From NCBI RefSeq assembly GCF_003987435.1, contig NZ_PIQG01000005.1:62001-126000 (forward strand): 64,000 bases of DNA. Direction: 5' to 3'. Of this stretch, positions 1 to 64,000 are shown piece by piece. A program made the position numbers and the translations under genes. Source of the DNA: Pseudidiomarina taiwanensis. GTDB taxonomy: Bacteria; Pseudomonadota; Gammaproteobacteria; Enterobacterales; Alteromonadaceae. The stretch's first letter is position 1. Every line of letters begins with the position of its first letter. The notes below the pieces were generated by a model that ran no database searches, was not told the DNA's origin, and saw nothing but the letters and a program-made list of their open reading frames with translations.

Positions 1-743
1 ACCCACTCGAGAAAGCCAAAACCTATGTCCCGTTTTATATGGCGTTAACTGGTTTTATGATATCGCTGGTCACCATCAAAAAAGGTCTAAAGCATGTCGG
101 AATCAGCTTTTCGTTCTGGGAAGGTATTGCATTAGCGGTGGGAATTGCAGTGGTGGTTGCGGTGATCGGGAAAATTGCGATCAGCCGCTTGAAATTTGAT
201 CCATCCGCTGACCGTGAAATGCACTATACCAACGTTGAGAAGGTGTTCGCGATTCTGATGGTCGTTACTGCCTGTGCCATGGCTTTTGCGCACGGCTCAA
301 ACGATGTTGCGAATGCCATTGGACCATTAGCAGCAGTTGTTAGTGTGGTCTCAAATGGTGGTGAGATTACCAGCAAGGCACAACTCGAGTGGTGGGTGTT
401 ACCGGTCGGTGCGATTGGTATTGTTCTCGGCCTCGCCATGTTGGGGCGCCGCGTTATTGCGACCATTGGAAAAGGCATCACGCATTTGACTCCGAGTCGC
501 GGTTTCGCTGCTGAATTAGCTGCCGCAACGACTGTTGTTCTTGCTTCAGGTACTGGCTTGCCGATTTCAACCACGCAAACGCTAGTTGGAGCGGTACTTG
601 GGGTTGGGATGGCGCGCGGTATCGCAGCGCTCAATCTTGGCGTCGTGAGAAATATTGTGGTGTCGTGGGTCGTAACCTTACCCGCAGGTGCGGTTATGTC
701 GATTATTTTCTTCTTTATTTTGAAAGCGATCTTCGTGGTTTAA
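1..743 (+). CDS. PiT-family inorganic phosphate transporter, 3' part
   Basis: The C-terminal part of an inner-membrane phosphate permease of the PiT (PitA/PNaS) family; the 5' end lies outside the window and the frame is open from base 3. About 246 residues are visible. The family signature GSNDVANAIGP lies mid-way, followed by hydrophobic segments and the second-repeat motif STTQTLVGAVLGVG. These paired motifs form the substrate path in the family, which moves phosphate with a cation. A strong terminator follows 20 bp after the stop, so this is the last gene of its transcript. The family call is firm; PitA versus a Na-coupled subtype cannot be decided. Confidence 0.9.
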   Translation, partial: PLEKAKTYVPFYMALTGFMISLVTIKKGLKHVGISFSFWEGIALAVGIAVVVAVIGKIAISRLKFDPSADREMHYTNVEKVFAILMVVTACAMAFAHGSNDVANAIGPLAAVVSVVSNGGEITSKAQLEWWVLPVGAIGIVLGLAMLGRRVIATIGKGITHLTPSRGFAAELAAATTVVLASGTGLPISTTQTLVGAVLGVGMARGIAALNLGVVRNIVVSWVVTLPAGAVMSIIFFFILKAIFVV

Positions 744-763
744 TAGCACACCAGAAGTTGCAT

Positions 764-790
764 AAAAGGGGAGCTTGGCTCCCCTTTTTT
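764..790 (+). terminator. Rho-independent terminator after the PiT gene
   Basis: A perfect inverted repeat, AAAGGGGAGC and GCTCCCCTTT with a 3-4 base loop, runs into a T-tract. It separates the phosphate transporter from the ECF sigma operon. Confidence 0.9.
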
Positions 791-874
791 ATTTTTTGAT
801 ACAAATAAAAACTTTTTTCCCGCCCGAAACGAATACAGTAATGAATTCGTGAGGCTCAATTAAAAAGGAACCAT

Positions 875-1417
875 ATGTTTGCTCCATCTGACCAACGCTT
901 GGTCAAGCGCGCTCGGGCGCATCATAAGCAAGCATGGCTGCAATTAGTCAAGCGCTATGAAGGGTTGGTGTTTAACCATGCGCTGCGGATGACAGGGAAT
1001 CGCGATGATGCGATGGATGTGATGCAGGAAGTCTTCATCTCAGTGTTTCGCAATCTTCATTTATGGCGCGGCGATAGCTCATTTAAGACCTGGCTGATGA
1101 CGATTGCACAACATCGCTGCGTTGAACACTTCCGGCGCCAACGTCCGCAAGCGCAAGAAGATGTGCTGGAACATATCGCTAGTGATGATGATTGGCACAA
1201 CCCAGAGGCGGTCTATCGTGGTCAGGCACAGGGTCAACAGCTGGTTCGTGCGATGCAAGCATTGCCGTTTGAACAGCGCCAAGTGGTTGAATTGAAGTTT
1301 TTTCAGCATTTAACGTTAGAGCAAATTGCACAACAAACAGACTGTTCAGTGAATACCATCAAGTCTCGATTTTATAAAGCAATCGCTGCGTTACAGCAGC
1401 AGTTGGAGTCGCTATGA
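875..1417 (+). CDS. ECF-type RNA polymerase sigma factor
   Basis: A 180-residue extracytoplasmic-function sigma-70 factor. Region 2 is seen at about residues 30-75 (ALRMTGNRDDAMDVMQEVF, then W and the FKTWL helix) and region 4 at about 125-175 (LPFEQRQVVELKFFQ, LTLEQIAQQ, SVNTIKSR helix-turn-helix). It directs polymerase to a small regulon, probably including its own operon. The start ATG follows AAAAGGAA. The stop overlaps the next gene by 4 bases (ATGA), as is usual for a sigma factor with a partner or anti-sigma protein. The inducing signal cannot be read from the sequence. Confidence 0.9.
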   Translation: MFAPSDQRLVKRARAHHKQAWLQLVKRYEGLVFNHALRMTGNRDDAMDVMQEVFISVFRNLHLWRGDSSFKTWLMTIAQHRCVEHFRRQRPQAQEDVLEHIASDDDWHNPEAVYRGQAQGQQLVRAMQALPFEQRQVVELKFFQHLTLEQIAQQTDCSVNTIKSRFYKAIAALQQQLESL

Positions 1418-1965
1418 AGACAGAAAATGAATTTATCGAATGGGTACAGCGGCAAGCCGACCAACTTGAACCCGAAGCTGTACCCCCGTGGCCACGCGAA
1501 CACAGCTATCAAGGTCAACAAGCGCTCGCGTGGTGGCAGCGCCCGTGGTTGCCAATGGCATCCCTAGCGACGTCCTTTATGGCGGTATTTATGGTGCTTG
1601 CACAAGTGCAATTAACGATTGATGAGCACGGCTTCAGTTTGCGTTTCGGTGATAACACGCAGCAGCAACTGACCGCCCTGGTTGAACAGCGCATGGCAGA
1701 GTATGGCGCCGACCAGCAGGTTCTCCTCGCGAACTATGCAAGTAACTTGCGAGCCGATTTGCGCACCGATATGGCGACAGAGATTGCCAGTGCGAATCAG
1801 ACCTTAGTGAATTATTTGCTTGCGACCAGTCGCGAGGAGCGTCGTGATGATATGGCAGAACTTATCCGATATGTGAATTCGCAGCGCGAGGATGATCAAG
1901 TCTACTTTGCCAATCAACTGCAGCAATTATCTGAAGATTGGTATTTACCCCAGGAGAATGAATGA
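1414..1965 (+). CDS. Single-pass membrane protein, probable anti-sigma partner
   Basis: 183 residues. There is a short charged, tryptophan-rich N-terminal region (to about residue 45), one hydrophobic segment (about 46-65, LPMASLATSFMAVFMVLAQV), then a long polar, probably helical region rich in Q, E and R. Start and stop overlap both neighbours (ATGA junctions at 1414 and 1962), so the three genes are translationally coupled. Position and topology fit an anti-sigma factor: cytoplasmic N-terminus, one membrane helix, periplasmic sensor. No ZAS zinc motif (HxxxCxxC) is present, so the assignment rests on context. I do not recognise the family. Confidence 0.6.
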   Translation: MKTENEFIEWVQRQADQLEPEAVPPWPREHSYQGQQALAWWQRPWLPMASLATSFMAVFMVLAQVQLTIDEHGFSLRFGDNTQQQLTALVEQRMAEYGADQQVLLANYASNLRADLRTDMATEIASANQTLVNYLLATSREERRDDMAELIRYVNSQREDDQVYFANQLQQLSEDWYLPQENE

Positions 1966-2621
1966 TGAAAACTGTTTTAACCGCAACTAGTATCGCGATT
2001 GCATTGAGCGTGGGTATCGCAACTCAGGTTTTCGCAGACGAATCTCAGAATCGCTTGAAAGAGCAACTTGAGGTGATGAATAGCATTATGCAAACCAAAA
2101 TGGGGCAGCAAGCCAGTGAAAAAGGGAAGCGCGTCAGAGTAGTTCGAAATGAGTTGGAGTACACTTACTTAAAGGACCAAGGCGTGGTGTATCGTGTCCC
2201 ATTTTGGAAAAGTCGCTTTGAGTTTGTAACTGTGAATGGAGCCGTGACGATTCCGCCTATGCCGCCGATGCCTCCGATGCCGCCAATGGTTGAGCTTTCA
2301 GATGATATGGACGTCGTAGTTGATGAGGTCGATATTGATATGGAAATCATTGACGGTACAACTGCCGGTGGTACTCGCATTGTTCAGCGTGTACTTGAAG
2401 AAGATGGTCAAAATATTGAAGTTGTTATTGATGGCGATGAGGTCGTGATCAATGGCGAACCCGTTGAAGTTGAAGGCGCGCGCGCAATTTTTGTTGGTCA
2501 ACGTGAGAATACTCGCGAATTAGCAGAGCTTGCACGTAAATTACGTGAGCAGCGGCGCCAGCTTCGCGACCTGAACTTCGCCTTAGAAAATAACCAAGGC
2601 GAGGGGAAAGTGAAACTTTAA
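1962..2621 (+). CDS. Exported coiled-coil protein of the ECF operon, N-terminal part before an in-frame stop
   Basis: 219 residues with a clear signal peptide (cleavage near VFA-DES). A Pro-Met repeat lies at about residues 98-109, an acidic stretch rich in D, V and I follows, and an E/R/Q-rich coiled coil starts at about 180. Two in-phase ATGs exist (1962 and 1965); AGGAG at 1952-1956 is better spaced for 1965. The TAA at 2619-2621 falls inside the coiled coil, and the same frame stays open for another 121 codons, so the protein looks truncated by a nonsense mutation. Function is unknown; a periplasmic target or sensor of the ECF system is plausible. Confidence 0.65.
   Translation: MMKTVLTATSIAIALSVGIATQVFADESQNRLKEQLEVMNSIMQTKMGQQASEKGKRVRVVRNELEYTYLKDQGVVYRVPFWKSRFEFVTVNGAVTIPPMPPMPPMPPMVELSDDMDVVVDEVDIDMEIIDGTTAGGTRIVQRVLEEDGQNIEVVIDGDEVVINGEPVEVEGARAIFVGQRENTRELAELARKLREQRRQLRDLNFALENNQGEGKVKL
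2253..2288 (+). repeat. Four tandem 9-bp units encoding Pro-Pro-Met
   Basis: CCGCCTATG, CCGCCGATG, CCTCCGATG and CCGCCAATG lie in tandem and in frame, giving PPMPPMPPMPPM in the exported ECF-operon protein. The units differ only at synonymous wobble positions, so the peptide repeat appears to be under selection. Copy number could still vary by slippage. Confidence 0.85.
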
Positions 2622-2648
2622 CAGCAAATTGCTGCAGTCGAAAAAAGT

Positions 2649-2987
2649 ATGGAGCAGACGCGCGCTGAAATTGAAGCCATGCGTGCTGAGTTGCGCGAGC
2701 TAGGGAAAACCATGCGGGCCGAAGCAAAAGAGCGCAAAGCCAAGCGCGAGCAGCAACGCCAACAAAGCGTTGCGCAGTTTGAACAAGTGATGGTAACGAC
2801 ACTTTGTGACTACGGTAATACACTCAAAGCCTTGCCAAAGGATGAGCATGTTACCTTTGTTCTTGAAGGTGCCGGTGATGATGGAACGGATAAGGTCTTT
2901 ATTTTCCGCCAGCGTGATATTGCTAATTGCTCAGGTAAAAAAGGCGCAAGTGATCTTTTAACCAAGGCGACTACGTATAGCTTTTGA
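2649..2987 (+). CDS. Detached C-terminal part of the exported ECF-operon protein
   Basis: 112 residues from ATG 2649, but the frame is open from 2622, directly after the TAA of the upstream gene and in the same phase. The first ~50 residues continue the charged coiled coil (EQTRAEIEAMRAELRELG, KERKAKREQQRQQ). The rest is a small globular domain with two cysteines and the motif HVTFVLEG. It has no signal peptide and no ribosome binding site of its own, so it is most simply the second half of a 341-codon gene split by one stop codon. If translated alone it would be cytoplasmic. Confidence 0.55.
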   Translation: MEQTRAEIEAMRAELRELGKTMRAEAKERKAKREQQRQQSVAQFEQVMVTTLCDYGNTLKALPKDEHVTFVLEGAGDDGTDKVFIFRQRDIANCSGKKGASDLLTKATTYSF

Positions 2988-3018
2988 CCAATTAAATGAT
3001 TGGTTGTCATCTCTCTTT

Positions 3019-3046
3019 AAGCGCACCGCCTGGTGCGCTTTTTTTT
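3019..3046 (+). terminator. Rho-independent terminator of the ECF operon
   Basis: AAGCGCACC and GGTGCGCTT form a 9-bp stem with loop GCCT, followed by eight T residues. It ends the ECF operon before queA. Confidence 0.9.
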
Positions 3047-3094
3047 ACCCGGCAAAACGGTTAAAGTACGCGCACTTTGTCGAGGAGTGAACCG

Positions 3095-4141
3095 ATGAAA
3101 CTTTCTGACTTTAATTTTGATTTACCTGATGAACTGATTGCGCGTTACCCTCAAGCCGAACGCAGTGCGAGCCGACTGCTGTGTTTAGATGGTGCGACTG
3201 GAGCAGTTGCGCATCGTCAATTCACCGATATCTTGGCGCTACTGGAGCCAGGTGACTTGATGATATTCAACGACACTCGGGTGATTCCTGCCCGGTTATT
3301 GGGCGAGAAAGTTTCAGGTGGGAAAGTTGAGGTGTTGATCGAGCGGATCACCGGTGAGGGCCGAGTCCTTGCTCATGTGCGCAGCAATCGTTCCCCTAAA
3401 GAAGGTCAGCGGCTTATCCTCGAAGGTCAAGTTGAAGTCGAAATGAAAGGGCGTCAAGACGGCTTGTTTGAACTTGAGTTTCTCACTGCGGAGCCTGTGC
3501 TCGAAGTTCTTGAAAAGTACGGTCATATGCCACTACCACCGTATATTGATCGCCCCGATGAAGAGAGCGACCGAGAGCGTTACCAGACGGTTTATGGCAA
3601 GAAGCCGGGGGCGGTTGCAGCGCCTACCGCGGGACTTCATTTTGATGACCAATTGCTCGCAGCGATAGCAGCGAAAGGTATTAATACGGCCTATGTCACT
3701 TTGCACGTTGGTGCGGGTACATTCCAGCCGGTGCGAGTCGATGATGTCACCACTCACCAAATGCATAGCGAATATGCTGAGGTGCCAGCTGAAACCATCG
3801 CTGCAATCAATGCTGCTCGAGCTGCGGGTAAACGCATCATTGCAGTTGGAACGACTTCAGTTCGCTCGCTAGAGTCCGCCGCACAACAGGCCAAAGCCGA
3901 TGGTACTGAACTCAAACCATATTTTGCCGAGACGGATATTTTCATTTATCCGGGCTATGAGTTTCAACTCGTCGACGCCATGATCACCAACTTTCACTTG
4001 CCTGAAAGCACTTTGATTATGTTGGTTTCAGCATTTGCTGGACGGGAAGAAACACTGGCTGCCTACGCTCAAGCCGTAGCAGAGCGTTATCGCTTCTTTA
4101 GCTATGGTGATGCTATGTTTGTGACCCGTAAGCCAAGCTAG
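3095..4141 (+). CDS. queA: S-adenosylmethionine:tRNA ribosyltransferase-isomerase
   Basis: 348 residues. QueA transfers and isomerises the ribosyl part of SAM onto 7-aminomethyl-7-deazaguanine in tRNA, forming epoxyqueuosine. Family motifs are visible: [15 protein letters not shown] at the N-terminus, [13 protein letters not shown], the long [16 protein letters not shown] block, [11 protein letters not shown], and [18 protein letters not shown] near the end. The ATG at 3095 has GAGGAG 8 bases upstream; a TTG 18 bases earlier is less likely. tgt, the preceding pathway step, follows 39 bp downstream in the classic queA-tgt order. Confidence 0.97.
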
Positions 4142-4159
4142 CGTATACTGTGGCGATAA

Positions 4160-5918
<1,759 letters not shown>

Positions 5919-6030
5919 TGGATATCGACTCCTAAGCCGCAAAAAATAAGTGGTTGGAACGGTAAGTGCTTAGTGTAATTGAAAATGATCTGAGCCGCGA
6001 GGGTTAGGATCAATTATTCATCGATCCGAC

Positions 6031-6059
6031 TTTACATCGTTTGGCGGAATGGTTAGAAT
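6031..6059 (+). promoter_or_regulatory. Sigma-70 promoter of rpsU
   Basis: TTTACA (-35, 6031-6036), a 17-base spacer and TAGAAT (-10, 6054-6059) lie about 50 bp before rpsU. Both hexamers differ from consensus at one position and the spacing is ideal. Confidence 0.7.
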
Positions 6060-6097
6060 TGCGCACCATTTTTGATCAACAACAGAATTTTCATTGA

Positions 6098-6325
<228 letters not shown>

Positions 6326-6352
6326 GACTGCGCGTTAACACCAAAATTAGAG

Positions 6353-6382
6353 AGCCGAAGTGTTTTGCACTTCGGCTTTTTT
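6353..6382 (+). terminator. Rho-independent terminator after rpsU
   Basis: AGCCGAAGTG and CACTTCGGCT form a perfect 10-bp stem with a 5-base loop, followed by six T residues. Partial read-through here is the known way of lowering dnaG relative to rpsU in this operon type. Confidence 0.9.
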
Positions 6383-6444
6383 ATTGGGGCTTTCGTATAA
6401 CCCAGATCGGACGTAGAATAGCAACTCATCACTCACTGCAACTT

Positions 6445-6450
6445 TATAAT
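6445..6450 (+). promoter_or_regulatory. Consensus -10 box before dnaG
   Basis: A perfect TATAAT lies 18 bp before the dnaG ATG, with no convincing -35. If used, the leader would be only about 10-12 nt. No Shine-Dalgarno sequence is visible before the dnaG ATG, so translation would be weak. Confidence 0.4.
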
Positions 6451-6467
6451 TGGATTACCCCTAGTTC

Positions 6468-8210
6468 ATGGCCGGCTTAATACCCAAAAGCTTTATTCAC
6501 GACTTACTCGAACGCGCCGATATCGTCGAAGTGGTTGATAGTCGTGTGCCGTTGAAAAAAGCCGGTCGCAATTACCAAGCCTGTTGCCCATTTCATAATG
6601 AGAAAACTCCGAGCTTTTCGGTGGCACCCGACAAGCAGTTTTATCACTGCTTTGGTTGTGGTGAGCATGGGAATGCCATCGATTTTCTCATGAACTTTGA
6701 TGGTCTGGAGTTCCCTGAAGCGGTCGAGGAGTTGGCCTCGATGCTTGGCCTCGAAGTTCCTCGTGAAACTTCAGTGAATCCGCAAGCCGAGGCAAAAAAA
6801 CGTGCGCAGGCGCATGATGATTATCAGCTCATGGAACGTGCGACACAGTTTTTTGCCAAGCAATTACGCAGTCACAGCAACAGCAGCCAAGTTATTGACT
6901 ACTTAAAGGGACGAGGATTGACGGGCGAAACGGTCAAGCGCTTCCAAATTGGTTACGCCCCGAGTGAGTGGGACAGCCTCCAGAAAGCACTGGCTAATTC
7001 TGCTGCAACTCGCCAGCAACTGCTCGATTTGAAGTTATTGAATCAAGCTGATTCTGGCAAAGTATACGACTTCTTCCGTGACCGCATCATGTTCCCTATT
7101 CGTGACCGGCGTGGTCGTGTGGTTGGTTTTGGTGGGCGCATACTCGCAGGTGATGGACCGAAATATTTAAACTCACCTGAAACCCGAATTTTCCATAAGG
7201 GGCGTGAGTTATACGGCTTTTATGAACTGAAACAGGCGCATCGACAGCCGCAGCAAGTGGTGATTGTCGAGGGCTATATGGACGTTGTCGCGCTGGCGCA
7301 GGCGGGGATAGATTATGCAGTTGCTTCGCTCGGTACTGCGACAACTCCTGAGCAATTACAGATGTTGTTTCGTGCCACGCAGCGCGTGATCTGTTGCTAT
7401 GATGGCGATAGAGCAGGTCGCGATGCAGCCTGGCGGGCACTTGAAAATGCCTTGCCATTACTTACTGACGGCTTGGAAATGAGCTTTCTATTTTTACCCG
7501 ATGGCGAAGACCCAGATAGTTTGGTGCAAAAAGAGGGCGCCGAGAAGTTTGCTGAGCGGTTCGCGCAAGCACAAAGCTTTACCGACTACTTTTTTGAGCA
7601 TCTAAGCCGTGATCTTAACCTAGCGTCAGATGCTGGGCGGAGCGCGCTATTACGCGATGCTCGACCGCTCATCGAAAAGGTTGCCAGTCCGTTTTATCGT
7701 GAACTGCTGCTCGAGCGCTTGGCGAACTTATTGCGTCGTGAAACCTCACAAGTAGCCGCGCATATTCAAACCCCAAGCAAAACCAAAGGGAAACAGCCGC
7801 AACAAAAAATGACCCCGATGCGACGGGCGATTGGGTTACTGATTCAACATCCAGAAATTGGTCGAGAGGTGCCTGTTCACGAAGAACTGGCAGGGCTCGA
7901 TATTGCGGGTATGCCATTGTTATTAGAATTGCATCGCCTCACTCATCAGCAGCGTTACACCACAGCACAACTACTCGAAAGCTGGCGCGGGCGTCCGGAA
8001 GAAAAACCACTGCGACAACTGAGTCAATGGCAGCATCATCTCGAAGCGGATGCGGTTATTGCGGAATTTCGCGATATCTTCCTGTATTTTATTGACCAGT
8101 TCGTAGAGCAACGCGCGAGTGAATTACTTGAGCGGGAAAAACATGCACCGCTCACGCGTGCCGAGCGCGAAGAGTTTATGACGTTGCTGAAATATCGCAA
8201 AGGTTCGTAA
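6468..8210 (+). CDS. dnaG: DNA primase
   Basis: 580 residues. The primase makes RNA primers at the replication fork with DnaB. The N-terminal zinc ribbon is intact (C40, H43, C61, C64 in CCPFHNEKTPSF..HCFGCG). The RNA polymerase core and TOPRIM domain follow, with VIVEGYMDVVAL and YDGDRAGRDAAWRALE carrying the metal-binding Glu and Asp. The final ~140 residues are the divergent helicase-interaction domain. Length matches Escherichia coli DnaG. It sits between rpsU and a DUF3192 lipoprotein gene rather than directly before rpoD. Confidence 0.97.
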   Translation: MAGLIPKSFIHDLLERADIVEVVDSRVPLKKAGRNYQACCPFHNEKTPSFSVAPDKQFYHCFGCGEHGNAIDFLMNFDGLEFPEAVEELASMLGLEVPRETSVNPQAEAKKRAQAHDDYQLMERATQFFAKQLRSHSNSSQVIDYLKGRGLTGETVKRFQIGYAPSEWDSLQKALANSAATRQQLLDLKLLNQADSGKVYDFFRDRIMFPIRDRRGRVVGFGGRILAGDGPKYLNSPETRIFHKGRELYGFYELKQAHRQPQQVVIVEGYMDVVALAQAGIDYAVASLGTATTPEQLQMLFRATQRVICCYDGDRAGRDAAWRALENALPLLTDGLEMSFLFLPDGEDPDSLVQKEGAEKFAERFAQAQSFTDYFFEHLSRDLNLASDAGRSALLRDARPLIEKVASPFYRELLLERLANLLRRETSQVAAHIQTPSKTKGKQPQQKMTPMRRAIGLLIQHPEIGREVPVHEELAGLDIAGMPLLLELHRLTHQQRYTTAQLLESWRGRPEEKPLRQLSQWQHHLEADAVIAEFRDIFLYFIDQFVEQRASELLEREKHAPLTRAEREEFMTLLKYRKGS

Positions 8211-8377
8211 TTTTCCACACCTATTGGTGAGTTTCACAACTTACACATCGCAACACTTTCTCTCAAGCCCTTACAAATGCTTGCTTCAAGAGTTTGGCAT
8301 TGTTCTTGCATAATCCTTCTTGTCTGACGAAGAGACATAATAGTTCTAACCCTAGATGTAAGAAAAAGGAAGAGAGT

Positions 8378-8770
8378 ATGACGCGTACGAATAAATTAGC
8401 GCTTGCTGCCGCAGTTGTCGCAGCGAGTTTGAGTTTGCAAGGTTGTATCGTGGTTGCCGATGGTGATGGGGTTCGTGAGTGGGATAATTTAGCACAGCAT
8501 GAACGCGTTGAACGCGATAACCGTCGTGTGATTGCGAGCTTAACCGAAGGCGATGCCTTAGCCTCTATTCAGGCAGAACTTGGCACGCCTAACTTTTCTG
8601 AGCTGGTAGTGGATAACGGCACGCGCTACCGCGTATTGTATTACCGCACCCATCGGGTGACAGCGGACGGTGAAACCACTAAAGATGAATGCACCCCACT
8701 GGTCTTTCGTGATGACCAGCTGATCGGCACAGGCGAGCTTGCATTGCGCCAAATTCCTCTCGCTAACTGA
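8378..8770 (+). CDS. DUF3192 family lipoprotein
   Basis: 130 residues. A signal peptide ends in the lipobox LQGC, with the lipidated Cys at residue 23. The mature domain contains NRRVIASLTEGD, ELGTPNFSE, YRVLYYRT and TTKDECTPLVF, which I recognise as DUF3192, a small domain of unknown function in marine gammaproteobacteria. The fold may resemble SmpA/BamE-type lipoproteins, which share an early G-x-P turn after a helix; that is inference. ATG 8378 follows AAGGAAGAG; a 28-codon upstream extension would hide the signal peptide and is rejected. It lies between dnaG and rpoD. Confidence 0.8.
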   Translation: MTRTNKLALAAAVVAASLSLQGCIVVADGDGVREWDNLAQHERVERDNRRVIASLTEGDALASIQAELGTPNFSELVVDNGTRYRVLYYRTHRVTADGETTKDECTPLVFRDDQLIGTGELALRQIPLAN

Positions 8771-8798
8771 TTATTTTCTGGCTCAAAAGCACAGTTTC

Positions 8799-8807
8799 TG
8801 CTACAAT
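8799..8807 (+). promoter_or_regulatory. Extended -10 promoter before rpoD
   Basis: TGCTACAAT matches the extended -10 form (TG, one base, then TACAAT), 70 bp before rpoD. The expected start site (about 8813-8815) falls inside the 5' arm of the terminator-like hairpin at 8810-8840. Confidence 0.5.
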
Positions 8808-8809
8808 AT

Positions 8810-8846
8810 CCGGTCTTAAATTTTGCCTTTTTAAGGCCGGTTTTTT
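8810..8846 (+). terminator. Terminator or attenuator hairpin in the rpoD leader
   Basis: CCGGTCTTAAA (8810-8820) pairs with TTTAAGGCCGG (8830-8840) through 11 bp with one G-U pair, followed by six T residues. It would stop transcripts coming from dnaG and the DUF3192 gene. Transcripts starting at about 8814 lack the outer GC pairs and could escape. Confidence 0.7.
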
Positions 8847-8876
8847 CGCCAAGTTTAGAACAGGTGGTAGATCTGT

Positions 8877-10718
8877 ATGCAGCAGAGTCGTCAGTCGCAA
8901 CTCAGAATTCTTATTGCTAAAGGAAAAGAGCAAGGGTATCTCACCTTCTCTGAAGTAAATGATCACTTACCCTCTGAGATTGTAGATTCTGATCAAATCG
9001 AAGATATTATTGCCATGATCAACGACATGGGTATCAAGGTGTTCGAGAGTGCACCTGATGCTGATGAATTGATGATGAGTGAAGATACCGCTGATGAAGA
9101 TGCAGCGGAAGCTGCTGCCGCAGCACTTGCGAGTGTTGATGGTGAGCTGGGTCGGACAACTGATCCCGTGCGGATGTATATGCGCGAGATGGGAACGGTT
9201 GAGCTATTGACCCGTGAAGGCGAAATCGATATCGCTAAGCGTATCGAAGAAGGTATCAACCAAGTTCAATGTTCCGTCGCTGAATACCCTGAAGCAATCA
9301 ACTTCCTGCTCGAGCAGTGGGATACGTGTGAAGCTGAGGAAATGCGCCTGACGGATATCATCTCTGGTTTTATCGATCCAAACGAAGTGGACGAGGCACC
9401 TGTGAGTGCGACCCACATCGGCTCTGAATTACCAGAAGAAGAACTCGACGATGAAGATGATGACGATGACGACGATGATGACAGCGATGATGATGCATCA
9501 GAAGGCGGCATCGATCCGGAATTTGCGCGGCAGAAATTTGGTGAATTACGTGACCAATACGAAAAGACGCGCAAAGCCATCAGCAAGCATGGTCGTGACC
9601 ATGCCAAAGCGCGCGAGCAAATCGAAGCGCTAAGTGAATTGTTCAAACAATTCCGGTTAGTCCCAAAACAGTTTGACCGCTTAGTCAAAGACATGCGCGA
9701 TATGATGCATCGCGTGCGGGTGCAAGAGCGCCTGATCATGAAGATGGTGGTCGAACAAGCGAAAATGCCAAAACGGGCATTCATGAAGTTATTTGTTGGC
9801 CACGAGAATAACCTCAGCTGGCTAGATAAGGCGCTCGAAGGTAAAGGCGATTATATTGCCGCACTTGAAACCTTGCGTCCTGAAATCGAGCGCTGTACCC
9901 AAAAACTTGCGGAAGTTGAGCAAGAAACTGGGCTGACTATTGCCAAAGTAAAAGATATCAATCGCCGTATGTCGATCGGTGAAGCCAAAGCGCGCCGGGC
10001 GAAAAAAGAGATGGTTGAAGCCAACTTGCGTTTGGTTATTTCGATTGCGAAAAAATATACCAACCGCGGGTTACAATTCTTGGACTTAATCCAAGAAGGG
10101 AATATTGGTTTGATGAAGGCGGTAGATAAGTTCGAATACCGCCGTGGTTATAAATTCTCGACCTATGCGACCTGGTGGATTCGCCAAGCCATCACGCGTT
10201 CGATTGCGGATCAGGCGCGTACGATTCGTATTCCGGTGCATATGATTGAAACCATCAACAAACTAAACCGGATCTCGCGGCAAATGCTGCAAGAAATGGG
10301 GCGGGAGCCGACGCCAGAAGAATTGGCTGAGCGGATGGTGATGCCAGAAGACAAGATCCGTAAAGTCTTAAAAATTGCGAAAGAGCCGATTTCAATGGAA
10401 ACCCCGATTGGCGACGATGAAGATTCGCATCTTGGCGATTTCATCGAGGACACCACCCTCGATTTGCCTGTCGACTCTGCGACCTCAGAAAGTCTGCGTA
10501 ACGCGGTTCGCGACGTGCTCGGTGGACTCACTCAGCGGGAAGCGAAAGTGCTGCGGATGCGCTTTGGTATCGATATGAATACCGATCACACCCTAGAGGA
10601 AGTCGGTAAACAGTTTGACGTAACCCGTGAGCGGATCCGTCAGATCGAAGCAAAAGCTCTGCGCAAGTTGCGTCACCCAAGTCGCTCTGAGCAATTAAAG
10701 AGCTTCTTAGACGAATAA
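8877..10718 (+). CDS. rpoD: RNA polymerase primary sigma factor RpoD
   Basis: 613 residues, the same length as E. coli sigma-70. Region 1.1 is at the N-terminus. The non-conserved region contains a run of about 13 aspartates with few interruptions (near residues 190-208). Region 2 ([61 protein letters not shown]), region 3 and region 4.2 ([28 protein letters not shown]) follow. It is the housekeeping sigma factor for growth transcription. It has its own leader promoter and a strong terminator, so it can be expressed apart from dnaG. Confidence 0.98.
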
Positions 10719-10741
10719 ATTGCAATTCCAGTCATGACAAG

Positions 10742-10775
10742 CGGGCGGAAATTTTCTATACTTCCGCCCGTTTTT
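10742..10775 (+). terminator. Rho-independent terminator after rpoD
   Basis: CGGGCGGAA and TTCCGCCCG form a 9-bp stem, with an 11-base loop and five T residues. Confidence 0.9.
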
Positions 10776-10795
10776 CTTACCCGCTATTCGAATAT

Positions 10796-10871
10796 GGCCC
10801 CTTAGCTCAGTGGTTAGAGCAGCCGACTCATAATCGGTTGGTCCCCAGTTCAAATCTGGGAGGGGCCACCA
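10796..10871 (+). tRNA. tRNA-Ile(CAU), the lysidine-modified isoleucine tRNA
   Basis: A 76-nt cloverleaf with encoded CCA. The acceptor stem is GGCCCCT/AGGGGCC, the D arm is TAGCTCAGTGGTTAGAGC, the anticodon loop is CTCATAA, and the T arm is CCCAG-TTCAAAT-CTGGG. The CAU anticodon with this acceptor and body resembles E. coli tRNA-Ile2, which needs TilS to read AUA, rather than either tRNA-Met. Its 3' half is repeated at 19415-19458, marking the gene as the attachment site of the island downstream. Confidence 0.93.
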
Positions 10872-10872
10872 T
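10829..10872 (+). repeat. Left copy of the 44-bp direct repeat, putative attL inside tRNA-Ile
   Basis: The 44 bases from the anticodon loop to one base past CCA are identical to 19415-19458. Duplication of a tRNA 3' end at the far side of an insert is the hallmark of integration by a tyrosine recombinase at a tRNA gene. Confidence 0.85.
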
Positions 10873-10984
10873 CTCCACTAGATTAGTGGTTGTATGGTAA
10901 ACAATTACTTACACTCTTTAAGTTTACTAGAAAAGTCTTAGGTTCCTAGCTTGGTAACCTTGGACAATTTGATTTTTTATGAGC

Positions 10985-11167
10985 TTACCAGTACAGCAGC
11001 CTCACTAATAATAGCGAATAGATCATAGTAACGGTATGCGCAAGGATGACTAGTCCGCCCGAATGCACCTGTGTTGTCACATCCGTGGCGAGACTGGTGA
11101 ACTCGGAGCTTTTTGAAAAAAGAGCCACCTTAAATACTAATGTGGCTATAAGCTGCTTATTGCCCAT
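10985..11167 (-). CDS. Possible small membrane protein in the island
   Basis: 60 codons from ATG 11167 with a hydrophobic C-terminus (LVILAHTVTMIYSLLLVRLL). It lies 19 bp after the TPR gene on the same strand, so it could be a third operon gene. No good ribosome binding site and no family that I recognise; it may be chance. Confidence 0.25.
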   Translation of the reverse strand: MGNKQLIATLVFKVALFSKSSEFTSLATDVTTQVHSGGLVILAHTVTMIYSLLLVRLLYW

Positions 11168-11186
11168 CACTCTGTTTTCTGAGCCT

Positions 11187-12101
11187 TTAGAGCGCAGCCA
11201 ATAGGTCATGTAAAGCACGGTCATTCGCTTGGCCGTGTTCCTCTGCAAGAGACTTGTAATGCCCAACAGCGTCATCGTTTTGGGCAAGGCTTTGTAGTTG
11301 CGCCATTCTCGCATAAGCCCATGCTATTTCAGGAATTTCAATGGCACTGTCGTATTCCTCTAGGTATTGCGTTAAAGCGTTAATACCTTCAACAATATTG
11401 TCTTCACTGAAGACCGCATTTCTTGCGATTTGATATAGACCATTCAAGTAAATATCGCGCTTGTCTTGTTGGAGTTGGGTCAGCTCTGCTGAACGCAGAA
11501 ACGCAGAATGTGCGTCGCTGTACTTTCCTTGTTCCTGCAGATTCAAACCGAGTCTTAATTGAACACCGGCAAATTCAGGATATTGCGTTGCCAAGCGCTG
11601 TAACTCGTCGCCATATTGGCGGGAATGAAACACATTGATAACACGTAAATGAGCGATAGCTCCGGCCTCTCGATTCAATTCCTGAATGTTAATTACTTCT
11701 TGTTTTGCTCGGTCTTCTCCGCCACCAACAATACCCGGCGCATTTAAGTAATAGTTAAATAGCGCCTCTCTGTATTGCAGGTTATCGGGTTCAATCGCTA
11801 CAGCTTGTTCTAGGCAGTTTCGGCTTTTTCCGGCAAATCTAATCGCTTTCATAAAACCTTCACTGGCGCGTAATCCGTAGATCATCCCGCAGTAATAATT
11901 CACTTTCGGGTTATCTGGAGCCAGCTCTAATGCTTGCTCCATATAGTTTTCCGCATCGCCAAGGAAATCTGGGAAGTGCGTTTCAATGTTTTCGATGAGG
12001 CTCTCAACGGAAGCCTCTTGAGTGTTGGCATGCAAACTTGAAGACAATACCAGTGCAATGGTTATCACACTCATTCTGAGGGGGAGTGTTAGTACATTCA
12101 T
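11187..12101 (-). CDS. Exported TPR-repeat protein
   Basis: 304 residues with a signal peptide (cleavage near LHA-NTQ). TPR-like helical repeats follow: AENYMEQALELAPDNPKVNYY, CLEQAVAIEPDNLQYREALF, a motif GIVGGGEDRAKQ, and ELQRLATQYPEFAGVQLRLGLNLQEQGKYSDAHSAF. Probably a periplasmic scaffold; no catalytic motif is seen. It is the second gene after the membrane protein at 12116-12868 with a 14-bp gap, and divergent from the two-component genes, so the sensor system may control it. No specific function can be given. Confidence 0.7.
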   Translation of the reverse strand: MNVLTLPLRMSVITIALVLSSSLHANTQEASVESLIENIETHFPDFLGDAENYMEQALELAPDNPKVNYYCGMIYGLRASEGFMKAIRFAGKSRNCLEQAVAIEPDNLQYREALFNYYLNAPGIVGGGEDRAKQEVINIQELNREAGAIAHLRVINVFHSRQYGDELQRLATQYPEFAGVQLRLGLNLQEQGKYSDAHSAFLRSAELTQLQQDKRDIYLNGLYQIARNAVFSEDNIVEGINALTQYLEEYDSAIEIPEIAWAYARMAQLQSLAQNDDAVGHYKSLAEEHGQANDRALHDLLAAL

Positions 12102-12115
12102 AATAATTTCTTGTT

Positions 12116-12868
12116 CTAAATATTTTTCTTTCCAACAGTTTTTGGAACTGTTGGCGGGTCATATTTTTTTGATAATTTAATGATAAAGAGCGTGCCGACA
12201 ATTCCTGGAGCTATCCATAGCGCGGTGTAGATTGAGCCAGTTGCGGAAAGCACTGTCGCAGCACCAAACACGATAAACGCGGTATAAGCTCCGATACCCG
12301 AGCCGATATATGCGCCAAGATGCTCGCGTAGCCATGCCTTTCTGGAGTAGTTTTGAGCGAAGATGAATTTCAGATTAGAAAAGCCAATCCAAAAGCCAAG
12401 CGCGCCAAAAGCGATGTGCAGAACCAGATTATTGAGAACGCCAACAATAGCAAGCGCCAATCCATTGAGGGCAAGTACAGCAAGAATCGTAATAAGATAT
12501 GGCTGCTTTAATCCACTATGGTTAGCTTTGTGGTTGAGAACCGCATTCCCATAGTAGATGGCACTATGAATTAAAATACTTAAATGCAGAAGAAACCACG
12601 CAAACAGTTGAGCGTACTCAACCCTAGCCTCGGCAAGATGAGGAACGGTGTAGAGTTCAGGTTTCACCACAGAGGTCAGTAGCAGTGTAAGAGTCGACAT
12701 TGCGATCCCCGTAAATGCCACCGTATTCATACTGAACCCGTAATACCGCCCAAACTTTTTGTGGTTCAAACTGCCTTTGCGAGTTAAGGCTGGAACCCAA
12801 AACAGCAAAAGCGATAATGAGCCCGCCAAGATATGGGTGAAAAGTAAACCCTGATAAAGATGTAACAT
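12116..12868 (-). CDS. Polytopic membrane protein, DUF2306-like
   Basis: 250 residues with about seven hydrophobic helices. The N-terminal part (YQGLLFTHILAGSLSLLLFW, then HKKFGRYYGFSM) has the conserved His and short polar loop of small heme-type or DUF2306-like membrane proteins; that family link is tentative. ATG 12868 is preceded by AGGAG; nine further in-frame codons upstream lack such a site. It heads an operon with the TPR gene and is divergent from the histidine kinase, with a 138-bp intergenic region that holds a perfect palindrome. It could be the transporter or sensor output of that system. Confidence 0.6.
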   Translation of the reverse strand: MLHLYQGLLFTHILAGSLSLLLFWVPALTRKGSLNHKKFGRYYGFSMNTVAFTGIAMSTLTLLLTSVVKPELYTVPHLAEARVEYAQLFAWFLLHLSILIHSAIYYGNAVLNHKANHSGLKQPYLITILAVLALNGLALAIVGVLNNLVLHIAFGALGFWIGFSNLKFIFAQNYSRKAWLREHLGAYIGSGIGAYTAFIVFGAATVLSATGSIYTALWIAPGIVGTLFIIKLSKKYDPPTVPKTVGKKNI

Positions 12869-12938
12869 GACAGTTCTCCTGTGTATGTTTAACAACAGGG
12901 GAAATAATATTTCTTATGACTTGACGATATCAGTGACG

Positions 12939-12952
12939 AAAGTCATGACTTT
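12939..12952. promoter_or_regulatory. 14-bp perfect palindrome, likely operator of the divergent region
   Basis: AAAGTCATGACTTT lies between the divergent membrane-protein and kinase genes. The half-site TGACTT recurs in direct orientation at about 12917 and 12958. A dimeric NarL/LuxR-type regulator encoded next door would bind such a site; this is inference. Confidence 0.5.
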
Positions 12953-13006
12953 GAACGTGACTTTTGGCCTATTGGAGTAAGCGTTCTAGCAGGGCATACT
13001 CAATAC

Positions 13007-14152
13007 ATGAAACGGAAAAAATTGAACTTTAAAATCACTTCTGATCAACTTAGTGGACTTGGTACCGTTGTCCTTGTCGGTGGTATCGATCTCTGGAGTC
13101 TGGTGACATTCCAAGATTTGTCACCAACGGTTATCTTTTCTTTGGCTTCTTGTTACTTCGTATTTGCGCTTTTATTTTCGCTCCTGACAAGTAACGACGA
13201 ATTGACGGGGAAGGACAAGACAACGTGGTTGCTCCTTATTGGTCAGTTCCTAGCCGTGAACTTAGTCATGTATATCTCTCCGAATATGTTCACTGCAATA
13301 CTACTAGTGATTTGGATGGCGCAATTGCCCTATATCATGCCATTCAAATTAGCCTTGTGGCTTTCACCATTATTGACGGCTATCGCCTGGTATAGCCACG
13401 CAATTGCGTGGGGAGGAGATACTCTAATTTTTAATGCATTACTCTTTTATTCCTTCAATATTTTTGCCATGTTGATGATGGAATCAAGAAGAAATGCGGA
13501 GTTTCAGACCGAGCGTGCTGAGCGAGGAAACCGGGAGCTCGTAGCGATGCAGTCGTTGATGCAAGAAGCGTCAAAGCAAGACGAAAGACTTCGAATTGCG
13601 CGAGATATTCATGACTTGGTAGGGCACCACCTGACGGCATTAACCCTACAGCTTCAGGTGCTCGGACGCACGGTTCCAGAGACGTCGAAGAAAGAAGTCG
13701 AGCAGACCCACGCTATCGCTAAATTATTACTAGCGGATGTTCGAGAGGCCGTGAGTGATATTCGCGAACACGACTATTTAGATCTGAAAGTAGCATTAAG
13801 TCAGATCAGCGAGCGTATTCAAGGCGTCAAAGTACTATTGGACATACCAGAGAGAGTCGCCGTTCTTGATTTAAAACAGGGTATGGCAGTGCTCAGAGGG
13901 GTCCAAGAAGCCATTACCAACTCCGTGAGACACGGCAGAGCGAATGAGGTACGCATTGAAGTCAGGCAAAATAAAGAGCTGCTGACTGTTTGCGTGGAAG
14001 ACAACGGCAGTAGTTCAAAGCCATTCATAGCCGGTAACGGTATTACTGGAATGACCGAACGTTTTGAACAATTACGAGGACATGTACAAGCGGGTCCGTC
14101 TGAAAAAGGCTTTGTTGTGAAATTAGTCTTGCCATTGATGAGGACGTCATGA
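13007..14152 (+). CDS. NarL/DesK-type sensor histidine kinase
   Basis: 381 residues. Five or six membrane helices fill the first ~150 residues. A short coiled coil leads to the HisKA_3 motif RIARDIHDLVGHHLTAL (phospho-acceptor His about residue 202). The ATPase domain has EAITNSVRHGRANEVRIEV, VEDNGSS and GNGITGMTERFEQLRG. The architecture is that of DesK-like kinases that sense membrane or small-molecule signals through their helices. The stop overlaps the start of the response regulator by 4 bases (ATGA). Its partner regulator is broken, so signalling through this pair is probably lost. Confidence 0.88.
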   Translation: MKRKKLNFKITSDQLSGLGTVVLVGGIDLWSLVTFQDLSPTVIFSLASCYFVFALLFSLLTSNDELTGKDKTTWLLLIGQFLAVNLVMYISPNMFTAILLVIWMAQLPYIMPFKLALWLSPLLTAIAWYSHAIAWGGDTLIFNALLFYSFNIFAMLMMESRRNAEFQTERAERGNRELVAMQSLMQEASKQDERLRIARDIHDLVGHHLTALTLQLQVLGRTVPETSKKEVEQTHAIAKLLLADVREAVSDIREHDYLDLKVALSQISERIQGVKVLLDIPERVAVLDLKQGMAVLRGVQEAITNSVRHGRANEVRIEVRQNKELLTVCVEDNGSSSKPFIAGNGITGMTERFEQLRGHVQAGPSEKGFVVKLVLPLMRTS

Positions 14153-14742
14153 GCGACACACATGTATATCGAGTCTTACTCGTAGATGACCAGATGCTCG
14201 TTCGCCAAGGCTTAAAGAGCTTGTTGTCACTTTCTCCCGAGATTGAGGTTGTCCATGACGTTTGCGATGGTGTAGAGGCAACCGAGTGGCTTAAAGTGCA
14301 TCAACAAGATATTGATGTAGTTCTTTTGGATATTCGAATGCCAAAGATGAACGGTATCGAGACGCTTAACGCGATGAGGCGGGAGGATATTGAGACACCT
14401 GTACTCATTTTGACTACCTTTAATGATCACGAATTACTGATTGATGCGCTTAAAGCCGGCGCAAAAGGCTACTTGTTGAAAGATGTTGAGTTAGAGACGT
14501 TGGTCAGTGGCATCCAGCGCGTCGTTCGCGGAGAGTCGATGATTCAACCTTCGATTACTACCCATTTACTTTCTGGGTTAAAAGACATGAAGTCTGATTT
14601 TGCGTCGTTTGAGCAACCGGAACCTCTCTCTGTAAAGGAAATTGAAATTCTTCGGTTAATGGCTTCGGGCTGTAGTAACAAGGAAATAGCCACTGCCTTG
14701 TTTAAGTCTGAGGGTACGGTAAAGAATCAGGTCAGTACCTGA
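14149..14742 (+). pseudogene. NarL/LuxR response regulator, 5' part, disrupted by the composite transposon
   Basis: The receiver domain is intact, with phospho-acceptor D61 in DVVLLDIRMPKMNG and conserved T and K residues in TTF and LLKD. The C-terminal HTH starts normally (LSVKEIEILRLMASGCSNKEIA) and breaks off after TVKNQVST, where the transposon introduces TGA at 14740-14742. The missing end is found at 18977-19055 after the transposon. Joined, the gene would be 222 codons. The truncated 197-residue product lacks about 25 residues of the DNA-binding domain and is probably unable to bind DNA properly. Confidence 0.88.
14730..14738 (+). repeat. Target-site duplication, left copy
   Basis: GGTCAGTAC immediately precedes the outer left terminus CTGAGGGATCCCC and is repeated at 18968-18976 after the outer right terminus. 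Nine bases is the duplication length of IS10-type elements. Confidence 0.85.
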
Positions 14743-16059
14743 GGGATCCCCTCGAATTTGACCATAGTATCAGCTCTTTTCCAGTTTGATGATACCCCAG
14801 TCAAACTCTGCTACCCAGAGCATGATTTGCTGCCTCGCCGCTTGTATCTCTTCTTCAGTCAATCCTGGCTGGGCGAGCTTACATAACCGCATTCCCAGAT
14901 AGTTGAACGACAATACGCGCCGGTGCTTGATGCTGTTAGCCTGAAACTGTAAGTGCTTCCCGGCCAGCTCTGCCGCCAGCCCTATCATGTAGTGCAACCA
15001 ATTTGCCAGTGCCGCCAATAGCAACAGCACTTCCAGCCGTTCACGTTTATAAGTACGGTGGGCTTCGCTACCTAAGCCATAGGTCTGGCTTTTCTGGTCG
15101 CGGAAGCTCTCTTCTATTTGCATGCGTTTGCCGTAGCATTTGGCAATCTTCGTCGCGTAACCGAAGCAATTGGGCAAGGATGAGACCAACAACCACGGCT
15201 CTTTATATTGCTTGTGTTTGTCGGATTTTCGCAGCTTCCAACCGGTGCCCACCAGCACGGCTTGAGTGCGATATTGCTGGGCTTTGGTCAGCTGAACTTC
15301 ACCCAATAGCTGCGGCGTGGAGCGCGCCTTTTTATACACTTTTGCCACGGTGACAAAGTCATTTTGTCCAGGCAGTTGCAGTGTCTGGTTGCCACGCACT
15401 CTGGCAATGTAGTGCCAGCCGAGCTTACGTATTTGCTTAAACCACGGCACTTTAAAACCAGCATCGGTAATAATCACCGGCTTAAAATCTGCTGGCAGTA
15501 CCTGCTTTAATCGGTGTAAAAACGCCTTGTGTACGTGCGGACACGTATACTCGTCCATCGGTGCGACCACCTGATGTAACGTCAGCGGGCGACCTTCCAG
15601 CGCCAGGCTGGCACGCAGGATAAAATGGCGCTTTTCTGTGTCGGCATTGCTCCAGTCCACTAAAATCAGGGGCTGTTTGCCTTGACGTAGCAAGCGGGTC
15701 ATTGCGGCATAAATAAGCGGCGCCTCTGCTTGCAGCGCTTCATTTCTTAACAAACGGTCAGCCCGCTTGATGCCGTGTTTTTCTGACGTTTCACTGTCAA
15801 AATCACGGCCGATAGCCGTTACCGTGCATTGACCATTCTGCATCAAGCTTTGTACTGCCGCCCCCAAAGCTAAAAACCGGGCTTTGTGCATATATTTTGG
15901 GGTGACAAATGAGAGGAAATCGGCGAGCATTGTTTTTACATTCATGGCGGCACTCATGGTTTGAGAGTTTTGGCGAATGATCTGATCGGGAACTGCCATG
16001 AATGTTCCCTTCGCCTCTAACTATTTGTTTTATTTATGCCATTCGTGGGGATTCGTCAG
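14739..16059 (-). mobile_element. Left IS element, IS4 family, IS10 group
   Basis: 1321 bp. Terminal repeats are CTGAGGGATCCCC at 14739 and, reversed, CTGACGAATCCCC at 16059. It encodes one transposase on the reverse strand. Only the left terminus contains GATC, the Dam site also found in IS10 termini. A second pair of GATC sites lies near the transposase start. Confidence 0.85.
14770..15945 (-). CDS. IS10-group transposase of the left IS
   Basis: About 391 residues from MNVKTML; an upstream in-frame ATG at 15999 would give 409. The DDE catalytic motifs of the IS4 family are present: VDWSN, ITDAGFK and [17 protein letters not shown] (the Glu lies in the YREK-like helix). Further family motifs include [11 protein letters not shown] and FQANSIKHRRVLS. 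It looks intact. It performs cut-and-paste transposition. I prefer the MNVK start because the right-hand IS also starts with MNVR and loses frame alignment upstream of it. Confidence 0.88.
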   Translation of the reverse strand: MNVKTMLADFLSFVTPKYMHKARFLALGAAVQSLMQNGQCTVTAIGRDFDSETSEKHGIKRADRLLRNEALQAEAPLIYAAMTRLLRQGKQPLILVDWSNADTEKRHFILRASLALEGRPLTLHQVVAPMDEYTCPHVHKAFLHRLKQVLPADFKPVIITDAGFKVPWFKQIRKLGWHYIARVRGNQTLQLPGQNDFVTVAKVYKKARSTPQLLGEVQLTKAQQYRTQAVLVGTGWKLRKSDKHKQYKEPWLLVSSLPNCFGYATKIAKCYGKRMQIEESFRDQKSQTYGLGSEAHRTYKRERLEVLLLLAALANWLHYMIGLAAELAGKHLQFQANSIKHRRVLSFNYLGMRLCKLAQPGLTEEEIQAARQQIMLWVAEFDWGIIKLEKS

Positions 16060-16061
16060 AC

Positions 16062-16130
16062 ACGTCAGCTACCTTTATTGCATCATTCGTAGCACTTGCT
16101 GGCACATTCTTACTGTCTTACATCGTATAA
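16062..16130 (+). pseudogene. C-terminal tail of a membrane protein, truncated by the left IS
   Basis: An open frame begins at the inner edge of the left IS and encodes 22 residues that look like one transmembrane helix (ASFVALAGTFLLSYIV) before TAA. dsdA starts 12 bp later. The arrangement suggests that an amino-acid or DsdX-like permease gene preceded dsdA in the source operon. The fragment is too short to name its family. Confidence 0.5.
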
Positions 16131-16142
16131 CAACAAGGTATT

Positions 16143-17474
16143 ATGATGACTACTAACATTGATCAACTTACCGAACAATATCCGCTGGTAAAAGAACTTA
16201 TCGAGCTAAAGGAGATAGCTTGGTTTAACCCGTCCATCACCAACCTTGAAGAGGGTTTACCCTACGTCGGACTGGGTGCTGAGAACATTCAAGATGCAAG
16301 TGAACGGCTAAAAAGATTCGCTCCTTACCTTGCAAAAGCATTCCCGGAAACAGCCAAAACTGGCGGGATTATTGAGTCTGAAGTGGTTAGTATTTCAGCA
16401 ATGCAAGATGTAATTGAGCGTGAATACAGCACCAAAATACAAGGTCGATTGCTACTGAAAAAAGACAGTCACTTACCAATTTCGGGCTCAATTAAAGCTC
16501 GAGGTGGGATCTATGAAGTCCTGACACACGCTGAAAAACTAGCTATGGAAGCAGGATTGCTTACTGAGTCAGATGACTACAGCAAGTTATTTAACGAAGA
16601 ATTTCGTGATTTCTTTAAACAGTTCAGTGTTGCTGTGGGCTCTACCGGAAATCTGGGGATGTCTATTGGGATTATGAGTGCCAAATTAGGTTTCTCCGTT
16701 TCCGTTCATATGTCAGCCGATGCAAGAGAATGGAAGAAAAACAAACTTCGCTCTCATGGCGTCAATGTTGTTGAATATGAACAAGACTACGGTGTTGCTG
16801 TGGCTCAGGGTCGCAAAGAAGCCGAAAACGACCCGACTTGCTTTTTCATTGATGACGAAAACTCGCAAACCCTATTCTTAGGGTATTCGGTTGCTGGTGA
16901 GCGCCTCAAGAAACAGTTCGATGAAAAAGGTATTTTGGTAGACGCGCAGCACCCTCTATTCGTTTATCTACCATGTGGCGTTGGTGGGGGCCCCGGTGGT
17001 GTTGCATTCGGCCTGAAAATGGCTTTTGGTGACAACGTTCATTGTATTTTTTCTGAGCCGACACATTCTCCATGTATGGTGCTAGGCGTTCATACCGGAT
17101 TGCACGACGAAATAAGTGTTCAGGATATTGGTATTGATAACATTACCGCTGCTGATGGTTTGGCTGTAGGTCGTGCTTCTGGTTTTGTAGGCCGAGCAAT
17201 GGAAAGATTATTGGATGGTTATTTCACTGTCACTGATGAACGCATGTACCGATTACTGGGTCAACTGAGTGAGTCTGAAGACATCCAGCTTGAGCCTTCG
17301 GCATTAGCTGGCATGGTAGGGCCGGTAGTGGTAACAAATGATGGTGATTATAGAAAGCGAATGCAGTTCGACGACACCATTATGAGTAAAGCCACACATC
17401 TAGTTTGGGCTACGGGTGGCGGCATGGTGCCAGAAGCTGAAATGTCCTCTTACCTGGAAAAATCTGGTCTTTAA
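16143..17474 (+). CDS. dsdA: D-serine dehydratase (D-serine ammonia-lyase)
   Basis: 443 residues. The PLP enzyme converts D-serine to pyruvate and ammonia through 2-aminoacrylate. The PLP lysine is K118 in [12 protein letters not shown], the same number as in E. coli DsdA. The phosphate-binding glycine loop is [16 protein letters not shown] and the motif [18 protein letters not shown] is intact, so the enzyme appears functional. It is the only complete cargo gene of the composite transposon. No dsdC regulator is present, so expression may depend on a promoter near the left IS end. A strong hairpin follows the gene. Confidence 0.95.
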
Positions 17475-17487
17475 TCAATAAATTGTT

Positions 17488-17511
17488 GGCAATCTGCTTT
17501 GGCGGATTGCC
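17488..17511 (+). terminator. Hairpin between dsdA and the ridA fragment
   Basis: GGCAATCTGC and GCGGATTGCC pair over 10 bp (one G-U) with loop TTTG. There is no T-tract, so it may be an mRNA-stabilising intercistronic hairpin rather than a terminator. Confidence 0.5.
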
Positions 17512-17534
17512 TCTATGTGTAAGGAAAATCATTC

Positions 17535-17633
17535 ATGAAGACAAAAGTTCATACAGGGCACGCTCCCGCAGCTATCGGACCTTATGCACAAGGTATTATT
17601 CATAACAGCGTTATCTATACTTCGGGTCAGCTC
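17535..17633 (+). pseudogene. ridA: ridA fragment, 3' part removed by the right IS
   Basis: 33 residues ([18 protein letters not shown], then IYTSGQL) match the N-terminus of RidA/YjgF/Rid proteins, which normally have about 128 residues. The IS begins exactly after SGQL; reading on through the IS gives an unrelated tail to a stop at 17738. RidA hydrolyses 2-aminoacrylate, the toxic enamine made by DsdA, so the pairing with dsdA is functional rather than chance. The fragment lacks the catalytic Arg region and is inactive. Confidence 0.85.
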
Positions 17634-18967
17634 CTGAGGGATCCCCACGAATTTAGTCCCCGCATTCAATGTTGTAACTCGTCGTATCCAGCAAGTGTTT
17701 ACAGTGGCGCAAGGTGTTGCGCCACTGTGTTGTTGTAAACACCACCCGTTTGACCATGGCTCTTAACCCCAGGGTGTGAAACGACAAGACTCGTCTGTCA
17801 CGATAACTGTTTGCCTGGAACCGGCGCTGCTGATTGGCTATGGTCAGCCCTACACCGAGCAATATCAATACTAATGAGGCTAAATTGCTCAGCAGTAGTA
17901 ACAGGCTTATGCGGTGTAGTTTGGTACTGCCATTTTGCTCAAAGCCCAGACCATACTGAGTACTTTTCATATCTCTGAAGCTTTCTTCTATCTGCATGCG
18001 CTGCCGGTAAATCGATACTACCTGCTTGCTGTGATGGCTGCTTTGCGGCAGGTTAGAAGCAAGTAGCCATGGCTCTGTGTTTCCTCTGGCGTGTATTTTG
18101 GAGGCTCCTGAACGTTTCATGCTGCCATCCGCATTACGTAAATGACGACCTTTGCTTTTTTGCTTGTACAACGTCAACAAGCAGGCAAACGGTTTGTACC
18201 GTGCAATCTGTGCCTGATATTGCTTCGGTTGTAGCGCTGCTTCGGCAAATAACCTGCTAATACACTGCCAGTTTGCACCATTATCAGTGGTATAAAAATT
18301 CGGCTTACGTACCCGACCGACAAAGTACCAGCCTAATGCTTCAATTTGCCTGAACCAGGGTGCTTTAAAGCCTGCATCGGTGACGATCACCGGTTTACAC
18401 TTTGCTGGCAGTAGCTGAGACAACGTCTGTAAAAACAGCTTATGAACTGCCGGTTTTTCTTTTGTACCCAGTGGATGAACCTCCTGGTACAGGGTGATAG
18501 GCCGACCATTGAATGTCAGCACTGCCCGCAGTAAAAAGTGTCTGCCGGCTTCATCCAAATCAGACCAATCTATGCTTATCGTTGGGTGTTTGGCAGTACA
18601 AAACAAGCGACATACGGCTCCGTAAATTAACGTCTGCTCACGCAGTAAATGCGTATTAGACAGCAGCCTGTCAGCCCGCTTAATGTTATGTTTTTCAAAG
18701 GCATTAGAGTGAATCCCCCGGCCAATACTGGTTACGGTAGCGGCACTGCCGTTTGCGAGGCTATGCACGCAATCAATTACGGCTTTTCGTCTGGTAACAT
18801 GCATTTTGGGTGTGACAAATGAAACGATATTGGTCAAGATAGCGCGAACATTCATGGCAGTTTGGGGTTGGTGATTTTTGGCGATTGATCTGATCACCGA
18901 ACGCCATGAATGTTCCCTCCGAGTTCATCTTTTTGTTTTAGCTGATAATTTTGTGGGGATACCTCAG
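17634..18967 (-). mobile_element. Right IS element, IS4 family, IS10 group
   Basis: 1334 bp, with ends CTGAGGGATCCCC at 17634 and, reversed, CTGAGGTATCCCC at 18967. Its left flank in ridA is GGTCAGCTC and its right flank GGTCAGTAC, so it is not flanked by its own duplication. It is related to, but clearly different from, the left IS. Confidence 0.85.
17653..18855 (-). CDS. IS10-group transposase of the right IS
   Basis: About 400 residues from MNVRAIL (IS10 transposase has 402). Motifs are [30 protein letters not shown] and [18 protein letters not shown], with [13 protein letters not shown] near the N-terminus. A GTG at 18897 would extend it in frame, but the conserved ATG near the terminus (18907) is out of frame here, unlike in the left IS. 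It looks intact and, with the outer ends, could mobilise the composite. Confidence 0.88.
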
Positions 18968-18976
18968 GGTCAGTAC
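18968..18976 (+). repeat. Target-site duplication, right copy
   Basis: GGTCAGTAC, identical to 14730-14738. Removing one copy and the transposon restores the response regulator frame. Confidence 0.85.
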
Positions 18977-19055
18977 CATCATGGCGAAACTAGGAGTAAG
19001 AGACCGAACTCGGGCTGTGTTAAGAGCTATCGAGCTCGGTCTGTTAGCTACTTAA
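18977..19055 (+). pseudogene. Response regulator, 3' part beyond the transposon
   Basis: The codons for IMAKLGVRDRTRAVLRAIEL, then GLLAT and TAA complete the LuxR-type HTH that stops at 14738. The recognition-helix end and dimer contact residues lie here. Together with 14149-14738 it makes one 222-codon gene. No start codon or ribosome binding site makes this part expressible alone. Confidence 0.85.
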
Positions 19056-19071
19056 TGTTGTTCTTGAGCTA

Positions 19072-19374
19072 TTAGGTCGTCCATTTCACTTTCAAGTTTC
19101 GCACTCTCATTGACCCGCGGCTTCGCATACCGATAGCCCTTTGTCGCAAAGTTTGGTCGGCAAACTCAATAAATAGAATAGAGTTCTTCGCTAGAAGGTC
19201 GATCAGCATGACAAGACCAATTTGCGAATAGATATTGATACAGTTGTCATTTCTAAAAAGGGCGAATAGTGCAGCAGCGATACCTAAAGGAACGGTAATC
19301 ATAACGACAATGGCACTGTTTACACTCTCACCTTGTGCCGCATCTGGTAGAAGAATTTCTTCAGGCTTATAGGC
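19072..19374 (-). pseudogene. RND efflux pump remnant
   Basis: About 100 codons are open, bounded by stops on both sides. They contain VVMITVPLGIAAALFALF, NIYSQIGLVMLIDLLAKNS and ILFIEFADQ, which match the late transmembrane region of AcrB/MexB-type RND pumps (usual protein about 1030 residues). The remaining parts of the gene are absent. After FADQ the sequence drifts away from the family. A decayed passenger of the island. Confidence 0.75.
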
Positions 19375-19414
19375 TTAACGATCCATAAAGTCCAAAGTTA
19401 CGTCGTCGAGGCCC

Positions 19415-19458
19415 CATAATCGGTTGGTCCCCAGTTCAAATCTGGGAGGGGCCACCAT
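19415..19458 (+). repeat. Right copy of the 44-bp direct repeat, putative attR
   Basis: Identical to the tRNA-Ile segment 10829-10872. It starts in the anticodon loop and runs through CCA. The six bases just before it are GGCCCC, the same as the first six bases of the tRNA, so this end may be a tRNA copy with an internal deletion rather than a simple attR. It ends 4 bp before the OsmC-YcaO stop codon. Confidence 0.85.
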
Positions 19459-19462
19459 TACC

Positions 19463-21664
19463 CTATTGATCCGAACTCTTTGCTGCCCGCGCGGCATGCA
19501 ACTTGCGATAGCTCTCAAGTAAACGCTGATGTCGGTCCAGTCCAGTTAAGTTCATATCGGTAGGGGTTAGACCGTAAAAACGGACCGTACCGTCGACAGA
19601 GCCCTCAACAGCATTCATGACTTCATCACTATACATGCGGCGTAAATTAACGATGAAATCGCTTCGTTCCAGCTCGTCATCAAGTTCAATTTCCAAGACA
19701 GCTTGAACTGCCCGGTAGAACAACTGCCGACTGACAGTGTTATCGTTGTACTGCAGGAACGCTTCGACCCCTTCAAGTGCATCTTCGTGCTGACCCAGCG
19801 CGAGTTGAATCAGAATCTTTAATTCTAGAAGAGTGAGCTGACCCCATACCGTATTCTCGTCAAACTCAACGCCAATTAAGGTGATGATGTCCATGTAATT
19901 ATCGAGCTGGCTCTGCTCGAGCTGATTGAGTAGATCGGCCAGTTGTTCAGTCGAGAGTCGATGCAGGTTCAGAATCGATTCACGGAACTGCAGCGCCTGA
20001 TTCGTATTATCCCAAATCAAATCCTCAATCGGATAGACTTCCGAATAATCAGGCACGATCATGCGCACTACAGGTGCGCCGAGATCGGTATGCACCATTT
20101 GATAAACTTCTTTACCGAGTTCGTGCAGGATTCCAAATAGCGTATCGGCTTCTTGCTGATTGTCAGCTTGATGGTCGGCGCTAAAATCCCATTCAACAAA
20201 TGGATAGTCTGCTTTGGCACTGAAAAAGCGCCAGGAGACGACCCCAGATGAGTCGATAAAATGCTCGACAAAGTTGTTTGGCTCGCTTACTTCCATACTG
20301 TTAAACGTCGGCGGAGGTAAATCGTTTAAGCCTTCAAAACTGCGTCCTTGGAGTAACTCGGTAAGGCTTCGCTCGATTGCGACTGCCATGCTCGGGTGGG
20401 CACCAAACGAGGCGAACACGCCACCTGTTCTGGGGTTCATTAAGGTCACACAAGCCACCGGGAATTGCCCGCCGAGAGAAGCATCCTTGACCAGCACCGG
20501 GTAGCCTTGTGCTTCGAGTGCTTTGACTCCTTCGACTAAGTGCGGATAGCGCTCAAGCACCTCAGTAGGAACATCAGGTAGGGCAATCTCTTGTTCGATA
20601 ATCTGCTTTTTAACCGCCCGCTCAAAGATTTCTGAAAGACATTGAACTTGGGCTTCGGCAAGGGTGTTGCCGGCGCTCATGCCATTACTCAAGTACAGGT
20701 TTTCGATTAAGTTTGATGGAATATAAACCGTTGCACCGTCACTTTTGCGAGTGAATGGCAGGGCGCAAATACCGCGCTCAATATTACCTGAGTTGGTATC
20801 AATTAAATGTGAGCCACACAGCTCGCCCTCAGGGTCATAAACTGTGCGGGTATACGCATCGAGGAGACCGTCCGGTAGGCTATCGTCTGCGCTCAGTGGG
20901 AACCATTTTTCAGTTGGATAGTGAACAAAATCGGCCTGCGCCAGTTCAGCGCCAAAATATTGATCATTATAGAAAAAGTTACAGCTCAAACGTTCAATGA
21001 ATTCGCCTAACGCTGAGGCGAGAGCCGCTTCTTTGCTGGCGCCTTTACCATTGGTGAAGCACATAGGTGAAGACGCATCTCGAATATGCAAAGACCAAAC
21101 ATGCGGGACAATATTGCGCCAGGATGCGACTTCGATTTTCATCCCCAATGACTCGAGAATTGCGGTCATATTGGCAATGCTCTCTTCGAGCGGTAAGTCT
21201 TTCCCTTCAATATAGGTTTTATCTGTTTTTGAGAGGCCTTCCATTAACAAAGCTTGGGCGTCCTCAGCGAGGTTATCAACGAGCTCAACTTGGAACTCGG
21301 GCTGAGTTTGCACCACTTTTTTCACGGTACAACGGTCGATGGCACGGAGAATCCCTTGCCGATCTCGCTCGGAAATATCTTCTGGTAACTCACATTGAAT
21401 CTTGAATACTTGGTTGTAGCGATTTTCAGGGTCAACGATGTTGTTTTGGACGATACGAATGTTATCGGTTGAGATGTTTCGAGCTAAACAATAAACCCGC
21501 ACAAAATAAGCTGCGCACAACGCGGAGGAAGCAAGAAAGTAGTCGAAAGGACTGGGGGCTGAGCCATCACCTTTATATCGAATCGGTTGGTCTGTGATGA
21601 CGGTAAAGTCATCAAACTTGGCTTCAAGTCGCAAATTTTCGAGAAAGTTTACTTTAATTTCCAT
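19463..21664 (-). CDS. OsmC-YcaO fusion protein
   Basis: 733 residues. Residues ~1-140 form an OsmC/Ohr-like domain with two cysteines in typical places (SSALCAAYF and IDRCTVKK). Residues ~160-560 form a YcaO domain (FTNGKGASKEAALASALGEFIERL, SNGMSAGNTLAEAQVQCLSEIFERAVK). The last ~170 residues are helical and TPR-like. YcaO proteins activate amides with ATP. E. coli YcaO, which lacks the OsmC part, promotes beta-methylthiolation of ribosomal protein S12 with RimO. The fused form recurs in marine gammaproteobacteria. No peptide-precursor gene is nearby, so a housekeeping role is likelier than a bacteriocin. Confidence 0.88.
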   Translation of the reverse strand: MEIKVNFLENLRLEAKFDDFTVITDQPIRYKGDGSAPSPFDYFLASSALCAAYFVRVYCLARNISTDNIRIVQNNIVDPENRYNQVFKIQCELPEDISERDRQGILRAIDRCTVKKVVQTQPEFQVELVDNLAEDAQALLMEGLSKTDKTYIEGKDLPLEESIANMTAILESLGMKIEVASWRNIVPHVWSLHIRDASSPMCFTNGKGASKEAALASALGEFIERLSCNFFYNDQYFGAELAQADFVHYPTEKWFPLSADDSLPDGLLDAYTRTVYDPEGELCGSHLIDTNSGNIERGICALPFTRKSDGATVYIPSNLIENLYLSNGMSAGNTLAEAQVQCLSEIFERAVKKQIIEQEIALPDVPTEVLERYPHLVEGVKALEAQGYPVLVKDASLGGQFPVACVTLMNPRTGGVFASFGAHPSMAVAIERSLTELLQGRSFEGLNDLPPPTFNSMEVSEPNNFVEHFIDSSGVVSWRFFSAKADYPFVEWDFSADHQADNQQEADTLFGILHELGKEVYQMVHTDLGAPVVRMIVPDYSEVYPIEDLIWDNTNQALQFRESILNLHRLSTEQLADLLNQLEQSQLDNYMDIITLIGVEFDENTVWGQLTLLELKILIQLALGQHEDALEGVEAFLQYNDNTVSRQLFYRAVQAVLEIELDDELERSDFIVNLRRMYSDEVMNAVEGSVDGTVRFYGLTPTDMNLTGLDRHQRLLESYRKLHAARAAKSSDQ

Positions 21665-22012
21665 TACGTATGCCGCAGTCGCAGTGAGTCTTGCTGGGCA
21701 TTATCTCGCATACCTGAGTATTTTTCAGTTCATTTCTTTTATCAATCGAATTCATAGCATGTATTCAGTTAGTTAATTGTGATGCTATTTTACATATGTT
21801 AGGCTTTGCGATTGTTTCGATTGAAACTAAAAAAATGCACGTATTTGATCTTAAATGCGCTTAAAAGCGTTAATTTTGTCGATTTACATGATATTTATAC
21901 TTCGTTATCGAATAATAAATACACTGTGCATTAAACGCGTTCTACGCATGCGGCTTGGTCACCCTAGGGCCAATCGTTCCACAAGAATGAAGAAGCTTAA
22001 GCAGGAGAGAAC
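21665..22012. promoter_or_regulatory. 348-bp divergent control region
   Basis: No gene is seen. Two short inverted repeats stand out: GTTTC-GATT-GAAAC (21814-21827) and CGCTT-AA-AAGCG (21858-21869) in AT-rich DNA. They are candidate operators for the TonB receptor gene or the OsmC-YcaO gene. No clear Fur box is visible. Confidence 0.45.
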
Positions 22013-24487
22013 ATGTTCCAGCAAAGTAAGTTAACCCACGCCATCCTGGTTGCCTTGGCAGCCTCAGCACCTGGTTATGCCTTAGCACAGGACGCCAGCG
22101 AGGAAGCCAACGATGAAAATACCCGCGCGGTTGAGACCATTGAAGTCACAGCAACCAAGCGCACCACTAATATTCAGCAAACTCCAACAGCGGTTCAGGC
22201 GCTCAGTGAAAAGGAGTTACGTGACCAGAATATTGGTAATTTTGAGGATTATATTCAGTACGTGCCAAACGTATCTGCTGGTGGTCGTGGCCCGGGTCAG
22301 AATGATGTATTCATTCGCGGCATGTCGATTCAACCGATTACGGTGATGCTGTCGGGCGCGCAAGGAACCATGCCTAACGTTGCCTTGTATGTGGATGAAA
22401 TGCCGGTCACAGCTCCGGGGCGTAACCTAGATGTCTATGCGGCTGATCTACAGCGTATCGAGGTCCTACCTGGACCACAGGGCACGCTATTTGGTGCAAG
22501 CTCGCAAGCCGGGACGATTCGTTACATTACTAAAAAGCCGCGTTATGGAATAACCGAAGCGGGTTTCAAAGCGGGCTTTGAAATGATGCCTGAAGGTGAA
22601 ATGAGTAATGTCACCGAAGCATTTTTAAATGTGCCAATTGGCAATGATATGGCTGTTCGAGCTGTGGTCTACAACGTCAATCGTGGTGGTTACATCGATA
22701 ATGTTTATGGTGAATTCACGCTCGATCCGGCAATTAATCCGAACTCAGCTGTCAATTACGGTCCTGATGCGAAATACGAAACAGCTTATAACACCAATTT
22801 AATCGAAGAAGACTTCAATGATAGCTACTATCGTGGCTTCCGCCTTAGCGCACGCTATCAAATCAACCTTGATTGGGAGCTATTGGTTCAACACCAAAGC
22901 CAAGACCTTGGCGCTGACGGGGTATTCGATTACGATCCTGAAGTAGGGGATTTACAAGTTCAACGCTTTTATCCGGACCAACTGGAAGATAGCTTTGGCT
23001 TGACCTCATGGACCCTTGATGGTCGCTTGGGTGACCTCGAAGTGGTCTACACCGGGGGGTACTTACAGCGTGAAGTAGAACAATCAATTGATTACACCGG
23101 TTACAACAATACCGGCGCATTTATTGGTTATTACACCTGTACTTATACGAACCCTGATTACATTGATAATTACGGAATCAATCCGGATGTGATCACCGAT
23201 GTGCGTGAGTGTCTGGACCCAACGAAAGGCTTTGAAGGGTATCAAGAGCATACGCGCTTTACGCAAGAGTTCCGGATCAATTATGACTTCAATGACAGCT
23301 CTCGTGTCACCGCGGGTGTTTTCTACGATGATTATGAAATTGAAACACAAGATGACTATGTGTACTTCAATGATCCTGACCGCTTAGGTTTTGCCCCGAA
23401 TGCACCTTTACCTGACGCAAACAATATCAACCCGAATACGCGTCCTCCAGGTGTAGCATTCTTTAATGATATTACCCGTACTGAGAGTCAGATTGCGGTG
23501 TTTGGTGAGTACACTTATGACTTCACCGAGCAATGGTCAGCGACGGTTGGTCTGCGTTGGTACGATATGGAAAGTGATTATACCGGCTCATCAAACTTCG
23601 CCGCGGGTATCTTTAATGGCTCAGTTGACCATGATGCAGGTCGTGATTACGACGTGTCTGGCGGCCACACTCCAGAGCCACTCAAGCTCGATGGCGTGAT
23701 TCCGAAGCTAACCGTCAGTTATCAGATGGACTCAAGCAAGTTGTTCTACGCAACCTATTCAGAAGGGTTCCGTCCAGGTGGTTTCAACCGTGGCGGTGGT
23801 TTGCCTTCGGCTAACCCAGAGTTCCCAACTGTTGAGACAACCTATGAAACCGATGATGTGGTGAACTATGAGTTTGGTTGGAAAACGCTCCTGCTAGACA
23901 ACACCCTGCGTTGGAATGGTAATGTTTATTACATCGACTGGACTGACATGCAGGTGTCTCGTTTTGACCCTCAAAACGTTTCTATCTTGACCTTTATCGA
24001 GAATGCGGCTGATTCTGAAATTCGCGGTATCGAGTCAGATTTCACCTGGCGCGCAACGGACAATTGGACCTTAATGGGAGCCTTCTCTTATAACGACACG
24101 GAATTGGTTGCGACCAATGCAAACGTTATTGAGATGGCACCGGTTGGCTCTGAGTTACCATTGACTCCGAAGTTCCAGGCAAACTTCCGCGCCCGTTATG
24201 ACTGGCGTTTGGATAACAATATGGATGCCCATGTTCAACTCGGTTGGTTGCATGCTGGTAAGGCCTACAGCTCAATCGTAGCGGCCGACCGCCTTGAACA
24301 AGATGCGTATGATATCCTTAACGCATCAGTTGGTGTTGCCACAGGACAATGGTCAGCTAAGTTGTACATTAACAACTTGACGGACGAGCGGGCGCAGATG
24401 TTCATCAATGATATGGATGATATTCCGCGTATCTCAACGAACCGTCCGATGACTGTTGGTCTGGCATTCTCTTATAACTTCTTCTAA
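22013..24487 (+). CDS. TonB-dependent outer-membrane receptor
   Basis: 824 residues. A signal peptide (cleavage near ALA-QDA) precedes the TonB box ETIEVTATK and the plug (VFIRGMS, RIEVLPGPQGTLFGASSQAG). The long beta-barrel ends in aromatic Phe (AFSYNFF), as needed for barrel assembly. It belongs to the iron-complex/FecA-like group common in Alteromonadales; the ligand cannot be inferred. AGGAGA lies before the ATG. A strong terminator follows, then a TPR-sulfotransferase gene; this pairing is frequent in marine proteobacteria. Confidence 0.92.
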   Translation: MFQQSKLTHAILVALAASAPGYALAQDASEEANDENTRAVETIEVTATKRTTNIQQTPTAVQALSEKELRDQNIGNFEDYIQYVPNVSAGGRGPGQNDVFIRGMSIQPITVMLSGAQGTMPNVALYVDEMPVTAPGRNLDVYAADLQRIEVLPGPQGTLFGASSQAGTIRYITKKPRYGITEAGFKAGFEMMPEGEMSNVTEAFLNVPIGNDMAVRAVVYNVNRGGYIDNVYGEFTLDPAINPNSAVNYGPDAKYETAYNTNLIEEDFNDSYYRGFRLSARYQINLDWELLVQHQSQDLGADGVFDYDPEVGDLQVQRFYPDQLEDSFGLTSWTLDGRLGDLEVVYTGGYLQREVEQSIDYTGYNNTGAFIGYYTCTYTNPDYIDNYGINPDVITDVRECLDPTKGFEGYQEHTRFTQEFRINYDFNDSSRVTAGVFYDDYEIETQDDYVYFNDPDRLGFAPNAPLPDANNINPNTRPPGVAFFNDITRTESQIAVFGEYTYDFTEQWSATVGLRWYDMESDYTGSSNFAAGIFNGSVDHDAGRDYDVSGGHTPEPLKLDGVIPKLTVSYQMDSSKLFYATYSEGFRPGGFNRGGGLPSANPEFPTVETTYETDDVVNYEFGWKTLLLDNTLRWNGNVYYIDWTDMQVSRFDPQNVSILTFIENAADSEIRGIESDFTWRATDNWTLMGAFSYNDTELVATNANVIEMAPVGSELPLTPKFQANFRARYDWRLDNNMDAHVQLGWLHAGKAYSSIVAADRLEQDAYDILNASVGVATGQWSAKLYINNLTDERAQMFINDMDDIPRISTNRPMTVGLAFSYNFF

Positions 24488-24515
24488 TCAGAGTGAAGTT
24501 GTAGAAGAGTGATGT

Positions 24516-24540
24516 AAAAGGGGCCAATTGGCCCCTTTTT
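24516..24540 (+). terminator. Rho-independent terminator after the first TonB receptor
   Basis: AAAAGGGGCCAATTGGCCCC followed by TTTTT: a perfect stem with a T-tract, fully palindromic and able to act on both strands. It lies only 8 bp before the next gene. Confidence 0.9.
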
Positions 24541-24547
24541 AACTTGA

Positions 24548-26563
24548 ATGACCATGTTGACCGAGAGATCCATGACCTTAGCTACAATTAAACAGCAGTT
24601 AGCCCAGAAGCAATTTGCACAAGCACTCCAAGCTCTTCAGAGCTTTGATGAGACAGCTGCAGATTTTGACGCCATTGAACATTTATATCTTACTGCGGTC
24701 TGCCAACGTTATTTGCAGAACTTCAATGAGAGCTTAGCCAGCTTGCGTCGTTTGCTGGAGTTACAGCCCGATTTGGGGCGCGCTTACCAAGAACAAGGGC
24801 ATTGTTATCGCGATCAGGGGCAGACTGAACTCGCGCGAGCCGCTTATCGAGAAGCCCTCCGGCATAACCCTGCGTTACACGCGTCTTGGTCAAATCTCGC
24901 CCGCATTGAGCAGCAATTCGGCAATAGTGCCCAAGCGCAACGGGATATGGAGCAATCACAGTACTTGTTAAAACAACCTCGAGCGGTACTTGCAGCAATG
25001 AACTTGCTCTATGAAGGCAAGCTTTATAAAGCTGAGCAGTTAGTTCGTGAGTTTTTGCGACAAACGCCACATCATATCGAGGCCATGCGCACCCTGGCCA
25101 ATATTGGTTTCAAACTTAATATATTGGCTGATGCAGAATTTTTGCTTGAGTCGGTACTCGAGTTCAAGCCCGATTACGACTTGGCCCGCTATGATTACAT
25201 TAAGGTGTTGCAGCAACGGCAGAAATTTCAACAAGCCCATATAGCGGCGCGAGAACTCTTCCAACGCCGCCCCGAAAACCAGGCATACAAAGCGCTTTAT
25301 GCAAATCAGTGTGTTGCAGTAGATGATTTTGATACGGCGCTCAAGCTCTATGACGAGTTATTAAGCGAAGCAAGCAGTGATCATGCGGGCATTTATTTAG
25401 CCAAGGGCCACCTGCTGAAAACCGCTGGTGAAACTGAACAGGCGATGCAGGCGTATCAGCGCGCGTATCAGTTGCGCCAAGATTTTGGTGATGCCTATTG
25501 GAGTTTGGCAAATTTAAAAACCTACCGATTCAGTTCTGCTGAAATAGAGCAAATGCGAGCCGCTCTAGAGCAACCTGTGTTGCAACTGCAAGATAAGATT
25601 CACTTGTTGTTTGCACTCGGTAAAGCTTATGGCGATCTTGGTGATGCGGGTCAGAGCTTTAAATTCTACCAACAAGGTAATGAGCTTAAACAGACTTCGG
25701 TGAGCTATCGTGAAGAGCGCTTTGCCGCCGATGTAGCGCGGCAAAAGGACTTTTTTACGCCAACTAAAGTTGCTGAGCTTAGCTCGAAAAAGCGTTCAAA
25801 AGTTGAAGATGCGGACCCTATTTTTATCGTCGGCTTACCCCGCTCTGGCTCCACGTTGGTGGAACAAATCTTGGCATCTCATTCGCAAGTTGATGGCACC
25901 ATGGAGTTGCCCAATATCTTGGCTTATGTGCGTGAGTTGAATGGTCAGCAATTACAAAGTGAGACACCTAAATACCCCGCTATCATTGATGAATTAACGG
26001 TCGAACAATTGAGTGAGTTCGGGCAGCGCTACCTCGATGAGACCCGCTTTCATCGGCAAGGAGCGGCGTTTTTTACCGACAAAATGCCCAACAATTTCCG
26101 TCATGTCGGCTTTATTAAGTCAATTTTGCCTAACGCCCGTATCATTGATGCGCGCCGCCATCCACTTGATTGTTGCTTTAGTTGCTTCAAGCAGCTCTTT
26201 GCTGAGGGCCAAGAGTTCACTTATGGGTTATCCACCATAGCGCATTACTATCGGCATTATGTGGACTTGATGAGCCATTGGAAGCAACTGTATCCAGATT
26301 CAGTTTATACCTTAGTGCACGAGGATTTGATCGACGCACCTGAGCGCGAAATCAGTAATTTATTAAGCTTCTTAAAATTACCGATCGAAGCGCAGTGTTT
26401 TGCCTCGCATAAAACCAAACGAAAAGTAAAAACGGCCAGTTCAGAACAAGTTCGGCAACCGATCAACCGTAAAGGTGTCGGGCAGTGGCAAGCCTATGAG
26501 GCCTATCTAGACCCACTGAAAGACGAACTCGGTGAGTTGCTCGAAAACTGGAACCAAGTCTAG
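24548..26563 (+). CDS. TPR-repeat sulfotransferase
   Basis: Up to 671 residues; alternative in-frame starts at 24554 and 24572, the last preceded by a purine-rich GAGAG, are possible. The first ~400 residues are TPR repeats (AYQEQGHCYRDQGQTELARA, AYREALRHNPALHASWSNLA). From ~425 a sulfotransferase domain follows, with the 5'-phosphosulfate loop FIVGLPRSGSTLVEQIL and the 3'-phosphate motif RRHPLDCCFS. Such proteins are predicted to move sulfate from PAPS, with TPRs binding a protein or peptide partner. Its position next to a TonB receptor suggests a link with outer-membrane or surface ligands. No signal peptide is seen. Confidence 0.85.
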   Translation: MTMLTERSMTLATIKQQLAQKQFAQALQALQSFDETAADFDAIEHLYLTAVCQRYLQNFNESLASLRRLLELQPDLGRAYQEQGHCYRDQGQTELARAAYREALRHNPALHASWSNLARIEQQFGNSAQAQRDMEQSQYLLKQPRAVLAAMNLLYEGKLYKAEQLVREFLRQTPHHIEAMRTLANIGFKLNILADAEFLLESVLEFKPDYDLARYDYIKVLQQRQKFQQAHIAARELFQRRPENQAYKALYANQCVAVDDFDTALKLYDELLSEASSDHAGIYLAKGHLLKTAGETEQAMQAYQRAYQLRQDFGDAYWSLANLKTYRFSSAEIEQMRAALEQPVLQLQDKIHLLFALGKAYGDLGDAGQSFKFYQQGNELKQTSVSYREERFAADVARQKDFFTPTKVAELSSKKRSKVEDADPIFIVGLPRSGSTLVEQILASHSQVDGTMELPNILAYVRELNGQQLQSETPKYPAIIDELTVEQLSEFGQRYLDETRFHRQGAAFFTDKMPNNFRHVGFIKSILPNARIIDARRHPLDCCFSCFKQLFAEGQEFTYGLSTIAHYYRHYVDLMSHWKQLYPDSVYTLVHEDLIDAPEREISNLLSFLKLPIEAQCFASHKTKRKVKTASSEQVRQPINRKGVGQWQAYEAYLDPLKDELGELLENWNQV

Positions 26564-26586
26564 CGACTTGGTTCCAAACCTTTTTT
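26550..26586 (+). terminator. Terminator with the sulfotransferase stop codon in its loop
   Basis: GGAACCAAGTC (26550-26560) pairs perfectly with GACTTGGTTCC (26565-26575). The four-base loop TAGC includes the stop TAG. Six T residues follow 5 bases later. It lies between convergent genes. Confidence 0.75.
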
Positions 26587-27076
26587 AGGAGAAACGTGCT
26601 TCAATATCTTGGTGAAGCTGGCGTTTGCCACCAAGCATAAAGACGACTTCGGCTACCACGAATAAAGGGCCGACTGCTAACCCCATGATATCGTCAACAA
26701 AAGCTGGTTTGCGTCCCTCGAAATAGTGGCCAATAAACTGGAATATCCAACCCACCACAAATAAGCCGATACCCCAGCTTAAATAAAGGCTTGTATCTAG
26801 CACTGCAACTGAATGGCCAAGCCAGACGGTGAGAGCTAATAAGATTGCCATTACAACACCTAAGAAAAAATCCAGTTTTAAATAAAAGAGGCCAGCTAGG
26901 ATGGCGACAATCACAGCAGGACTGAGGGGGTAATCCGCGACTACCCACTGTGGTCGGGATAACAAAATTTGTAAGGCAATCACGATCATCGGAATACCGA
27001 TTAAGTGCGTTGCAACGTTGCGACGGTCGCGATGATACGCCGCATATTCAGCTAAGTAATCAGTAATCGTTTTCAT
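26585..27076 (-). CDS. Mpo1/DUF962-like membrane protein
   Basis: 163 residues with four or five hydrophobic helices. Conserved motifs are HRDRRNVATHLIGIP near the N-terminus and FQFIGHYFEGRKPA later, the H-x4-N-x3-H and Q-x2-GHxxFE patterns of the Mpo1 family. Yeast Mpo1 is an iron-dependent dioxygenase acting on 2-hydroxy fatty acids; the bacterial homologues are largely unstudied. The presumed metal-binding histidines are retained, so an oxidative lipid role is possible. It is a single gene convergent with the sulfotransferase. Confidence 0.8.
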   Translation of the reverse strand: MKTITDYLAEYAAYHRDRRNVATHLIGIPMIVIALQILLSRPQWVVADYPLSPAVIVAILAGLFYLKLDFFLGVVMAILLALTVWLGHSVAVLDTSLYLSWGIGLFVVGWIFQFIGHYFEGRKPAFVDDIMGLAVGPLFVVAEVVFMLGGKRQLHQDIEARFS

Positions 27077-27257
27077 ACTCTAACTCGCTTGTTGTTTATC
27101 GAAGATACTGCCAATATGACTTAATTAGGGCGACGAGACAAGGTATCCCAAATAATCGACTTATGCCGCACGCTACTTCTCTCAAACAACACCTGAAACA
27201 GCGCCATATTTTGCCGCAATGAGTACTTGGTTTCTTTGGTGATGCGCTAAAGTCGAG

Positions 27258-27286
27258 TTGCATGAGCCCATCCCCCGCACTATGCT
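27258..27286 (+). promoter_or_regulatory. Probable sigma-70 promoter of the AI-2E family gene
   Basis: TTGCAT, a 17-base spacer and TATGCT end 31 bp before ATG 27318. Both hexamers are moderate matches with ideal spacing. The rest of 27077-27317 shows no gene. Confidence 0.4.
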
Positions 27287-27317
27287 GTAGTGAAATTTAT
27301 TGAGAGATCAAGTCATT

Positions 27318-28382
27318 ATGCGTGAACGACTCGAACGACGAGCATTCTTCTTACTGCTCATAGCGGTAACCATAGGTTTTGGGATTATCTTAGAGCCTTT
27401 TTGGAGTGCAATATTCTGGGCTTGCGCAGTCGCTGTTATTTTTGCTCCAGTGCAGAGTCGTTTGCTGGCGAAACTTGGCGATAAGCCAAATACTGCCGCC
27501 GCAATTACCTTATTGTTATGCATGGCAATTGTGGTGATTCCTGTGATGTTTCTGGGCGCTGCATTTGTCCGTGAAGGAATGCAATTTTATCAGCGGATTA
27601 GTTCGGGTGAACTCGATCCGCAGCAAGTTCTTGAGCAAGTTCGAACTGCCTTCCCATGGCTTGATGGCGTCCTAGTTGAGCTGGGTATCGATACGCAAAA
27701 CCTTCGCACCCAACTGGCTGACTGGGCCGTCAACGCCAGTCGCTTCCTAGCCAAAGAAACCCTGACCATTGGGCAAAACACCGCCAGTTTCTTTTTAAGT
27801 TTGGCCTTGATGCTCTACCTAACCTATTTCTTATTACGCGATGGCAGTAAGTTACGGGATTTAATGATCCGAGCCCTACCATTTGGTGATGAACGTGAGC
27901 ATGCACTCTTCGTGAAGTTTGTAGAAGTCACGCGTGCCACAGTTAAAGGCAACTTAGTGGTTGCCTTCGTTCAAGGCGCTCTCGGTGGCTTCATTTTTTG
28001 GATTTTAGACATCCCAGGCCCGCTCTTGTGGGGCGTGGTTATGGCTTTCTTGTCATTGATTCCAGCGGTCGGGGCTGCGCTCATTTGGTTCCCGGTAAGC
28101 TTATATCTATACGCCACCGGTGATTGGATGAGTGCATCGATTTTAATTGCCTTTGGGGCCATCGTCATTGGTTTGGCTGATAACGTGCTACGCCCGATAT
28201 TAGTCGGGCGAGATACGAAGTTACCGGATTACGTCGTGTTGTTTTCAACGATCGGTGGGATTTCATTATTTGGTATTAACGGCTTTGTTGTCGGGCCTCT
28301 TATTGCCGCTTTATTTATGGCGACCTGGCAGATTTTTATTGTCGATTTTAATAGTCACGAAGAAGAGGAGGCGCGTGATTAA
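27318..28382 (+). CDS. AI-2E family transporter (PerM/YdiK type)
   Basis: 354 residues with about eight hydrophobic segments in the usual order: a two-helix N-terminal pair, a soluble middle, then LSLALMLYLTYFLLRDG, VVAFVQGALGGFIFWILDIP and GVVMAFLSLIPAVGAALIWFP near the C-terminus. The family includes AI-2 exporter TqsA and Na/H antiporter-like members, so the substrate is open. ATG 27318 is chosen over a TTG 18 bases earlier. The stop TAA lies in the loop of a 9-bp hairpin. Confidence 0.85.
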   Translation: MRERLERRAFFLLLIAVTIGFGIILEPFWSAIFWACAVAVIFAPVQSRLLAKLGDKPNTAAAITLLLCMAIVVIPVMFLGAAFVREGMQFYQRISSGELDPQQVLEQVRTAFPWLDGVLVELGIDTQNLRTQLADWAVNASRFLAKETLTIGQNTASFFLSLALMLYLTYFLLRDGSKLRDLMIRALPFGDEREHALFVKFVEVTRATVKGNLVVAFVQGALGGFIFWILDIPGPLLWGVVMAFLSLIPAVGAALIWFPVSLYLYATGDWMSASILIAFGAIVIGLADNVLRPILVGRDTKLPDYVVLFSTIGGISLFGINGFVVGPLIAALFMATWQIFIVDFNSHEEEEARD

Positions 28383-28390
28383 CGCGCCTC
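28368..28390 (+). terminator. Hairpin around the AI-2E family gene stop codon
   Basis: GAGGCGCGT (28368-28376) pairs perfectly with ACGCGCCTC (28382-28390) with loop GATTA. The stop TAA spans the loop edge. No T-tract. Convergent with amtB. Confidence 0.55.
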
Positions 28391-28403
28391 TAGAATAACT
28401 GCT

Positions 28404-29573
28404 CTAACCTGTCGTTTTACTCGAGACGAACTCAGGGTATGCCTCGACACCACAGTCTGCGATGTCGCCACCTAGATACTCGTCTTGTTCTGACACTCGC
28501 AAGCCGAGTGTTACCTTCAGCAGCCACCAAACCACTATACTTGCTGCGAAAACCCAAGCAAAGATAACTCCGGCACCAAGTAATTGATTGATGAGAGTCG
28601 CGCTTGAGTGGGTGTAAGCGACCCAGATGAGCCCGTAAACGCCACACACACCGTGGACTGAAATGGCCCCAACTGGGTCATCAATTTTTAATCGGTCAAG
28701 AGCAATAATGCTGAGCACAACTAAAACTCCAGCACCTGCACCGATGATGCAACTCAGCACTGCAGACGGTGCGGCAGGCTCTGCGGTGATTGCCACTAAC
28801 CCGGCTAACGCGCCATTCAAGATCATGGTCAGGTCAGCTTTTTTCCAAATCAGGCGCACCAGCAAAAATGCGGTGATTGCGCCAGTCGCTGCCGCAGCGT
28901 TGGTATTCACAAATATATTGGCAACGGCATTGGTATTGTCTTGTCCAACTAATGCCAGTTGCGAGCCACCGTTAAAACCAAACCATCCCATCCATAAAAT
29001 CAAGGTGCCGAGCGTCGCAAGTGGCATATTTGCGCCTGGAATCGCGTATATCGCACCGCTATGACCGTACTTCCCTTTCCGCGGCCCGAGCAACAACACA
29101 CCTGCAAGTGCGGCTGCTGCGCCAGCTAAATGGACAATCCCAGAGCCAGCGAAATCCACGAATCCCGCTTCGGCTAAAAAGCCTCCACCCCATGTCCAGG
29201 CACCTTCGATTGGGTAGATAAAACTGGTGAGAATGACGCTGAAAATTAAAAAACTCGCGAGTTTCATCCGCTCTGCGACTGCGCCAGAGACAATCGACAT
29301 TGCGGTTGCTACAAACACGACTTGGAAGAAGAAATTCGCCGCTGGGGCATGACTGGTCACTTCAGGTATGCCATACATGAGCTCATAACCGATCAGCAAA
29401 TAGCAGGTAGAGGCAATGGCATACAGCAAGACGTTTTTAACTAATATTTCAGTGGTGTTTTTGCTCCGCACTAAGCCTGCCTCGAGCATCGCAAAACCGG
29501 CTGCCATCCACATGACTAAAACTGCAGAAATCAGCAAATAAAAGGTATTGAGGGCATAATTTAAATCCATCAT
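28404..29573 (-). CDS. amtB: Ammonium transporter
   Basis: 389 residues with eleven hydrophobic segments. The twin histidines that line the channel are in GSGIVHLAGAAAAL and ISVHGVCGVYG, and the family motif AAGFAMLEAGLVRSKNT is near the N-terminus. It conducts ammonium across the inner membrane and is gated by the PII protein GlnK, encoded 16 bp upstream. No cleaved signal peptide is apparent. The start may be either of two adjacent ATGs. Co-transcription with glnK from a sigma-54 promoter fits nitrogen-limitation control. Confidence 0.95.
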   Translation of the reverse strand: MMDLNYALNTFYLLISAVLVMWMAAGFAMLEAGLVRSKNTTEILVKNVLLYAIASTCYLLIGYELMYGIPEVTSHAPAANFFFQVVFVATAMSIVSGAVAERMKLASFLIFSVILTSFIYPIEGAWTWGGGFLAEAGFVDFAGSGIVHLAGAAAALAGVLLLGPRKGKYGHSGAIYAIPGANMPLATLGTLILWMGWFGFNGGSQLALVGQDNTNAVANIFVNTNAAAATGAITAFLLVRLIWKKADLTMILNGALAGLVAITAEPAAPSAVLSCIIGAGAGVLVVLSIIALDRLKIDDPVGAISVHGVCGVYGLIWVAYTHSSATLINQLLGAGVIFAWVFAASIVVWWLLKVTLGLRVSEQDEYLGGDIADCGVEAYPEFVSSKTTG

Positions 29574-29589
29574 GGTGGTCTTCCTTATG

Positions 29590-29934
29590 TTACAGAGCGT
29601 CTTGGTCTTGTTCGCCTGTGCGAATCCGTATCACCTGACTTAAGGGATGCACGAAAATCTTGCCATCGCCGGTGTTACCAGTGTGACTGGCGGATTGGAT
29701 GGTCTCGATAACACGGTCGAGCTGAGCCTCGGTGACCGCGATCTCAACCCGCAGTTTGGGCAGAAAATCTATCCGATATTCAGCACCGCGATAGAGTTCA
29801 GTGTGTCCTTTTTGCCGACCAAAACCTCTGACCTCAGTAATGGTCATACCCTGACAGCCGATTTCAGCAAGCGCTTCGCGCACATCGGTAAGTTTCGCTG
29901 GTTTGATAATCGCTATGACTAAATGCAGTTGCAT
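29590..29934 (-). CDS. glnK: Nitrogen regulatory protein PII
   Basis: 114 residues. Motifs GFGRQKGHTELYRGAEYRIDFLP (T-loop, here spanning residues 38-60) and GDGKIFV near the C-terminus are intact. Y53 corresponds to the uridylylated Tyr51. ATG 29934 follows AGGAG at good spacing; a GTG two codons upstream is less likely. It senses 2-oxoglutarate, ATP and ADP and blocks AmtB when nitrogen is ample. The glnK-amtB order and the sigma-54 promoter support glnK rather than glnB. Confidence 0.93.
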   Translation of the reverse strand: MQLHLVIAIIKPAKLTDVREALAEIGCQGMTITEVRGFGRQKGHTELYRGAEYRIDFLPKLRVEIAVTEAQLDRVIETIQSASHTGNTGDGKIFVHPLSQVIRIRTGEQDQDAL

Positions 29935-29992
29935 AAGCACTCTCCTTTTTCTTAGCGGGAGTAGATTGAGTCGAATCTACTTGCTAAAGCAC

Positions 29993-30008
29993 TGCAAGAG
30001 CTGTGCCA
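29993..30008 (-). promoter_or_regulatory. Sigma-54 promoter of glnK-amtB
   Basis: Read on the reverse strand: TGGCACAGCTCTTGCA, a full match to the -24/-12 consensus TGGCAC-N5-TTGCA. It lies 58 bp before the glnK ATG. Confidence 0.85.
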
Positions 30009-30102
30009 GATCAGCACAGCGATAGCGAACGGCTACTTTGCGGGTCATCAGAGAGTTATGCTTGGCGAGATTGCCTTATTGCGGTGCAGGAGTGACATCC
30101 TG

Positions 30103-30121
30103 TTGCGCTCTACTGGTGCAA
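30103..30121 (-). promoter_or_regulatory. Probable NtrC-binding enhancer upstream of glnK
   Basis: TTGCGC-N7-GTGCAA resembles the NtrC dyad TGCAC-N7-GTGCA. It lies about 100 bp upstream of the sigma-54 promoter, the usual enhancer distance. A weaker half-site pair follows at about 30140-30152. The remaining sequence of 29935-30236 shows no gene. Confidence 0.5.
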
Positions 30122-30236
30122 TCCGAATGAGCTTGTCACTGCATTATTTGCACTAAGCTATAACCAATCAAACTGGAAATTAAGTCGTGACAGCAGTATC
30201 GTATCCGCCACTGCAATGGGGTTATCGGAGGTCACC

Positions 30237-31280
30237 ATGCGCACTGCTCAGCGTCCAAGTGAGTTAATTGGACAAACAGATATGCTTCGGATTCACTCGC
30301 TCTCGGAACTTACTGGGTGTGATATTTATGTGAAGTTGGAATCGCAAAATCCAGGCGGTTCGATCAAAGATCGAGCTGCTTTGCAAATGATTAAGGATGC
30401 GATGCAACGGGGTGACTTGAAGCCGGGTATGACAGTGGTGGAGGGGACTGCAGGCAACACTGGGATTGGACTGGCCTTAGTCGCACGTTCCTTTGGTCTG
30501 AATATGCTGGCAGTGATGCCGAATGATCAAACCCCAGAGAAGGAACGCATGATTCGCCTGCATGGGGCCCAGTTGAAAACAGTTGACCCTGTCCCATTTC
30601 GTGATCAAAACCATTTTTATCATACGGCCCGTCGATTGGCGGAAGAGAATGTCGATTATTGGTGGGCCAACCAATTTGAAAACATCTCCAATATGCGTGC
30701 GCACTACCTCAGTACGGGGCCGGAAATTTGGCAACAAACTCAAGGACAAGTCGATATTTTTGTATCCGTCGCGGGCACTGGCGGCACCATAGCGGGGAAT
30801 TCAAAGTTTCTCAAAGAGCAAAATGAGCAGGTTGAAGTGTGGTTGGTTGACCCAGATGGTTCGGGTATTTACCACTACTTGAAAGCCGGTGACTATGTCT
30901 CAAAAGGGAGCTCGTTTACCGAGGGCATTGGGATCATGCGTCTTGTTGAAAACTTCAAACATGCTCGCATTGATGCCGCAGTTAATTTACCGGACCAAGA
31001 TCTGATTACGCTCTCACGTTTTATCCGTGATCACGATGGCTTGGTGCTGGGGAGTAGTTCTACGCTGAATGTTGCTGGAGCCTTGATGGCTGCCATTCAA
31101 CGTGGCCCAGGTAAAACGATTGTGACCTTTGCCTGTGACTTGGGTGAGCGTTCAGCGAGTAAGCTTTACAACGAGCACTATTTACGGGAACGAGGATTGC
31201 AGTTAGAGGCAGAGCCTATTGCGCAATTAATCGAGCGCTACCGTGCCGCCCGTGACTCAATTTGGTTCGCGCAAGGTTAG
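30237..31280 (+). CDS. Cysteine synthase-like PLP enzyme
   Basis: 347 residues of fold-type II. The PLP lysine is in NPGGSIKDRAALQMI, and VEGTAGNTGIGLALVA and VAGTGGTIAGNSKFL are the substrate and phosphate loops. The C-terminal extension (YRAARDS) is longer than CysK. It most likely makes cysteine from O-acetylserine, but cystathionine beta-synthase or diaminopropionate-type reactions are possible in this branch. GGAGG lies 6 bases before ATG 30237, so I prefer it to the ATG 21 bases earlier. It converges with the GNAT gene, overlapping 24 bp. Confidence 0.8.
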   Translation: MRTAQRPSELIGQTDMLRIHSLSELTGCDIYVKLESQNPGGSIKDRAALQMIKDAMQRGDLKPGMTVVEGTAGNTGIGLALVARSFGLNMLAVMPNDQTPEKERMIRLHGAQLKTVDPVPFRDQNHFYHTARRLAEENVDYWWANQFENISNMRAHYLSTGPEIWQQTQGQVDIFVSVAGTGGTIAGNSKFLKEQNEQVEVWLVDPDGSGIYHYLKAGDYVSKGSSFTEGIGIMRLVENFKHARIDAAVNLPDQDLITLSRFIRDHDGLVLGSSSTLNVAGALMAAIQRGPGKTIVTFACDLGERSASKLYNEHYLRERGLQLEAEPIAQLIERYRAARDSIWFAQG

Positions 31281-31727
31281 TCGCATCCGGTAGCCGTCTT
31301 CACCGTTCTCGTAATATTGAGCGAGGAGGTCGGTCACTTCAAAACCGAACCTGCGATAAAGGGCTAATGCAGCGGTGTTGGTTGTCATTACCTCCAGACT
31401 CACCGTTTGGCAGCCGAGTTGCTTGGCCCTTATTAAGCTGTCCTCAATAAGTCTGGCGGCAATTCCTTGGCCACGAGCCTGCGCGGCAACAGCCAGTGAA
31501 TATATCCGCCAAATCTTACTATTCGCTCGAGTTAAGCCAATACTGTAACCCACCACAGAGAACTGATCATGCGTGAGCTGTTCAATCAAACGAACATGAG
31601 CAGTTGGACTCTGTAATAAATATCTTAAGTTGACGCGACCTAACTGATCCGAGTCAAAGCAACTTTGTTCAAGCTGCAACAGTGGCTCAAGATCGTCAAC
31701 CGAAGCTGTGCGCAGTTGCAAGGTCAT
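31257..31727 (-). CDS. GNAT family N-acetyltransferase, RimI-like
   Basis: 156 residues. The acetyl-CoA loop AAQARGQGIAARLIEDSL and the later ALALYRRFGFEVTDLLAQYY place it in the GNAT family near RimI-type N-alpha acetyltransferases. It starts 1 base after the stop of the RLAN/ATP-grasp gene (TAATATG), so the two are translationally coupled. In-frame ATGs at 31742 and 31739 would overlap that gene. The pairing with an RLAN/ATP-grasp ligase is a recurring one, and the GNAT probably modifies the ligase product or its substrate. Confidence 0.85.
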   Translation of the reverse strand: MTLQLRTASVDDLEPLLQLEQSCFDSDQLGRVNLRYLLQSPTAHVRLIEQLTHDQFSVVGYSIGLTRANSKIWRIYSLAVAAQARGQGIAARLIEDSLIRAKQLGCQTVSLEVMTTNTAALALYRRFGFEVTDLLAQYYENGEDGYRMRLTLREPN

Positions 31728-31728
31728 A

Positions 31729-33189
31729 TTATTTCTCATCAAGGCGACGATAAAAGTCGCGCATAATCACGTGGTAGAGCTCGTCACCTAATAATGCATC
31801 TTCCACCCCTGCATCGATGGATGGGTTATCGTTAATCTCAATAATAACAGGCCCTTGCGCCGTCACTTTCATATCGACACCATACAAACCATCACCGATA
31901 AGCCGGGTTGCTTGTAGTGCGAGCTTGATCACGTCACGCGGAACCTGCTGCACACCAACTGTCTCGAAACCTCCTGACTTACCGCCTTTGGTATGGCTTG
32001 CATGGTTATAAATTTGCCAGTGGTTTCGCGCCATATGGTACTTACAGGCATAAATGGCCCGATGATTGAGCACCCCGATGCGCCAATCATACTCGGTTCG
32101 AACAAACTCTTGTGCCAAGATAATGGTCGACTGTTCAAAGAGTTGGTTGGCAATATGCTTCAAGCTCTCTAAATCCTCAGCTTTTTCAACGCCGATCGAG
32201 AATGAGCCATCAGGTATTTTAAGAACGATAGGGAAGCCAAATCGCTCCGCTAACTTTTCATAATCAATGTGTTGATTGCGCAACAGTAATTCTGTCATCG
32301 GTGTAGCAATCCGATGCTTATCTAAAAGCTCATGCAGAAATACTTTGTTGGCGCAGCGCACAATCGACTGTGGTGAGTCAATCACGACCAAACCATTGGC
32401 TTCTGCCTTTTTGGCAAAATGGTAGGTGTAATGATTGATTTTTGTCGTTTCCCGAATAAATAACGCATCAAATTCTAGTAGCCGATTAAAGTCACTTGCG
32501 GTGATTAATTCAGCATCAATATCATGCTGGCGTGCAGCCCGTATAAAGGCTTGTAAGGCACGTTTATTCGACGTGGGAATCGCCTCGTTCGGGTCATGCA
32601 AAATAGCTAAATCGAAACGGTAATCTTTGCGTGCCCGGGCTTTGCGCCAGACGCGCTTACTGAAGTGGTCTAAAGCATCACCAAAGAAACTTTGTTCGGA
32701 GTCGCTTAGGTCACTCAGGTTCACCGGCTTCAAAGAGTGAATGTACCAGCGTCCCTGAAATTGAAAGTCGACCCGCAGTAACGGGCATGGGTAACGATCG
32801 AAGAGCTGGCGCGCAAAGCCCTCGAAAGCGACGTCTGGAGTTTGTCCAAAGGCGATAAAAATTGAGTGTTGCTGTTCGGGTAGAGACTTCTCTAGAGCAC
32901 GAACCAAGGTCTTGTCGATAGTGATCGCCAGCAATTGGTAGTGCGAGAAGTTGCGTAAGTCATTAATCGTACTGACCGACGGAATAACACGCTGACCGCG
33001 TGCTTCGGCAAGTAAGCTCACGTAATAACCTGTACCAAGATAGCCGAGGTCACTACAGAGGTTGATGACGTGCGCGCGTGAATTACTGTGATCTTGCAAA
33101 AAGTCATCTGCGGCAATAATCGCTTGGCTTGGAAAATAAGGCTGCCAGACCGCGCTGTGGTCGAGAATGACAAGGGTCGAGTGATGCAT
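31729..33189 (-). CDS. RLAN domain plus RimK-like ATP-grasp ligase
   Basis: 486 residues. The first ~170 residues resemble the RLAN domain that precedes RimK-like ligases (VINLCSDLGYLGTGYYVSLLAEARG). The ATP-grasp domain spans ~260-480, with KVFLHELLDKHRIATP, FPIVLKIPDGSFSIGVEKAE, YGVDMKVTAQGPVIIEINDNP (metal-binding Asp, Glu, Asn). Such enzymes join a carboxylate to an amine using ATP. RimK itself adds glutamates to ribosomal S6; the substrate here is not known. The GNAT gene follows in the same operon. Confidence 0.85.
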   Translation of the reverse strand: MHHSTLVILDHSAVWQPYFPSQAIIAADDFLQDHSNSRAHVINLCSDLGYLGTGYYVSLLAEARGQRVIPSVSTINDLRNFSHYQLLAITIDKTLVRALEKSLPEQQHSIFIAFGQTPDVAFEGFARQLFDRYPCPLLRVDFQFQGRWYIHSLKPVNLSDLSDSEQSFFGDALDHFSKRVWRKARARKDYRFDLAILHDPNEAIPTSNKRALQAFIRAARQHDIDAELITASDFNRLLEFDALFIRETTKINHYTYHFAKKAEANGLVVIDSPQSIVRCANKVFLHELLDKHRIATPMTELLLRNQHIDYEKLAERFGFPIVLKIPDGSFSIGVEKAEDLESLKHIANQLFEQSTIILAQEFVRTEYDWRIGVLNHRAIYACKYHMARNHWQIYNHASHTKGGKSGGFETVGVQQVPRDVIKLALQATRLIGDGLYGVDMKVTAQGPVIIEINDNPSIDAGVEDALLGDELYHVIMRDFYRRLDEK

Positions 33190-33321
33190 ATATGCTCCAT
33201 ATAAAAGGCGCGCTAATTAAAGATGATTTTGACCAAAACACAAGCCTTTACAATAAATATTTTAGCCAACTTAGCGATGTACGCTATGCTTAGTTAAGAA
33301 CTCATCATGGAGAGGTTCGTC

Positions 33322-33831
33322 ATGCTAACTTTGCTCGCTCGGTTTTTTAAAGCGCTCAATTCAGAAACAGGGGCTTGGGCACTCGCTTTTGCCTTTGTGC
33401 TAGGGATGATTATGGGCATTACGCCGCTGTGGAGAGTCCATAACCTACTGATTTTATTGGTAGCTTTGTTGTTCCGGGTCAATTTAACCGGATTTTTGCT
33501 GAGTTGGGCGGTGTTTTCTGCTATCGCCTATCTCGTTGACCCAATCTCTCACGCTATCGGTGCAGCTGTGTTAGCGGCTGAGGCGTGGCAACCGGTATGG
33601 ACGGCCATGTACCAATCTGCGGTTTGGCGAGTCGTACAATTTCATCACACCATTACCATGGGCTCACTCATTCTAAGTGCACTATTTGCGCCAATTTTAG
33701 CGGTCATAAGTTACTTTATCGTCAGCCGCTATCGGCAGCATATCCAGCGCTGGTTTATGCAGTTAAAACTGGTGCAAATGTTTAAAGCAAGCCGACTATT
33801 CCAAATTTATGCTGGATTAAAGGGGGAGTAA
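33322..33831 (+). CDS. TIGR03546 family membrane protein (DUF2062-like)
   Basis: 169 residues with four hydrophobic segments. The N-terminal stretch FALGMIMGITPLWRVHN-type loop (seen as VLGMIMGITPLWRVHNLL) is typical. ATG 33322 has GGAGAGG 6 bases upstream, better than ATG 33307. The stop TAA overlaps the next start (TAATG), so it is coupled to a TIGR03545 protein. These two families recur together in marine gammaproteobacteria; the function is unknown. Confidence 0.8.
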   Translation: MLTLLARFFKALNSETGAWALAFAFVLGMIMGITPLWRVHNLLILLVALLFRVNLTGFLLSWAVFSAIAYLVDPISHAIGAAVLAAEAWQPVWTAMYQSAVWRVVQFHHTITMGSLILSALFAPILAVISYFIVSRYRQHIQRWFMQLKLVQMFKASRLFQIYAGLKGE

Positions 33832-35606
33832 TGGAACAACGCACCGTTCGTAGAAGCGCATTTCGATGGCAGGGGCTGCTGGCATTTATCATTATATTGG
33901 TGTTGTTAGTGGCATTCTCATTGCTGCTGTTGAACAGTATTTTGAAGTGGACTATGGAATACAACCTTGGTCAGCTAAATGGTGCTGAGGTCAATATAGC
34001 TGAAGTTGACCACCATTGGTCCCCACTTGGGTTGGAATTAACGGGTGTGGAGTTAACTGACCCTGCAGCACCCATGCAGAACCGAGTCGTGGTTGGTCGC
34101 CTCAGCGCAACCGTGAATGTGGAGCAGCTGTTGTTAGGTCGTATTCACCTTGAAGAGGTGGTGTCGACCGGAATTCGTGTTGCCCAACCACGCCGTAGCG
34201 CTGGTGAAGTCTATCAGTTACCTAGCGCCGATAGCGTGGCCAATGAATTACGCCAGCAGTTTGCAAACTTTGAACTGAACTTACCCTCGACGGATGAGGT
34301 AATGAGCCGTCTGCAACTGCAAACTCCAGCTGCTATTGCCAAGGCGCGAGAACAGTTAGAGGCGCAACAGACGAAACTCGCAGAGGCCAAGCAAGCCTTA
34401 CCGACAGAAGAGAAAATTAAATCTTACGAGCAGCAGGTTAAGGCGATTACCGAAGCAGATTATTCGAACCCAGCGGCGCTTGCTCGGGCCCAGCAGGAGT
34501 TTGAGAAGCTGAAGCAACAATTCGAGCAAGATCGCGCTGCGGTGCTTGCCTTTAAAGAAGTTGCAAGTGAAAGCGCAGATACGATTAAGGCCCTCTTTGC
34601 GGAAGTCCGAACAGCTCCAGCTCGAGATTTAGAGCGTGCCAAGCAGTTGATGCAACTGAACAGCGAAGGGTTGAGTGAGATCACAGCCGTTATTTTTGGT
34701 GAACAAGTACAACAGTGGAGCCAGTATATTTTGCTCGCCTATGAGCAATTAGCTCCCATGTTGGCGCGTTCTGCGGATGTCGAGCCTGTTGCTGATGAGA
34801 GAGCACAAGGCGACTGGGTTGAGTTCGCTGCAGCCTCTGCACCACCGAGCTTTTTAATCAAACATGCGGTAACAGAGTTCGTGTTTGGTGAGACTCAGGT
34901 CGAAGTGGATTGGCAGAATATTACCCATCAACATGCCCAACTTGGCCAGCCCACGACTTTTCGAGCGCGCGGTGAAAATTCAAATTTGTGGCGGGTGCTT
35001 AATCTAAATGGTGAGCTTGCGTTAACAGCTGATGGAGTCGATGCGCGGCAGCAGTGGCAGGTCCAAGGGATTCAACTACAGCACCTGGCGCTGGCGGAAT
35101 CACAGCAATTTGCGGCAACCATCCTGTCGACCTTACTTGATAGTGAGGGCAGTGTCGCATTGCGCGATAGTCAACTTAGCGGAGGCGGGACAGTGCGCTT
35201 AGCTGATCTTGCAATGCAAGCAAGTGCTGAAAATAAATGGGCCAATGTCGTTGCCCAAGCGTTGCAAAAATTAACCCATCTGGATATTCAAACGGATGTT
35301 TCGGGCGCCATGACTGCTCCTGTATTTGCACTACACTCGGATTTAGATCGGCAGTTAGGCAGTGCGCTGCAGAGTGCTGCCCTTGATCAAGCCGAAACGC
35401 AGTTGCAGGGAATTCGAGCGGATTTACAAGCGCAGGCGAATGGTTTTCTGGGTGATTCAGAGCAAGACTTCAACGAAATTCTGGCCCTGGTAACCGATGC
35501 TGAAAATCGTGAGCAACGCTTACAAAGCTTATTAAAAGCCAAACTTGAAGCGCAATTGGAAGATAAGCTGAAGGATAAGTTAAAAGGGTTTCTGGGCGGT
35601 GGTTAA
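33831..35606 (+). CDS. TIGR03545 family protein
   Basis: 591 residues. One N-terminal membrane helix (about 15-38) is followed by a periplasmic region: a beta-rich start (GAEVNIAEVDHHWSPLGLELTGVEL, AsmA-like in style), a long Ala/Glu/Gln coiled coil (~130-290), a further domain, and a Lys-rich helical end. AsmA-like proteins act in envelope lipid handling, so an envelope role is plausible but unproven. Partner of the TIGR03546 gene. The stop lies in the loop of a hairpin. Confidence 0.78.
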   Translation: MEQRTVRRSAFRWQGLLAFIIILVLLVAFSLLLLNSILKWTMEYNLGQLNGAEVNIAEVDHHWSPLGLELTGVELTDPAAPMQNRVVVGRLSATVNVEQLLLGRIHLEEVVSTGIRVAQPRRSAGEVYQLPSADSVANELRQQFANFELNLPSTDEVMSRLQLQTPAAIAKAREQLEAQQTKLAEAKQALPTEEKIKSYEQQVKAITEADYSNPAALARAQQEFEKLKQQFEQDRAAVLAFKEVASESADTIKALFAEVRTAPARDLERAKQLMQLNSEGLSEITAVIFGEQVQQWSQYILLAYEQLAPMLARSADVEPVADERAQGDWVEFAAASAPPSFLIKHAVTEFVFGETQVEVDWQNITHQHAQLGQPTTFRARGENSNLWRVLNLNGELALTADGVDARQQWQVQGIQLQHLALAESQQFAATILSTLLDSEGSVALRDSQLSGGGTVRLADLAMQASAENKWANVVAQALQKLTHLDIQTDVSGAMTAPVFALHSDLDRQLGSALQSAALDQAETQLQGIRADLQAQANGFLGDSEQDFNEILALVTDAENREQRLQSLLKAKLEAQLEDKLKDKLKGFLGGG

Positions 35607-35614
35607 CCGCCCAG
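35592..35614 (+). terminator. Hairpin around the TIGR03545 gene stop codon
   Basis: CTGGGCGGT (35592-35600) pairs perfectly with ACCGCCCAG (35606-35614); loop GGTTA contains the start of the stop TAA. No T-tract. Convergent with the esterase gene. Confidence 0.55.
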
Positions 35615-35624
35615 AGCTTGCCTG

Positions 35625-36806
35625 CTATTCGCTTTCAAGAAAGTTTTTAAGGGTTTCTGCTTCAGTACTAATACTGAATAGGCCATCTAGGTGACCCCAA
35701 ATTCCCTCAATCTCGACATACTCGCTTTGTTTGCCCTGTTCTAACAGTAATTGATGGGCTTGCTGTGCTAAGTATGGTTGCAGCAAGAGGTCATTTTTAG
35801 CCGGCATAAACAACGATTTTGCTTGGATATTTTTAAGTCCATCGGCAAGTGTTTGCTGATGTCCGGCAATAAAAAGTTGATTTGCACGAACCAGATAGAG
35901 GATATGGTTGGCATCAGCTAAACTCGCGCGCATCTTGGCTGCATCAAATAAATATGAGGTTGCCGGAAGTGGGTTCAGAACGCTTTCTAACCCAGCCGCA
36001 GGCAGAGTCTCTTGCTGTGGAGCGCGGATATTCATAATCTTTGGATGCATCGCTTGTTGGGTGATCATTGCGAGGGTGTGACTCAGACCTTCGAGCGGTG
36101 GTTGTGCACCGTAGTAATCGCCACCATTCCAGTTCGGATCAAGTTTAATGGGCCGTGCCCAATGTTCTAATGCCATGATCGTCCAGGCATCCATGGCACC
36201 CGCACCGATCACAGAGACCATACGTTCGACTTGATTCGGATAGCTTGCTGCCCACTCGATGGCTTGCAAAGAACCCATCGAGGCACCGACCACAGCATGT
36301 AATTTCTCGATGCCTAGTTCAGTAATCAGCGCATGTTGAACATTAACGAAGTCTTTAATGGTGACGACTGGAAAGTCAAGGCCATAAGGTTCTCCAGTGG
36401 CTGGATTGATGCTTGCTGGACCTGTGGTGATGACATTTGGATCGTGCGGAAAGCCATTGACTAGGGTATCCGAACTTAACACAAAATACTTGTTAGTATC
36501 GATTGCTTTGCCCGGTCCAATAATACTGTCCCAATAGCCAGGTAGCGGATCCGCTGCACTATATTTCCCGGCAGCGTGACTATTGCCCGAGAAAAAATGA
36601 GTGATCAGAATGGCATTGTCTTTGGCTTCGTTGAGTTCACCATAAGCTTCCCAGCCAATTCTTACTTCAGCGATCGTTTCACCACCGACAGTGGTGTAGT
36701 TGGGGAGCACGAATTCTTGTTTTTCGACCAACATGGGCTCGTTCGCCGAGACCATGAAGATTGGGCAAAAGAGCACAAGTGCGAACAGCTTCTGGGCCAT
36801 TTTCAT
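35625..36806 (-). CDS. Exported MetX-like alpha/beta hydrolase (E22-type esterase)
   Basis: 393 residues. A signal peptide (cleavage near VSA-NEP) precedes a fold close to homoserine O-acetyltransferase: NAILITHFFSGNSHAAGKY, nucleophile Ser in VVGASMGSLQAIEW (about residue 178), Asp in MPAKNDLLL and His in GIWGHLDGLF. MetX enzymes are cytoplasmic, so the signal peptide argues for a periplasmic or secreted esterase instead. I recognise it as the group named E22 family MetX-like putative esterase. The start overlaps the acyl-CoA ligase stop (ATGA). Confidence 0.85.
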   Translation of the reverse strand: MKMAQKLFALVLFCPIFMVSANEPMLVEKQEFVLPNYTTVGGETIAEVRIGWEAYGELNEAKDNAILITHFFSGNSHAAGKYSAADPLPGYWDSIIGPGKAIDTNKYFVLSSDTLVNGFPHDPNVITTGPASINPATGEPYGLDFPVVTIKDFVNVQHALITELGIEKLHAVVGASMGSLQAIEWAASYPNQVERMVSVIGAGAMDAWTIMALEHWARPIKLDPNWNGGDYYGAQPPLEGLSHTLAMITQQAMHPKIMNIRAPQQETLPAAGLESVLNPLPATSYLFDAAKMRASLADANHILYLVRANQLFIAGHQQTLADGLKNIQAKSLFMPAKNDLLLQPYLAQQAHQLLLEQGKQSEYVEIEGIWGHLDGLFSISTEAETLKNFLESE

Positions 36807-38476
36807 GATGTTGTCTCCAGTAAATAATTCAGATATTGCTCACGCAAGCTATGTTTTACCAATTTCCCAGTACCGGTATGGGGAAGTTCGGCAACAATCA
36901 ACACATCATCAGGGGTCCACCATTTAGCGATTTTCCCTTGTAGAAAGTCGTAAATATCTTGCTTATTGAGTTGCGCCCCTTGTTTTGGCACAACAAACAG
37001 CAATGGCCGTTCATCCCATTTAGGATGTTTAACGCCAATCACACAACTTTCATTTACTTGCGGATGTTGACTACAGATATTTTCGATTTCAAGCGAGCTT
37101 ATCCACTCGCCGCCGCTTTTAATCACGTCCTTTTTGCGATCGACAACTTTCATGTAGCCTTGCGGGTCGATTACGGCGATATCTCCAGTCGCTAACCAGC
37201 CATCAGCAAATTGTTGATCAGGCTCGCGCGCATAATAATGACTCGCAATCCACGGACCACGCACGCGCAATTCACCACTGGTCTCACCATCGTGAGGAAG
37301 TGCTTGACCTTCTGCGTCAACAATTTGCATGTCGACACCAAAGCAGGCTCGTCCCGCAGTGGTTTGAATCGCATAGCGTTCAGCTTTAGGTAGACTGAGC
37401 AATGCTTTAGTCGGTGGTGCTGAACTTGCCAACGGCCCTGTTTCGGTCATTCCCCAAATCGGCTGCCAGTAGATCCCGTATTGTTCATCGTAGGTTTGGA
37501 CAAGGCCCAGTGGCGAGGCGGCCCCACCGACACAAACCCGCTCCAAACTCGGGATAGCTTGTCCTGAGTCTTGCAGGTAATTGTGTAAGGTAAGCCAGAT
37601 GGTCGGAACTCCAAGTCCAACGGTCACCTGTTCGCTGGCAATCAGTTCTTGCATCGCCATTCCGCTCATACCATCACCCGGTAACACCAATTTACAACCG
37701 ACTAATGGTGCGGCATAGGGGGCACCCCATGCTCCCGCGTGGTACATGGCAACCATAGGCAATAAGACACTGTCGCTGGTGAGGGCGAGTAACTCATGGC
37801 TAATGGTCGCTTGGGCATGTAATACCATGGCGCGATGAGAGGACAACACCCCTTTCGGGTTCCCCGTTGTGCCAGAGGTGTAACATAAAAGGGCTGCTTG
37901 CTCTTGATTGAGCGCGGGCCAGGCAAAATTATCGGGGCGTGCTCCCAATAAGTGTTCGTAATTATAGATGCGTAACTTGCCTTGCCATGTCTCACAGTCC
38001 GGCATTTGGTTAGGGTCAGCAAGAACGATGATGCCTTTCAGATGCGGTAACCGAGACGCAAATTCGGCGATAAGATCGACAAAGCAATAGTCGACAAATA
38101 GCCAAGTATCTTCAGCATCATTCATAATCCATTCGATTTGTTCAGCAAACAAACGTGGATTAACTGTATGCAGTACCGCACCTATACCGCTTACGGCGTA
38201 ATAGAGTTCAAGATGGCGATAACCATTCCAAGCGAGTGTTGCGATTCGTTCGCCAGGCTGTATCTGCAATTCATCGGTTAGCGCATGAGCAAGCTGACAG
38301 CTGCGCTGATAGCACTCAAGGTAAGAATAGCGATGAATATCGCCTTCTAGGCGCCGCGACACCACTTGCTGGTCTGGACTTCGCCGGACCGCGTGACGGA
38401 GTAGATCGATAATAAGTAACTGACTTTGCTGCATCGCTGCCGGCAAAGTGACCGCGTGTTGACTTACTTCATGCAT
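36803..38476 (-). CDS. Fatty acid-CoA ligase (AMP-forming)
   Basis: 557 residues. The AMP-binding signature YTSGTTGNPKGVLSSHRAM is at about 195-215, with WGMTETGP, GDIAVIDPQGYMKVVDRKKD and GEWISSLEIE (A5, A8 and A10 motifs). It resembles medium-/long-chain acyl-CoA ligases of the AlkK type. ATG 38476 lies 2 bases after the GntP stop; an upstream extension over the permease gene is rejected. It would activate a carboxylic acid taken up by the permease or released by the esterase. Confidence 0.9.
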   Translation of the reverse strand: MHEVSQHAVTLPAAMQQSQLLIIDLLRHAVRRSPDQQVVSRRLEGDIHRYSYLECYQRSCQLAHALTDELQIQPGERIATLAWNGYRHLELYYAVSGIGAVLHTVNPRLFAEQIEWIMNDAEDTWLFVDYCFVDLIAEFASRLPHLKGIIVLADPNQMPDCETWQGKLRIYNYEHLLGARPDNFAWPALNQEQAALLCYTSGTTGNPKGVLSSHRAMVLHAQATISHELLALTSDSVLLPMVAMYHAGAWGAPYAAPLVGCKLVLPGDGMSGMAMQELIASEQVTVGLGVPTIWLTLHNYLQDSGQAIPSLERVCVGGAASPLGLVQTYDEQYGIYWQPIWGMTETGPLASSAPPTKALLSLPKAERYAIQTTAGRACFGVDMQIVDAEGQALPHDGETSGELRVRGPWIASHYYAREPDQQFADGWLATGDIAVIDPQGYMKVVDRKKDVIKSGGEWISSLEIENICSQHPQVNESCVIGVKHPKWDERPLLFVVPKQGAQLNKQDIYDFLQGKIAKWWTPDDVLIVAELPHTGTGKLVKHSLREQYLNYLLETTS

Positions 38477-38478
38477 TG

Positions 38479-39777
38479 TTATGCCCACCACATAAATAAA
38501 CTGATCGCGAGGGCAAGACCGACAAAGGGCACGACCACGGTTACTGCCGCAACGGGCCAATATGCCGCTTGATGGGTTTCATTACAGATTGCACGAATCG
38601 TGGTGACCACATAGCCATTATGCGGGAGTGAATCGAGCGCTCCAGACGAAATCGCAACGATCCGATGTAACTGGTCTGGATTAACGCCTGCATCTAAATA
38701 GTGCGGACCGACTACGGGGAGCGCAATGGCTTGTCCGCCCGAGGCTGAGCCGGTTAAACCTGCAATCACGCTGACTGCGACGGCTGCCCCAACAAGCTCA
38801 TTACCCGGTAAGCTGGTCATAAGTGCCACCGCATCACTAAAGGCCGGGGTGATTTTTGCGATACTGCCGAAACCGACCACCGCTGCGGTATTACCAATTG
38901 CAATCAAAGCACCGGTCGAGGCATCGCCTATCGCCTTACCGACATTTTGGAAGTTTTTGTAATTGATCAGGGCAAGCGCAACAACACCACCGGTGAGGGC
39001 AATGATCAAAGCATTCTGTTTGAGCTCATCGTGGAATAAAAAACTAAAGGCCAACACGACAGCGAGCGGAATTAAACCAGTCACGGGATGAGGCAAGGCG
39101 CGCTCAGTCAGAGTTGGATCGCCTGTGCGTTGCTCAAACTGTTCACCATTGGCGACGGCGTTGCGAATCATTTTACTGAGCCACCAGTAACCGAAAATTG
39201 CCATAAATACCGCAACAACCAATGAAACTTCCCACGCCGCATAGGGCGAAGTCCCCAGATATTGAATTGGAATCCAGTTTTGAATTTCTGGCGAGCCAGC
39301 TGAGGTCATTGTAAAGGTTACTGAGCCAAACGCTAATGCGGCCGGAATAAAGCGACGCGGTAAGTTGGCGTCTTTAAACAGTGACAGTGCCATCGGATAG
39401 ACTGAGAAGGCCACGACGAAAACGCTGACGCCACCGTAGGTTAGAATGGCGCAGGCAAGCACCACAGCTGCGACGGCATGCTTTTTACCAAGCCGATTAA
39501 TAATCCATTCGGCAACAGCGTCGGCAGCACCCGTGTCTTCCATGAACTTACCGAACAATGAGCCGAGTAAGAACATAAAAAACCATGCGGCGACGAAGCT
39601 TGCAAAGCCATCCATATAGGCACTGACAAAATTTGTTTCGCCCACAAAAAGTGGCACCCCACTGGTCAGTGCGACAACCACCGCACACAGTGGTGCGCTG
39701 ATAAATAAATTCATTCCACGTAGGGTCAGCACGATGAGCAGAGTTAACCCACCGATTAGTCCAATCATGCTTAACAT
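38479..39777 (-). CDS. GntP family permease
   Basis: 432 residues, about 12 hydrophobic segments. Motifs MFLLGSLFGKFMEDTGAADAVA and LTGSASGGQAIALPVVGPHYL fit the GntP family branch used for small hydroxy-carboxylates such as D-3-hydroxybutyrate. The substrate is inferred from neighbours (acyl-CoA ligase, esterase). GAGG precedes the ATG. It is the first gene of a three-gene operon with 2-base and ATGA junctions. Confidence 0.85.
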   Translation of the reverse strand: MLSMIGLIGGLTLLIVLTLRGMNLFISAPLCAVVVALTSGVPLFVGETNFVSAYMDGFASFVAAWFFMFLLGSLFGKFMEDTGAADAVAEWIINRLGKKHAVAAVVLACAILTYGGVSVFVVAFSVYPMALSLFKDANLPRRFIPAALAFGSVTFTMTSAGSPEIQNWIPIQYLGTSPYAAWEVSLVVAVFMAIFGYWWLSKMIRNAVANGEQFEQRTGDPTLTERALPHPVTGLIPLAVVLAFSFLFHDELKQNALIIALTGGVVALALINYKNFQNVGKAIGDASTGALIAIGNTAAVVGFGSIAKITPAFSDAVALMTSLPGNELVGAAVAVSVIAGLTGSASGGQAIALPVVGPHYLDAGVNPDQLHRIVAISSGALDSLPHNGYVVTTIRAICNETHQAAYWPVAAVTVVVPFVGLALAISLFMWWA

Positions 39778-39803
39778 GTAAACCTCGTTGGTTTGGTTGT
39801 GCT

Positions 39804-39824
39804 TCAGGTTATGCCATGACCTGA
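39804..39824. promoter_or_regulatory. Inverted repeat in the divergent GntP/TonB receptor region
   Basis: TCAGGT and ACCTGA are separated by 9 bases, 27 bp before the GntP start on its strand. Candidate operator for the permease operon. Confidence 0.4.
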
Positions 39825-39868
39825 GTTGTTCTCATCACAGGCAAAACTATGCGCCAAGCGCGTTTAAA

Positions 39869-39898
39869 TTGACATAGTACTAACGTACAGAATACAAG
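39869..39898 (+). promoter_or_regulatory. Probable sigma-70 promoter of the second TonB receptor
   Basis: TTGACA (perfect -35), an 18-base spacer and TACAAG. It lies about 100 bp before the ATG at 39996. The spacer holds the small inverted repeat GTAC-TAAC-GTAC, a possible regulator site. Confidence 0.5.
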
Positions 39899-39995
39899 CC
39901 GAAAAGTTTAGGCTAGGGTAGTGATGCCATGACAAGAGGTGTACTCGCAAATTACCACCTCGTCTTAAACAACAAAGGAAGCTGGAGATACGACC

Positions 39996-42353
39996 ATGAG
40001 TCAGCTCTATACAAATACTACATTTCGACGCTCTTTGCTCGCAGTTGCGATTGCCTCAGCTGTGGCAATGCCTGTATACGCGCAAGAGCAAAGCGCTGAG
40101 GAAGCGCAAGCAGAACAAACCACAAAAGGTTTGGAGCGGATTGAAGTTACCGCACGTCGTACCGTTGAGAACTTGCAAGAAGTTCCTGTTGCGGTTACTT
40201 CGGTTGGTGAAATGGAACTCGAACAGAGCGGTATTCAAGTCCTGACTGAGATCCAGCAATTTAGTCCAAATACGACCCTGCAAAATAGTCGTGGGACCAA
40301 CTCAACCCTGACCGCGTTTATCCGTGGGGTAGGGCAACAAGATCCGCTTTGGGGCTATGAGCCAGGCGTTGGAATTTACATTGATGACGTTTACGTTGCG
40401 CGGCCACAAGGCGCGGTTTTAGACTTGCTCAATGTGCAGCGGATCGAAGTTCTGCGCGGGCCGCAGGGAACTCTGTACGGTAAAAACACCACCGGTGGTG
40501 CGGTAAAATATGTCACTAAAGAAATGAGTGGTGACGCTGAATTTGATATTCGAGCAACCGTTGGCACCTATAACCAACGCGACGTAAAACTCACCGGTCA
40601 ACTTCCGTTAATCGATAATACCCTTTATTTTGGCTTCGGTGTTGCCGATCTTAATCGCGATGGTTTCGGTGAATTCCTCGAAGTAAGTTATCCAGGCCAG
40701 GATACCGAAAACTATAACAAAGACCTCACAGCATTGCGCGCTGCACTGGAATGGCGCCCAAGCGCGGATCTATTTTTGCGTTTGAATTGGGATAAAACGG
40801 AGGACGATTCAAACTCAAAAGGTGGCTATCGCTTGCTACCGAGCTTGCTGACTCCAATCCAAGTACCAGATAGTGTTTTTGACTCCTATTCGTCAATGCC
40901 AACTTGGAATAAGGTTGAGCAAGAGAACTTAAGCTTGACCGCGACCTACGATATTTCCTCGAACATGAGCCTGAAGTATGTGGCGGCGATGCGTGAGAGC
41001 TATTCACCAACGAACATTGACTTCGATAGCACGCCGTTACCGATCTTTGATGTCCCTGCGTATTATGACGATGACCAATCATCGCATGAGCTTCAACTGA
41101 CCTATTTTGGTGAGAGTTACAAAGTTGTCGGTGGAATTTACGCCGATGAAACCGATTCATGTGGTCGCTTTGATGCAGTTCTGACCGTTCTTGGAAATGC
41201 TCTAAATGCGCCAGGATTAACGCGTGAAGTATCGGGTTGTAGTAATGGCTCAAGTGTCTCACTTTATGCACAAGCTGCGATTGACTTAAATGATCAATGG
41301 TCAATGACAATCGGTGGTCGCCAAACCCGCGATGAAAAAGAAGCCTTCGTAACGAATGGTTTGATTTTCGATAATATTTACCCACTTGATGGGTGGATCG
41401 ATGGTTTCGTCCGTGACGAAGCAGCTATTGCTGCTGCTACGCCAATGGTGCTCGGCACTGATACCAACAATGACGGTATTCTTGATGCACCGAAGAAAGA
41501 GAGTTGGTCACGCTTTACTCCGCGGATTGGCGTTGAGTACAGCTACAGCAACGACATCATGTTCTTTGCGAGTTACGGACAAGGCTTTAAATCGGGTACC
41601 TTTAACCCGCGAGCGACGATCAACGAGCCAGCGGCTGACCCAGAAATCGTCGATTCATTTGAGATCGGGATGAAGAGCGACTGGAATGATCAACTCCGCG
41701 CGAATGTCACCTTGTTCATGCTCGACCATAAAGATCGCCAATACATCTCTGTGTTGCCGGGTGAAACCAGTACTGATCTGAATCAGCGCCTCGGTAACAT
41801 TGGTAAATCAAGTGCGAAAGGGATCGAGATTGAATCAACCTACATCGCGACAGAGAATCTTAGCTTTGATTTAGCGTTTGGTTATATCGATGCCAAGTTT
41901 GACGAAGTGCTTGATACCGATCCAAATACCGGTGCGGTATTCGATAAGAGTGACTTGTTCACTATCTCGAACACACCAAAAGTGACCGCGAACTTGGGCT
42001 TTACTTATGATGTGCAAGCTCCAATCGGTGACCTTGTGGTCAATGGTAATTACTATTACCGCGGCAAGTATGACTTGTTCGAAGAGCTTAACCTGCTTAA
42101 GCAAGACGGTTATGGCATCCTGAACTTAGGGGTAACCTGGTACAGTGATGATGGTCTTTGGACGGTTGGCTTGCATGGTAAGAACTTAACGGATGAAGAG
42201 TACATGGTCGGTGGATATCAGTTCGTAACGCCTGACCCAAGCGACCTGTATGATACTTCGCTCTATTTGCCAGGGCTCGGTGGCGACACCACGTTGACAG
42301 CCTATTATGGCGATCCAAGAACCGTCTCCCTGACGGTGGGCTATCGCTTCTGA
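39996..42353 (+). CDS. TonB-dependent outer-membrane receptor
   Basis: 785 residues. A signal peptide (VYA-QEQ) precedes the TonB box LERIEVTARR, the plug motifs AFIRGVGQQDP and RIEVLRGPQGTLYGKNTTGGA, and a barrel ending in VGYRF. Several FecA/CirA-like features, but the ligand is unknown. It is divergent from the GntP-ligase-esterase operon and followed by a response regulator gene, so it may bring in the ester or acid that this locus uses. A stem-loop follows the stop. Confidence 0.92.
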   Translation: MSQLYTNTTFRRSLLAVAIASAVAMPVYAQEQSAEEAQAEQTTKGLERIEVTARRTVENLQEVPVAVTSVGEMELEQSGIQVLTEIQQFSPNTTLQNSRGTNSTLTAFIRGVGQQDPLWGYEPGVGIYIDDVYVARPQGAVLDLLNVQRIEVLRGPQGTLYGKNTTGGAVKYVTKEMSGDAEFDIRATVGTYNQRDVKLTGQLPLIDNTLYFGFGVADLNRDGFGEFLEVSYPGQDTENYNKDLTALRAALEWRPSADLFLRLNWDKTEDDSNSKGGYRLLPSLLTPIQVPDSVFDSYSSMPTWNKVEQENLSLTATYDISSNMSLKYVAAMRESYSPTNIDFDSTPLPIFDVPAYYDDDQSSHELQLTYFGESYKVVGGIYADETDSCGRFDAVLTVLGNALNAPGLTREVSGCSNGSSVSLYAQAAIDLNDQWSMTIGGRQTRDEKEAFVTNGLIFDNIYPLDGWIDGFVRDEAAIAAATPMVLGTDTNNDGILDAPKKESWSRFTPRIGVEYSYSNDIMFFASYGQGFKSGTFNPRATINEPAADPEIVDSFEIGMKSDWNDQLRANVTLFMLDHKDRQYISVLPGETSTDLNQRLGNIGKSSAKGIEIESTYIATENLSFDLAFGYIDAKFDEVLDTDPNTGAVFDKSDLFTISNTPKVTANLGFTYDVQAPIGDLVVNGNYYYRGKYDLFEELNLLKQDGYGILNLGVTWYSDDGLWTVGLHGKNLTDEEYMVGGYQFVTPDPSDLYDTSLYLPGLGGDTTLTAYYGDPRTVSLTVGYRF

Positions 42354-42370
42354 TCAGCCCGCGTTGGTCT

Positions 42371-42396
42371 CCTGTTGGAGCATTTGCTCCAACAGG
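42371..42396 (+). terminator. Perfect 11-bp hairpin after the second TonB receptor
   Basis: CCTGTTGGAGC and GCTCCAACAGG with loop ATTT, 18 bp after the stop. There is no T-tract, so termination may be partial and allow read-through to the response regulator. Confidence 0.6.
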
Positions 42397-42461
42397 GACT
42401 GACATTTTCATTAAGACGCGGTAGCATGACTTATCCGTATTTTGCAGTAGGCAACTCCGCT

Positions 42462-43109
42462 ATGACGCGTGCAATCATCGCTGATGATCATCCGCTATTT
42501 CGTGCCGCTCTTCGGCAAGCACTGACCGAGCCATTAGCTGGACAAATTGAAGAGGCTGCGAGTTTTCAGCAGTTGCTCGAAACGCTCGACGCAGAACCTG
42601 CAATTGAGTTGGTGTTATTGGACTTATCGATGCCTGGAAATCGAGGCTTAGCAGGTCTGACTCTGTTGCGTAGCCAATATCCAGATATCTTGGTAGTGAT
42701 TGTCTCCGCAAATGAGAATACCCGCGTGATTCGGCAAGCGATGGCCTTTGGTGCGAGTGCTTATATTCCTAAATCAATGCCATTATCTGAACTGCAGCGT
42801 GCAATCGAGGTTGTTCTGAATGGCGAAACTTGGTTACCTGAGCACTTGCTTACTAGTCTCGACGGCGCAGATGACGAAGCGCATGATTTTGCCCAGCGAC
42901 TTGAGCAGTTAACGCCACAGCAATACAAAGTACTCGAGTGTCTCGCTGATGGGATGTTAAATAAACAGATTGCCTATCAGCTGAATGTTCAAGAGACCAC
43001 CATCAAGCAGCACGTATCAGCTATCTTGCGCAAATTAAATGTGCTGAACCGGACTCAGGCAGGAGTCGTCTTCAAGCAAATGTTGAGTGATACTGATTCA
43101 ACGCAGTAA
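42462..43109 (+). CDS. LuxR-type response regulator, CrbR-like
   Basis: 215 residues from MTRAIIADDHP, with an AGG ~10 bases upstream; ATG 42426 is an alternative. The receiver has D8/D9 and phospho-acceptor Asp about residue 53 (VLLDLSMPG). The HTH is LTPQQYKVLECLADGMLNKQIAYQLNVQE, then TIKQHVSAILRKL. It converges with, and overlaps by 12 bp, a hybrid kinase of CrbS type. In Vibrio cholerae CrbS/CrbR turns on acetyl-CoA synthetase, so this regulator may control acyl-CoA ligase genes such as the one nearby. Confidence 0.85.
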   Translation: MTRAIIADDHPLFRAALRQALTEPLAGQIEEAASFQQLLETLDAEPAIELVLLDLSMPGNRGLAGLTLLRSQYPDILVVIVSANENTRVIRQAMAFGASAYIPKSMPLSELQRAIEVVLNGETWLPEHLLTSLDGADDEAHDFAQRLEQLTPQQYKVLECLADGMLNKQIAYQLNVQETTIKQHVSAILRKLNVLNRTQAGVVFKQMLSDTDSTQ

Positions 43110-46100
43110 TCTCTTCAATAAGCGCATCAAGGCCGCCGTTTTGAGTGGCTTCGGCATGAAGCTGGCACGCTCGGCAATAGCTTGTTCGCGCAGCACTTCA
43201 TCCGGGTCAGCTGAATTTAATAGAGCCGGTAAATCCGGGCAATTAAGCTGTTGCCGAAGCCATATTAAGACTTCAATACCGGTGTCTCCGTCGTCTAGAT
43301 GGTAATCCAAAATCACTAGGCTTGGTGGTTGCGAGGCGGGAGTAAGCGGCAGATCTTGACGCTTTTTAGCTGTAACGACGTGTGCTCCCCAATCGCTCAG
43401 TAGTTGTTCCATAGCAAGTAGCACGCGCTGGTCATTATCGACCACCCAAAGCGTTTGTCCTTGCAGAAATTTGGGCGAGGATAAAGCTGCTATTTGTGGT
43501 TCTGATGAGGCGTCTTGCTGCCATCCCACCAGCGGTAACTCAAGCTTAAAGGTTGTTCCCTGTCCCTGTTTAGACTCTAATTCAAGTGGCATTTCGAGCA
43601 GTCTGCACATGCGTTCAACAATCGCGAGTCCTAACCCAATACCAGGGTTCTCATGATCATTTTCGAGTTGATGGAATTCGCGAAAAATATCGGCTTGCTG
43701 ATCAGCAGGAATGCCGCGACCAGTGTCTTTAATTGCAATAGCTAAGCTGGTGTCGGTGGCTGCAAAAGTAATTTCGACATGACCTCTCTCAGTGTAACGA
43801 ACCGCGTTAGAGAGCAAGTTCTGGATCACGCGTGAGAGCAAGCGCCGGTCACTTGAGACAATTGCGTTTGTCGGCGTATATCTGAGTTCAAGCCCCTTGT
43901 TGTTTGCGATGATAGCTTGTCCGGCAACCAGTGGTCGAAGCACCTCATCGATGGCAATCTGCTGCCGATTCACCTGTAAATTCCCTGCCTCGAGTCGAGT
44001 CATATCCAGCAGCTGGGTCAAGAGTTCTTCGGCGTTAGTTAAGGCCTGTTGAATTTGTTGGGCAAGTTGTGCCGGTTCAGCATCGACACGTTTTAATAGC
44101 ATTTCACAGAATAAAGTTGCGGCATTAAACGGTTGCATAAGGTCGTGACTGACCGCAGCAAAAAACCGAGTTTTACTCCGGTGAGCTTGCTCTTCTGCTT
44201 GCTTGGCCAGCAGTAATTCTGCGGTGCGTTCATCAACCCGCTGTTCAAGCTGCAGATTAATCGTTTCGAGCTGGCGCTGCGCTGCGACCAATTCGGTAAT
44301 ATCGGTATAAGTGGTGACAAAGCCGCCATCAGGCATCGGTGAGCCCTGTAACTCGATCACTTGATCACCTTGCTGGCGCTGGTAACGGTAGGCGCTACCC
44401 GCCTTTAAATAGTTAAGCCGCTTGTCGACTTCAGCATCGAGGTCGTCGCTATCGGTATTACCGAATAATCCTCGTTCAGCGTTGTAACGCAATAACTCGG
44501 CGACCGGCATCCCTGCTTGCAGAAAGCCAGGTGGGTATTGAAATACTTCAATATAACGGTGGTTCCAGGCGACCAGTTTAAGATCTTGGTCAACCACACT
44601 GATACCCTGCGGGATGTTTTCCACGGAGGCCTGCAGCAGTTCACGGTTAAATTTATAAAGCTGTGATGCTTGCGTCGCCCAACTCACCGCCTGTGCGATC
44701 GGGACGCCTGTTTGTTGAGTGATAGCCGTGAGTAAAATTCGGCTCGCCGCACTTCCAATCACAGCCGCAAGTTCCCGTTCAATGCGCGCCAGAAGATTTT
44801 TGGGAACCCATTCGTCGGCCGCCGAAAGGGTGAGATCGGTTTGCAGTTTTTGACTTAGGCGGTCGATTTCAACTGAGTCAAAAATACGGTTAAGGACCTG
44901 GCGTAAGCGGCCCCAGCTAATATTTTGTTGAGGGTCGATATCCACCTGACTGCTGTAGGGTTCGTAAAATAAATGCCCTTGAGTTCGCTCTGTACTGCTT
45001 GCTTTGAACAGCAATGAGCCGACGATAAAAAGCAGTAGGTTGAGCGCTAAACTGAGAAGGATGCCATCACTCATTGCAACATCCGATAAGCCCCGTTGCC
45101 CCGGTAAACTCGGCCAAAGCAGTAACGCAAACCAAAGCACAGTACCAATCCCTAAACCAGCGATGGCTCCAGCTCTGTTGGCGCGGCGCCACACCAATCC
45201 ACCAAGCAGGGGCGGAGCTAATTGGGCGAGTAACGCGAGTGATAACAAGCCAGCATTAACAAGGGGAAGATTCGCCTCGGTTAGTTTGTGAAACCCAAAT
45301 GCGAGGAGCATGATGATGACGATGGTGCCACGCCGAATACCCAGTACCTTAGCCGGACTGAAGGTTAGTTTGCGCAGGCGTTTTTGGGTCAACTTCAACC
45401 ACAGCGGCATGACGACATCGTTCGACATCATGATGCTCAGTGCGAGCGTCGCAATGATCACCATGCTGGTTGCTGACGCAAGCCCGCCAACAAATGCGAC
45501 CATGGTCATTTCGAGGCTGCCGGTTTGTTGCAGCAGTGCCAGCATAAAGGTGTCACTGGTGGCTGCGGCTGGTACTAATAGCATGCCGGCGAGGGCTATC
45601 GGCAAAATGAATAAATTGATGGCAAATAAATAAAGCGGGAAGGCCCAGCGTGCCGTCCGTAATTCTTCAGGATCGGTATTTTCGATATAGGACACTTGGA
45701 ACTGTCGAGGCAAGCAAAACATCGAGATAGCACCGAGCAAGACATGGGTGACATAGACGTAGCTGCCGTTGGCTTGACCGCGCAGTAAATCTTGGGTGAC
45801 CTCCGCTGTTGCCGCTTGCAAAACGATGTCGCTGATCCCGTCGAAGACACCATAGGTGACATATACACCGACCGCGAGGAATGCGACAAGTTTGACCACA
45901 GATTCAAATGCGACTGCATCCATCAAGCCGTTATGCTGTTCTGCTAGGCTTAATCTGCGGGTTCCAAATAAAATAGCAAAGCCCATCATCGCCAGTGCAA
46001 CCAGTCCGGCGAGATCTCCAAACCAGGGTAAAGCCACCGTATCGAGTTGAGTTGCTGCGCCAAAACTTGCCGTAACGGCGCGCAATTGCAGCGCGATATA

Positions 46101-46478
46101 GGGAACGATGCCAATCAATGCAATCAGGCTAACGACCATCGCTAGACCAGAAGTTTTGCCAAAGCGGCTACCAATGACATCAGCAATTGAGGTGAAGTTT
46201 TGTTGTTTACAGGTCGTCAGTAGGCGCAATTGAATACGATGGGCAAAGAGGAATACCGCGATAGCGCCCAGATAAGTTGGGGCCATTGCCCAACCGTAAT
46301 GAGCAGACTGCGTGATGGTGCCGTAAAAGGCCCACGTGGTGCAGTGAATCCCTTGCGCTAAGGCATAACGATAGGGACGAATCTGGTTAGCGGGTTTGCG
46401 CTCGCCACGATACGCTATGCTGTAGAGCAAGGCGATGTAGCTAATCGCCAATAAAATCGCGACGGTTGTGCTTAGCAT
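43098..46478 (-). CDS. SLC5-containing hybrid sensor kinase, CrbS-like
   Basis: 1126 residues. The first ~480 form a 12- to 13-helix sodium/solute symporter (SLC5) domain. A linker, a PAS domain (~585-700) and a coiled coil lead to the HisKA motif FFAAVSHDLMQPFNAATL (His about 777). The ATPase (NLLSNAVRYTERG, DTGRGIPADQQ) and a C-terminal receiver with Asp in LVILDYHLDDGD (about 1058) complete it. CrbS/NahK-like kinases sense small carboxylates. ATG 46478 is chosen over a TTG three codons earlier. The partner regulator is the convergent LuxR-type gene. Confidence 0.9.
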   Translation of the reverse strand: MLSTTVAILLAISYIALLYSIAYRGERKPANQIRPYRYALAQGIHCTTWAFYGTITQSAHYGWAMAPTYLGAIAVFLFAHRIQLRLLTTCKQQNFTSIADVIGSRFGKTSGLAMVVSLIALIGIVPYIALQLRAVTASFGAATQLDTVALPWFGDLAGLVALAMMGFAILFGTRRLSLAEQHNGLMDAVAFESVVKLVAFLAVGVYVTYGVFDGISDIVLQAATAEVTQDLLRGQANGSYVYVTHVLLGAISMFCLPRQFQVSYIENTDPEELRTARWAFPLYLFAINLFILPIALAGMLLVPAAATSDTFMLALLQQTGSLEMTMVAFVGGLASATSMVIIATLALSIMMSNDVVMPLWLKLTQKRLRKLTFSPAKVLGIRRGTIVIIMLLAFGFHKLTEANLPLVNAGLLSLALLAQLAPPLLGGLVWRRANRAGAIAGLGIGTVLWFALLLWPSLPGQRGLSDVAMSDGILLSLALNLLLFIVGSLLFKASSTERTQGHLFYEPYSSQVDIDPQQNISWGRLRQVLNRIFDSVEIDRLSQKLQTDLTLSAADEWVPKNLLARIERELAAVIGSAASRILLTAITQQTGVPIAQAVSWATQASQLYKFNRELLQASVENIPQGISVVDQDLKLVAWNHRYIEVFQYPPGFLQAGMPVAELLRYNAERGLFGNTDSDDLDAEVDKRLNYLKAGSAYRYQRQQGDQVIELQGSPMPDGGFVTTYTDITELVAAQRQLETINLQLEQRVDERTAELLLAKQAEEQAHRSKTRFFAAVSHDLMQPFNAATLFCEMLLKRVDAEPAQLAQQIQQALTNAEELLTQLLDMTRLEAGNLQVNRQQIAIDEVLRPLVAGQAIIANNKGLELRYTPTNAIVSSDRRLLSRVIQNLLSNAVRYTERGHVEITFAATDTSLAIAIKDTGRGIPADQQADIFREFHQLENDHENPGIGLGLAIVERMCRLLEMPLELESKQGQGTTFKLELPLVGWQQDASSEPQIAALSSPKFLQGQTLWVVDNDQRVLLAMEQLLSDWGAHVVTAKKRQDLPLTPASQPPSLVILDYHLDDGDTGIEVLIWLRQQLNCPDLPALLNSADPDEVLREQAIAERASFMPKPLKTAALMRLLKRLLR

Positions 46479-46690
46479 ACAGAACAAAACTCCTGCATTG
46501 GTCGCATCGCGACTTCATTTGATAGCGAAGACATCGGCTAACACTCCCTATTTATGAATATTTTCGTTAGAATGCTCGACAGTCAGAAAAAGCGATGGTT
46601 GGCACTTGCATAATCTAAAAACAGCCCCATCTCTGAACAATTACATCACTTTAACTGTGTTTTGAATGAATAACTACTAAGGGGACACAC

Positions 46691-47026
46691 ATGGACTTTT
46701 TAATCTCAACTGCATACGCGCAAGATGGTACGGCGCAACAAGGTGGTGGCATGGAACTGATCTTCATGCTGGTGATGTTCGGTTTAATTTTTTACTTCAT
46801 GATCTATCGCCCACAAGCAAAGCGCGTAAAACAGCATAAAGAGTTGGTTGCCAGCATCGCTAAAGGGGATGAAGTTCTTATGAACGGTGGAATTGTTGGC
46901 CGCATCAGCAAAATTAGTGAAGAAAAAGACTTCATGGTAATTAGCCTTGCTGAAGGTGTTGAGATTACCGTTCAAAAAGCTGCGGTGACTGCAGTTTTAC
47001 CTAAAGGTACGATGAAATCTCTGTAA
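46691..47026 (+). CDS. yajC: Preprotein translocase accessory protein YajC
   Basis: 111 residues, one membrane helix (about 22-42, MELIFMLVMFGLIFYFMIYRP), then a short cytoplasmic domain with QAKRVKQHKELVASIAKGDEV and GGIVGRISKI. It forms the SecDF-YajC complex that aids Sec export. It is followed by secD after 21 bp and secF after that. In E. coli these follow tgt; here they lie 41 kb from it. Confidence 0.96.
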   Translation: MDFLISTAYAQDGTAQQGGGMELIFMLVMFGLIFYFMIYRPQAKRVKQHKELVASIAKGDEVLMNGGIVGRISKISEEKDFMVISLAEGVEITVQKAAVTAVLPKGTMKSL

Positions 47027-47047
47027 TTGAGAGATTAAGGAACGACC

Positions 47048-48895
47048 GTGTTAAATAAGTTTCCGCTCTGGAAAAACCTGATGGTCATTGTCATTTTGGC
47101 AGTGGCCGCAGTATATGCCTTGCCAAACCTTTATGGTGAAGACTACGCGATACAAGTCTCGCCAACCCGAACCGCCGTAGTCGACATGACGACGCTCGGT
47201 GAAGTTGAAGACGTTTTGGCAGAGCAAAATATTGTGCCTAAGTCGGTGACCCTAGAAGATCAACAACTCTTGGTTCGGGTCAACTCTGACCGCGAGCAAT
47301 TACAAGCTCGAGATGCCATTTTACGTGCCCTTGGTACCGATTATATCGTTGCTTTAAACCTTGCTCCTGCGACCCCTGAATGGTTACAGAGTCTGGGTGC
47401 TTCACCGATGAAGCTAGGTCTTGATTTGCGTGGTGGGGTTCACTTCTTAATGGAAGTGGATATGGGCGAAGCCATGCGCAAAATTCAAGATCAAATGCGT
47501 GATACGGTGCGAACCGATTTGCGTGAAGAGCGGATTCGCTATCGCAGCGTGAATCGGATGGGGAATGATGTGGTCATTACCGCCCGTAGCGCTGAAGATT
47601 TTGAGGCAGCATTAGATTTTATTGATGGACGTTATCAGGGCTTCGAAATTATTGAAGATGAGACTGACCTCAGTCTTACCTTGCGGATGACCGAAGATAA
47701 AATCAAAGAAACGCAAGATTATGCGATCTCGCAAAACGTCACCATTTTGCGTAATCGGGTTAACGAACTCGGGGTTGCAGAGCCAGTCGTTCAACGTCAA
47801 GGTGCTGAGCGGATTGTGGTGCAACTCCCTGGTGTGCAAGATACTGCGCGCGCTAAAGAGATTCTTGGGGCGACCGCAACGCTCGAATTTCGTATGGTAG
47901 ACCAAGAGAACAGTCTGCGTGATGCAGAACTCGGACGCGTGCCATTTGGCAGTGAGCTATACCCTAATCGCAACGGTGGCAATATTCTACTGAAAGAAGA
48001 TGTCATTCTTACCGGTGACCACATTGTTAACGCCAATAGTGGAATGGATGAAAATAACCGTCCGCAAGTAAGTATCACTCTTGATGGTGCGGGCGGAGAC
48101 AAAATGTCAATCGCTACGCGGGATAACATTGGTAAGCCAATGGCGACCTTATTTATCGAGTTCAAAGCAACGGGTGAGCGTGACCAAAATGGCAAGATCG
48201 TGTTTGAGCGGCGTGCCGAGGTCATCAACGTTGCCACGATTCAAGGCCGTTTCGGTAGTAGTTTTCGGATTACCGGTATTGACTCGATGCAAGAGGCGCA
48301 AAACCTCTCTTTGCTACTCCGCGCGGGTGCTCTAATCGCACCGATTCAAATCGTCGAGGAACGCACAGTTGGTCCAAGTCTTGGTCAAGAAAACATTGAT
48401 ATGGGGATGCAAGCGATCATTTGGGGCTTCATCTTAGTGTTAGTGTTCATGGTCGCTTATTACCGGAAGTTTGGTTTGGTTGCGAACACCGCGTTGGCGG
48501 CCAACTTAATTTTGATTGTCGGCGTGATGTCGATGATTCCGGGTGCAACCTTAACCTTACCGGGTATGGCAGGGATTGTCTTGACGGTTGGTATGGCGGT
48601 CGATGCGAACGTGCTAATTTTTGAACGTATCCGGGAAGAGCTGCGCAATGGACGAAGTCCACAGCAAGCCATTCATCACGGCTACGACAGCGCACTCTCG
48701 ACCATTGCAGATGCCAATATCACCACTTTGATTGCAGCCGTGATTTTGTTCGCGGTTGGAACCGGTCCAGTGAAAGGCTTTGCGGTGACCTTGGCAATCG
48801 GGATTTTGACTTCTATGTTTACCGCAATTATTGGTACTCGCGCAGTGATCAATGCGATTTGGGGTGGCAAACGTATTGATAAGTTATCGGTATAG
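47048..48895 (+). CDS. secD: Protein translocase subunit SecD
   Basis: 615 residues from a GTG start. One N-terminal helix, a large periplasmic P1 region (~35-440; [15 protein letters not shown] near its start), then five helices with the conserved [19 protein letters not shown]. With SecF it uses proton flow to pull exported proteins out of SecYEG. The gap to secF is 11 bp. Confidence 0.97.
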
Positions 48896-48906
48896 GGGAC
48901 CAGCAA

Positions 48907-49854
48907 ATGCGTCAATTAATTAAAACAGATAAAACGATCCCGTTTATGAAGTTTCGCGGGATCAGCTGGATTTTCAGCGGCTTGCTGATCATTGCTTCGA
49001 TTGTGTCCCTAAGCGTCAACCAATTGAACTGGGGCTTGGACTTTACTGGTGGAACAGTGATCGAAGTGGGTTACCAACAACCAGCGGACCTAGCAGCAGT
49101 GCGCAGCACCCTCGATGCACAAGGCTTTGGTGATGCTGTGGTACAAAACTTTGGTACCCAAGAGGACGTGCTCATTCGGTTGGAGCCGCGAGAAGGGGTA
49201 AAAGCTGAAGACCTGGGTAATCAAATTCTACAAGCGTTAAACCAACAGGCCGACGGCGGTGTTGAAATGCGCCGCATCGAGTTTGTTGGTCCGCAGGTCG
49301 GGGATGAGCTCACTGAGCAAGGTGGGCTTGCGATGTTGGTTGCTCTCATTTGTATTTTGATTTACATCGCCATCCGCTTTGAGTATCGCTTAGCACTCGG
49401 TGCTGTTGGCGCGCTCGCTCATGACGTTATCATTACGCTTGGCTTGTTTTCGTTTCTCGGTCTTGAGTTTGACCTCACTGTGCTCGCGGCGTTGCTAGCC
49501 GTGATTGGTTACTCAATTAACGATACCGTGGTGGTGTGTGACCGCATTCGAGAAAACTTTCGCAAGTTCCGTAAGGGCTCAAGTGAAGAGATTATCAATG
49601 GTGCGATAACCGATACGATGAGTCGGACCGTGATCACGTCATTAACCACAGTACTCGTGTTATTTGCCCTGTTCTTCTTAGGCGGTCAGCTGATTCACGG
49701 TTTTGCGACAGCATTATTGTTCGGGGTGTTCATCGGAACTTACTCGTCGATTTATGTCGCAAGCTCATTAGCCTTTAAACTGGGTATTAGTCGAGAAGAC
49801 CTAATGCCTCCAGAAGTTGAGAAAGAAGGTGAAGACTTAGAGCCGATGCTTTAA
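48907..49854 (+). CDS. secF: Protein translocase subunit SecF
   Basis: 315 residues, six helices. GLDFTGGTVIEVGYQQP follows helix 1, and the conserved AVIGYSINDTVVVCDRIREN with its transmembrane Asp lies around residue 200. Partner of SecD in proton-driven export. No terminator separates it from yaaA, 23 bp downstream. Confidence 0.97.
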   Translation: MRQLIKTDKTIPFMKFRGISWIFSGLLIIASIVSLSVNQLNWGLDFTGGTVIEVGYQQPADLAAVRSTLDAQGFGDAVVQNFGTQEDVLIRLEPREGVKAEDLGNQILQALNQQADGGVEMRRIEFVGPQVGDELTEQGGLAMLVALICILIYIAIRFEYRLALGAVGALAHDVIITLGLFSFLGLEFDLTVLAALLAVIGYSINDTVVVCDRIRENFRKFRKGSSEEIINGAITDTMSRTVITSLTTVLVLFALFFLGGQLIHGFATALLFGVFIGTYSSIYVASSLAFKLGISREDLMPPEVEKEGEDLEPML

Positions 49855-49877
49855 GTCTTTAGCGAAGGAGAAAAACG

Positions 49878-50657
49878 ATGTTAGTTGTGATATCCCCAGC
49901 GAAGAACCTCGATTATGAGAGCGAGCTGCCAACTCAAGAATATAGTCAACCACGCTTACTTGAGCAGGCCGAGGAGCTTGTCGATCGTTGTCGTAGCTTA
50001 TCCCCACAAGATTTATCCAGCTTGATGTCGATAAGTGACAAATTAGCAGGTTTAAATGCCGCCCGTTTCGCTGAGTGGAAAACTCCTTTCACCTTAGATA
50101 ATGCGCGCCAAGCGATTTACGCGTTCGATGGCGATGTTTACACCGGACTAGCGGCTGAAAGCCTTGATGAACAAGCAATTTCATATGCTCAGGAACATTT
50201 ACGCATTTTGTCGGGTCTATACGGAGTATTGAAGCCGCTCGATTTGATGCAGGCTTATCGGTTAGAGATGGGGACTAAGCTTGATACCGCCCGTGGCAAG
50301 AACCTTTATGAATTTTGGGGCGACCTTATTACCGATACCCTTAACGAAGATCTTGCTGCGCTTGATAGCAAGATTCTCGTGAACCTCGCATCGAACGAGT
50401 ATTTTTCAAGCGTACAGAAAAAGCGATTGAAGGCTGATGTCATCACCCCAGTCTTCAAGGATGAGAAAAACGGACAATATAAAGTAATCAGTTTTTGGGC
50501 AAAGAAAGCGCGCGGCATGATGGCGCGTTTCATTGTGACCGAACAGCCAAAAACATTACAGGACTTGCGCCAGTTTAGCGCCGGTGGGTATCGCTTTAAT
50601 GCCGATGCGTCGAGCGAGTCTGAATTAGTGTTTTATCGTTCAGAGCGCGACCAATAA
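49878..50657 (+). CDS. yaaA: Peroxide stress protein YaaA (DUF328)
   Basis: 259 residues. It has the family start [15 protein letters not shown], then [35 protein letters not shown] and [10 protein letters not shown]. YaaA lowers free iron and DNA damage under peroxide stress in E. coli, and its fold binds DNA. GGAG sits before the ATG. It is downstream of secDF in a run of same-strand genes. Confidence 0.93.
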
Positions 50658-50678
50658 GCTGATTATTGAGGAGCTTAC

Positions 50679-51554
50679 ATGCCAACAGATTCGGCCCAGC
50701 AGCAACCGGAACAATCGCCTCATTACGGCAAGATTATTGTTAGCTTGATCGTGGTGATCGTCATTGCGATCGCGATAATTGCCTGGTTATGGACGCAAAA
50801 CCAGTCCAACTCGGAGTCTGCGCCTAGCGCACCAGTGCCGGTCGCGACCGAGGTACAAGAGCCTGAAGTGAAGATTGAGCCTGCGCCAGAGCCAACGCCT
50901 ATCGAAACCGTCGAACTTGAACCTGAGCCAGAACCGACCCCGAGTGAGCCGGTCGTCGAGTCGATTGAGCAGCCACTGCCTGCGATGGCTGAGAGTAATG
51001 CTGAAATTTTGGCGGAACTGGAGCAGGCGGAACAGAGCATTGCGCCATTAAATAGTGAACAATTGATTCGTGATGGTGTGGTATTTGTTGATAACTTGCG
51101 TCGCGGACTCGTGATTCGCGATAAGGCGCTGGTTGAAGGGCCGAAAAATCGTTTCCGAGTGTTAGAGCAGGATAGCAAGCTCTATATCGATCCACGCAGC
51201 TATGATCGTTACAACACCTTAGTTGACTGGTTCGTTAGTTTGGATAATCAGATTGTGGTGCAGCTATTTGAACGCTATCAACCATTGCTGAGTGAGGCGC
51301 TTGCTGAAATTGGCTATCCTGATGCCGATCCAAAGGAAGTTTTGAACGAAGCGTTCGAGATGGTGCTTGCAACTCCCAATGTGGGGACTGTCATTGAGCT
51401 GAGTGACGAAACAGTGATGTACAAGTTTGCTGACGAACAACTCGAGGCCCTGCCAGACGCACAAAAGCAAATGTTGCGGATGGGGCCAGATAATATTCGC
51501 CGGGTCAAATTGAAAATCGAGGCCTTGCAGTTGGAGTTAAATAAAGCACTATGA
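50679..51554 (+). CDS. DUF3014 family membrane-anchored protein
   Basis: 291 residues. One membrane helix (about 19-41), a Pro/Glu-rich linker (EPAPEPTPIETVELEPEPEP) and a C-terminal domain (~105-290) with NLRRGLVIRDKALVEGPKNRF and YDRYNTLVDWFVSLD. I recognise DUF3014, of unknown role in the periplasm. The stop overlaps the acyltransferase start (ATGA), so a link with phospholipid or envelope work is possible. Confidence 0.8.
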   Translation: MPTDSAQQQPEQSPHYGKIIVSLIVVIVIAIAIIAWLWTQNQSNSESAPSAPVPVATEVQEPEVKIEPAPEPTPIETVELEPEPEPTPSEPVVESIEQPLPAMAESNAEILAELEQAEQSIAPLNSEQLIRDGVVFVDNLRRGLVIRDKALVEGPKNRFRVLEQDSKLYIDPRSYDRYNTLVDWFVSLDNQIVVQLFERYQPLLSEALAEIGYPDADPKEVLNEAFEMVLATPNVGTVIELSDETVMYKFADEQLEALPDAQKQMLRMGPDNIRRVKLKIEALQLELNKAL

Positions 51555-52150
51555 GCCAGGATCAAATCCCTGCCCATTTAATTGGTGACTTCCCACTGCG
51601 CGGAAATCGATTTAGCCGCTGGGTAGGCCGAGTGGGCTTGCGCCTATTGGGTGGCTGGAAGATTGAAGGGGAACTACCGCAAGTTCGCCAAGCGATCTTA
51701 CCGGTCGCACCGCATACGTCTAATTGGGACTTTTTTATCGGCGTGTTCGTGATGTTGTCGCTGGGTATTAAGTTATCGTTTTTGGGGAAACATACGATAT
51801 TTCGATTTCCGGTAAATGGTATTTTGCGTTGGTTAGGTGGGATTCCATTAAACCGAAGCTCCGCGCAAGGTGTCGTGAACCAAATGGTCGCAGAGTTTCA
51901 GCAGCGTGATGAATTAATCTTGGCCTTATCGCCCGAAGGAACACGCAAGAAAGTTAAAGAGTGGAAAAAAGGCTTCTTGCACATGGCCAAAGCAGCACAG
52001 GTGCCGGTAGTTCCCATTGGTATGGACTTCTCTCGAAACGCTATCGTCATCACTAAACCACTGATGATTAGTGGGGAAATTGATAACGAGTTGGCTCGAG
52101 TCAAAGCTGCATTAAAAGATTGTGTTGGTAAAAAGCCAGAATATGCTTAA
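51551..52150 (+). CDS. 1-acyl-glycerol-3-phosphate acyltransferase family protein
   Basis: 199 residues. The PlsC-like HX4D motif is APHTSNWDFFIG, with FPVNGILRWLGGIPLNR and LALSPEGTRKKVKEWKKGF as the glycerophosphate-binding regions. It is shorter than true PlsC and lacks a clear membrane anchor, so it may acylate another lyso-lipid. Translationally coupled to the DUF3014 gene. Confidence 0.85.
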   Translation: MSQDQIPAHLIGDFPLRGNRFSRWVGRVGLRLLGGWKIEGELPQVRQAILPVAPHTSNWDFFIGVFVMLSLGIKLSFLGKHTIFRFPVNGILRWLGGIPLNRSSAQGVVNQMVAEFQQRDELILALSPEGTRKKVKEWKKGFLHMAKAAQVPVVPIGMDFSRNAIVITKPLMISGEIDNELARVKAALKDCVGKKPEYA

Positions 52151-52162
52151 CAGCAGAACTTG

Positions 52163-52171
52163 TGCTATTAT
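52163..52171 (+). promoter_or_regulatory. Extended -10 promoter before ribH
   Basis: TGCTATTAT matches the extended -10 pattern 30 bp before the ribH ATG. No FMN riboswitch lies in this short gap. Confidence 0.45.
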
Positions 52172-52200
52172 CGCGCCCGATTTAGTTAAAGGATACGCAG

Positions 52201-52665
52201 ATGAACGTCATTGAAGGTGGTATTAACGCCGCAGGCAAAAAGTTTGCCCTAGTGGTGGCTCGCTTTAATCACTTTGTAGTGGATAGCCTCGAACAAGGTG
52301 CTATCGATACTTTAGTGCGACTTGGTCAAGTTGATCGTGCCGATATCACTGTGGTCAAGGTTCCAGGCGCATACGAAATTCCATTGGCCGTGCAGAAGCT
52401 TGCCGCGACCGGCGACTATGCAGCGGTGATTGCTCTTGGAGCTGTGATTCGTGGAGCAACTCCTCATTTTGATTTTGTTGCAGGAGAGTGCAATAGCGGT
52501 TTGACCCGCGTCGGCTTGGAATACGGCATCCCTGTGGCAAATGGTGTGATCACCACTGAAACCATCGAGCAAGCGATCGAGCGCAGTGGCACGAAAGCCG
52601 GTAATAAAGGCGGTGAAGCAGCAATGACAGCGCTTGAGATGGTTAATCTGTTGGCCAAGATTTAG
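52201..52665 (+). CDS. ribH: 6,7-dimethyl-8-ribityllumazine synthase
   Basis: 154 residues. [30 protein letters not shown] and [17 protein letters not shown] contain the substrate-binding Phe, Glu and catalytic His. It makes the lumazine precursor of riboflavin. It opens the classic ribH-nusB-thiL-pgpA order with an 11-bp gap to nusB. Other rib genes are not in the window. Confidence 0.97.
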
Positions 52666-52676
52666 GGATTATACTG

Positions 52677-53096
52677 ATGAAACCAGCCGCTCGGCGGAAA
52701 GCCCGCAAACTTGCTGTGCAAGCGATATACTCTTGGCAGCTGTCACAAAATAGCATGACAGATATCGAAGCACAGTTTCTTACCGATAACGATACCAGCA
52801 AAATCGACGTCGATTATTTTCTAGCGCTGGTCCGAGGCGTCGCTCAGCAAGCCGTAAGCTTAGATCAAGCCATGGAACCTTATCTTGATCGTCCGATTAA
52901 AGACTTGGACCAGGTTGAGCGTGCGGTATTGCGATTAGCCTGTTTCGAGTTGCGCGAGCGCCTCGATGTTCCCTACAAAGTCGCGATCAACGAAGCCATC
53001 GAGTTGGCGAAGTCATTTGGCGCAGACGATAGTCATCGTTTTGTGAACGGTGTTCTTGATAAAGCCATCGACGCACTACGACCTGCTCGGCAATAG
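52677..53096 (+). CDS. nusB: Transcription antitermination factor NusB
   Basis: 139 residues, all-helical. [20 protein letters not shown] at the start binds boxA RNA, and [26 protein letters not shown], then [12 protein letters not shown] follow. With S10 (NusE) it keeps RNA polymerase in rRNA operons. It sits between ribH and thiL. Confidence 0.97.
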
Positions 53097-53102
53097 TATG
53101 TT

Positions 53103-54095
53103 ATGGCCACTGGCGAATTTGAGCTAATCGACAACTATTTTACTCATCGCTTACCCGAGCGCGACGATGTCATCATCGGTATCGGTGATGATGGCGCCGT
53201 GCTCGATGTGCCGGCCGGATTTCAACTGGTCGTTGTTACCGATACCCTAGTTGAGAATGTCCACTTTGATCGGCAAACCTCAGCTCGAGCGCTTGGCCAC
53301 AAAGCGGTCGCTGTTAATCTCAGTGACCTTGCCGCAATGGGGGCTGAACCCACTTGGATTAGCTTGGCGCTGACGTTACCGCACTCAGATGATGAGTGGT
53401 TAAATTCTTTCAGCCACGGGCTCCGCGAAATCTGCGACTATTTTAATTGCCAATTAGTCGGTGGCGATACCACCCGCGGACCATTGACTATCACAGTGAC
53501 GGCTCATGGGGTGGTCCCAAAAGGTAAGGCGATTCAGCGTCGCGGCGCGAAGCCCGGTGATTGGTTGTATGTCAGCCATAGTTTAGGCGATGCGGGTCTG
53601 GCACTCGCCAGCCAAAAGCATCAGGTTAATATAAGTTCCGAACACTTCCGCCAAGTCAGCGAGCGTTTGCACTTTCCAACCCCTCGGGTAGCGCTTGGTC
53701 AAGCCCTGCGTGATGTTGCTAGCAGTGCGATTGATATCTCCGATGGCTTGCTGGCAGACTTAGGGCATATTCTCCGCGCTTCTCAGGTGGGGGCGGTGAT
53801 AAGTCTTGAGGAAATACCCTTAAGTTTGGCGATGACCGAGAGTGTGTCGCAAGAGCAGGCGTTGCGCTACGCTTTAACAAGTGGCGATGATTATGAGCTA
53901 TGTTTCACAGTCTCTGAGGATCAGCGCGGTGTGTTCGACACCAAACTTGCCACACTTGGGTGTAAACCCGTTTGCATTGGGCGAATTACCGGACAAGCAG
54001 AAAAAATTGAATTAAAACTTGCCGGTGAACCCTGGCAATTCGAACTACCGCAAACAGGCTACCAACACTTCCGCGAGCCACTCGAGGCATCATGA
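53103..54095 (+). CDS. thiL: Thiamine-monophosphate kinase
   Basis: 330 residues. GIGDDGAVLDVP and DTLVENVHFD near the N-terminus bind ATP and metal; GGDTTRGP, SAIDISDGLLADL and SGDDYELCF follow. It makes thiamine diphosphate, a cofactor needed by Dxs, encoded close by. ATG 53103 follows the nusB stop by 6 bases. The end overlaps pgpA (ATGA). Confidence 0.96.
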   Translation: MATGEFELIDNYFTHRLPERDDVIIGIGDDGAVLDVPAGFQLVVVTDTLVENVHFDRQTSARALGHKAVAVNLSDLAAMGAEPTWISLALTLPHSDDEWLNSFSHGLREICDYFNCQLVGGDTTRGPLTITVTAHGVVPKGKAIQRRGAKPGDWLYVSHSLGDAGLALASQKHQVNISSEHFRQVSERLHFPTPRVALGQALRDVASSAIDISDGLLADLGHILRASQVGAVISLEEIPLSLAMTESVSQEQALRYALTSGDDYELCFTVSEDQRGVFDTKLATLGCKPVCIGRITGQAEKIELKLAGEPWQFELPQTGYQHFREPLEAS

Positions 54096-54586
54096 AAGTG
54101 AACTCTGTGCCGGTAACATTGCTCCTTAACCCGATTCATTTCTTGAGTTTAGGGATGGGCTCAGGCTTGCTCCCAAAAGCGCCAGGAACCTGGGGAACAC
54201 TGCTTGCGATCCCGCTCACTTGGTTACTCGCAGTCAATCTATCGAGCTCCATTTATGGGGTAGTCATGGTCTTTGCTGCGGCTCTTGGAGTATGGTTTTG
54301 TGCGCACACAGCAAAGCGACTTGGCGTGCATGATCATCCTGCTATCGTCTGGGATGAAATTTGTGGCTATGGGCTGATTTTTATCTGGGTAGAACCTTCT
54401 TTATTGACCGCTTCGATAGGGTTCGCACTGTTCCGTTGGCTAGATATTCAAAAGCCATGGGTGATTGGTTGGTGTGACCGGAAGCTGACCGGTGGCTTAG
54501 GGATTATGGCCGACGATCTCGTCGCCGGCCTCGTCGCGGGTGGGGTGTTATTGGGTTTGCAGGAAACTCTCGATTTGTTGCTGTAA
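54092..54586 (+). CDS. pgpA: Phosphatidylglycerophosphatase A
   Basis: 164 residues with three or four membrane helices. Motifs [34 protein letters not shown] and [12 protein letters not shown] contain the acidic catalytic residues. It dephosphorylates PGP to phosphatidylglycerol. Its 3' end overlaps the convergent dxs gene by 39 bp, an unusually long tail-to-tail overlap. Confidence 0.93.
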
Positions 54587-56428
54587 GCCGGCGGCATCCA
54601 GTTTGAGCTCAGCGCGGATTTCGTCCTGCGTACCATGTTTGATAAATTCATCGGGTAACCCACAACGCAGTACAGGCTTGCTGATGTTATGCTCGGCTAA
54701 ATACTCCAAGACCGCGCTGCCCGCACCCCCTGCAACCACATTATCTTCAACCGTCACCAAGATATCGTGTTGCGCAGCCAATGCTTCGATGAGTGCACCA
54801 TCAAGTGGTTTAACGAAGCGCATATCAGCAACCGTCGCATCAAGTGCTTCAGCGCAAGGCATGACATCTGCCAAGCAAGTGCCAAAACTTAATATGGCAA
54901 TATTCTGCCCGTCTCGAATCATGCGACCTTTACCGATTTCTAGTCGCTGCGGATTTTCATCCATAGTGACGCCAACCCCATTACCACGTGGATACCGGAC
55001 CGCCACAGGTTGATCCGCTAAGTGTCCGGTATACAACATATTGCGGCATTCATTTTCATCAGCCGGAGCCATCACAACCATATTCGGAATGCAGCGTAAA
55101 TAGGATAAATCAAACGCGCCTTGATGCGTTGGTCCGTCGGCACCGACAATACCGGCCCGATCAATGGCAAATAAGACGGGTAAATTCTGCAGCGCAACAT
55201 CGTGAATCAGTTGATCGTAGGCGCGCTGCAAGAAAGTGGAATAGATCGCAACGACCGGATTGTAACCTCCAATTGCCAAACCGGCAGCGAAGGTGACTGC
55301 ATGTTGCTCAGCAATCGCGACATCAAAGTATTGTTGCGGATAGCGCTGGGAAAACTCAACCATACCTGAGCCTTCGCGCATGGCAGGTGTCACCGCCATC
55401 AACTTGTCATCGCGCGCGGCCATTTCACAGAGCCAATCGCCAAAAACTTTGGAGTAGGATGGGGTGGCAGCCTTTTTACTCGGTAATGAGGTGGTGTTCG
55501 GATCAAACTTCGGAACCCCGTGATAACCGATGGGGTCTTGCTCTGCAGGAGTATAACCTTTGCCTTTGCGGGTCACCACATGCAGAAATTGAGGGCCACT
55601 TAGGTTGCGCATATTGGTTAAGGTTTCAACCAGTAAGTTGACATCGTGGCCATCAATCGGACCAATATAATTGAACCCTAACTCTTCAAAAATAGTCCCC
55701 GGAGCAACCATTCCTTTCATATGCTCTTCGGCCCGACTCGCAAGGTTTTGGATGCTTGGGACCCCTTGTAATAAGCGCTTACCGCGTTCACGCAAGGTGG
55801 TATAAACCTTGCCTGACATAAGTTTAGCAAGGTGATTATTCAAGGCGCCGACATTCTCGGAAATCGACATGTCGTTATCATTCAGAATGACCAGCATGTT
55901 GGGTTTAATATCACCCGCATGATTCAGTGCCTCGAACGCCATCCCAGCAGTCATTGCACCATCGCCGATAATGGCAACAACCTTGCGTGGTTCAGCCTCG
56001 TGTTGGGCTGCAATCGCCATTCCTAAAGCCGCGCTAATGGAGGTGCTGCTGTGCCCCACAGAGAGAGTGTCATACTGGCTCTCAGGGCGCCAAGGGAAAG
56101 GATGCAAACCGTCTTTTTGGCGAATCGTATGCAACTGGTCTTTACGGCCAGTTAAAATTTTATGCGGGTACGCTTGATGACCCACGTCCCAAACTAACTG
56201 GTCGACGGGAGTTTGGTATACATAATGCAACGCAACGGTAAGCTCGACGGTGCCAAGCCCTGAGGCTAAATGGCCACTACTTTGGCTAACCGATCGTAAG
56301 AGAAACTCACGGACCTCGGCGCACACTTGTGGCAGTTGGGTGGTCGATAATTTACGCAAGTCCGCTGGGAGGTTAATCCCATCGAGTAAAGGAAATTGCG
56401 TACCGCTTAATCGCGTTGATTCTGTCAT
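54548..56428 (-). CDS. dxs: 1-deoxy-D-xylulose-5-phosphate synthase
   Basis: 626 residues. The thiamine diphosphate motif [18 protein letters not shown], then NDNDMSIS, and the C-terminal pyrimidine domain with [18 protein letters not shown] and [20 protein letters not shown] are intact. It joins pyruvate and glyceraldehyde-3-phosphate in the first step of the MEP isoprenoid pathway. It is downstream of xseB-ispA with 3 bp to ispA, a conserved operon. Confidence 0.97.
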
Positions 56429-56431
56429 ATC

Positions 56432-57319
56432 TTAATGCTTCCGGGTCAGCAATACTTCAGCAAAAGCTTCCAAGGTATCGGTATTGTAAGGGATTCTCGC
56501 TAGCGCATGAAGTGCTTTATGATGAAGTTGTTCGAGCCTTTGTTGGGCGCCATCAAGCCCAAGCAATCTTACATAAGTCGCTTTGTTTGCTTCAATATCG
56601 CTCCCTTGCGGCTTACCTAAGGTGGCCGTTGTTGCCGTAACATCGAGGATATCATCTTGGACCTGAAAGGCTAAACCAAGGTGGGCGGCAAACTCATCAA
56701 AGTCAGCGGCCCAATTTTGGGCGTCGTCATTACCGCAAATCACGCCAATATTAACTGCTGCGCGAATCAAAGCTCCGGTTTTATAATTATGTACTTGCTG
56801 TAAATCATGCTCAGTGAGGTCATGACCGGTGGCAACCAGGTCCAATGCCTGACCACCGCACATACCGCGATCACCCGTTGCTAAAGCGAGCGTCCGGGTG
56901 ACTTGCACGATTTGGTTTGGGCTGAGTTTAAGGTGTTCATCTGAAAGCAGTTCGAAGGCCAATGTATGCAGGGCATCGCCGGCTAAAATAGCGGTCGCCT
57001 CATCAAATTCGACATGGCAGGTAGGCTGACCTCGACGCAAAGCATCATCATCCATCGCCGGCAAGTCATCATGCACTAAGGAGAATGTATGAATACACTC
57101 GAGTGCTGCAGCAACTTGCAATAGGTCGTCCTCATCAGCACCACAGATTTTACCTGTCGCCAAGGTCAGGAACGGCCGAACACGTTTGCCGCCAAGCAGC
57201 AAAGCGTGTTTCATCGCCGCATGCAAGCGCATAGAGGGGCCGTGGCGCTGCTCTAAAATCGCGGTTAATTGCTGATTAATACGCGCTTGTGCCGCAGCAA
57301 GGTATGAATCAATACTCAC
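56432..57319 (-). CDS. ispA: (2E,6E)-farnesyl diphosphate synthase
   Basis: 295 residues from a GTG start that overlaps the xseB stop (GTGA). The first Asp-rich motif is HDDLPAMDDD and the second is QDDILD; GGKRVRP binds substrate. It makes farnesyl diphosphate for undecaprenol, quinones and heme. Second gene of xseB-ispA-dxs. Confidence 0.96.
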   Translation of the reverse strand: MSIDSYLAAAQARINQQLTAILEQRHGPSMRLHAAMKHALLLGGKRVRPFLTLATGKICGADEDDLLQVAAALECIHTFSLVHDDLPAMDDDALRRGQPTCHVEFDEATAILAGDALHTLAFELLSDEHLKLSPNQIVQVTRTLALATGDRGMCGGQALDLVATGHDLTEHDLQQVHNYKTGALIRAAVNIGVICGNDDAQNWAADFDEFAAHLGLAFQVQDDILDVTATTATLGKPQGSDIEANKATYVRLLGLDGAQQRLEQLHHKALHALARIPYNTDTLEAFAEVLLTRKH

Positions 57320-57564
57320 TCTAAACCTTCACTTTTACTCATTTCGACGAGTTGCTCAGTGCCATTTTGCTGGAGCAATTGAGTTACTTTTTGCTCCGCT
57401 TGTTGCAATTTTTCTTGACTGATTCTGGACAGCTTAATGGCTTGCTCAAACTTTTGTAGGGCTTGCTCTAGCGGTAACTCACCTTGTTCGAGTTCGCTTA
57501 CGATCGTTTCAAGTTGCTGCATCGCAGCCTCAAAACTCAATTCAGTTTGTTCTGATTTGGACAT
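57316..57564 (-). CDS. xseB: Exodeoxyribonuclease VII small subunit
   Basis: 82 residues from MSKSEQ: the helical hairpin LSFEAAMQQLETIVSELEQG, then LPLEQALQKFEQAIKLS, matches XseB. It joins XseA in a single-strand exonuclease. A TTG 36 bases upstream would lengthen it beyond the usual ~80 residues. First gene of the xseB-ispA-dxs operon. Confidence 0.93.
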   Translation of the reverse strand: MSKSEQTELSFEAAMQQLETIVSELEQGELPLEQALQKFEQAIKLSRISQEKLQQAEQKVTQLLQQNGTEQLVEMSKSEGLE

Positions 57565-57690
57565 AGCCACTGACCTTATTTGCCTTTGCTCTAGTTTCAA
57601 GTCGGATAATTAGGCTATCATAACCTCTCACTTATCCGGCGCAATGGTATTTTATCGCATAGTGCCAACAGCAGACGCATTGAGGAGTAT

Positions 57691-58068
57691 ATGTCGCAGC
57701 CACCATCAATGAACATACGGAAATGGTCACAACGCGCGTTTATATTGTTGTTGGTTGGTTTAACGATAGCGTTTGTTGCACAGGTCGATCAAAACCAAGT
57801 GCCACGTATTGAACACCTCGATAAACTCGTTCACTTTGGCGCATTTTTCTTGCTTGCCTGGACCTTCCATCAAGGTTTCGCCACACCATGGTGGTTGGCT
57901 TTGCTGTGCCTTGGGGCCTATGCTGTGCTGATTGAGTGGATTCAAAGTACGTTGCCCTACCGTTCCGCCAGCTTAGGTGATTTCATTGCCGATGGACTCG
58001 GTGTACTGAGCTATTTTCTCGTTGCTTATTGTTGTCAGCAATGGCGACAACGCCGCAGTGCATCCTAA
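57691..58068 (+). CDS. VanZ family membrane protein
   Basis: 125 residues with four hydrophobic helices; IEHLDKLVHFGAFFLLAW and IEWIQSTLPYRSASLGDFIADGLG are the VanZ-like signatures. The family is named after a teicoplanin resistance gene but most members have no known role. It is divergent from xseB and ends 2 bp from the convergent srmB stop. Confidence 0.85.
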   Translation: MSQPPSMNIRKWSQRAFILLLVGLTIAFVAQVDQNQVPRIEHLDKLVHFGAFFLLAWTFHQGFATPWWLALLCLGAYAVLIEWIQSTLPYRSASLGDFIADGLGVLSYFLVAYCCQQWRQRRSAS

Positions 58069-58070
58069 GG

Positions 58071-59276
58071 TTACTTTTTAGCTTTCTTCTTTTTAGCCTT
58101 TTTCTTCGCCTTTTTGACGCTATCAGGGAATTTGTACTGGGGGCGCAAATCGTCGAATACGCGCCGTTCAATCTTGCTATTCTGGTAACGCTGAATCCGT
58201 CCCAAAAGCTGCGCATCATGTGCTTCGACGATGCTCACAGCGAGTCCTGTTTTGCCCGCACGACCGGTGCGACCAATCCGATGCAGATAAATATCCGCCT
58301 GCTTGGGTAGGTCAAAGTTTACGACTAATTCAATATCTTCGATATCAAGACCTCTGGCAGCAACATCAGTCGCGACTAAGAGGGTGTCTTTAAAATGTTC
58401 TGCGCGACCTAAAATGCGTTGCCGCTCGTCTTGTGGCATATCACCGCGGAGCATCAAGGTCTTTAAACCAGCCCGTTGTAATTCTGCGACCACCATGTCG
58501 ACGCGCTCGCGCGTGCGCACAAAAATTATTTTTCGGCCGTGATGGGTGCTGACTAAACGCAGCAGCAGTTGGACCTTGTGCTGATAGGTGTCGGCTTGAT
58601 ACCAACGCTGCAGGATCTTGCCTTTTTCGCGCTTGGGTGGCTCAACATCAACCTGCTCAGGTTCAGTCAGAATTTGTTGGCTGAACTTGGTGACTCCCGG
58701 ACTTTGTAACGTTGCACTAAATAACATGCGTTGCTGTAACGCTGGCATTTCGAGCAGTAATTGCTGAACGGTTGGTGCAAAGCCCATATCAAGCATACGA
58801 TCGGCTTCATCGATGATGAGCCACTCGACCTGCTCGAGTGAGCATTGCTCAGCACCTAATAAGTCGAGTAATCGGCCAGGTGTGGCAACTAAAATATCGG
58901 TATTTTCCTCAAGTTGATTGACCTGGCTACCGTAGTTGACGCCACCGGTGATGAGCACAGTGGTTAAATCAGTATTCTCACCGAAAGCCTCGGCCTGTTC
59001 TGCGATTTGCTGGGCAAGTTCGCGGGTTGGCGCTAGAATTAATATTCGTGCTTTACCGGTGCCTTTGCGTGGGTAATCGAGCAAATGTTGCAAGGCAGGC
59101 AACAAAAAAGCGAGTGTCTTGCCGGTACCTGTCGGCGAGCTGACCAGCATATCGCGACCTTCAAGCGCTGTTGGAATGACCGCTTGCTGGACTTTGGCGG
59201 GCTTATTTAGCTCCGCAGCCAAGAGGACTTCAATGAGTTCGGCGTCCAGTTCTAGTTCATCCCAATCTGGTGTCAT
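58071..59276 (-). CDS. srmB: DEAD-box RNA helicase SrmB
   Basis: 401 residues. Motifs are all present: SSPTGTGKTLAFLLPAL, PTRELAQQ, GGV, TPGRLLDL, DEADRMLDMGF, SATL, ARGLDIEDIELVVNFDLP and HRIGRTGRAG. The C-terminal tail is very Lys-rich (KKAKKKAKKKKAKK). SrmB helps early 50S assembly. The divergent trmN6 neighbour is the same as in E. coli and supports SrmB over other DEAD helicases. Confidence 0.93.
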   Translation of the reverse strand: MTPDWDELELDAELIEVLLAAELNKPAKVQQAVIPTALEGRDMLVSSPTGTGKTLAFLLPALQHLLDYPRKGTGKARILILAPTRELAQQIAEQAEAFGENTDLTTVLITGGVNYGSQVNQLEENTDILVATPGRLLDLLGAEQCSLEQVEWLIIDEADRMLDMGFAPTVQQLLLEMPALQQRMLFSATLQSPGVTKFSQQILTEPEQVDVEPPKREKGKILQRWYQADTYQHKVQLLLRLVSTHHGRKIIFVRTRERVDMVVAELQRAGLKTLMLRGDMPQDERQRILGRAEHFKDTLLVATDVAARGLDIEDIELVVNFDLPKQADIYLHRIGRTGRAGKTGLAVSIVEAHDAQLLGRIQRYQNSKIERRVFDDLRPQYKFPDSVKKAKKKAKKKKAKK

Positions 59277-59305
59277 GCGGCTTTCCTGTGGTAACGAGGC
59301 AGTTG

Positions 59306-60067
59306 ATGAGTTTTCAATTTCGAGAATTTTACCTTAAAGACGACAACTGTGCGATGAAAGTTAGCACAGATGCCATTTTATTGGGGAGTTGGGTCGCACT
59401 ACCGAGTACCGATGCACCTCTGAGGTGTCTCGATCTTGGTACCGGGAGTGGTATTTTGGCATTGATGTTGGCGCAGCGGCAGGCCCAGCAATTGCGCCCG
59501 TTTATGATCGATGCGCTAGAGCTTGAGCACACCGCTTATCAAGATGCACAAGAGAATGTCGCTGATTCGGTTTGGGCTGAACATATTCATGTATATCAAA
59601 CGGATGTGCGGCAATGGCAGGGTGGACCGTATCAGCTGTTAATCAGTAATCCACCTTACTTCAACCAGTCGCTGCGTGCTTCTCACAGCGCTCGAGCTGT
59701 GGCGCGACAAGGACAAAATGAAAACATAGAAGCTTGGCTTGATATCGCCCAAGCATGGCTTGAGCCAACCGGGCGCTACAATTTAATGTTACCGCGAGCC
59801 TTGATTACGGATGCAAAGATTATGCAGTGGCGGCAATTGGGGTGGTATTTGACGCGTCATTGCCAGGTTCGAAGTCAGCCCAATAAAAGTCCCTATTTGA
59901 GCTTGCTAGAGTTAGCGCGGCAGCCTGTCGAGGCATGTGAACAGACAGAGTTAGAAATCTTTGCTAGGGGCGAATCACGAGCATATTCGGCCGCTTTTAA
60001 AAAGCTCACGGCCGACTTTTACCTAGCCGGCCGTGAGTGGGATAAGGCTTTAAGCGAGTCTCAGTGA
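59306..60067 (+). CDS. trmN6: tRNA1(Val) (adenine(37)-N6)-methyltransferase
   Basis: 253 residues. FKQ-like start (SFQFREFYLKDDNCAMKVSTD), SAM loop CLDLGTGSGILALMLAQ and the N6-adenine catalytic motif ISNPPYF are present. It methylates A37 of tRNA-Val (YfiC family). ATG 59306 has GAGG 7 bases upstream; an in-frame ATG at 59270 would overlap srmB. Only 29 bp separate the divergent starts, so each promoter must lie inside the other's coding region. Confidence 0.92.
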   Translation: MSFQFREFYLKDDNCAMKVSTDAILLGSWVALPSTDAPLRCLDLGTGSGILALMLAQRQAQQLRPFMIDALELEHTAYQDAQENVADSVWAEHIHVYQTDVRQWQGGPYQLLISNPPYFNQSLRASHSARAVARQGQNENIEAWLDIAQAWLEPTGRYNLMLPRALITDAKIMQWRQLGWYLTRHCQVRSQPNKSPYLSLLELARQPVEACEQTELEIFARGESRAYSAAFKKLTADFYLAGREWDKALSESQ

Positions 60068-61746
60068 CTTAAGCCAAGTACCTGTTTGCCTTGAATAAAA
60101 GTAATATCAACTGGGATATCCGCCGCACCGAGTCGGTCAAGGTCAGCTTGAAGTTGCGGGCTAACATTGCCCATTTCTTCAAACAATTCCGTTACTCCCA
60201 GATAATCACCGTCCCCTTGTAAGGTTAAAATTTTCTCACTGAGACTGTTCATTGCCGTGCGCATGGCATCCATATTCACAGCATATTGCCCCTGCTCATT
60301 GCGAGTGAAGGCTCCGGCCTGCTCAAAATAGTTAAAGCGGATCATATTGGCTTTACCGTGAGCACTTGACGCGCCGAAGCGTACTGAACGGAAAATTCCT
60401 GCCAAGAAGGTGGTGTAATAGTCTTCCAGTTGCCCCTCATCGAGCACGCCTTGTTCGAGTAGCTGCGTCACCATATACAAGCCAAGAATATCGGCCTTGC
60501 CTTCTTCAAGTGGCGAAGCATGCTCTTTTAGCGCTTCGCGCACCGTGCCATCACCGCTTACCAGGTTCTTAATCCCTAACCCATGCGCAACTTCGTGAAA
60601 CATGGTATTGGCGAAAAAGGCATCAAAAGTGATGTGCTTGCGTTGCTCGGGCACAATGAGAATGTCTGCTAATGGCACTAAAATCTCATCAAACTTAGCC
60701 CGCATTGCATTTTTAAGCTGCGATCTGCGGGTGCCTTTTTCGAGTTGTACTTGTTCATCGTTGGGTAAGTTTACCGCAATGGTTTTGCTGCCAGCGTTAG
60801 AATGACCAGCGTAATACAAGACATCATAAGCATTGAGCTGAGCCTCTGAACCAGGCATTTCGGCTTTATATTCTGGCGCAACCGGCAAGCCTCGCTGTAA
60901 CTCAGGTAAATATTCTGCGTATTTTGCTAAGCGCTCACTCCAGGCCATGTCTTTCAACAAAACGTAGGCTTCAAAGCCTGCGCGATAACCGTACAACTGG
61001 TCTTCATAGGTTTCAATTGGACCGATGATGACATCGATAAGGTTGTCTTTCATATCCATCCAAGCGTAATCAGAGGCTTGGTAGTCATTACTCAAAAATG
61101 CATCTGCACGCATTTCTAGGTATCGCGCAAAATCCTTATCTTCCGCCAGCGTGGCAGCTTTACGAAGGAGCTTGGCAGCGGCCTCAAGTTCTGTTGCGTA
61201 GACTTGGTTGTAGGGCAAACTGACGAGGTCACCGTTTTGGTCGCGTCGTACCAAGCTGTAAAGATCAACCTTTCCAGGAAAATCCGCCTGCTCAAACTCA
61301 GCTTTGGTCATATCTGCGGGATAAAAATTTGCGCCCGCTGGTTTGGCGTCGAAACCTTGTAAAAACGGCGTGTCGTTGTTTAGGCGATCCCATGGGCCGT
61401 AGTTGATCGCAGCAAACGCTCGAACCTTTGGATCACTAATTCGCTGCAGAAAATCATCCGCATGCGCTCCAAAAGCTTGCTGCCAAAACAGCTTATCCAT
61501 AATTTCTGCTGCATCGATCAGATGGCTCAGCAATTGCCGTTGGTTTTCTGACAGTGCAGAAAGATCAGCGCTGAGCTCCACCGGTTGATAAATATCAAGA
61601 CGTGCCTCTGCGCCCTCTACCAACTGTAGAGGTTCCGGCTGAGTTGCTTCAGGGGCAGGGGAACAGGCCGTTAAACTAAGCATAATAGCCGCTGCGACGG
61701 CACCTGTCGTCAGTTGCTTAAATTGGGAAGTCGGTAACTTGAACAT
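60061..61746 (-). CDS. M49-like zinc peptidase lipoprotein
   Basis: 561 residues. A signal peptide ends in lipobox LTAC (Cys28). The zinc motif HEVAHGLG is at about residue 384 and a downstream EEGKADILGLY supplies another Glu. The overall layout resembles peptidase M49 (dipeptidyl-peptidase III), but DPP III has HEXXGH with one extra residue, while this has plain HEXXH. It is probably an envelope peptidase of the M49-like group. It ends 7 bp inside trmN6 and follows rdgC on the same strand. Confidence 0.8.
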   Translation of the reverse strand: MFKLPTSQFKQLTTGAVAAAIMLSLTACSPAPEATQPEPLQLVEGAEARLDIYQPVELSADLSALSENQRQLLSHLIDAAEIMDKLFWQQAFGAHADDFLQRISDPKVRAFAAINYGPWDRLNNDTPFLQGFDAKPAGANFYPADMTKAEFEQADFPGKVDLYSLVRRDQNGDLVSLPYNQVYATELEAAAKLLRKAATLAEDKDFARYLEMRADAFLSNDYQASDYAWMDMKDNLIDVIIGPIETYEDQLYGYRAGFEAYVLLKDMAWSERLAKYAEYLPELQRGLPVAPEYKAEMPGSEAQLNAYDVLYYAGHSNAGSKTIAVNLPNDEQVQLEKGTRRSQLKNAMRAKFDEILVPLADILIVPEQRKHITFDAFFANTMFHEVAHGLGIKNLVSGDGTVREALKEHASPLEEGKADILGLYMVTQLLEQGVLDEGQLEDYYTTFLAGIFRSVRFGASSAHGKANMIRFNYFEQAGAFTRNEQGQYAVNMDAMRTAMNSLSEKILTLQGDGDYLGVTELFEEMGNVSPQLQADLDRLGAADIPVDITFIQGKQVLGLSH

Positions 61747-61755
61747 CTCTCATCC

Positions 61756-62646
61756 TTACTCAAAAAGTTGATGAAGTGCGGGAAACAATTGAGAAAATTC
61801 ACCGCTTAATAGCGCAAAATCGGCATCGATTTTATCAGCGTAGCTGGCATCGACCAGTTTGTCTTGGTTTTCTACCAGCAGGTCCGTTGGTTTAAAACGT
61901 TTGATCGCAAAGTCATTCTCGAGCACAAACTCTAACTTGTCCGCCCAAATGAGACCGATTTTAGTCGCTTGTTTGCCGTGCTCTAAATGAGTCTTGATTT
62001 CTACACCCGCTAAATCGGTTTGCTTGCAGCGCACAATCCCCCCCTCGCTGTCACTATCGCGGAGCTCTAATTCATCGCCAAATTCAAAATCAGCGGCGAC
62101 TTTGCCGGCTTGTAACCACTCGGTGAAGTATACTTCTGCGGGCTGCTCAGCCAACCAAGGTTTGACCGGTAATGAACCAATTGAACTGCGTAATAAGGCA
62201 AGAATATCCTCGGCTCGGCTGGCATTTGCCGCATCGCTCACCACCACCCCTAACGCAGTATTGATTAACAACCAGTAATCACGATACTTGGTGAAGGCCT
62301 GCGGTAATAATCGCGCGATAATGTCTTCTTTTAACGATTGCTTCTCTTTCCCAGCGACTTTACGGCCTTGTTCTGCTTCAATCCGCTCAAGATGCTCTTC
62401 TAATTCGCTTTGAATGACGGCAGCTGGAAGGACTTTTTCTTCTTTACGGGCGCACATTAGAAGGCTATCACCGATTTTGTGAACAAGAACTTCACTGTCG
62501 CGTCCAAACGGAGAGACCCAACCAAAGCTTGCCAGTTCTTGCCGACCACAAGGGGTAAACTGCTGCAGAGTTAAATCATCAGCTAATGTTTCGGGTAGTT
62601 TAAATTCGGGGCTAAGCGTATAGACGCGAAGATTGCGGAACCACAT
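61756..62646 (-). CDS. rdgC: Recombination-associated protein RdgC
   Basis: 296 residues. It opens MWFRNLRVYTLSP and shows FVSPFGR-like GWVSPFGRDSEVL, RKEEKVLPAAVI and DIIARLLPQAFTKYRDYWLLI. RdgC forms a ring dimer on DNA and limits RecA. Length is standard. The gene lies between the sensor kinase and the peptidase on the same strand. Confidence 0.95.
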   Translation of the reverse strand: MWFRNLRVYTLSPEFKLPETLADDLTLQQFTPCGRQELASFGWVSPFGRDSEVLVHKIGDSLLMCARKEEKVLPAAVIQSELEEHLERIEAEQGRKVAGKEKQSLKEDIIARLLPQAFTKYRDYWLLINTALGVVVSDAANASRAEDILALLRSSIGSLPVKPWLAEQPAEVYFTEWLQAGKVAADFEFGDELELRDSDSEGGIVRCKQTDLAGVEIKTHLEHGKQATKIGLIWADKLEFVLENDFAIKRFKPTDLLVENQDKLVDASYADKIDADFALLSGEFSQLFPALHQLFE

Positions 62647-62665
62647 AAATATCCTTTAATAAGAG

Positions 62666-64000
62666 CTATGCTGAGGGGGTAATAAATTCTGCTGGGATAG
62701 TGATATCGTAGCGTAAACCTTCACCGGGTTTGCTACTTGGGACAATCTTCCCTGCAAGTTTTTCGGTGACCAAGTTAAACACAACATTCATACCAACGCC
62801 AGTACCGCCTTGGCCGGGCTTGCTGGTGTAGTAAAGCGTGAAGAGTTGTTCTAGGCCATTGGCGTCAAGTCCTTTACCATTATCGGCAAAGATGATGTGC
62901 AGGCTATTTTGCTGGCGCTCTATACTAAGTTTAATGACGCCACTGCTTTGCCCATCAAATCCATGCAGCACTGCATTATCAATTAAATTGGTCAAAATTT
63001 GGGTGTAGGCACCGGCTGGCCCCCGAATAAAGAGCGCCTCAGGGCAACTAAACTGATAACTGATCTTGATCTGTTTATGCCGCGATCGAACCGTGTTCAA
63101 AATACTTTCAACGTATGGTTTGAGCTCGAATTCACGGACTGTTTCCGAGCCTTGATCGACCGCAATCTGTTTGAAGCTGGCAATTAGGTCAGAGGCGCGA
63201 TTCAGGCTTTCCTCGATCATCCGCGCGGCATCGGCACAGACGCTCAGGTAACCTTTTAGCTGAGTTGCGGTCAGCTGCTTGGCCGCCAGAGCCTGTTCAA
63301 TTTCAGCTGTTTTCTCACCGACTAAACTTGCTGCGGTAATACTGACACTAATCGGATTATTGACCTCATGCGTAATGCCCGGAACCAAGTCACCGAGCGA
63401 GGCCATTTTCTCTGAGCCAAGTAATTTCCGTTGTGTTTGTTCCAGCAAGTGAACCGAACTTTGCAAACGCTCATTTGCTTCACGTAGGTCCTGCTCAATT
63501 TCTTTACGCTGCTTAATTTCCCGCAACAGCTTTTCCTGACGGGTTTCGAGTTCATCCTTACGCCGTTCAAGGTCAACCAAAACTCGACTTAAACTTGCGG
63601 TTTTGCGCGCAACTTGCTCTTGGAGCAAGGCATTTTGACTATCAAGTTGCCGATTCGCCTCGCGATATTTGGCTTCAGAAAGCGTGAGATCGGCCTGATA
63701 GTCAGCGAGACTATCGAGTAACTGGTTATAAGCATTTTGCACCATGGAAAATTCGGTATTGGTGCGATCATGGAGTTGTATACGCGATTGCTCTAAGGCA
63801 TCCAGACGAAAACCACGAATTTGGTTGGTCAGCTCTCGCAATGGTTTACGTAACATCCGATTGAAGGCGAGCGTGAACAGTAAGAGCAGGAAGGTACTCT
63901 TCACCAAGGCGTTTGCGAGAATAAAGGCAAGACTTACTTTGAGACGCTCGATAATAACGGTGCGATTGGTAAATAATGAAACATCTCCGACCCGCGTCGA
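62666..64000 (-). CDS. Sensor histidine kinase, N-terminus outside the window
   Basis: About 444 residues are visible; the frame is open to the window edge. A membrane helix (LAFILANALVKSTFLLLLFTLAF) is followed by a HAMP-like and long coiled-coil region, then LGDLVPGITHEVNNPISV with the phospho-acceptor His, and the ATPase motifs NLIDNAVLHGF, FADNGKGLD and GGTGVGMNVVFNLV. The sensor part is missing, so the signal is unknown. No response regulator is seen nearby. Confidence 0.85.
   Translation of the reverse strand, partial: STRVGDVSLFTNRTVIIERLKVSLAFILANALVKSTFLLLLFTLAFNRMLRKPLRELTNQIRGFRLDALEQSRIQLHDRTNTEFSMVQNAYNQLLDSLADYQADLTLSEAKYREANRQLDSQNALLQEQVARKTASLSRVLVDLERRKDELETRQEKLLREIKQRKEIEQDLREANERLQSSVHLLEQTQRKLLGSEKMASLGDLVPGITHEVNNPISVSITAASLVGEKTAEIEQALAAKQLTATQLKGYLSVCADAARMIEESLNRASDLIASFKQIAVDQGSETVREFELKPYVESILNTVRSRHKQIKISYQFSCPEALFIRGPAGAYTQILTNLIDNAVLHGFDGQSSGVIKLSIERQQNSLHIIFADNGKGLDANGLEQLFTLYYTSKPGQGGTGVGMNVVFNLVTEKLAGKIVPSSKPGEGLRYDITIPAEFITPSA

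Follow-up and report, generated by a model that had tools for sequence, protein, structure and literature searches.

A dsdA gene carried by a composite transposon of two different IS10-subgroup elements in Pseudidiomarina taiwanensis

We analyzed a window of 64,000 nucleotides from Pseudidiomarina taiwanensis, the window being the whole stretch of DNA considered here. The borders of an island are formed by a tRNA-Met gene on the left and, on the right, by 43 nt that repeat the 3' part of this gene, in agreement with the first-pass annotation, which had described a tRNA island; fragments related to the 43-nt copy were found at loci L172, L179, and L186. Within the island, two insertion sequences, ISL and ISR, flank a segment containing dsdA. 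The features are as follows.

10796-10871, plus strand: tRNA-Met (CAT), left border of the island (tRNA search)
14149-14742, plus strand: gene for a NarL/LuxR-type response regulator, interrupted, with its final codons inside ISL (ORF, joined flanks, relatives)
14730-14738, no strand: left 9-bp target duplication, GGTCAGTAC (sequence)
14739-16059, minus strand: ISL, IS10-subgroup element, 1321 bp (NF033591, 326 bits)
14770-15999, minus strand: ISL transposase (TnpL) ORF, 409 aa, YREK intact (ORF list, motif)
16060-16142, plus strand: 3' end of a putative gluconate/D-serine-type permease gene and short gap before dsdA (94% over 81 bp to Vibrio cincinnatiensis, locus L005)
16143-17474, plus strand: dsdA, D-serine ammonia-lyase, intact, 443 aa (TIGR02035, PDB 3ss7)
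17535-17633, plus strand: 5' fragment of putative ridA, cut by ISR (aligned to the intact ORF of 128 aa that follows dsdA in L005)
17634-18967, minus strand: ISR, IS10-subgroup element, 1334 bp (NF033591, 304 bits)
17653-18897, minus strand: ISR transposase (TnpR) ORF, 414 aa, YREK intact (ORF list, motif)
18968-18976, no strand: right 9-bp target duplication, GGTCAGTAC (sequence)
18977-19055, plus strand: 3' remainder of the response regulator gene (joined flanks)
19415-19457, plus strand: 43 nt repeating the 3' part of tRNA-Met, forming the right island border (sequence comparison)

The composite unit (14739-18967, 4229 bp) consists of ISL, a cargo segment (16060-17633, 1574 bp), and ISR, in that order, and is bounded on both sides by the 9-bp repeat GGTCAGTAC. 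As expected of a composite transposon, this target duplication surrounds the IS pair with its cargo and neither IS singly: ISL alone is flanked by GGTCAGTAC and ACACGTCAG, and ISR alone by GGTCAGCTC and GGTCAGTAC. Much of this anatomy had been anticipated, namely two different IS10-group elements in direct orientation, about 1.57 kb between them, a 9-bp duplication outside the pair, and dsdA as the sole intact cargo gene, the permease 3' end and the ridA start being fragments. The description of the unit as nested was mistaken, as the ISs lie side by side and neither is inside the other. The two sequences flanking ISR match at 7/9 positions, which the annotation had not recorded; this is consistent with the target preference of ISR-type elements described below.

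ISL and ISR are in direct orientation, each with its transposase ORF on the minus strand, and are different elements, their transposases sharing ~42-44% amino acid identity. According to the available part of the published description, elements of the IS10 subgroup (IS4 family) measure 1200-1350 bp and have a single ORF, CT ends, a YREK motif, and a 9-bp duplication (PMC2266710). ISL and ISR both fall within this length range, with a single transposase ORF each, and all four ends start with CTGA. The motif Y(2)R(3)E(6)K was located at residues 289-303 of TnpL and 297-311 of TnpR, both proteins scored above the NF033591 cut-off, and exact 9-bp duplications surround single ISL-type and ISR-type relatives in addition to the composite. 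Our subgroup assignment rests on these features (length, ORF, ends, YREK, NF033591, and 9-bp duplication). The ends of ISL are further backed by an 87.5% identical relative on a Klebsiella plasmid with its own 9-bp duplication, and ISR has a full-length 75% relative, also with its own 9-bp duplication, in genome G364. Decay of the inner end of ISL (CTGACG) was considered and rejected, since relatives on plasmids and in G364 and G486 have the identical end. Judging by the full-length ORFs and the intact YREK motif, both transposases are candidates for active enzymes. Up to E = 1, we detected no match to RNA-OUT or any other Rfam RNA inside the unit and no solved structure close to TnpR by sequence.

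The dsdA product aligned over its full length with TIGR02035 (742 bits; cut-off, 368), placing it in this family, and residues 5-440 aligned with PDB 3ss7 (E = 1e-218). It shares 93% amino acid identity with the V. cincinnatiensis protein, with a dN/dS of 0.04. An uninterrupted operon in V. cincinnatiensis is colinear with the cargo and 85% identical to it in DNA, and this extends to the part of ridA at which ISR cuts here; the ridA name comes from the first-pass annotation and from reading the sequence, and is putative. In the V. cincinnatiensis operon, the permease ORF stops 12 bp before dsdA. The permease fragment thus appears native to the dsdA operon, its name being a putative one read from the translation, and the cargo is likely foreign and of a Vibrio-type operon, as judged by its nearest relative. 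The native promoter presumably lay upstream of the permease gene and was hence lost. An outward ISL promoter for dsdA was rejected as a candidate, as the scan returned one promoter-like site, overlapping the dsdA start codon, against 0.9 expected; a looser scan yielded weak candidates only. DsdA may be produced and useful to the host.

Joining the flanks of the unit restored a complete response regulator ending in ...NQVSTIMAKLGVRDRTRAVLRAIELGLLAT*. The regulator was uninterrupted at the insertion position in all 11 relatives compared (L086-L096; 51-73% identical), the best matches among 19 loci retrieved from other genomes. This read-through argument is independent of how rare the 9-mer is. 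Together with the foreign-type cargo, it makes transposition of the whole unit as one, as the first-pass annotation had proposed, the best reading of the locus.

We also examined the distribution of the unit. Its own genome holds one copy, and none was found in the 25 other genomes of the genus. In two of the genome searches, scoring was limited to two first-look candidates per genome, and copies may have escaped detection. In plasmid, E. coli, and phage collections, no entry covered 80% of the unit, and its two inner junctions each had 0 exact matches in viral contigs. Composite transposons are also recognized by occurrence at more than one site or by demonstrated movement; with a single copy found, repeated movement as a unit was not seen, which lowers the proof of present activity and not the reading of a past transposition event. 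Regarding dsdA, none of the 25 other genomes of the genus encoded a product over the family cut-off, and one (G005) had a weak sub-threshold match. In the bacterial family, dsdA was present in 6 of 395 genomes at E <= 1e-60; apart from the present one, the five genomes come from a single other genus (58-75% identity). DsdA relatives occurred in 186 plasmid records, the best at 78%. The annotation had suggested looking for the unit in other genomes or replicons and for a source operon (permease-dsdA-ridA) with each IS singly. The former search was negative in the collections named above; the latter found no such transposase at any of the 129 other dsdA loci, many with short flanks, and thus neither the single-IS operons nor a donor locus with both ISs.

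To characterize the targets of the two types of elements, we compared their 9-bp duplications. Among distinct targets, 18/23 of the ISR type lie within one mismatch of GGTCAG, versus 0/13 of the ISL type (Fisher p = 7e-6); for exact GGTCAG, the counts are 10/23 versus 0/13 (Fisher p = 0.006). By comparison, 0.9% of the 9-mers in the window satisfy the one-mismatch test. Without merging, GGTCAG-like targets accompany 25 of 30 usable ISR-type insertions versus 0 of 14 ISL-type ones. The rule was noticed and counted in a single dataset, where multiple sites of one genome are non-independent. The type of an insertion was called by best transposase score, with some distant members near the middle (43 versus 44%). 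Eight of the 52 classified insertions were dropped for disagreeing flanks (3/17 ISL-type, including the nearest relative L240, and 5/35 ISR-type), and 19 of the 73 input loci gave no row in the insertion table. Among near ISR relatives (>=70% amino acid identity over the available stretch), mostly fragments (6/10 span 22-101 codons), targets were GGTCAG-like in 8/10, and all eight share the orientation of the composite and of the ridA insertion. More distant ISR-type members (below 70%) vary in orientation, with 7 of their 20 usable insertions in the composite's orientation and 10 in the opposite one. In a limited part of the matching literature, we found no report of GGTCAG as a target of IS10-subgroup elements, and the preference of ISR relatives for GGTCAG is reported here as a new observation.

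According to our model, to which we assign a probability of roughly 80%, two different IS10-subgroup ISs were assembled into a composite in a Vibrio-type operon and moved whole by the ISR transposase. A donor would have carried a Vibrio-type permease-dsdA-ridA operon in which ISL had interrupted the permease gene at its 3' end and ISR had entered ridA at GGTCAGCTC. The ISR transposase would then have paired the outer end of ISR (5' of its gene) with the outer end of ISL (3' of the ISL gene), and the whole 4229 bp would have moved to the GGTCAGTAC site in the host response regulator gene, generating the 9-bp duplication and breaking the regulator. GGTCAG is present both in the composite's duplication and at the ISR/ridA junction, and the outer end of ISL is identical to the equivalent end of ISR at 20/21 bases. 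Movement by the ISR transposase, with the ISL end replacing its own, would be the simplest mechanism.

The same composite could have been moved by the ISL transposase or by both transposases together, since neither transposase ORF is truncated, both retain the YREK motif, and ISL-type elements do transpose alone, making 9-bp duplications. However, GGTCAG is missing from all 13 distinct ISL-type targets, the ISL/permease junction (ACACGTCAG) is itself 5 mismatches away from it, and TnpL would have needed an ISR end that resembles its own at 15/21 bases, so we consider such a driver unlikely. A separate history of the two ISs, with ISR alone entering the regulator and ISL plus cargo added later by recombination or deletion, appears highly improbable. 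The preference of ISR-type elements for GGTCAG does make ISR alone at the regulator site plausible, and reuse of a target may be reflected at locus L195, which contains two ISR-type left ends separated by 236 bp and both preceded by an identical 9-mer. Yet the left copy of the duplication directly abuts the ISL end, ISR is preceded by ridA sequence instead of a second GGTCAGTAC, and ISL and ISR (~42% at the amino acid level) are too divergent for simple homologous exchange.

The case that the first-pass annotation had named as fatal to its proposal, a native dsdA beside which the two ISs inserted independently, is hardly credible. We found nothing in its favor; the regulator gene reading through across the entire 4.2 kb already contradicts it, dsdA over the cut-off is missing from 25/25 other members of the genus, and the nearest relative of the gene is from Vibrio.

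The unit belongs to a known kind, the composite transposon, here with two non-identical IS10-subgroup elements. Tn10 consists of two IS10 elements around tetracycline resistance, and the target core of IS10 is NGCTNAGCN. Like Tn10, the unit has a 9-bp target duplication and an outer pair of IS10-subgroup elements that carried one cargo segment between them as a single piece; unlike Tn10, its ISs differ (~42% amino acid identity), are in direct orientation, and enclose a catabolic enzyme gene, and unlike IS10, the target core is GGTCAG. A limited literature search (listings and abstract openings) returned nothing directly comparable among composites of two different ISs. The first-pass annotation had called such a cargo in a tRNA island unusual, yet dsdA has precedents in comparable settings. 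In clusters for TRIS degradation, dsdA lies in an IS-bounded catabolic segment proposed to have once been mobile as a composite transposon (PMC10848231), and E. coli carries dsdCXA in tRNA-linked pathogenicity islands at leuX and argW (PMC7545054), so that both an IS-bounded mobile segment and a tRNA island are precedented settings. In the TRIS clusters, dsdA is one gene of a multigene pathway with mostly incomplete ISs (PMC10848231); in the present unit, it is the sole intact cargo gene, and both the ends and the duplication are preserved. The E. coli islands resemble the present one in placing dsdA at tRNA genes; their locus, dsdCXA, is more than dsdA alone, and no two-IS composite appears in the available text (PMC7545054).

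The locus illustrates cleanly how a two-IS transposon brought a single catabolic gene into a genus otherwise without dsdA, in a setting outside the usual antibiotic resistance cargo. If the ISR transposase was indeed the driver, composites need not contain two copies of one IS, as a distantly related IS with a similar end suffices; a wider range of DNA would be mobilizable by such elements, and surveys restricted to identical flanking ISs would overlook them. More generally, an IS10-subgroup clade common in this bacterial family may have GGTCAG as its insertion site, used in a single orientation by the members closest to ISR, and the transposase of this clade may use the end of a ~42%-identical IS to mobilize the intervening DNA. 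We see the odds for and against this proposal as evenly balanced. If it is true, the duplication would serve as a fingerprint, telling which of the flanking ISs drove a composite.

Sequence checking found the coordinates of the first-pass annotation to be exact. The features of the region are as follows.

10796-10871, tRNA-Met, one border of the region
14149-14742, response regulator of the NarL/LuxR type, present ORF; stops after 197 residues, inside the GerE DNA-binding domain
14730-14738 and 18968-18976, target duplication GGTCAGTAC
14739-16059, ISL (left IS element), transposase gene on the minus strand
16060-17633, cargo between ISL and ISR
17634-18967, ISR (right IS element), transposase gene on the minus strand
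18977-19055, 3' remainder of the regulator
19415-19457, copy of the 3' part of tRNA-Met (43 nt), other border of the region

The two copies of GGTCAGTAC enclose 4229 bp. With the insert removed and a single 9-mer retained, the flanks encode a complete 222-residue response regulator with the usual LuxR-type C-terminus, and the same codons were uninterrupted in all 11 loci compared from other genomes (the best-matching 11 of 19 fetched). Together, these results indicate that the whole 4.2 kb came in as one insert and that the identity of the 9-mers reflects a real target duplication, as had been proposed for a pair moving as a whole unit. What the insertion visibly did was to remove the regulator's DNA-binding end.

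As also proposed, the two elements lie in direct orientation and, since their transposases (TnpL and TnpR) share only about 42 to 44% amino acid identity, they are different elements. Both transposases scored above the cut-off of 152 bits for the IS4-family model NF033591 (326 bits for ISL and 304 bits for ISR) and keep the YREK motif. Judged by length, CT ends, YREK, and 9-bp repeats, which PMC2266710 gives as criteria for the IS10 subgroup, ISL and ISR belong there. The unit has the structure that defines a composite transposon, as does Tn10.

To compare target sites, we examined the DNA beside related elements at 73 loci, chosen for the likeness of their ISs without regard to flanks; of these, 54 yielded 56 rows and 19 yielded none. 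We excluded the two rows that came from the window itself, two from L248 (a single locus called under both types), and insertions with disagreeing flanks (3 of 17 ISL-type and 5 of 35 ISR-type). This left 14 ISL-type and 30 ISR-type insertions, with type assigned by best score; targets were merged when their 9-mers were identical or reverse-complementary. GGTCAG, a target core recognised in the same data used for counting, was present exactly in 10 of 23 distinct ISR-type targets versus 0 of 13 ISL-type targets (Fisher p = 0.006), and with at most one mismatch in 18 of 23 versus 0 of 13 (Fisher p = 7e-6), with insertions that share a genome not counting as independent. Before merging, the ISR-type counts were 17/30 exact and 25/30 with at most one mismatch, and the ISL-type counts 0/14 and 0/14. 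Only 0.9% of the 9-mers in the window pass the one-mismatch test. Among the dropped insertions, the ISL-type flanks lacked the motif, and two of five ISR-type insertions had it on at least one side.

Ten relatives, most of them fragments, resembled TnpR at 70% or more in the part available; eight carried the motif, in the same orientation to the element in 8/8. This orientation fits both the duplication of the composite and the ISR/ridA junction. Orientation was mixed in the 20 ISR-type insertions of more distant relatives (as above in 7, reversed in 10) and is thus fixed, if at all, only among the near kin of ISR. The ISL/permease junction, ACACGTCAG, does not match the motif (5 mismatches). 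At the unit's extremities, the outer end of ISL is alike in 20 of 21 bases to the corresponding end of ISR, and the outer end of ISR is alike in only 15 of 21 to the ISL end it would replace. The simplest account of these sequences is that TnpR would have mobilised the unit, with ISL's end standing in for ISR's own.

Absent from the first-pass annotation were the nine bases left of ISR, GGTCAGCTC, identical to GGTCAGTAC at 7 of 9 positions. We rejected them as a decayed duplication: they are ordinary ridA sequence, encoding Ser-Gly-Gln-Leu, which is present in Vibrio cincinnatiensis too. The target preference of ISR-type elements would explain the likeness. Two side observations concern ISR-type elements. 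At L195 (1501-1737), two left ends lie 236 bp apart, each after the 9-mer GGTCAGGTT, apparently one target used twice. At L212 (326 and 1680), the flanks GGTCAGATC and GATCTGACC are each other's reverse complement and not direct repeats, as though an inversion had affected the element or the DNA around it.

The cargo comprises the 3' end of a permease gene, dsdA, and the start of ridA. As described, dsdA is intact (TIGR02035, 742 bits; cut-off, 368), and DsdA residues 5-440 align with PDB 3ss7, a D-serine dehydratase. Among 80 loci kept of 404 confirmed, its closest relative is that of V. cincinnatiensis (93% amino acid identity). At the DNA level the cargo is 85% identical to, and colinear with, the V. 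cincinnatiensis genome, where the operon is uninterrupted (permease, 12-bp gap, dsdA, ridA). Between the two dsdA genes, a dN/dS of 0.04 at a dS of 0.87 indicates constraint during most of the divergence; it gives no date for the capture. None of 25 other genomes of the genus had dsdA over the cut-off (one weak match, in G005), in a search whose control of 14 genomes gave 6 with a match and 2 over the cut-off. Across the family as a whole, dsdA was found at E <= 1e-60 in 6 of 395 genomes, the five besides this one all belonging to one other genus (58 to 75% identity). Judged from these comparisons, dsdA is most likely foreign in this genome. DsdA relatives occur in 186 plasmid records. The native promoter presumably lay upstream of the permease and was lost from the unit. 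The transposase-start end of ISL adjoins dsdA, and a promoter scan found no convincing outward promoter from ISL toward it. No Rfam match was found in the unit.

The unit and dsdA are each single copy in their own genome, where the ISL transposase matched ISL and ISR only. The unit was absent from the 25 other genomes of the genus (one, G014, has ISL relatives at 65%). Searches of 394 genomes from the order and 227 from the V. cincinnatiensis genus gave only partial matches, in 126 and 115 genomes, respectively; these searches scored two first-look candidates per genome and could miss copies. Plasmids and E. coli genomes gave one near-mode match each, to ISL alone (87.6%), and six phage records matched parts of the unit at 60 to 80%. 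The check suggested in the first pass, a search for the unit in other genomes and replicons, returned only parts, and none of these searches showed it at a second site. Transposases of the ISL or ISR type were beside dsdA in 0 of 129 other loci, in stretches from 3.2 kb up (L005, of V. cincinnatiensis, and L111 are one locus). A second genus of the family includes genomes with both ISL-type and ISR-type elements (G364, G649, and G547), so we infer that capture may have taken place there, in a host that had received Vibrio DNA.

An ISL relative at 87.5%, with its own 9-bp duplication ATTGCTGGC, is flanked by an ABC-F gene and a gene for a BCCT transporter on Klebsiella and E. coli plasmids (L135, 6001-7319; L136, 3001-4319). 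An ISVsa3-type element is nearby, and tet(X4) is just beyond in the Klebsiella record.

Calling the setting a tRNA island was fair, since tRNA-Met and its 43-nt 3' copy bracket the region and the site resembles, by sequence comparison, a hotspot for islands throughout the genus. Of 21 stretches compared, 16 had a full tRNA and a YcaO-type gene at variable spacing, two (L179 and L186) had a tRNA fragment only, and three (L164, L180, and L181, the last beginning at a contig end) were without tRNA or rpoD. In L172, about 7.6 kb separates a full tRNA from a 48-nt fragment; in G014 and G001, the tRNA is at most 0.7 kb from the YcaO-type gene beside rpoD. At the tRNA-Met site, which lies between rpoD and the YcaO-type gene, spacing that varies between genomes and 3' tRNA fragments were seen (window 10872-19414, L162-L181, and L186). 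The window's kinase/regulator pair had no counterpart in the 21 stretches (tblastn, E <= 1e-8). Rfam Plastid-ycf2 matched the tRNA and the fragment (10796-10869 and 19410-19455, minus strand) below the gathering score; these matches look like spurious tRNA-like hits.

The first-pass annotation regarded dsdA as unusual cargo within a tRNA island. This holds only slightly, as excerpts of two reports describe similar arrangements: dsdA within an IS-bounded catabolic segment in TRIS degraders (PMC10848231), which resembles the unit, and dsdA in tRNA-linked islands of E. coli (PMC7545054), which resembles its setting. The unit is a sound, slightly unusual example of already known composite transposons.
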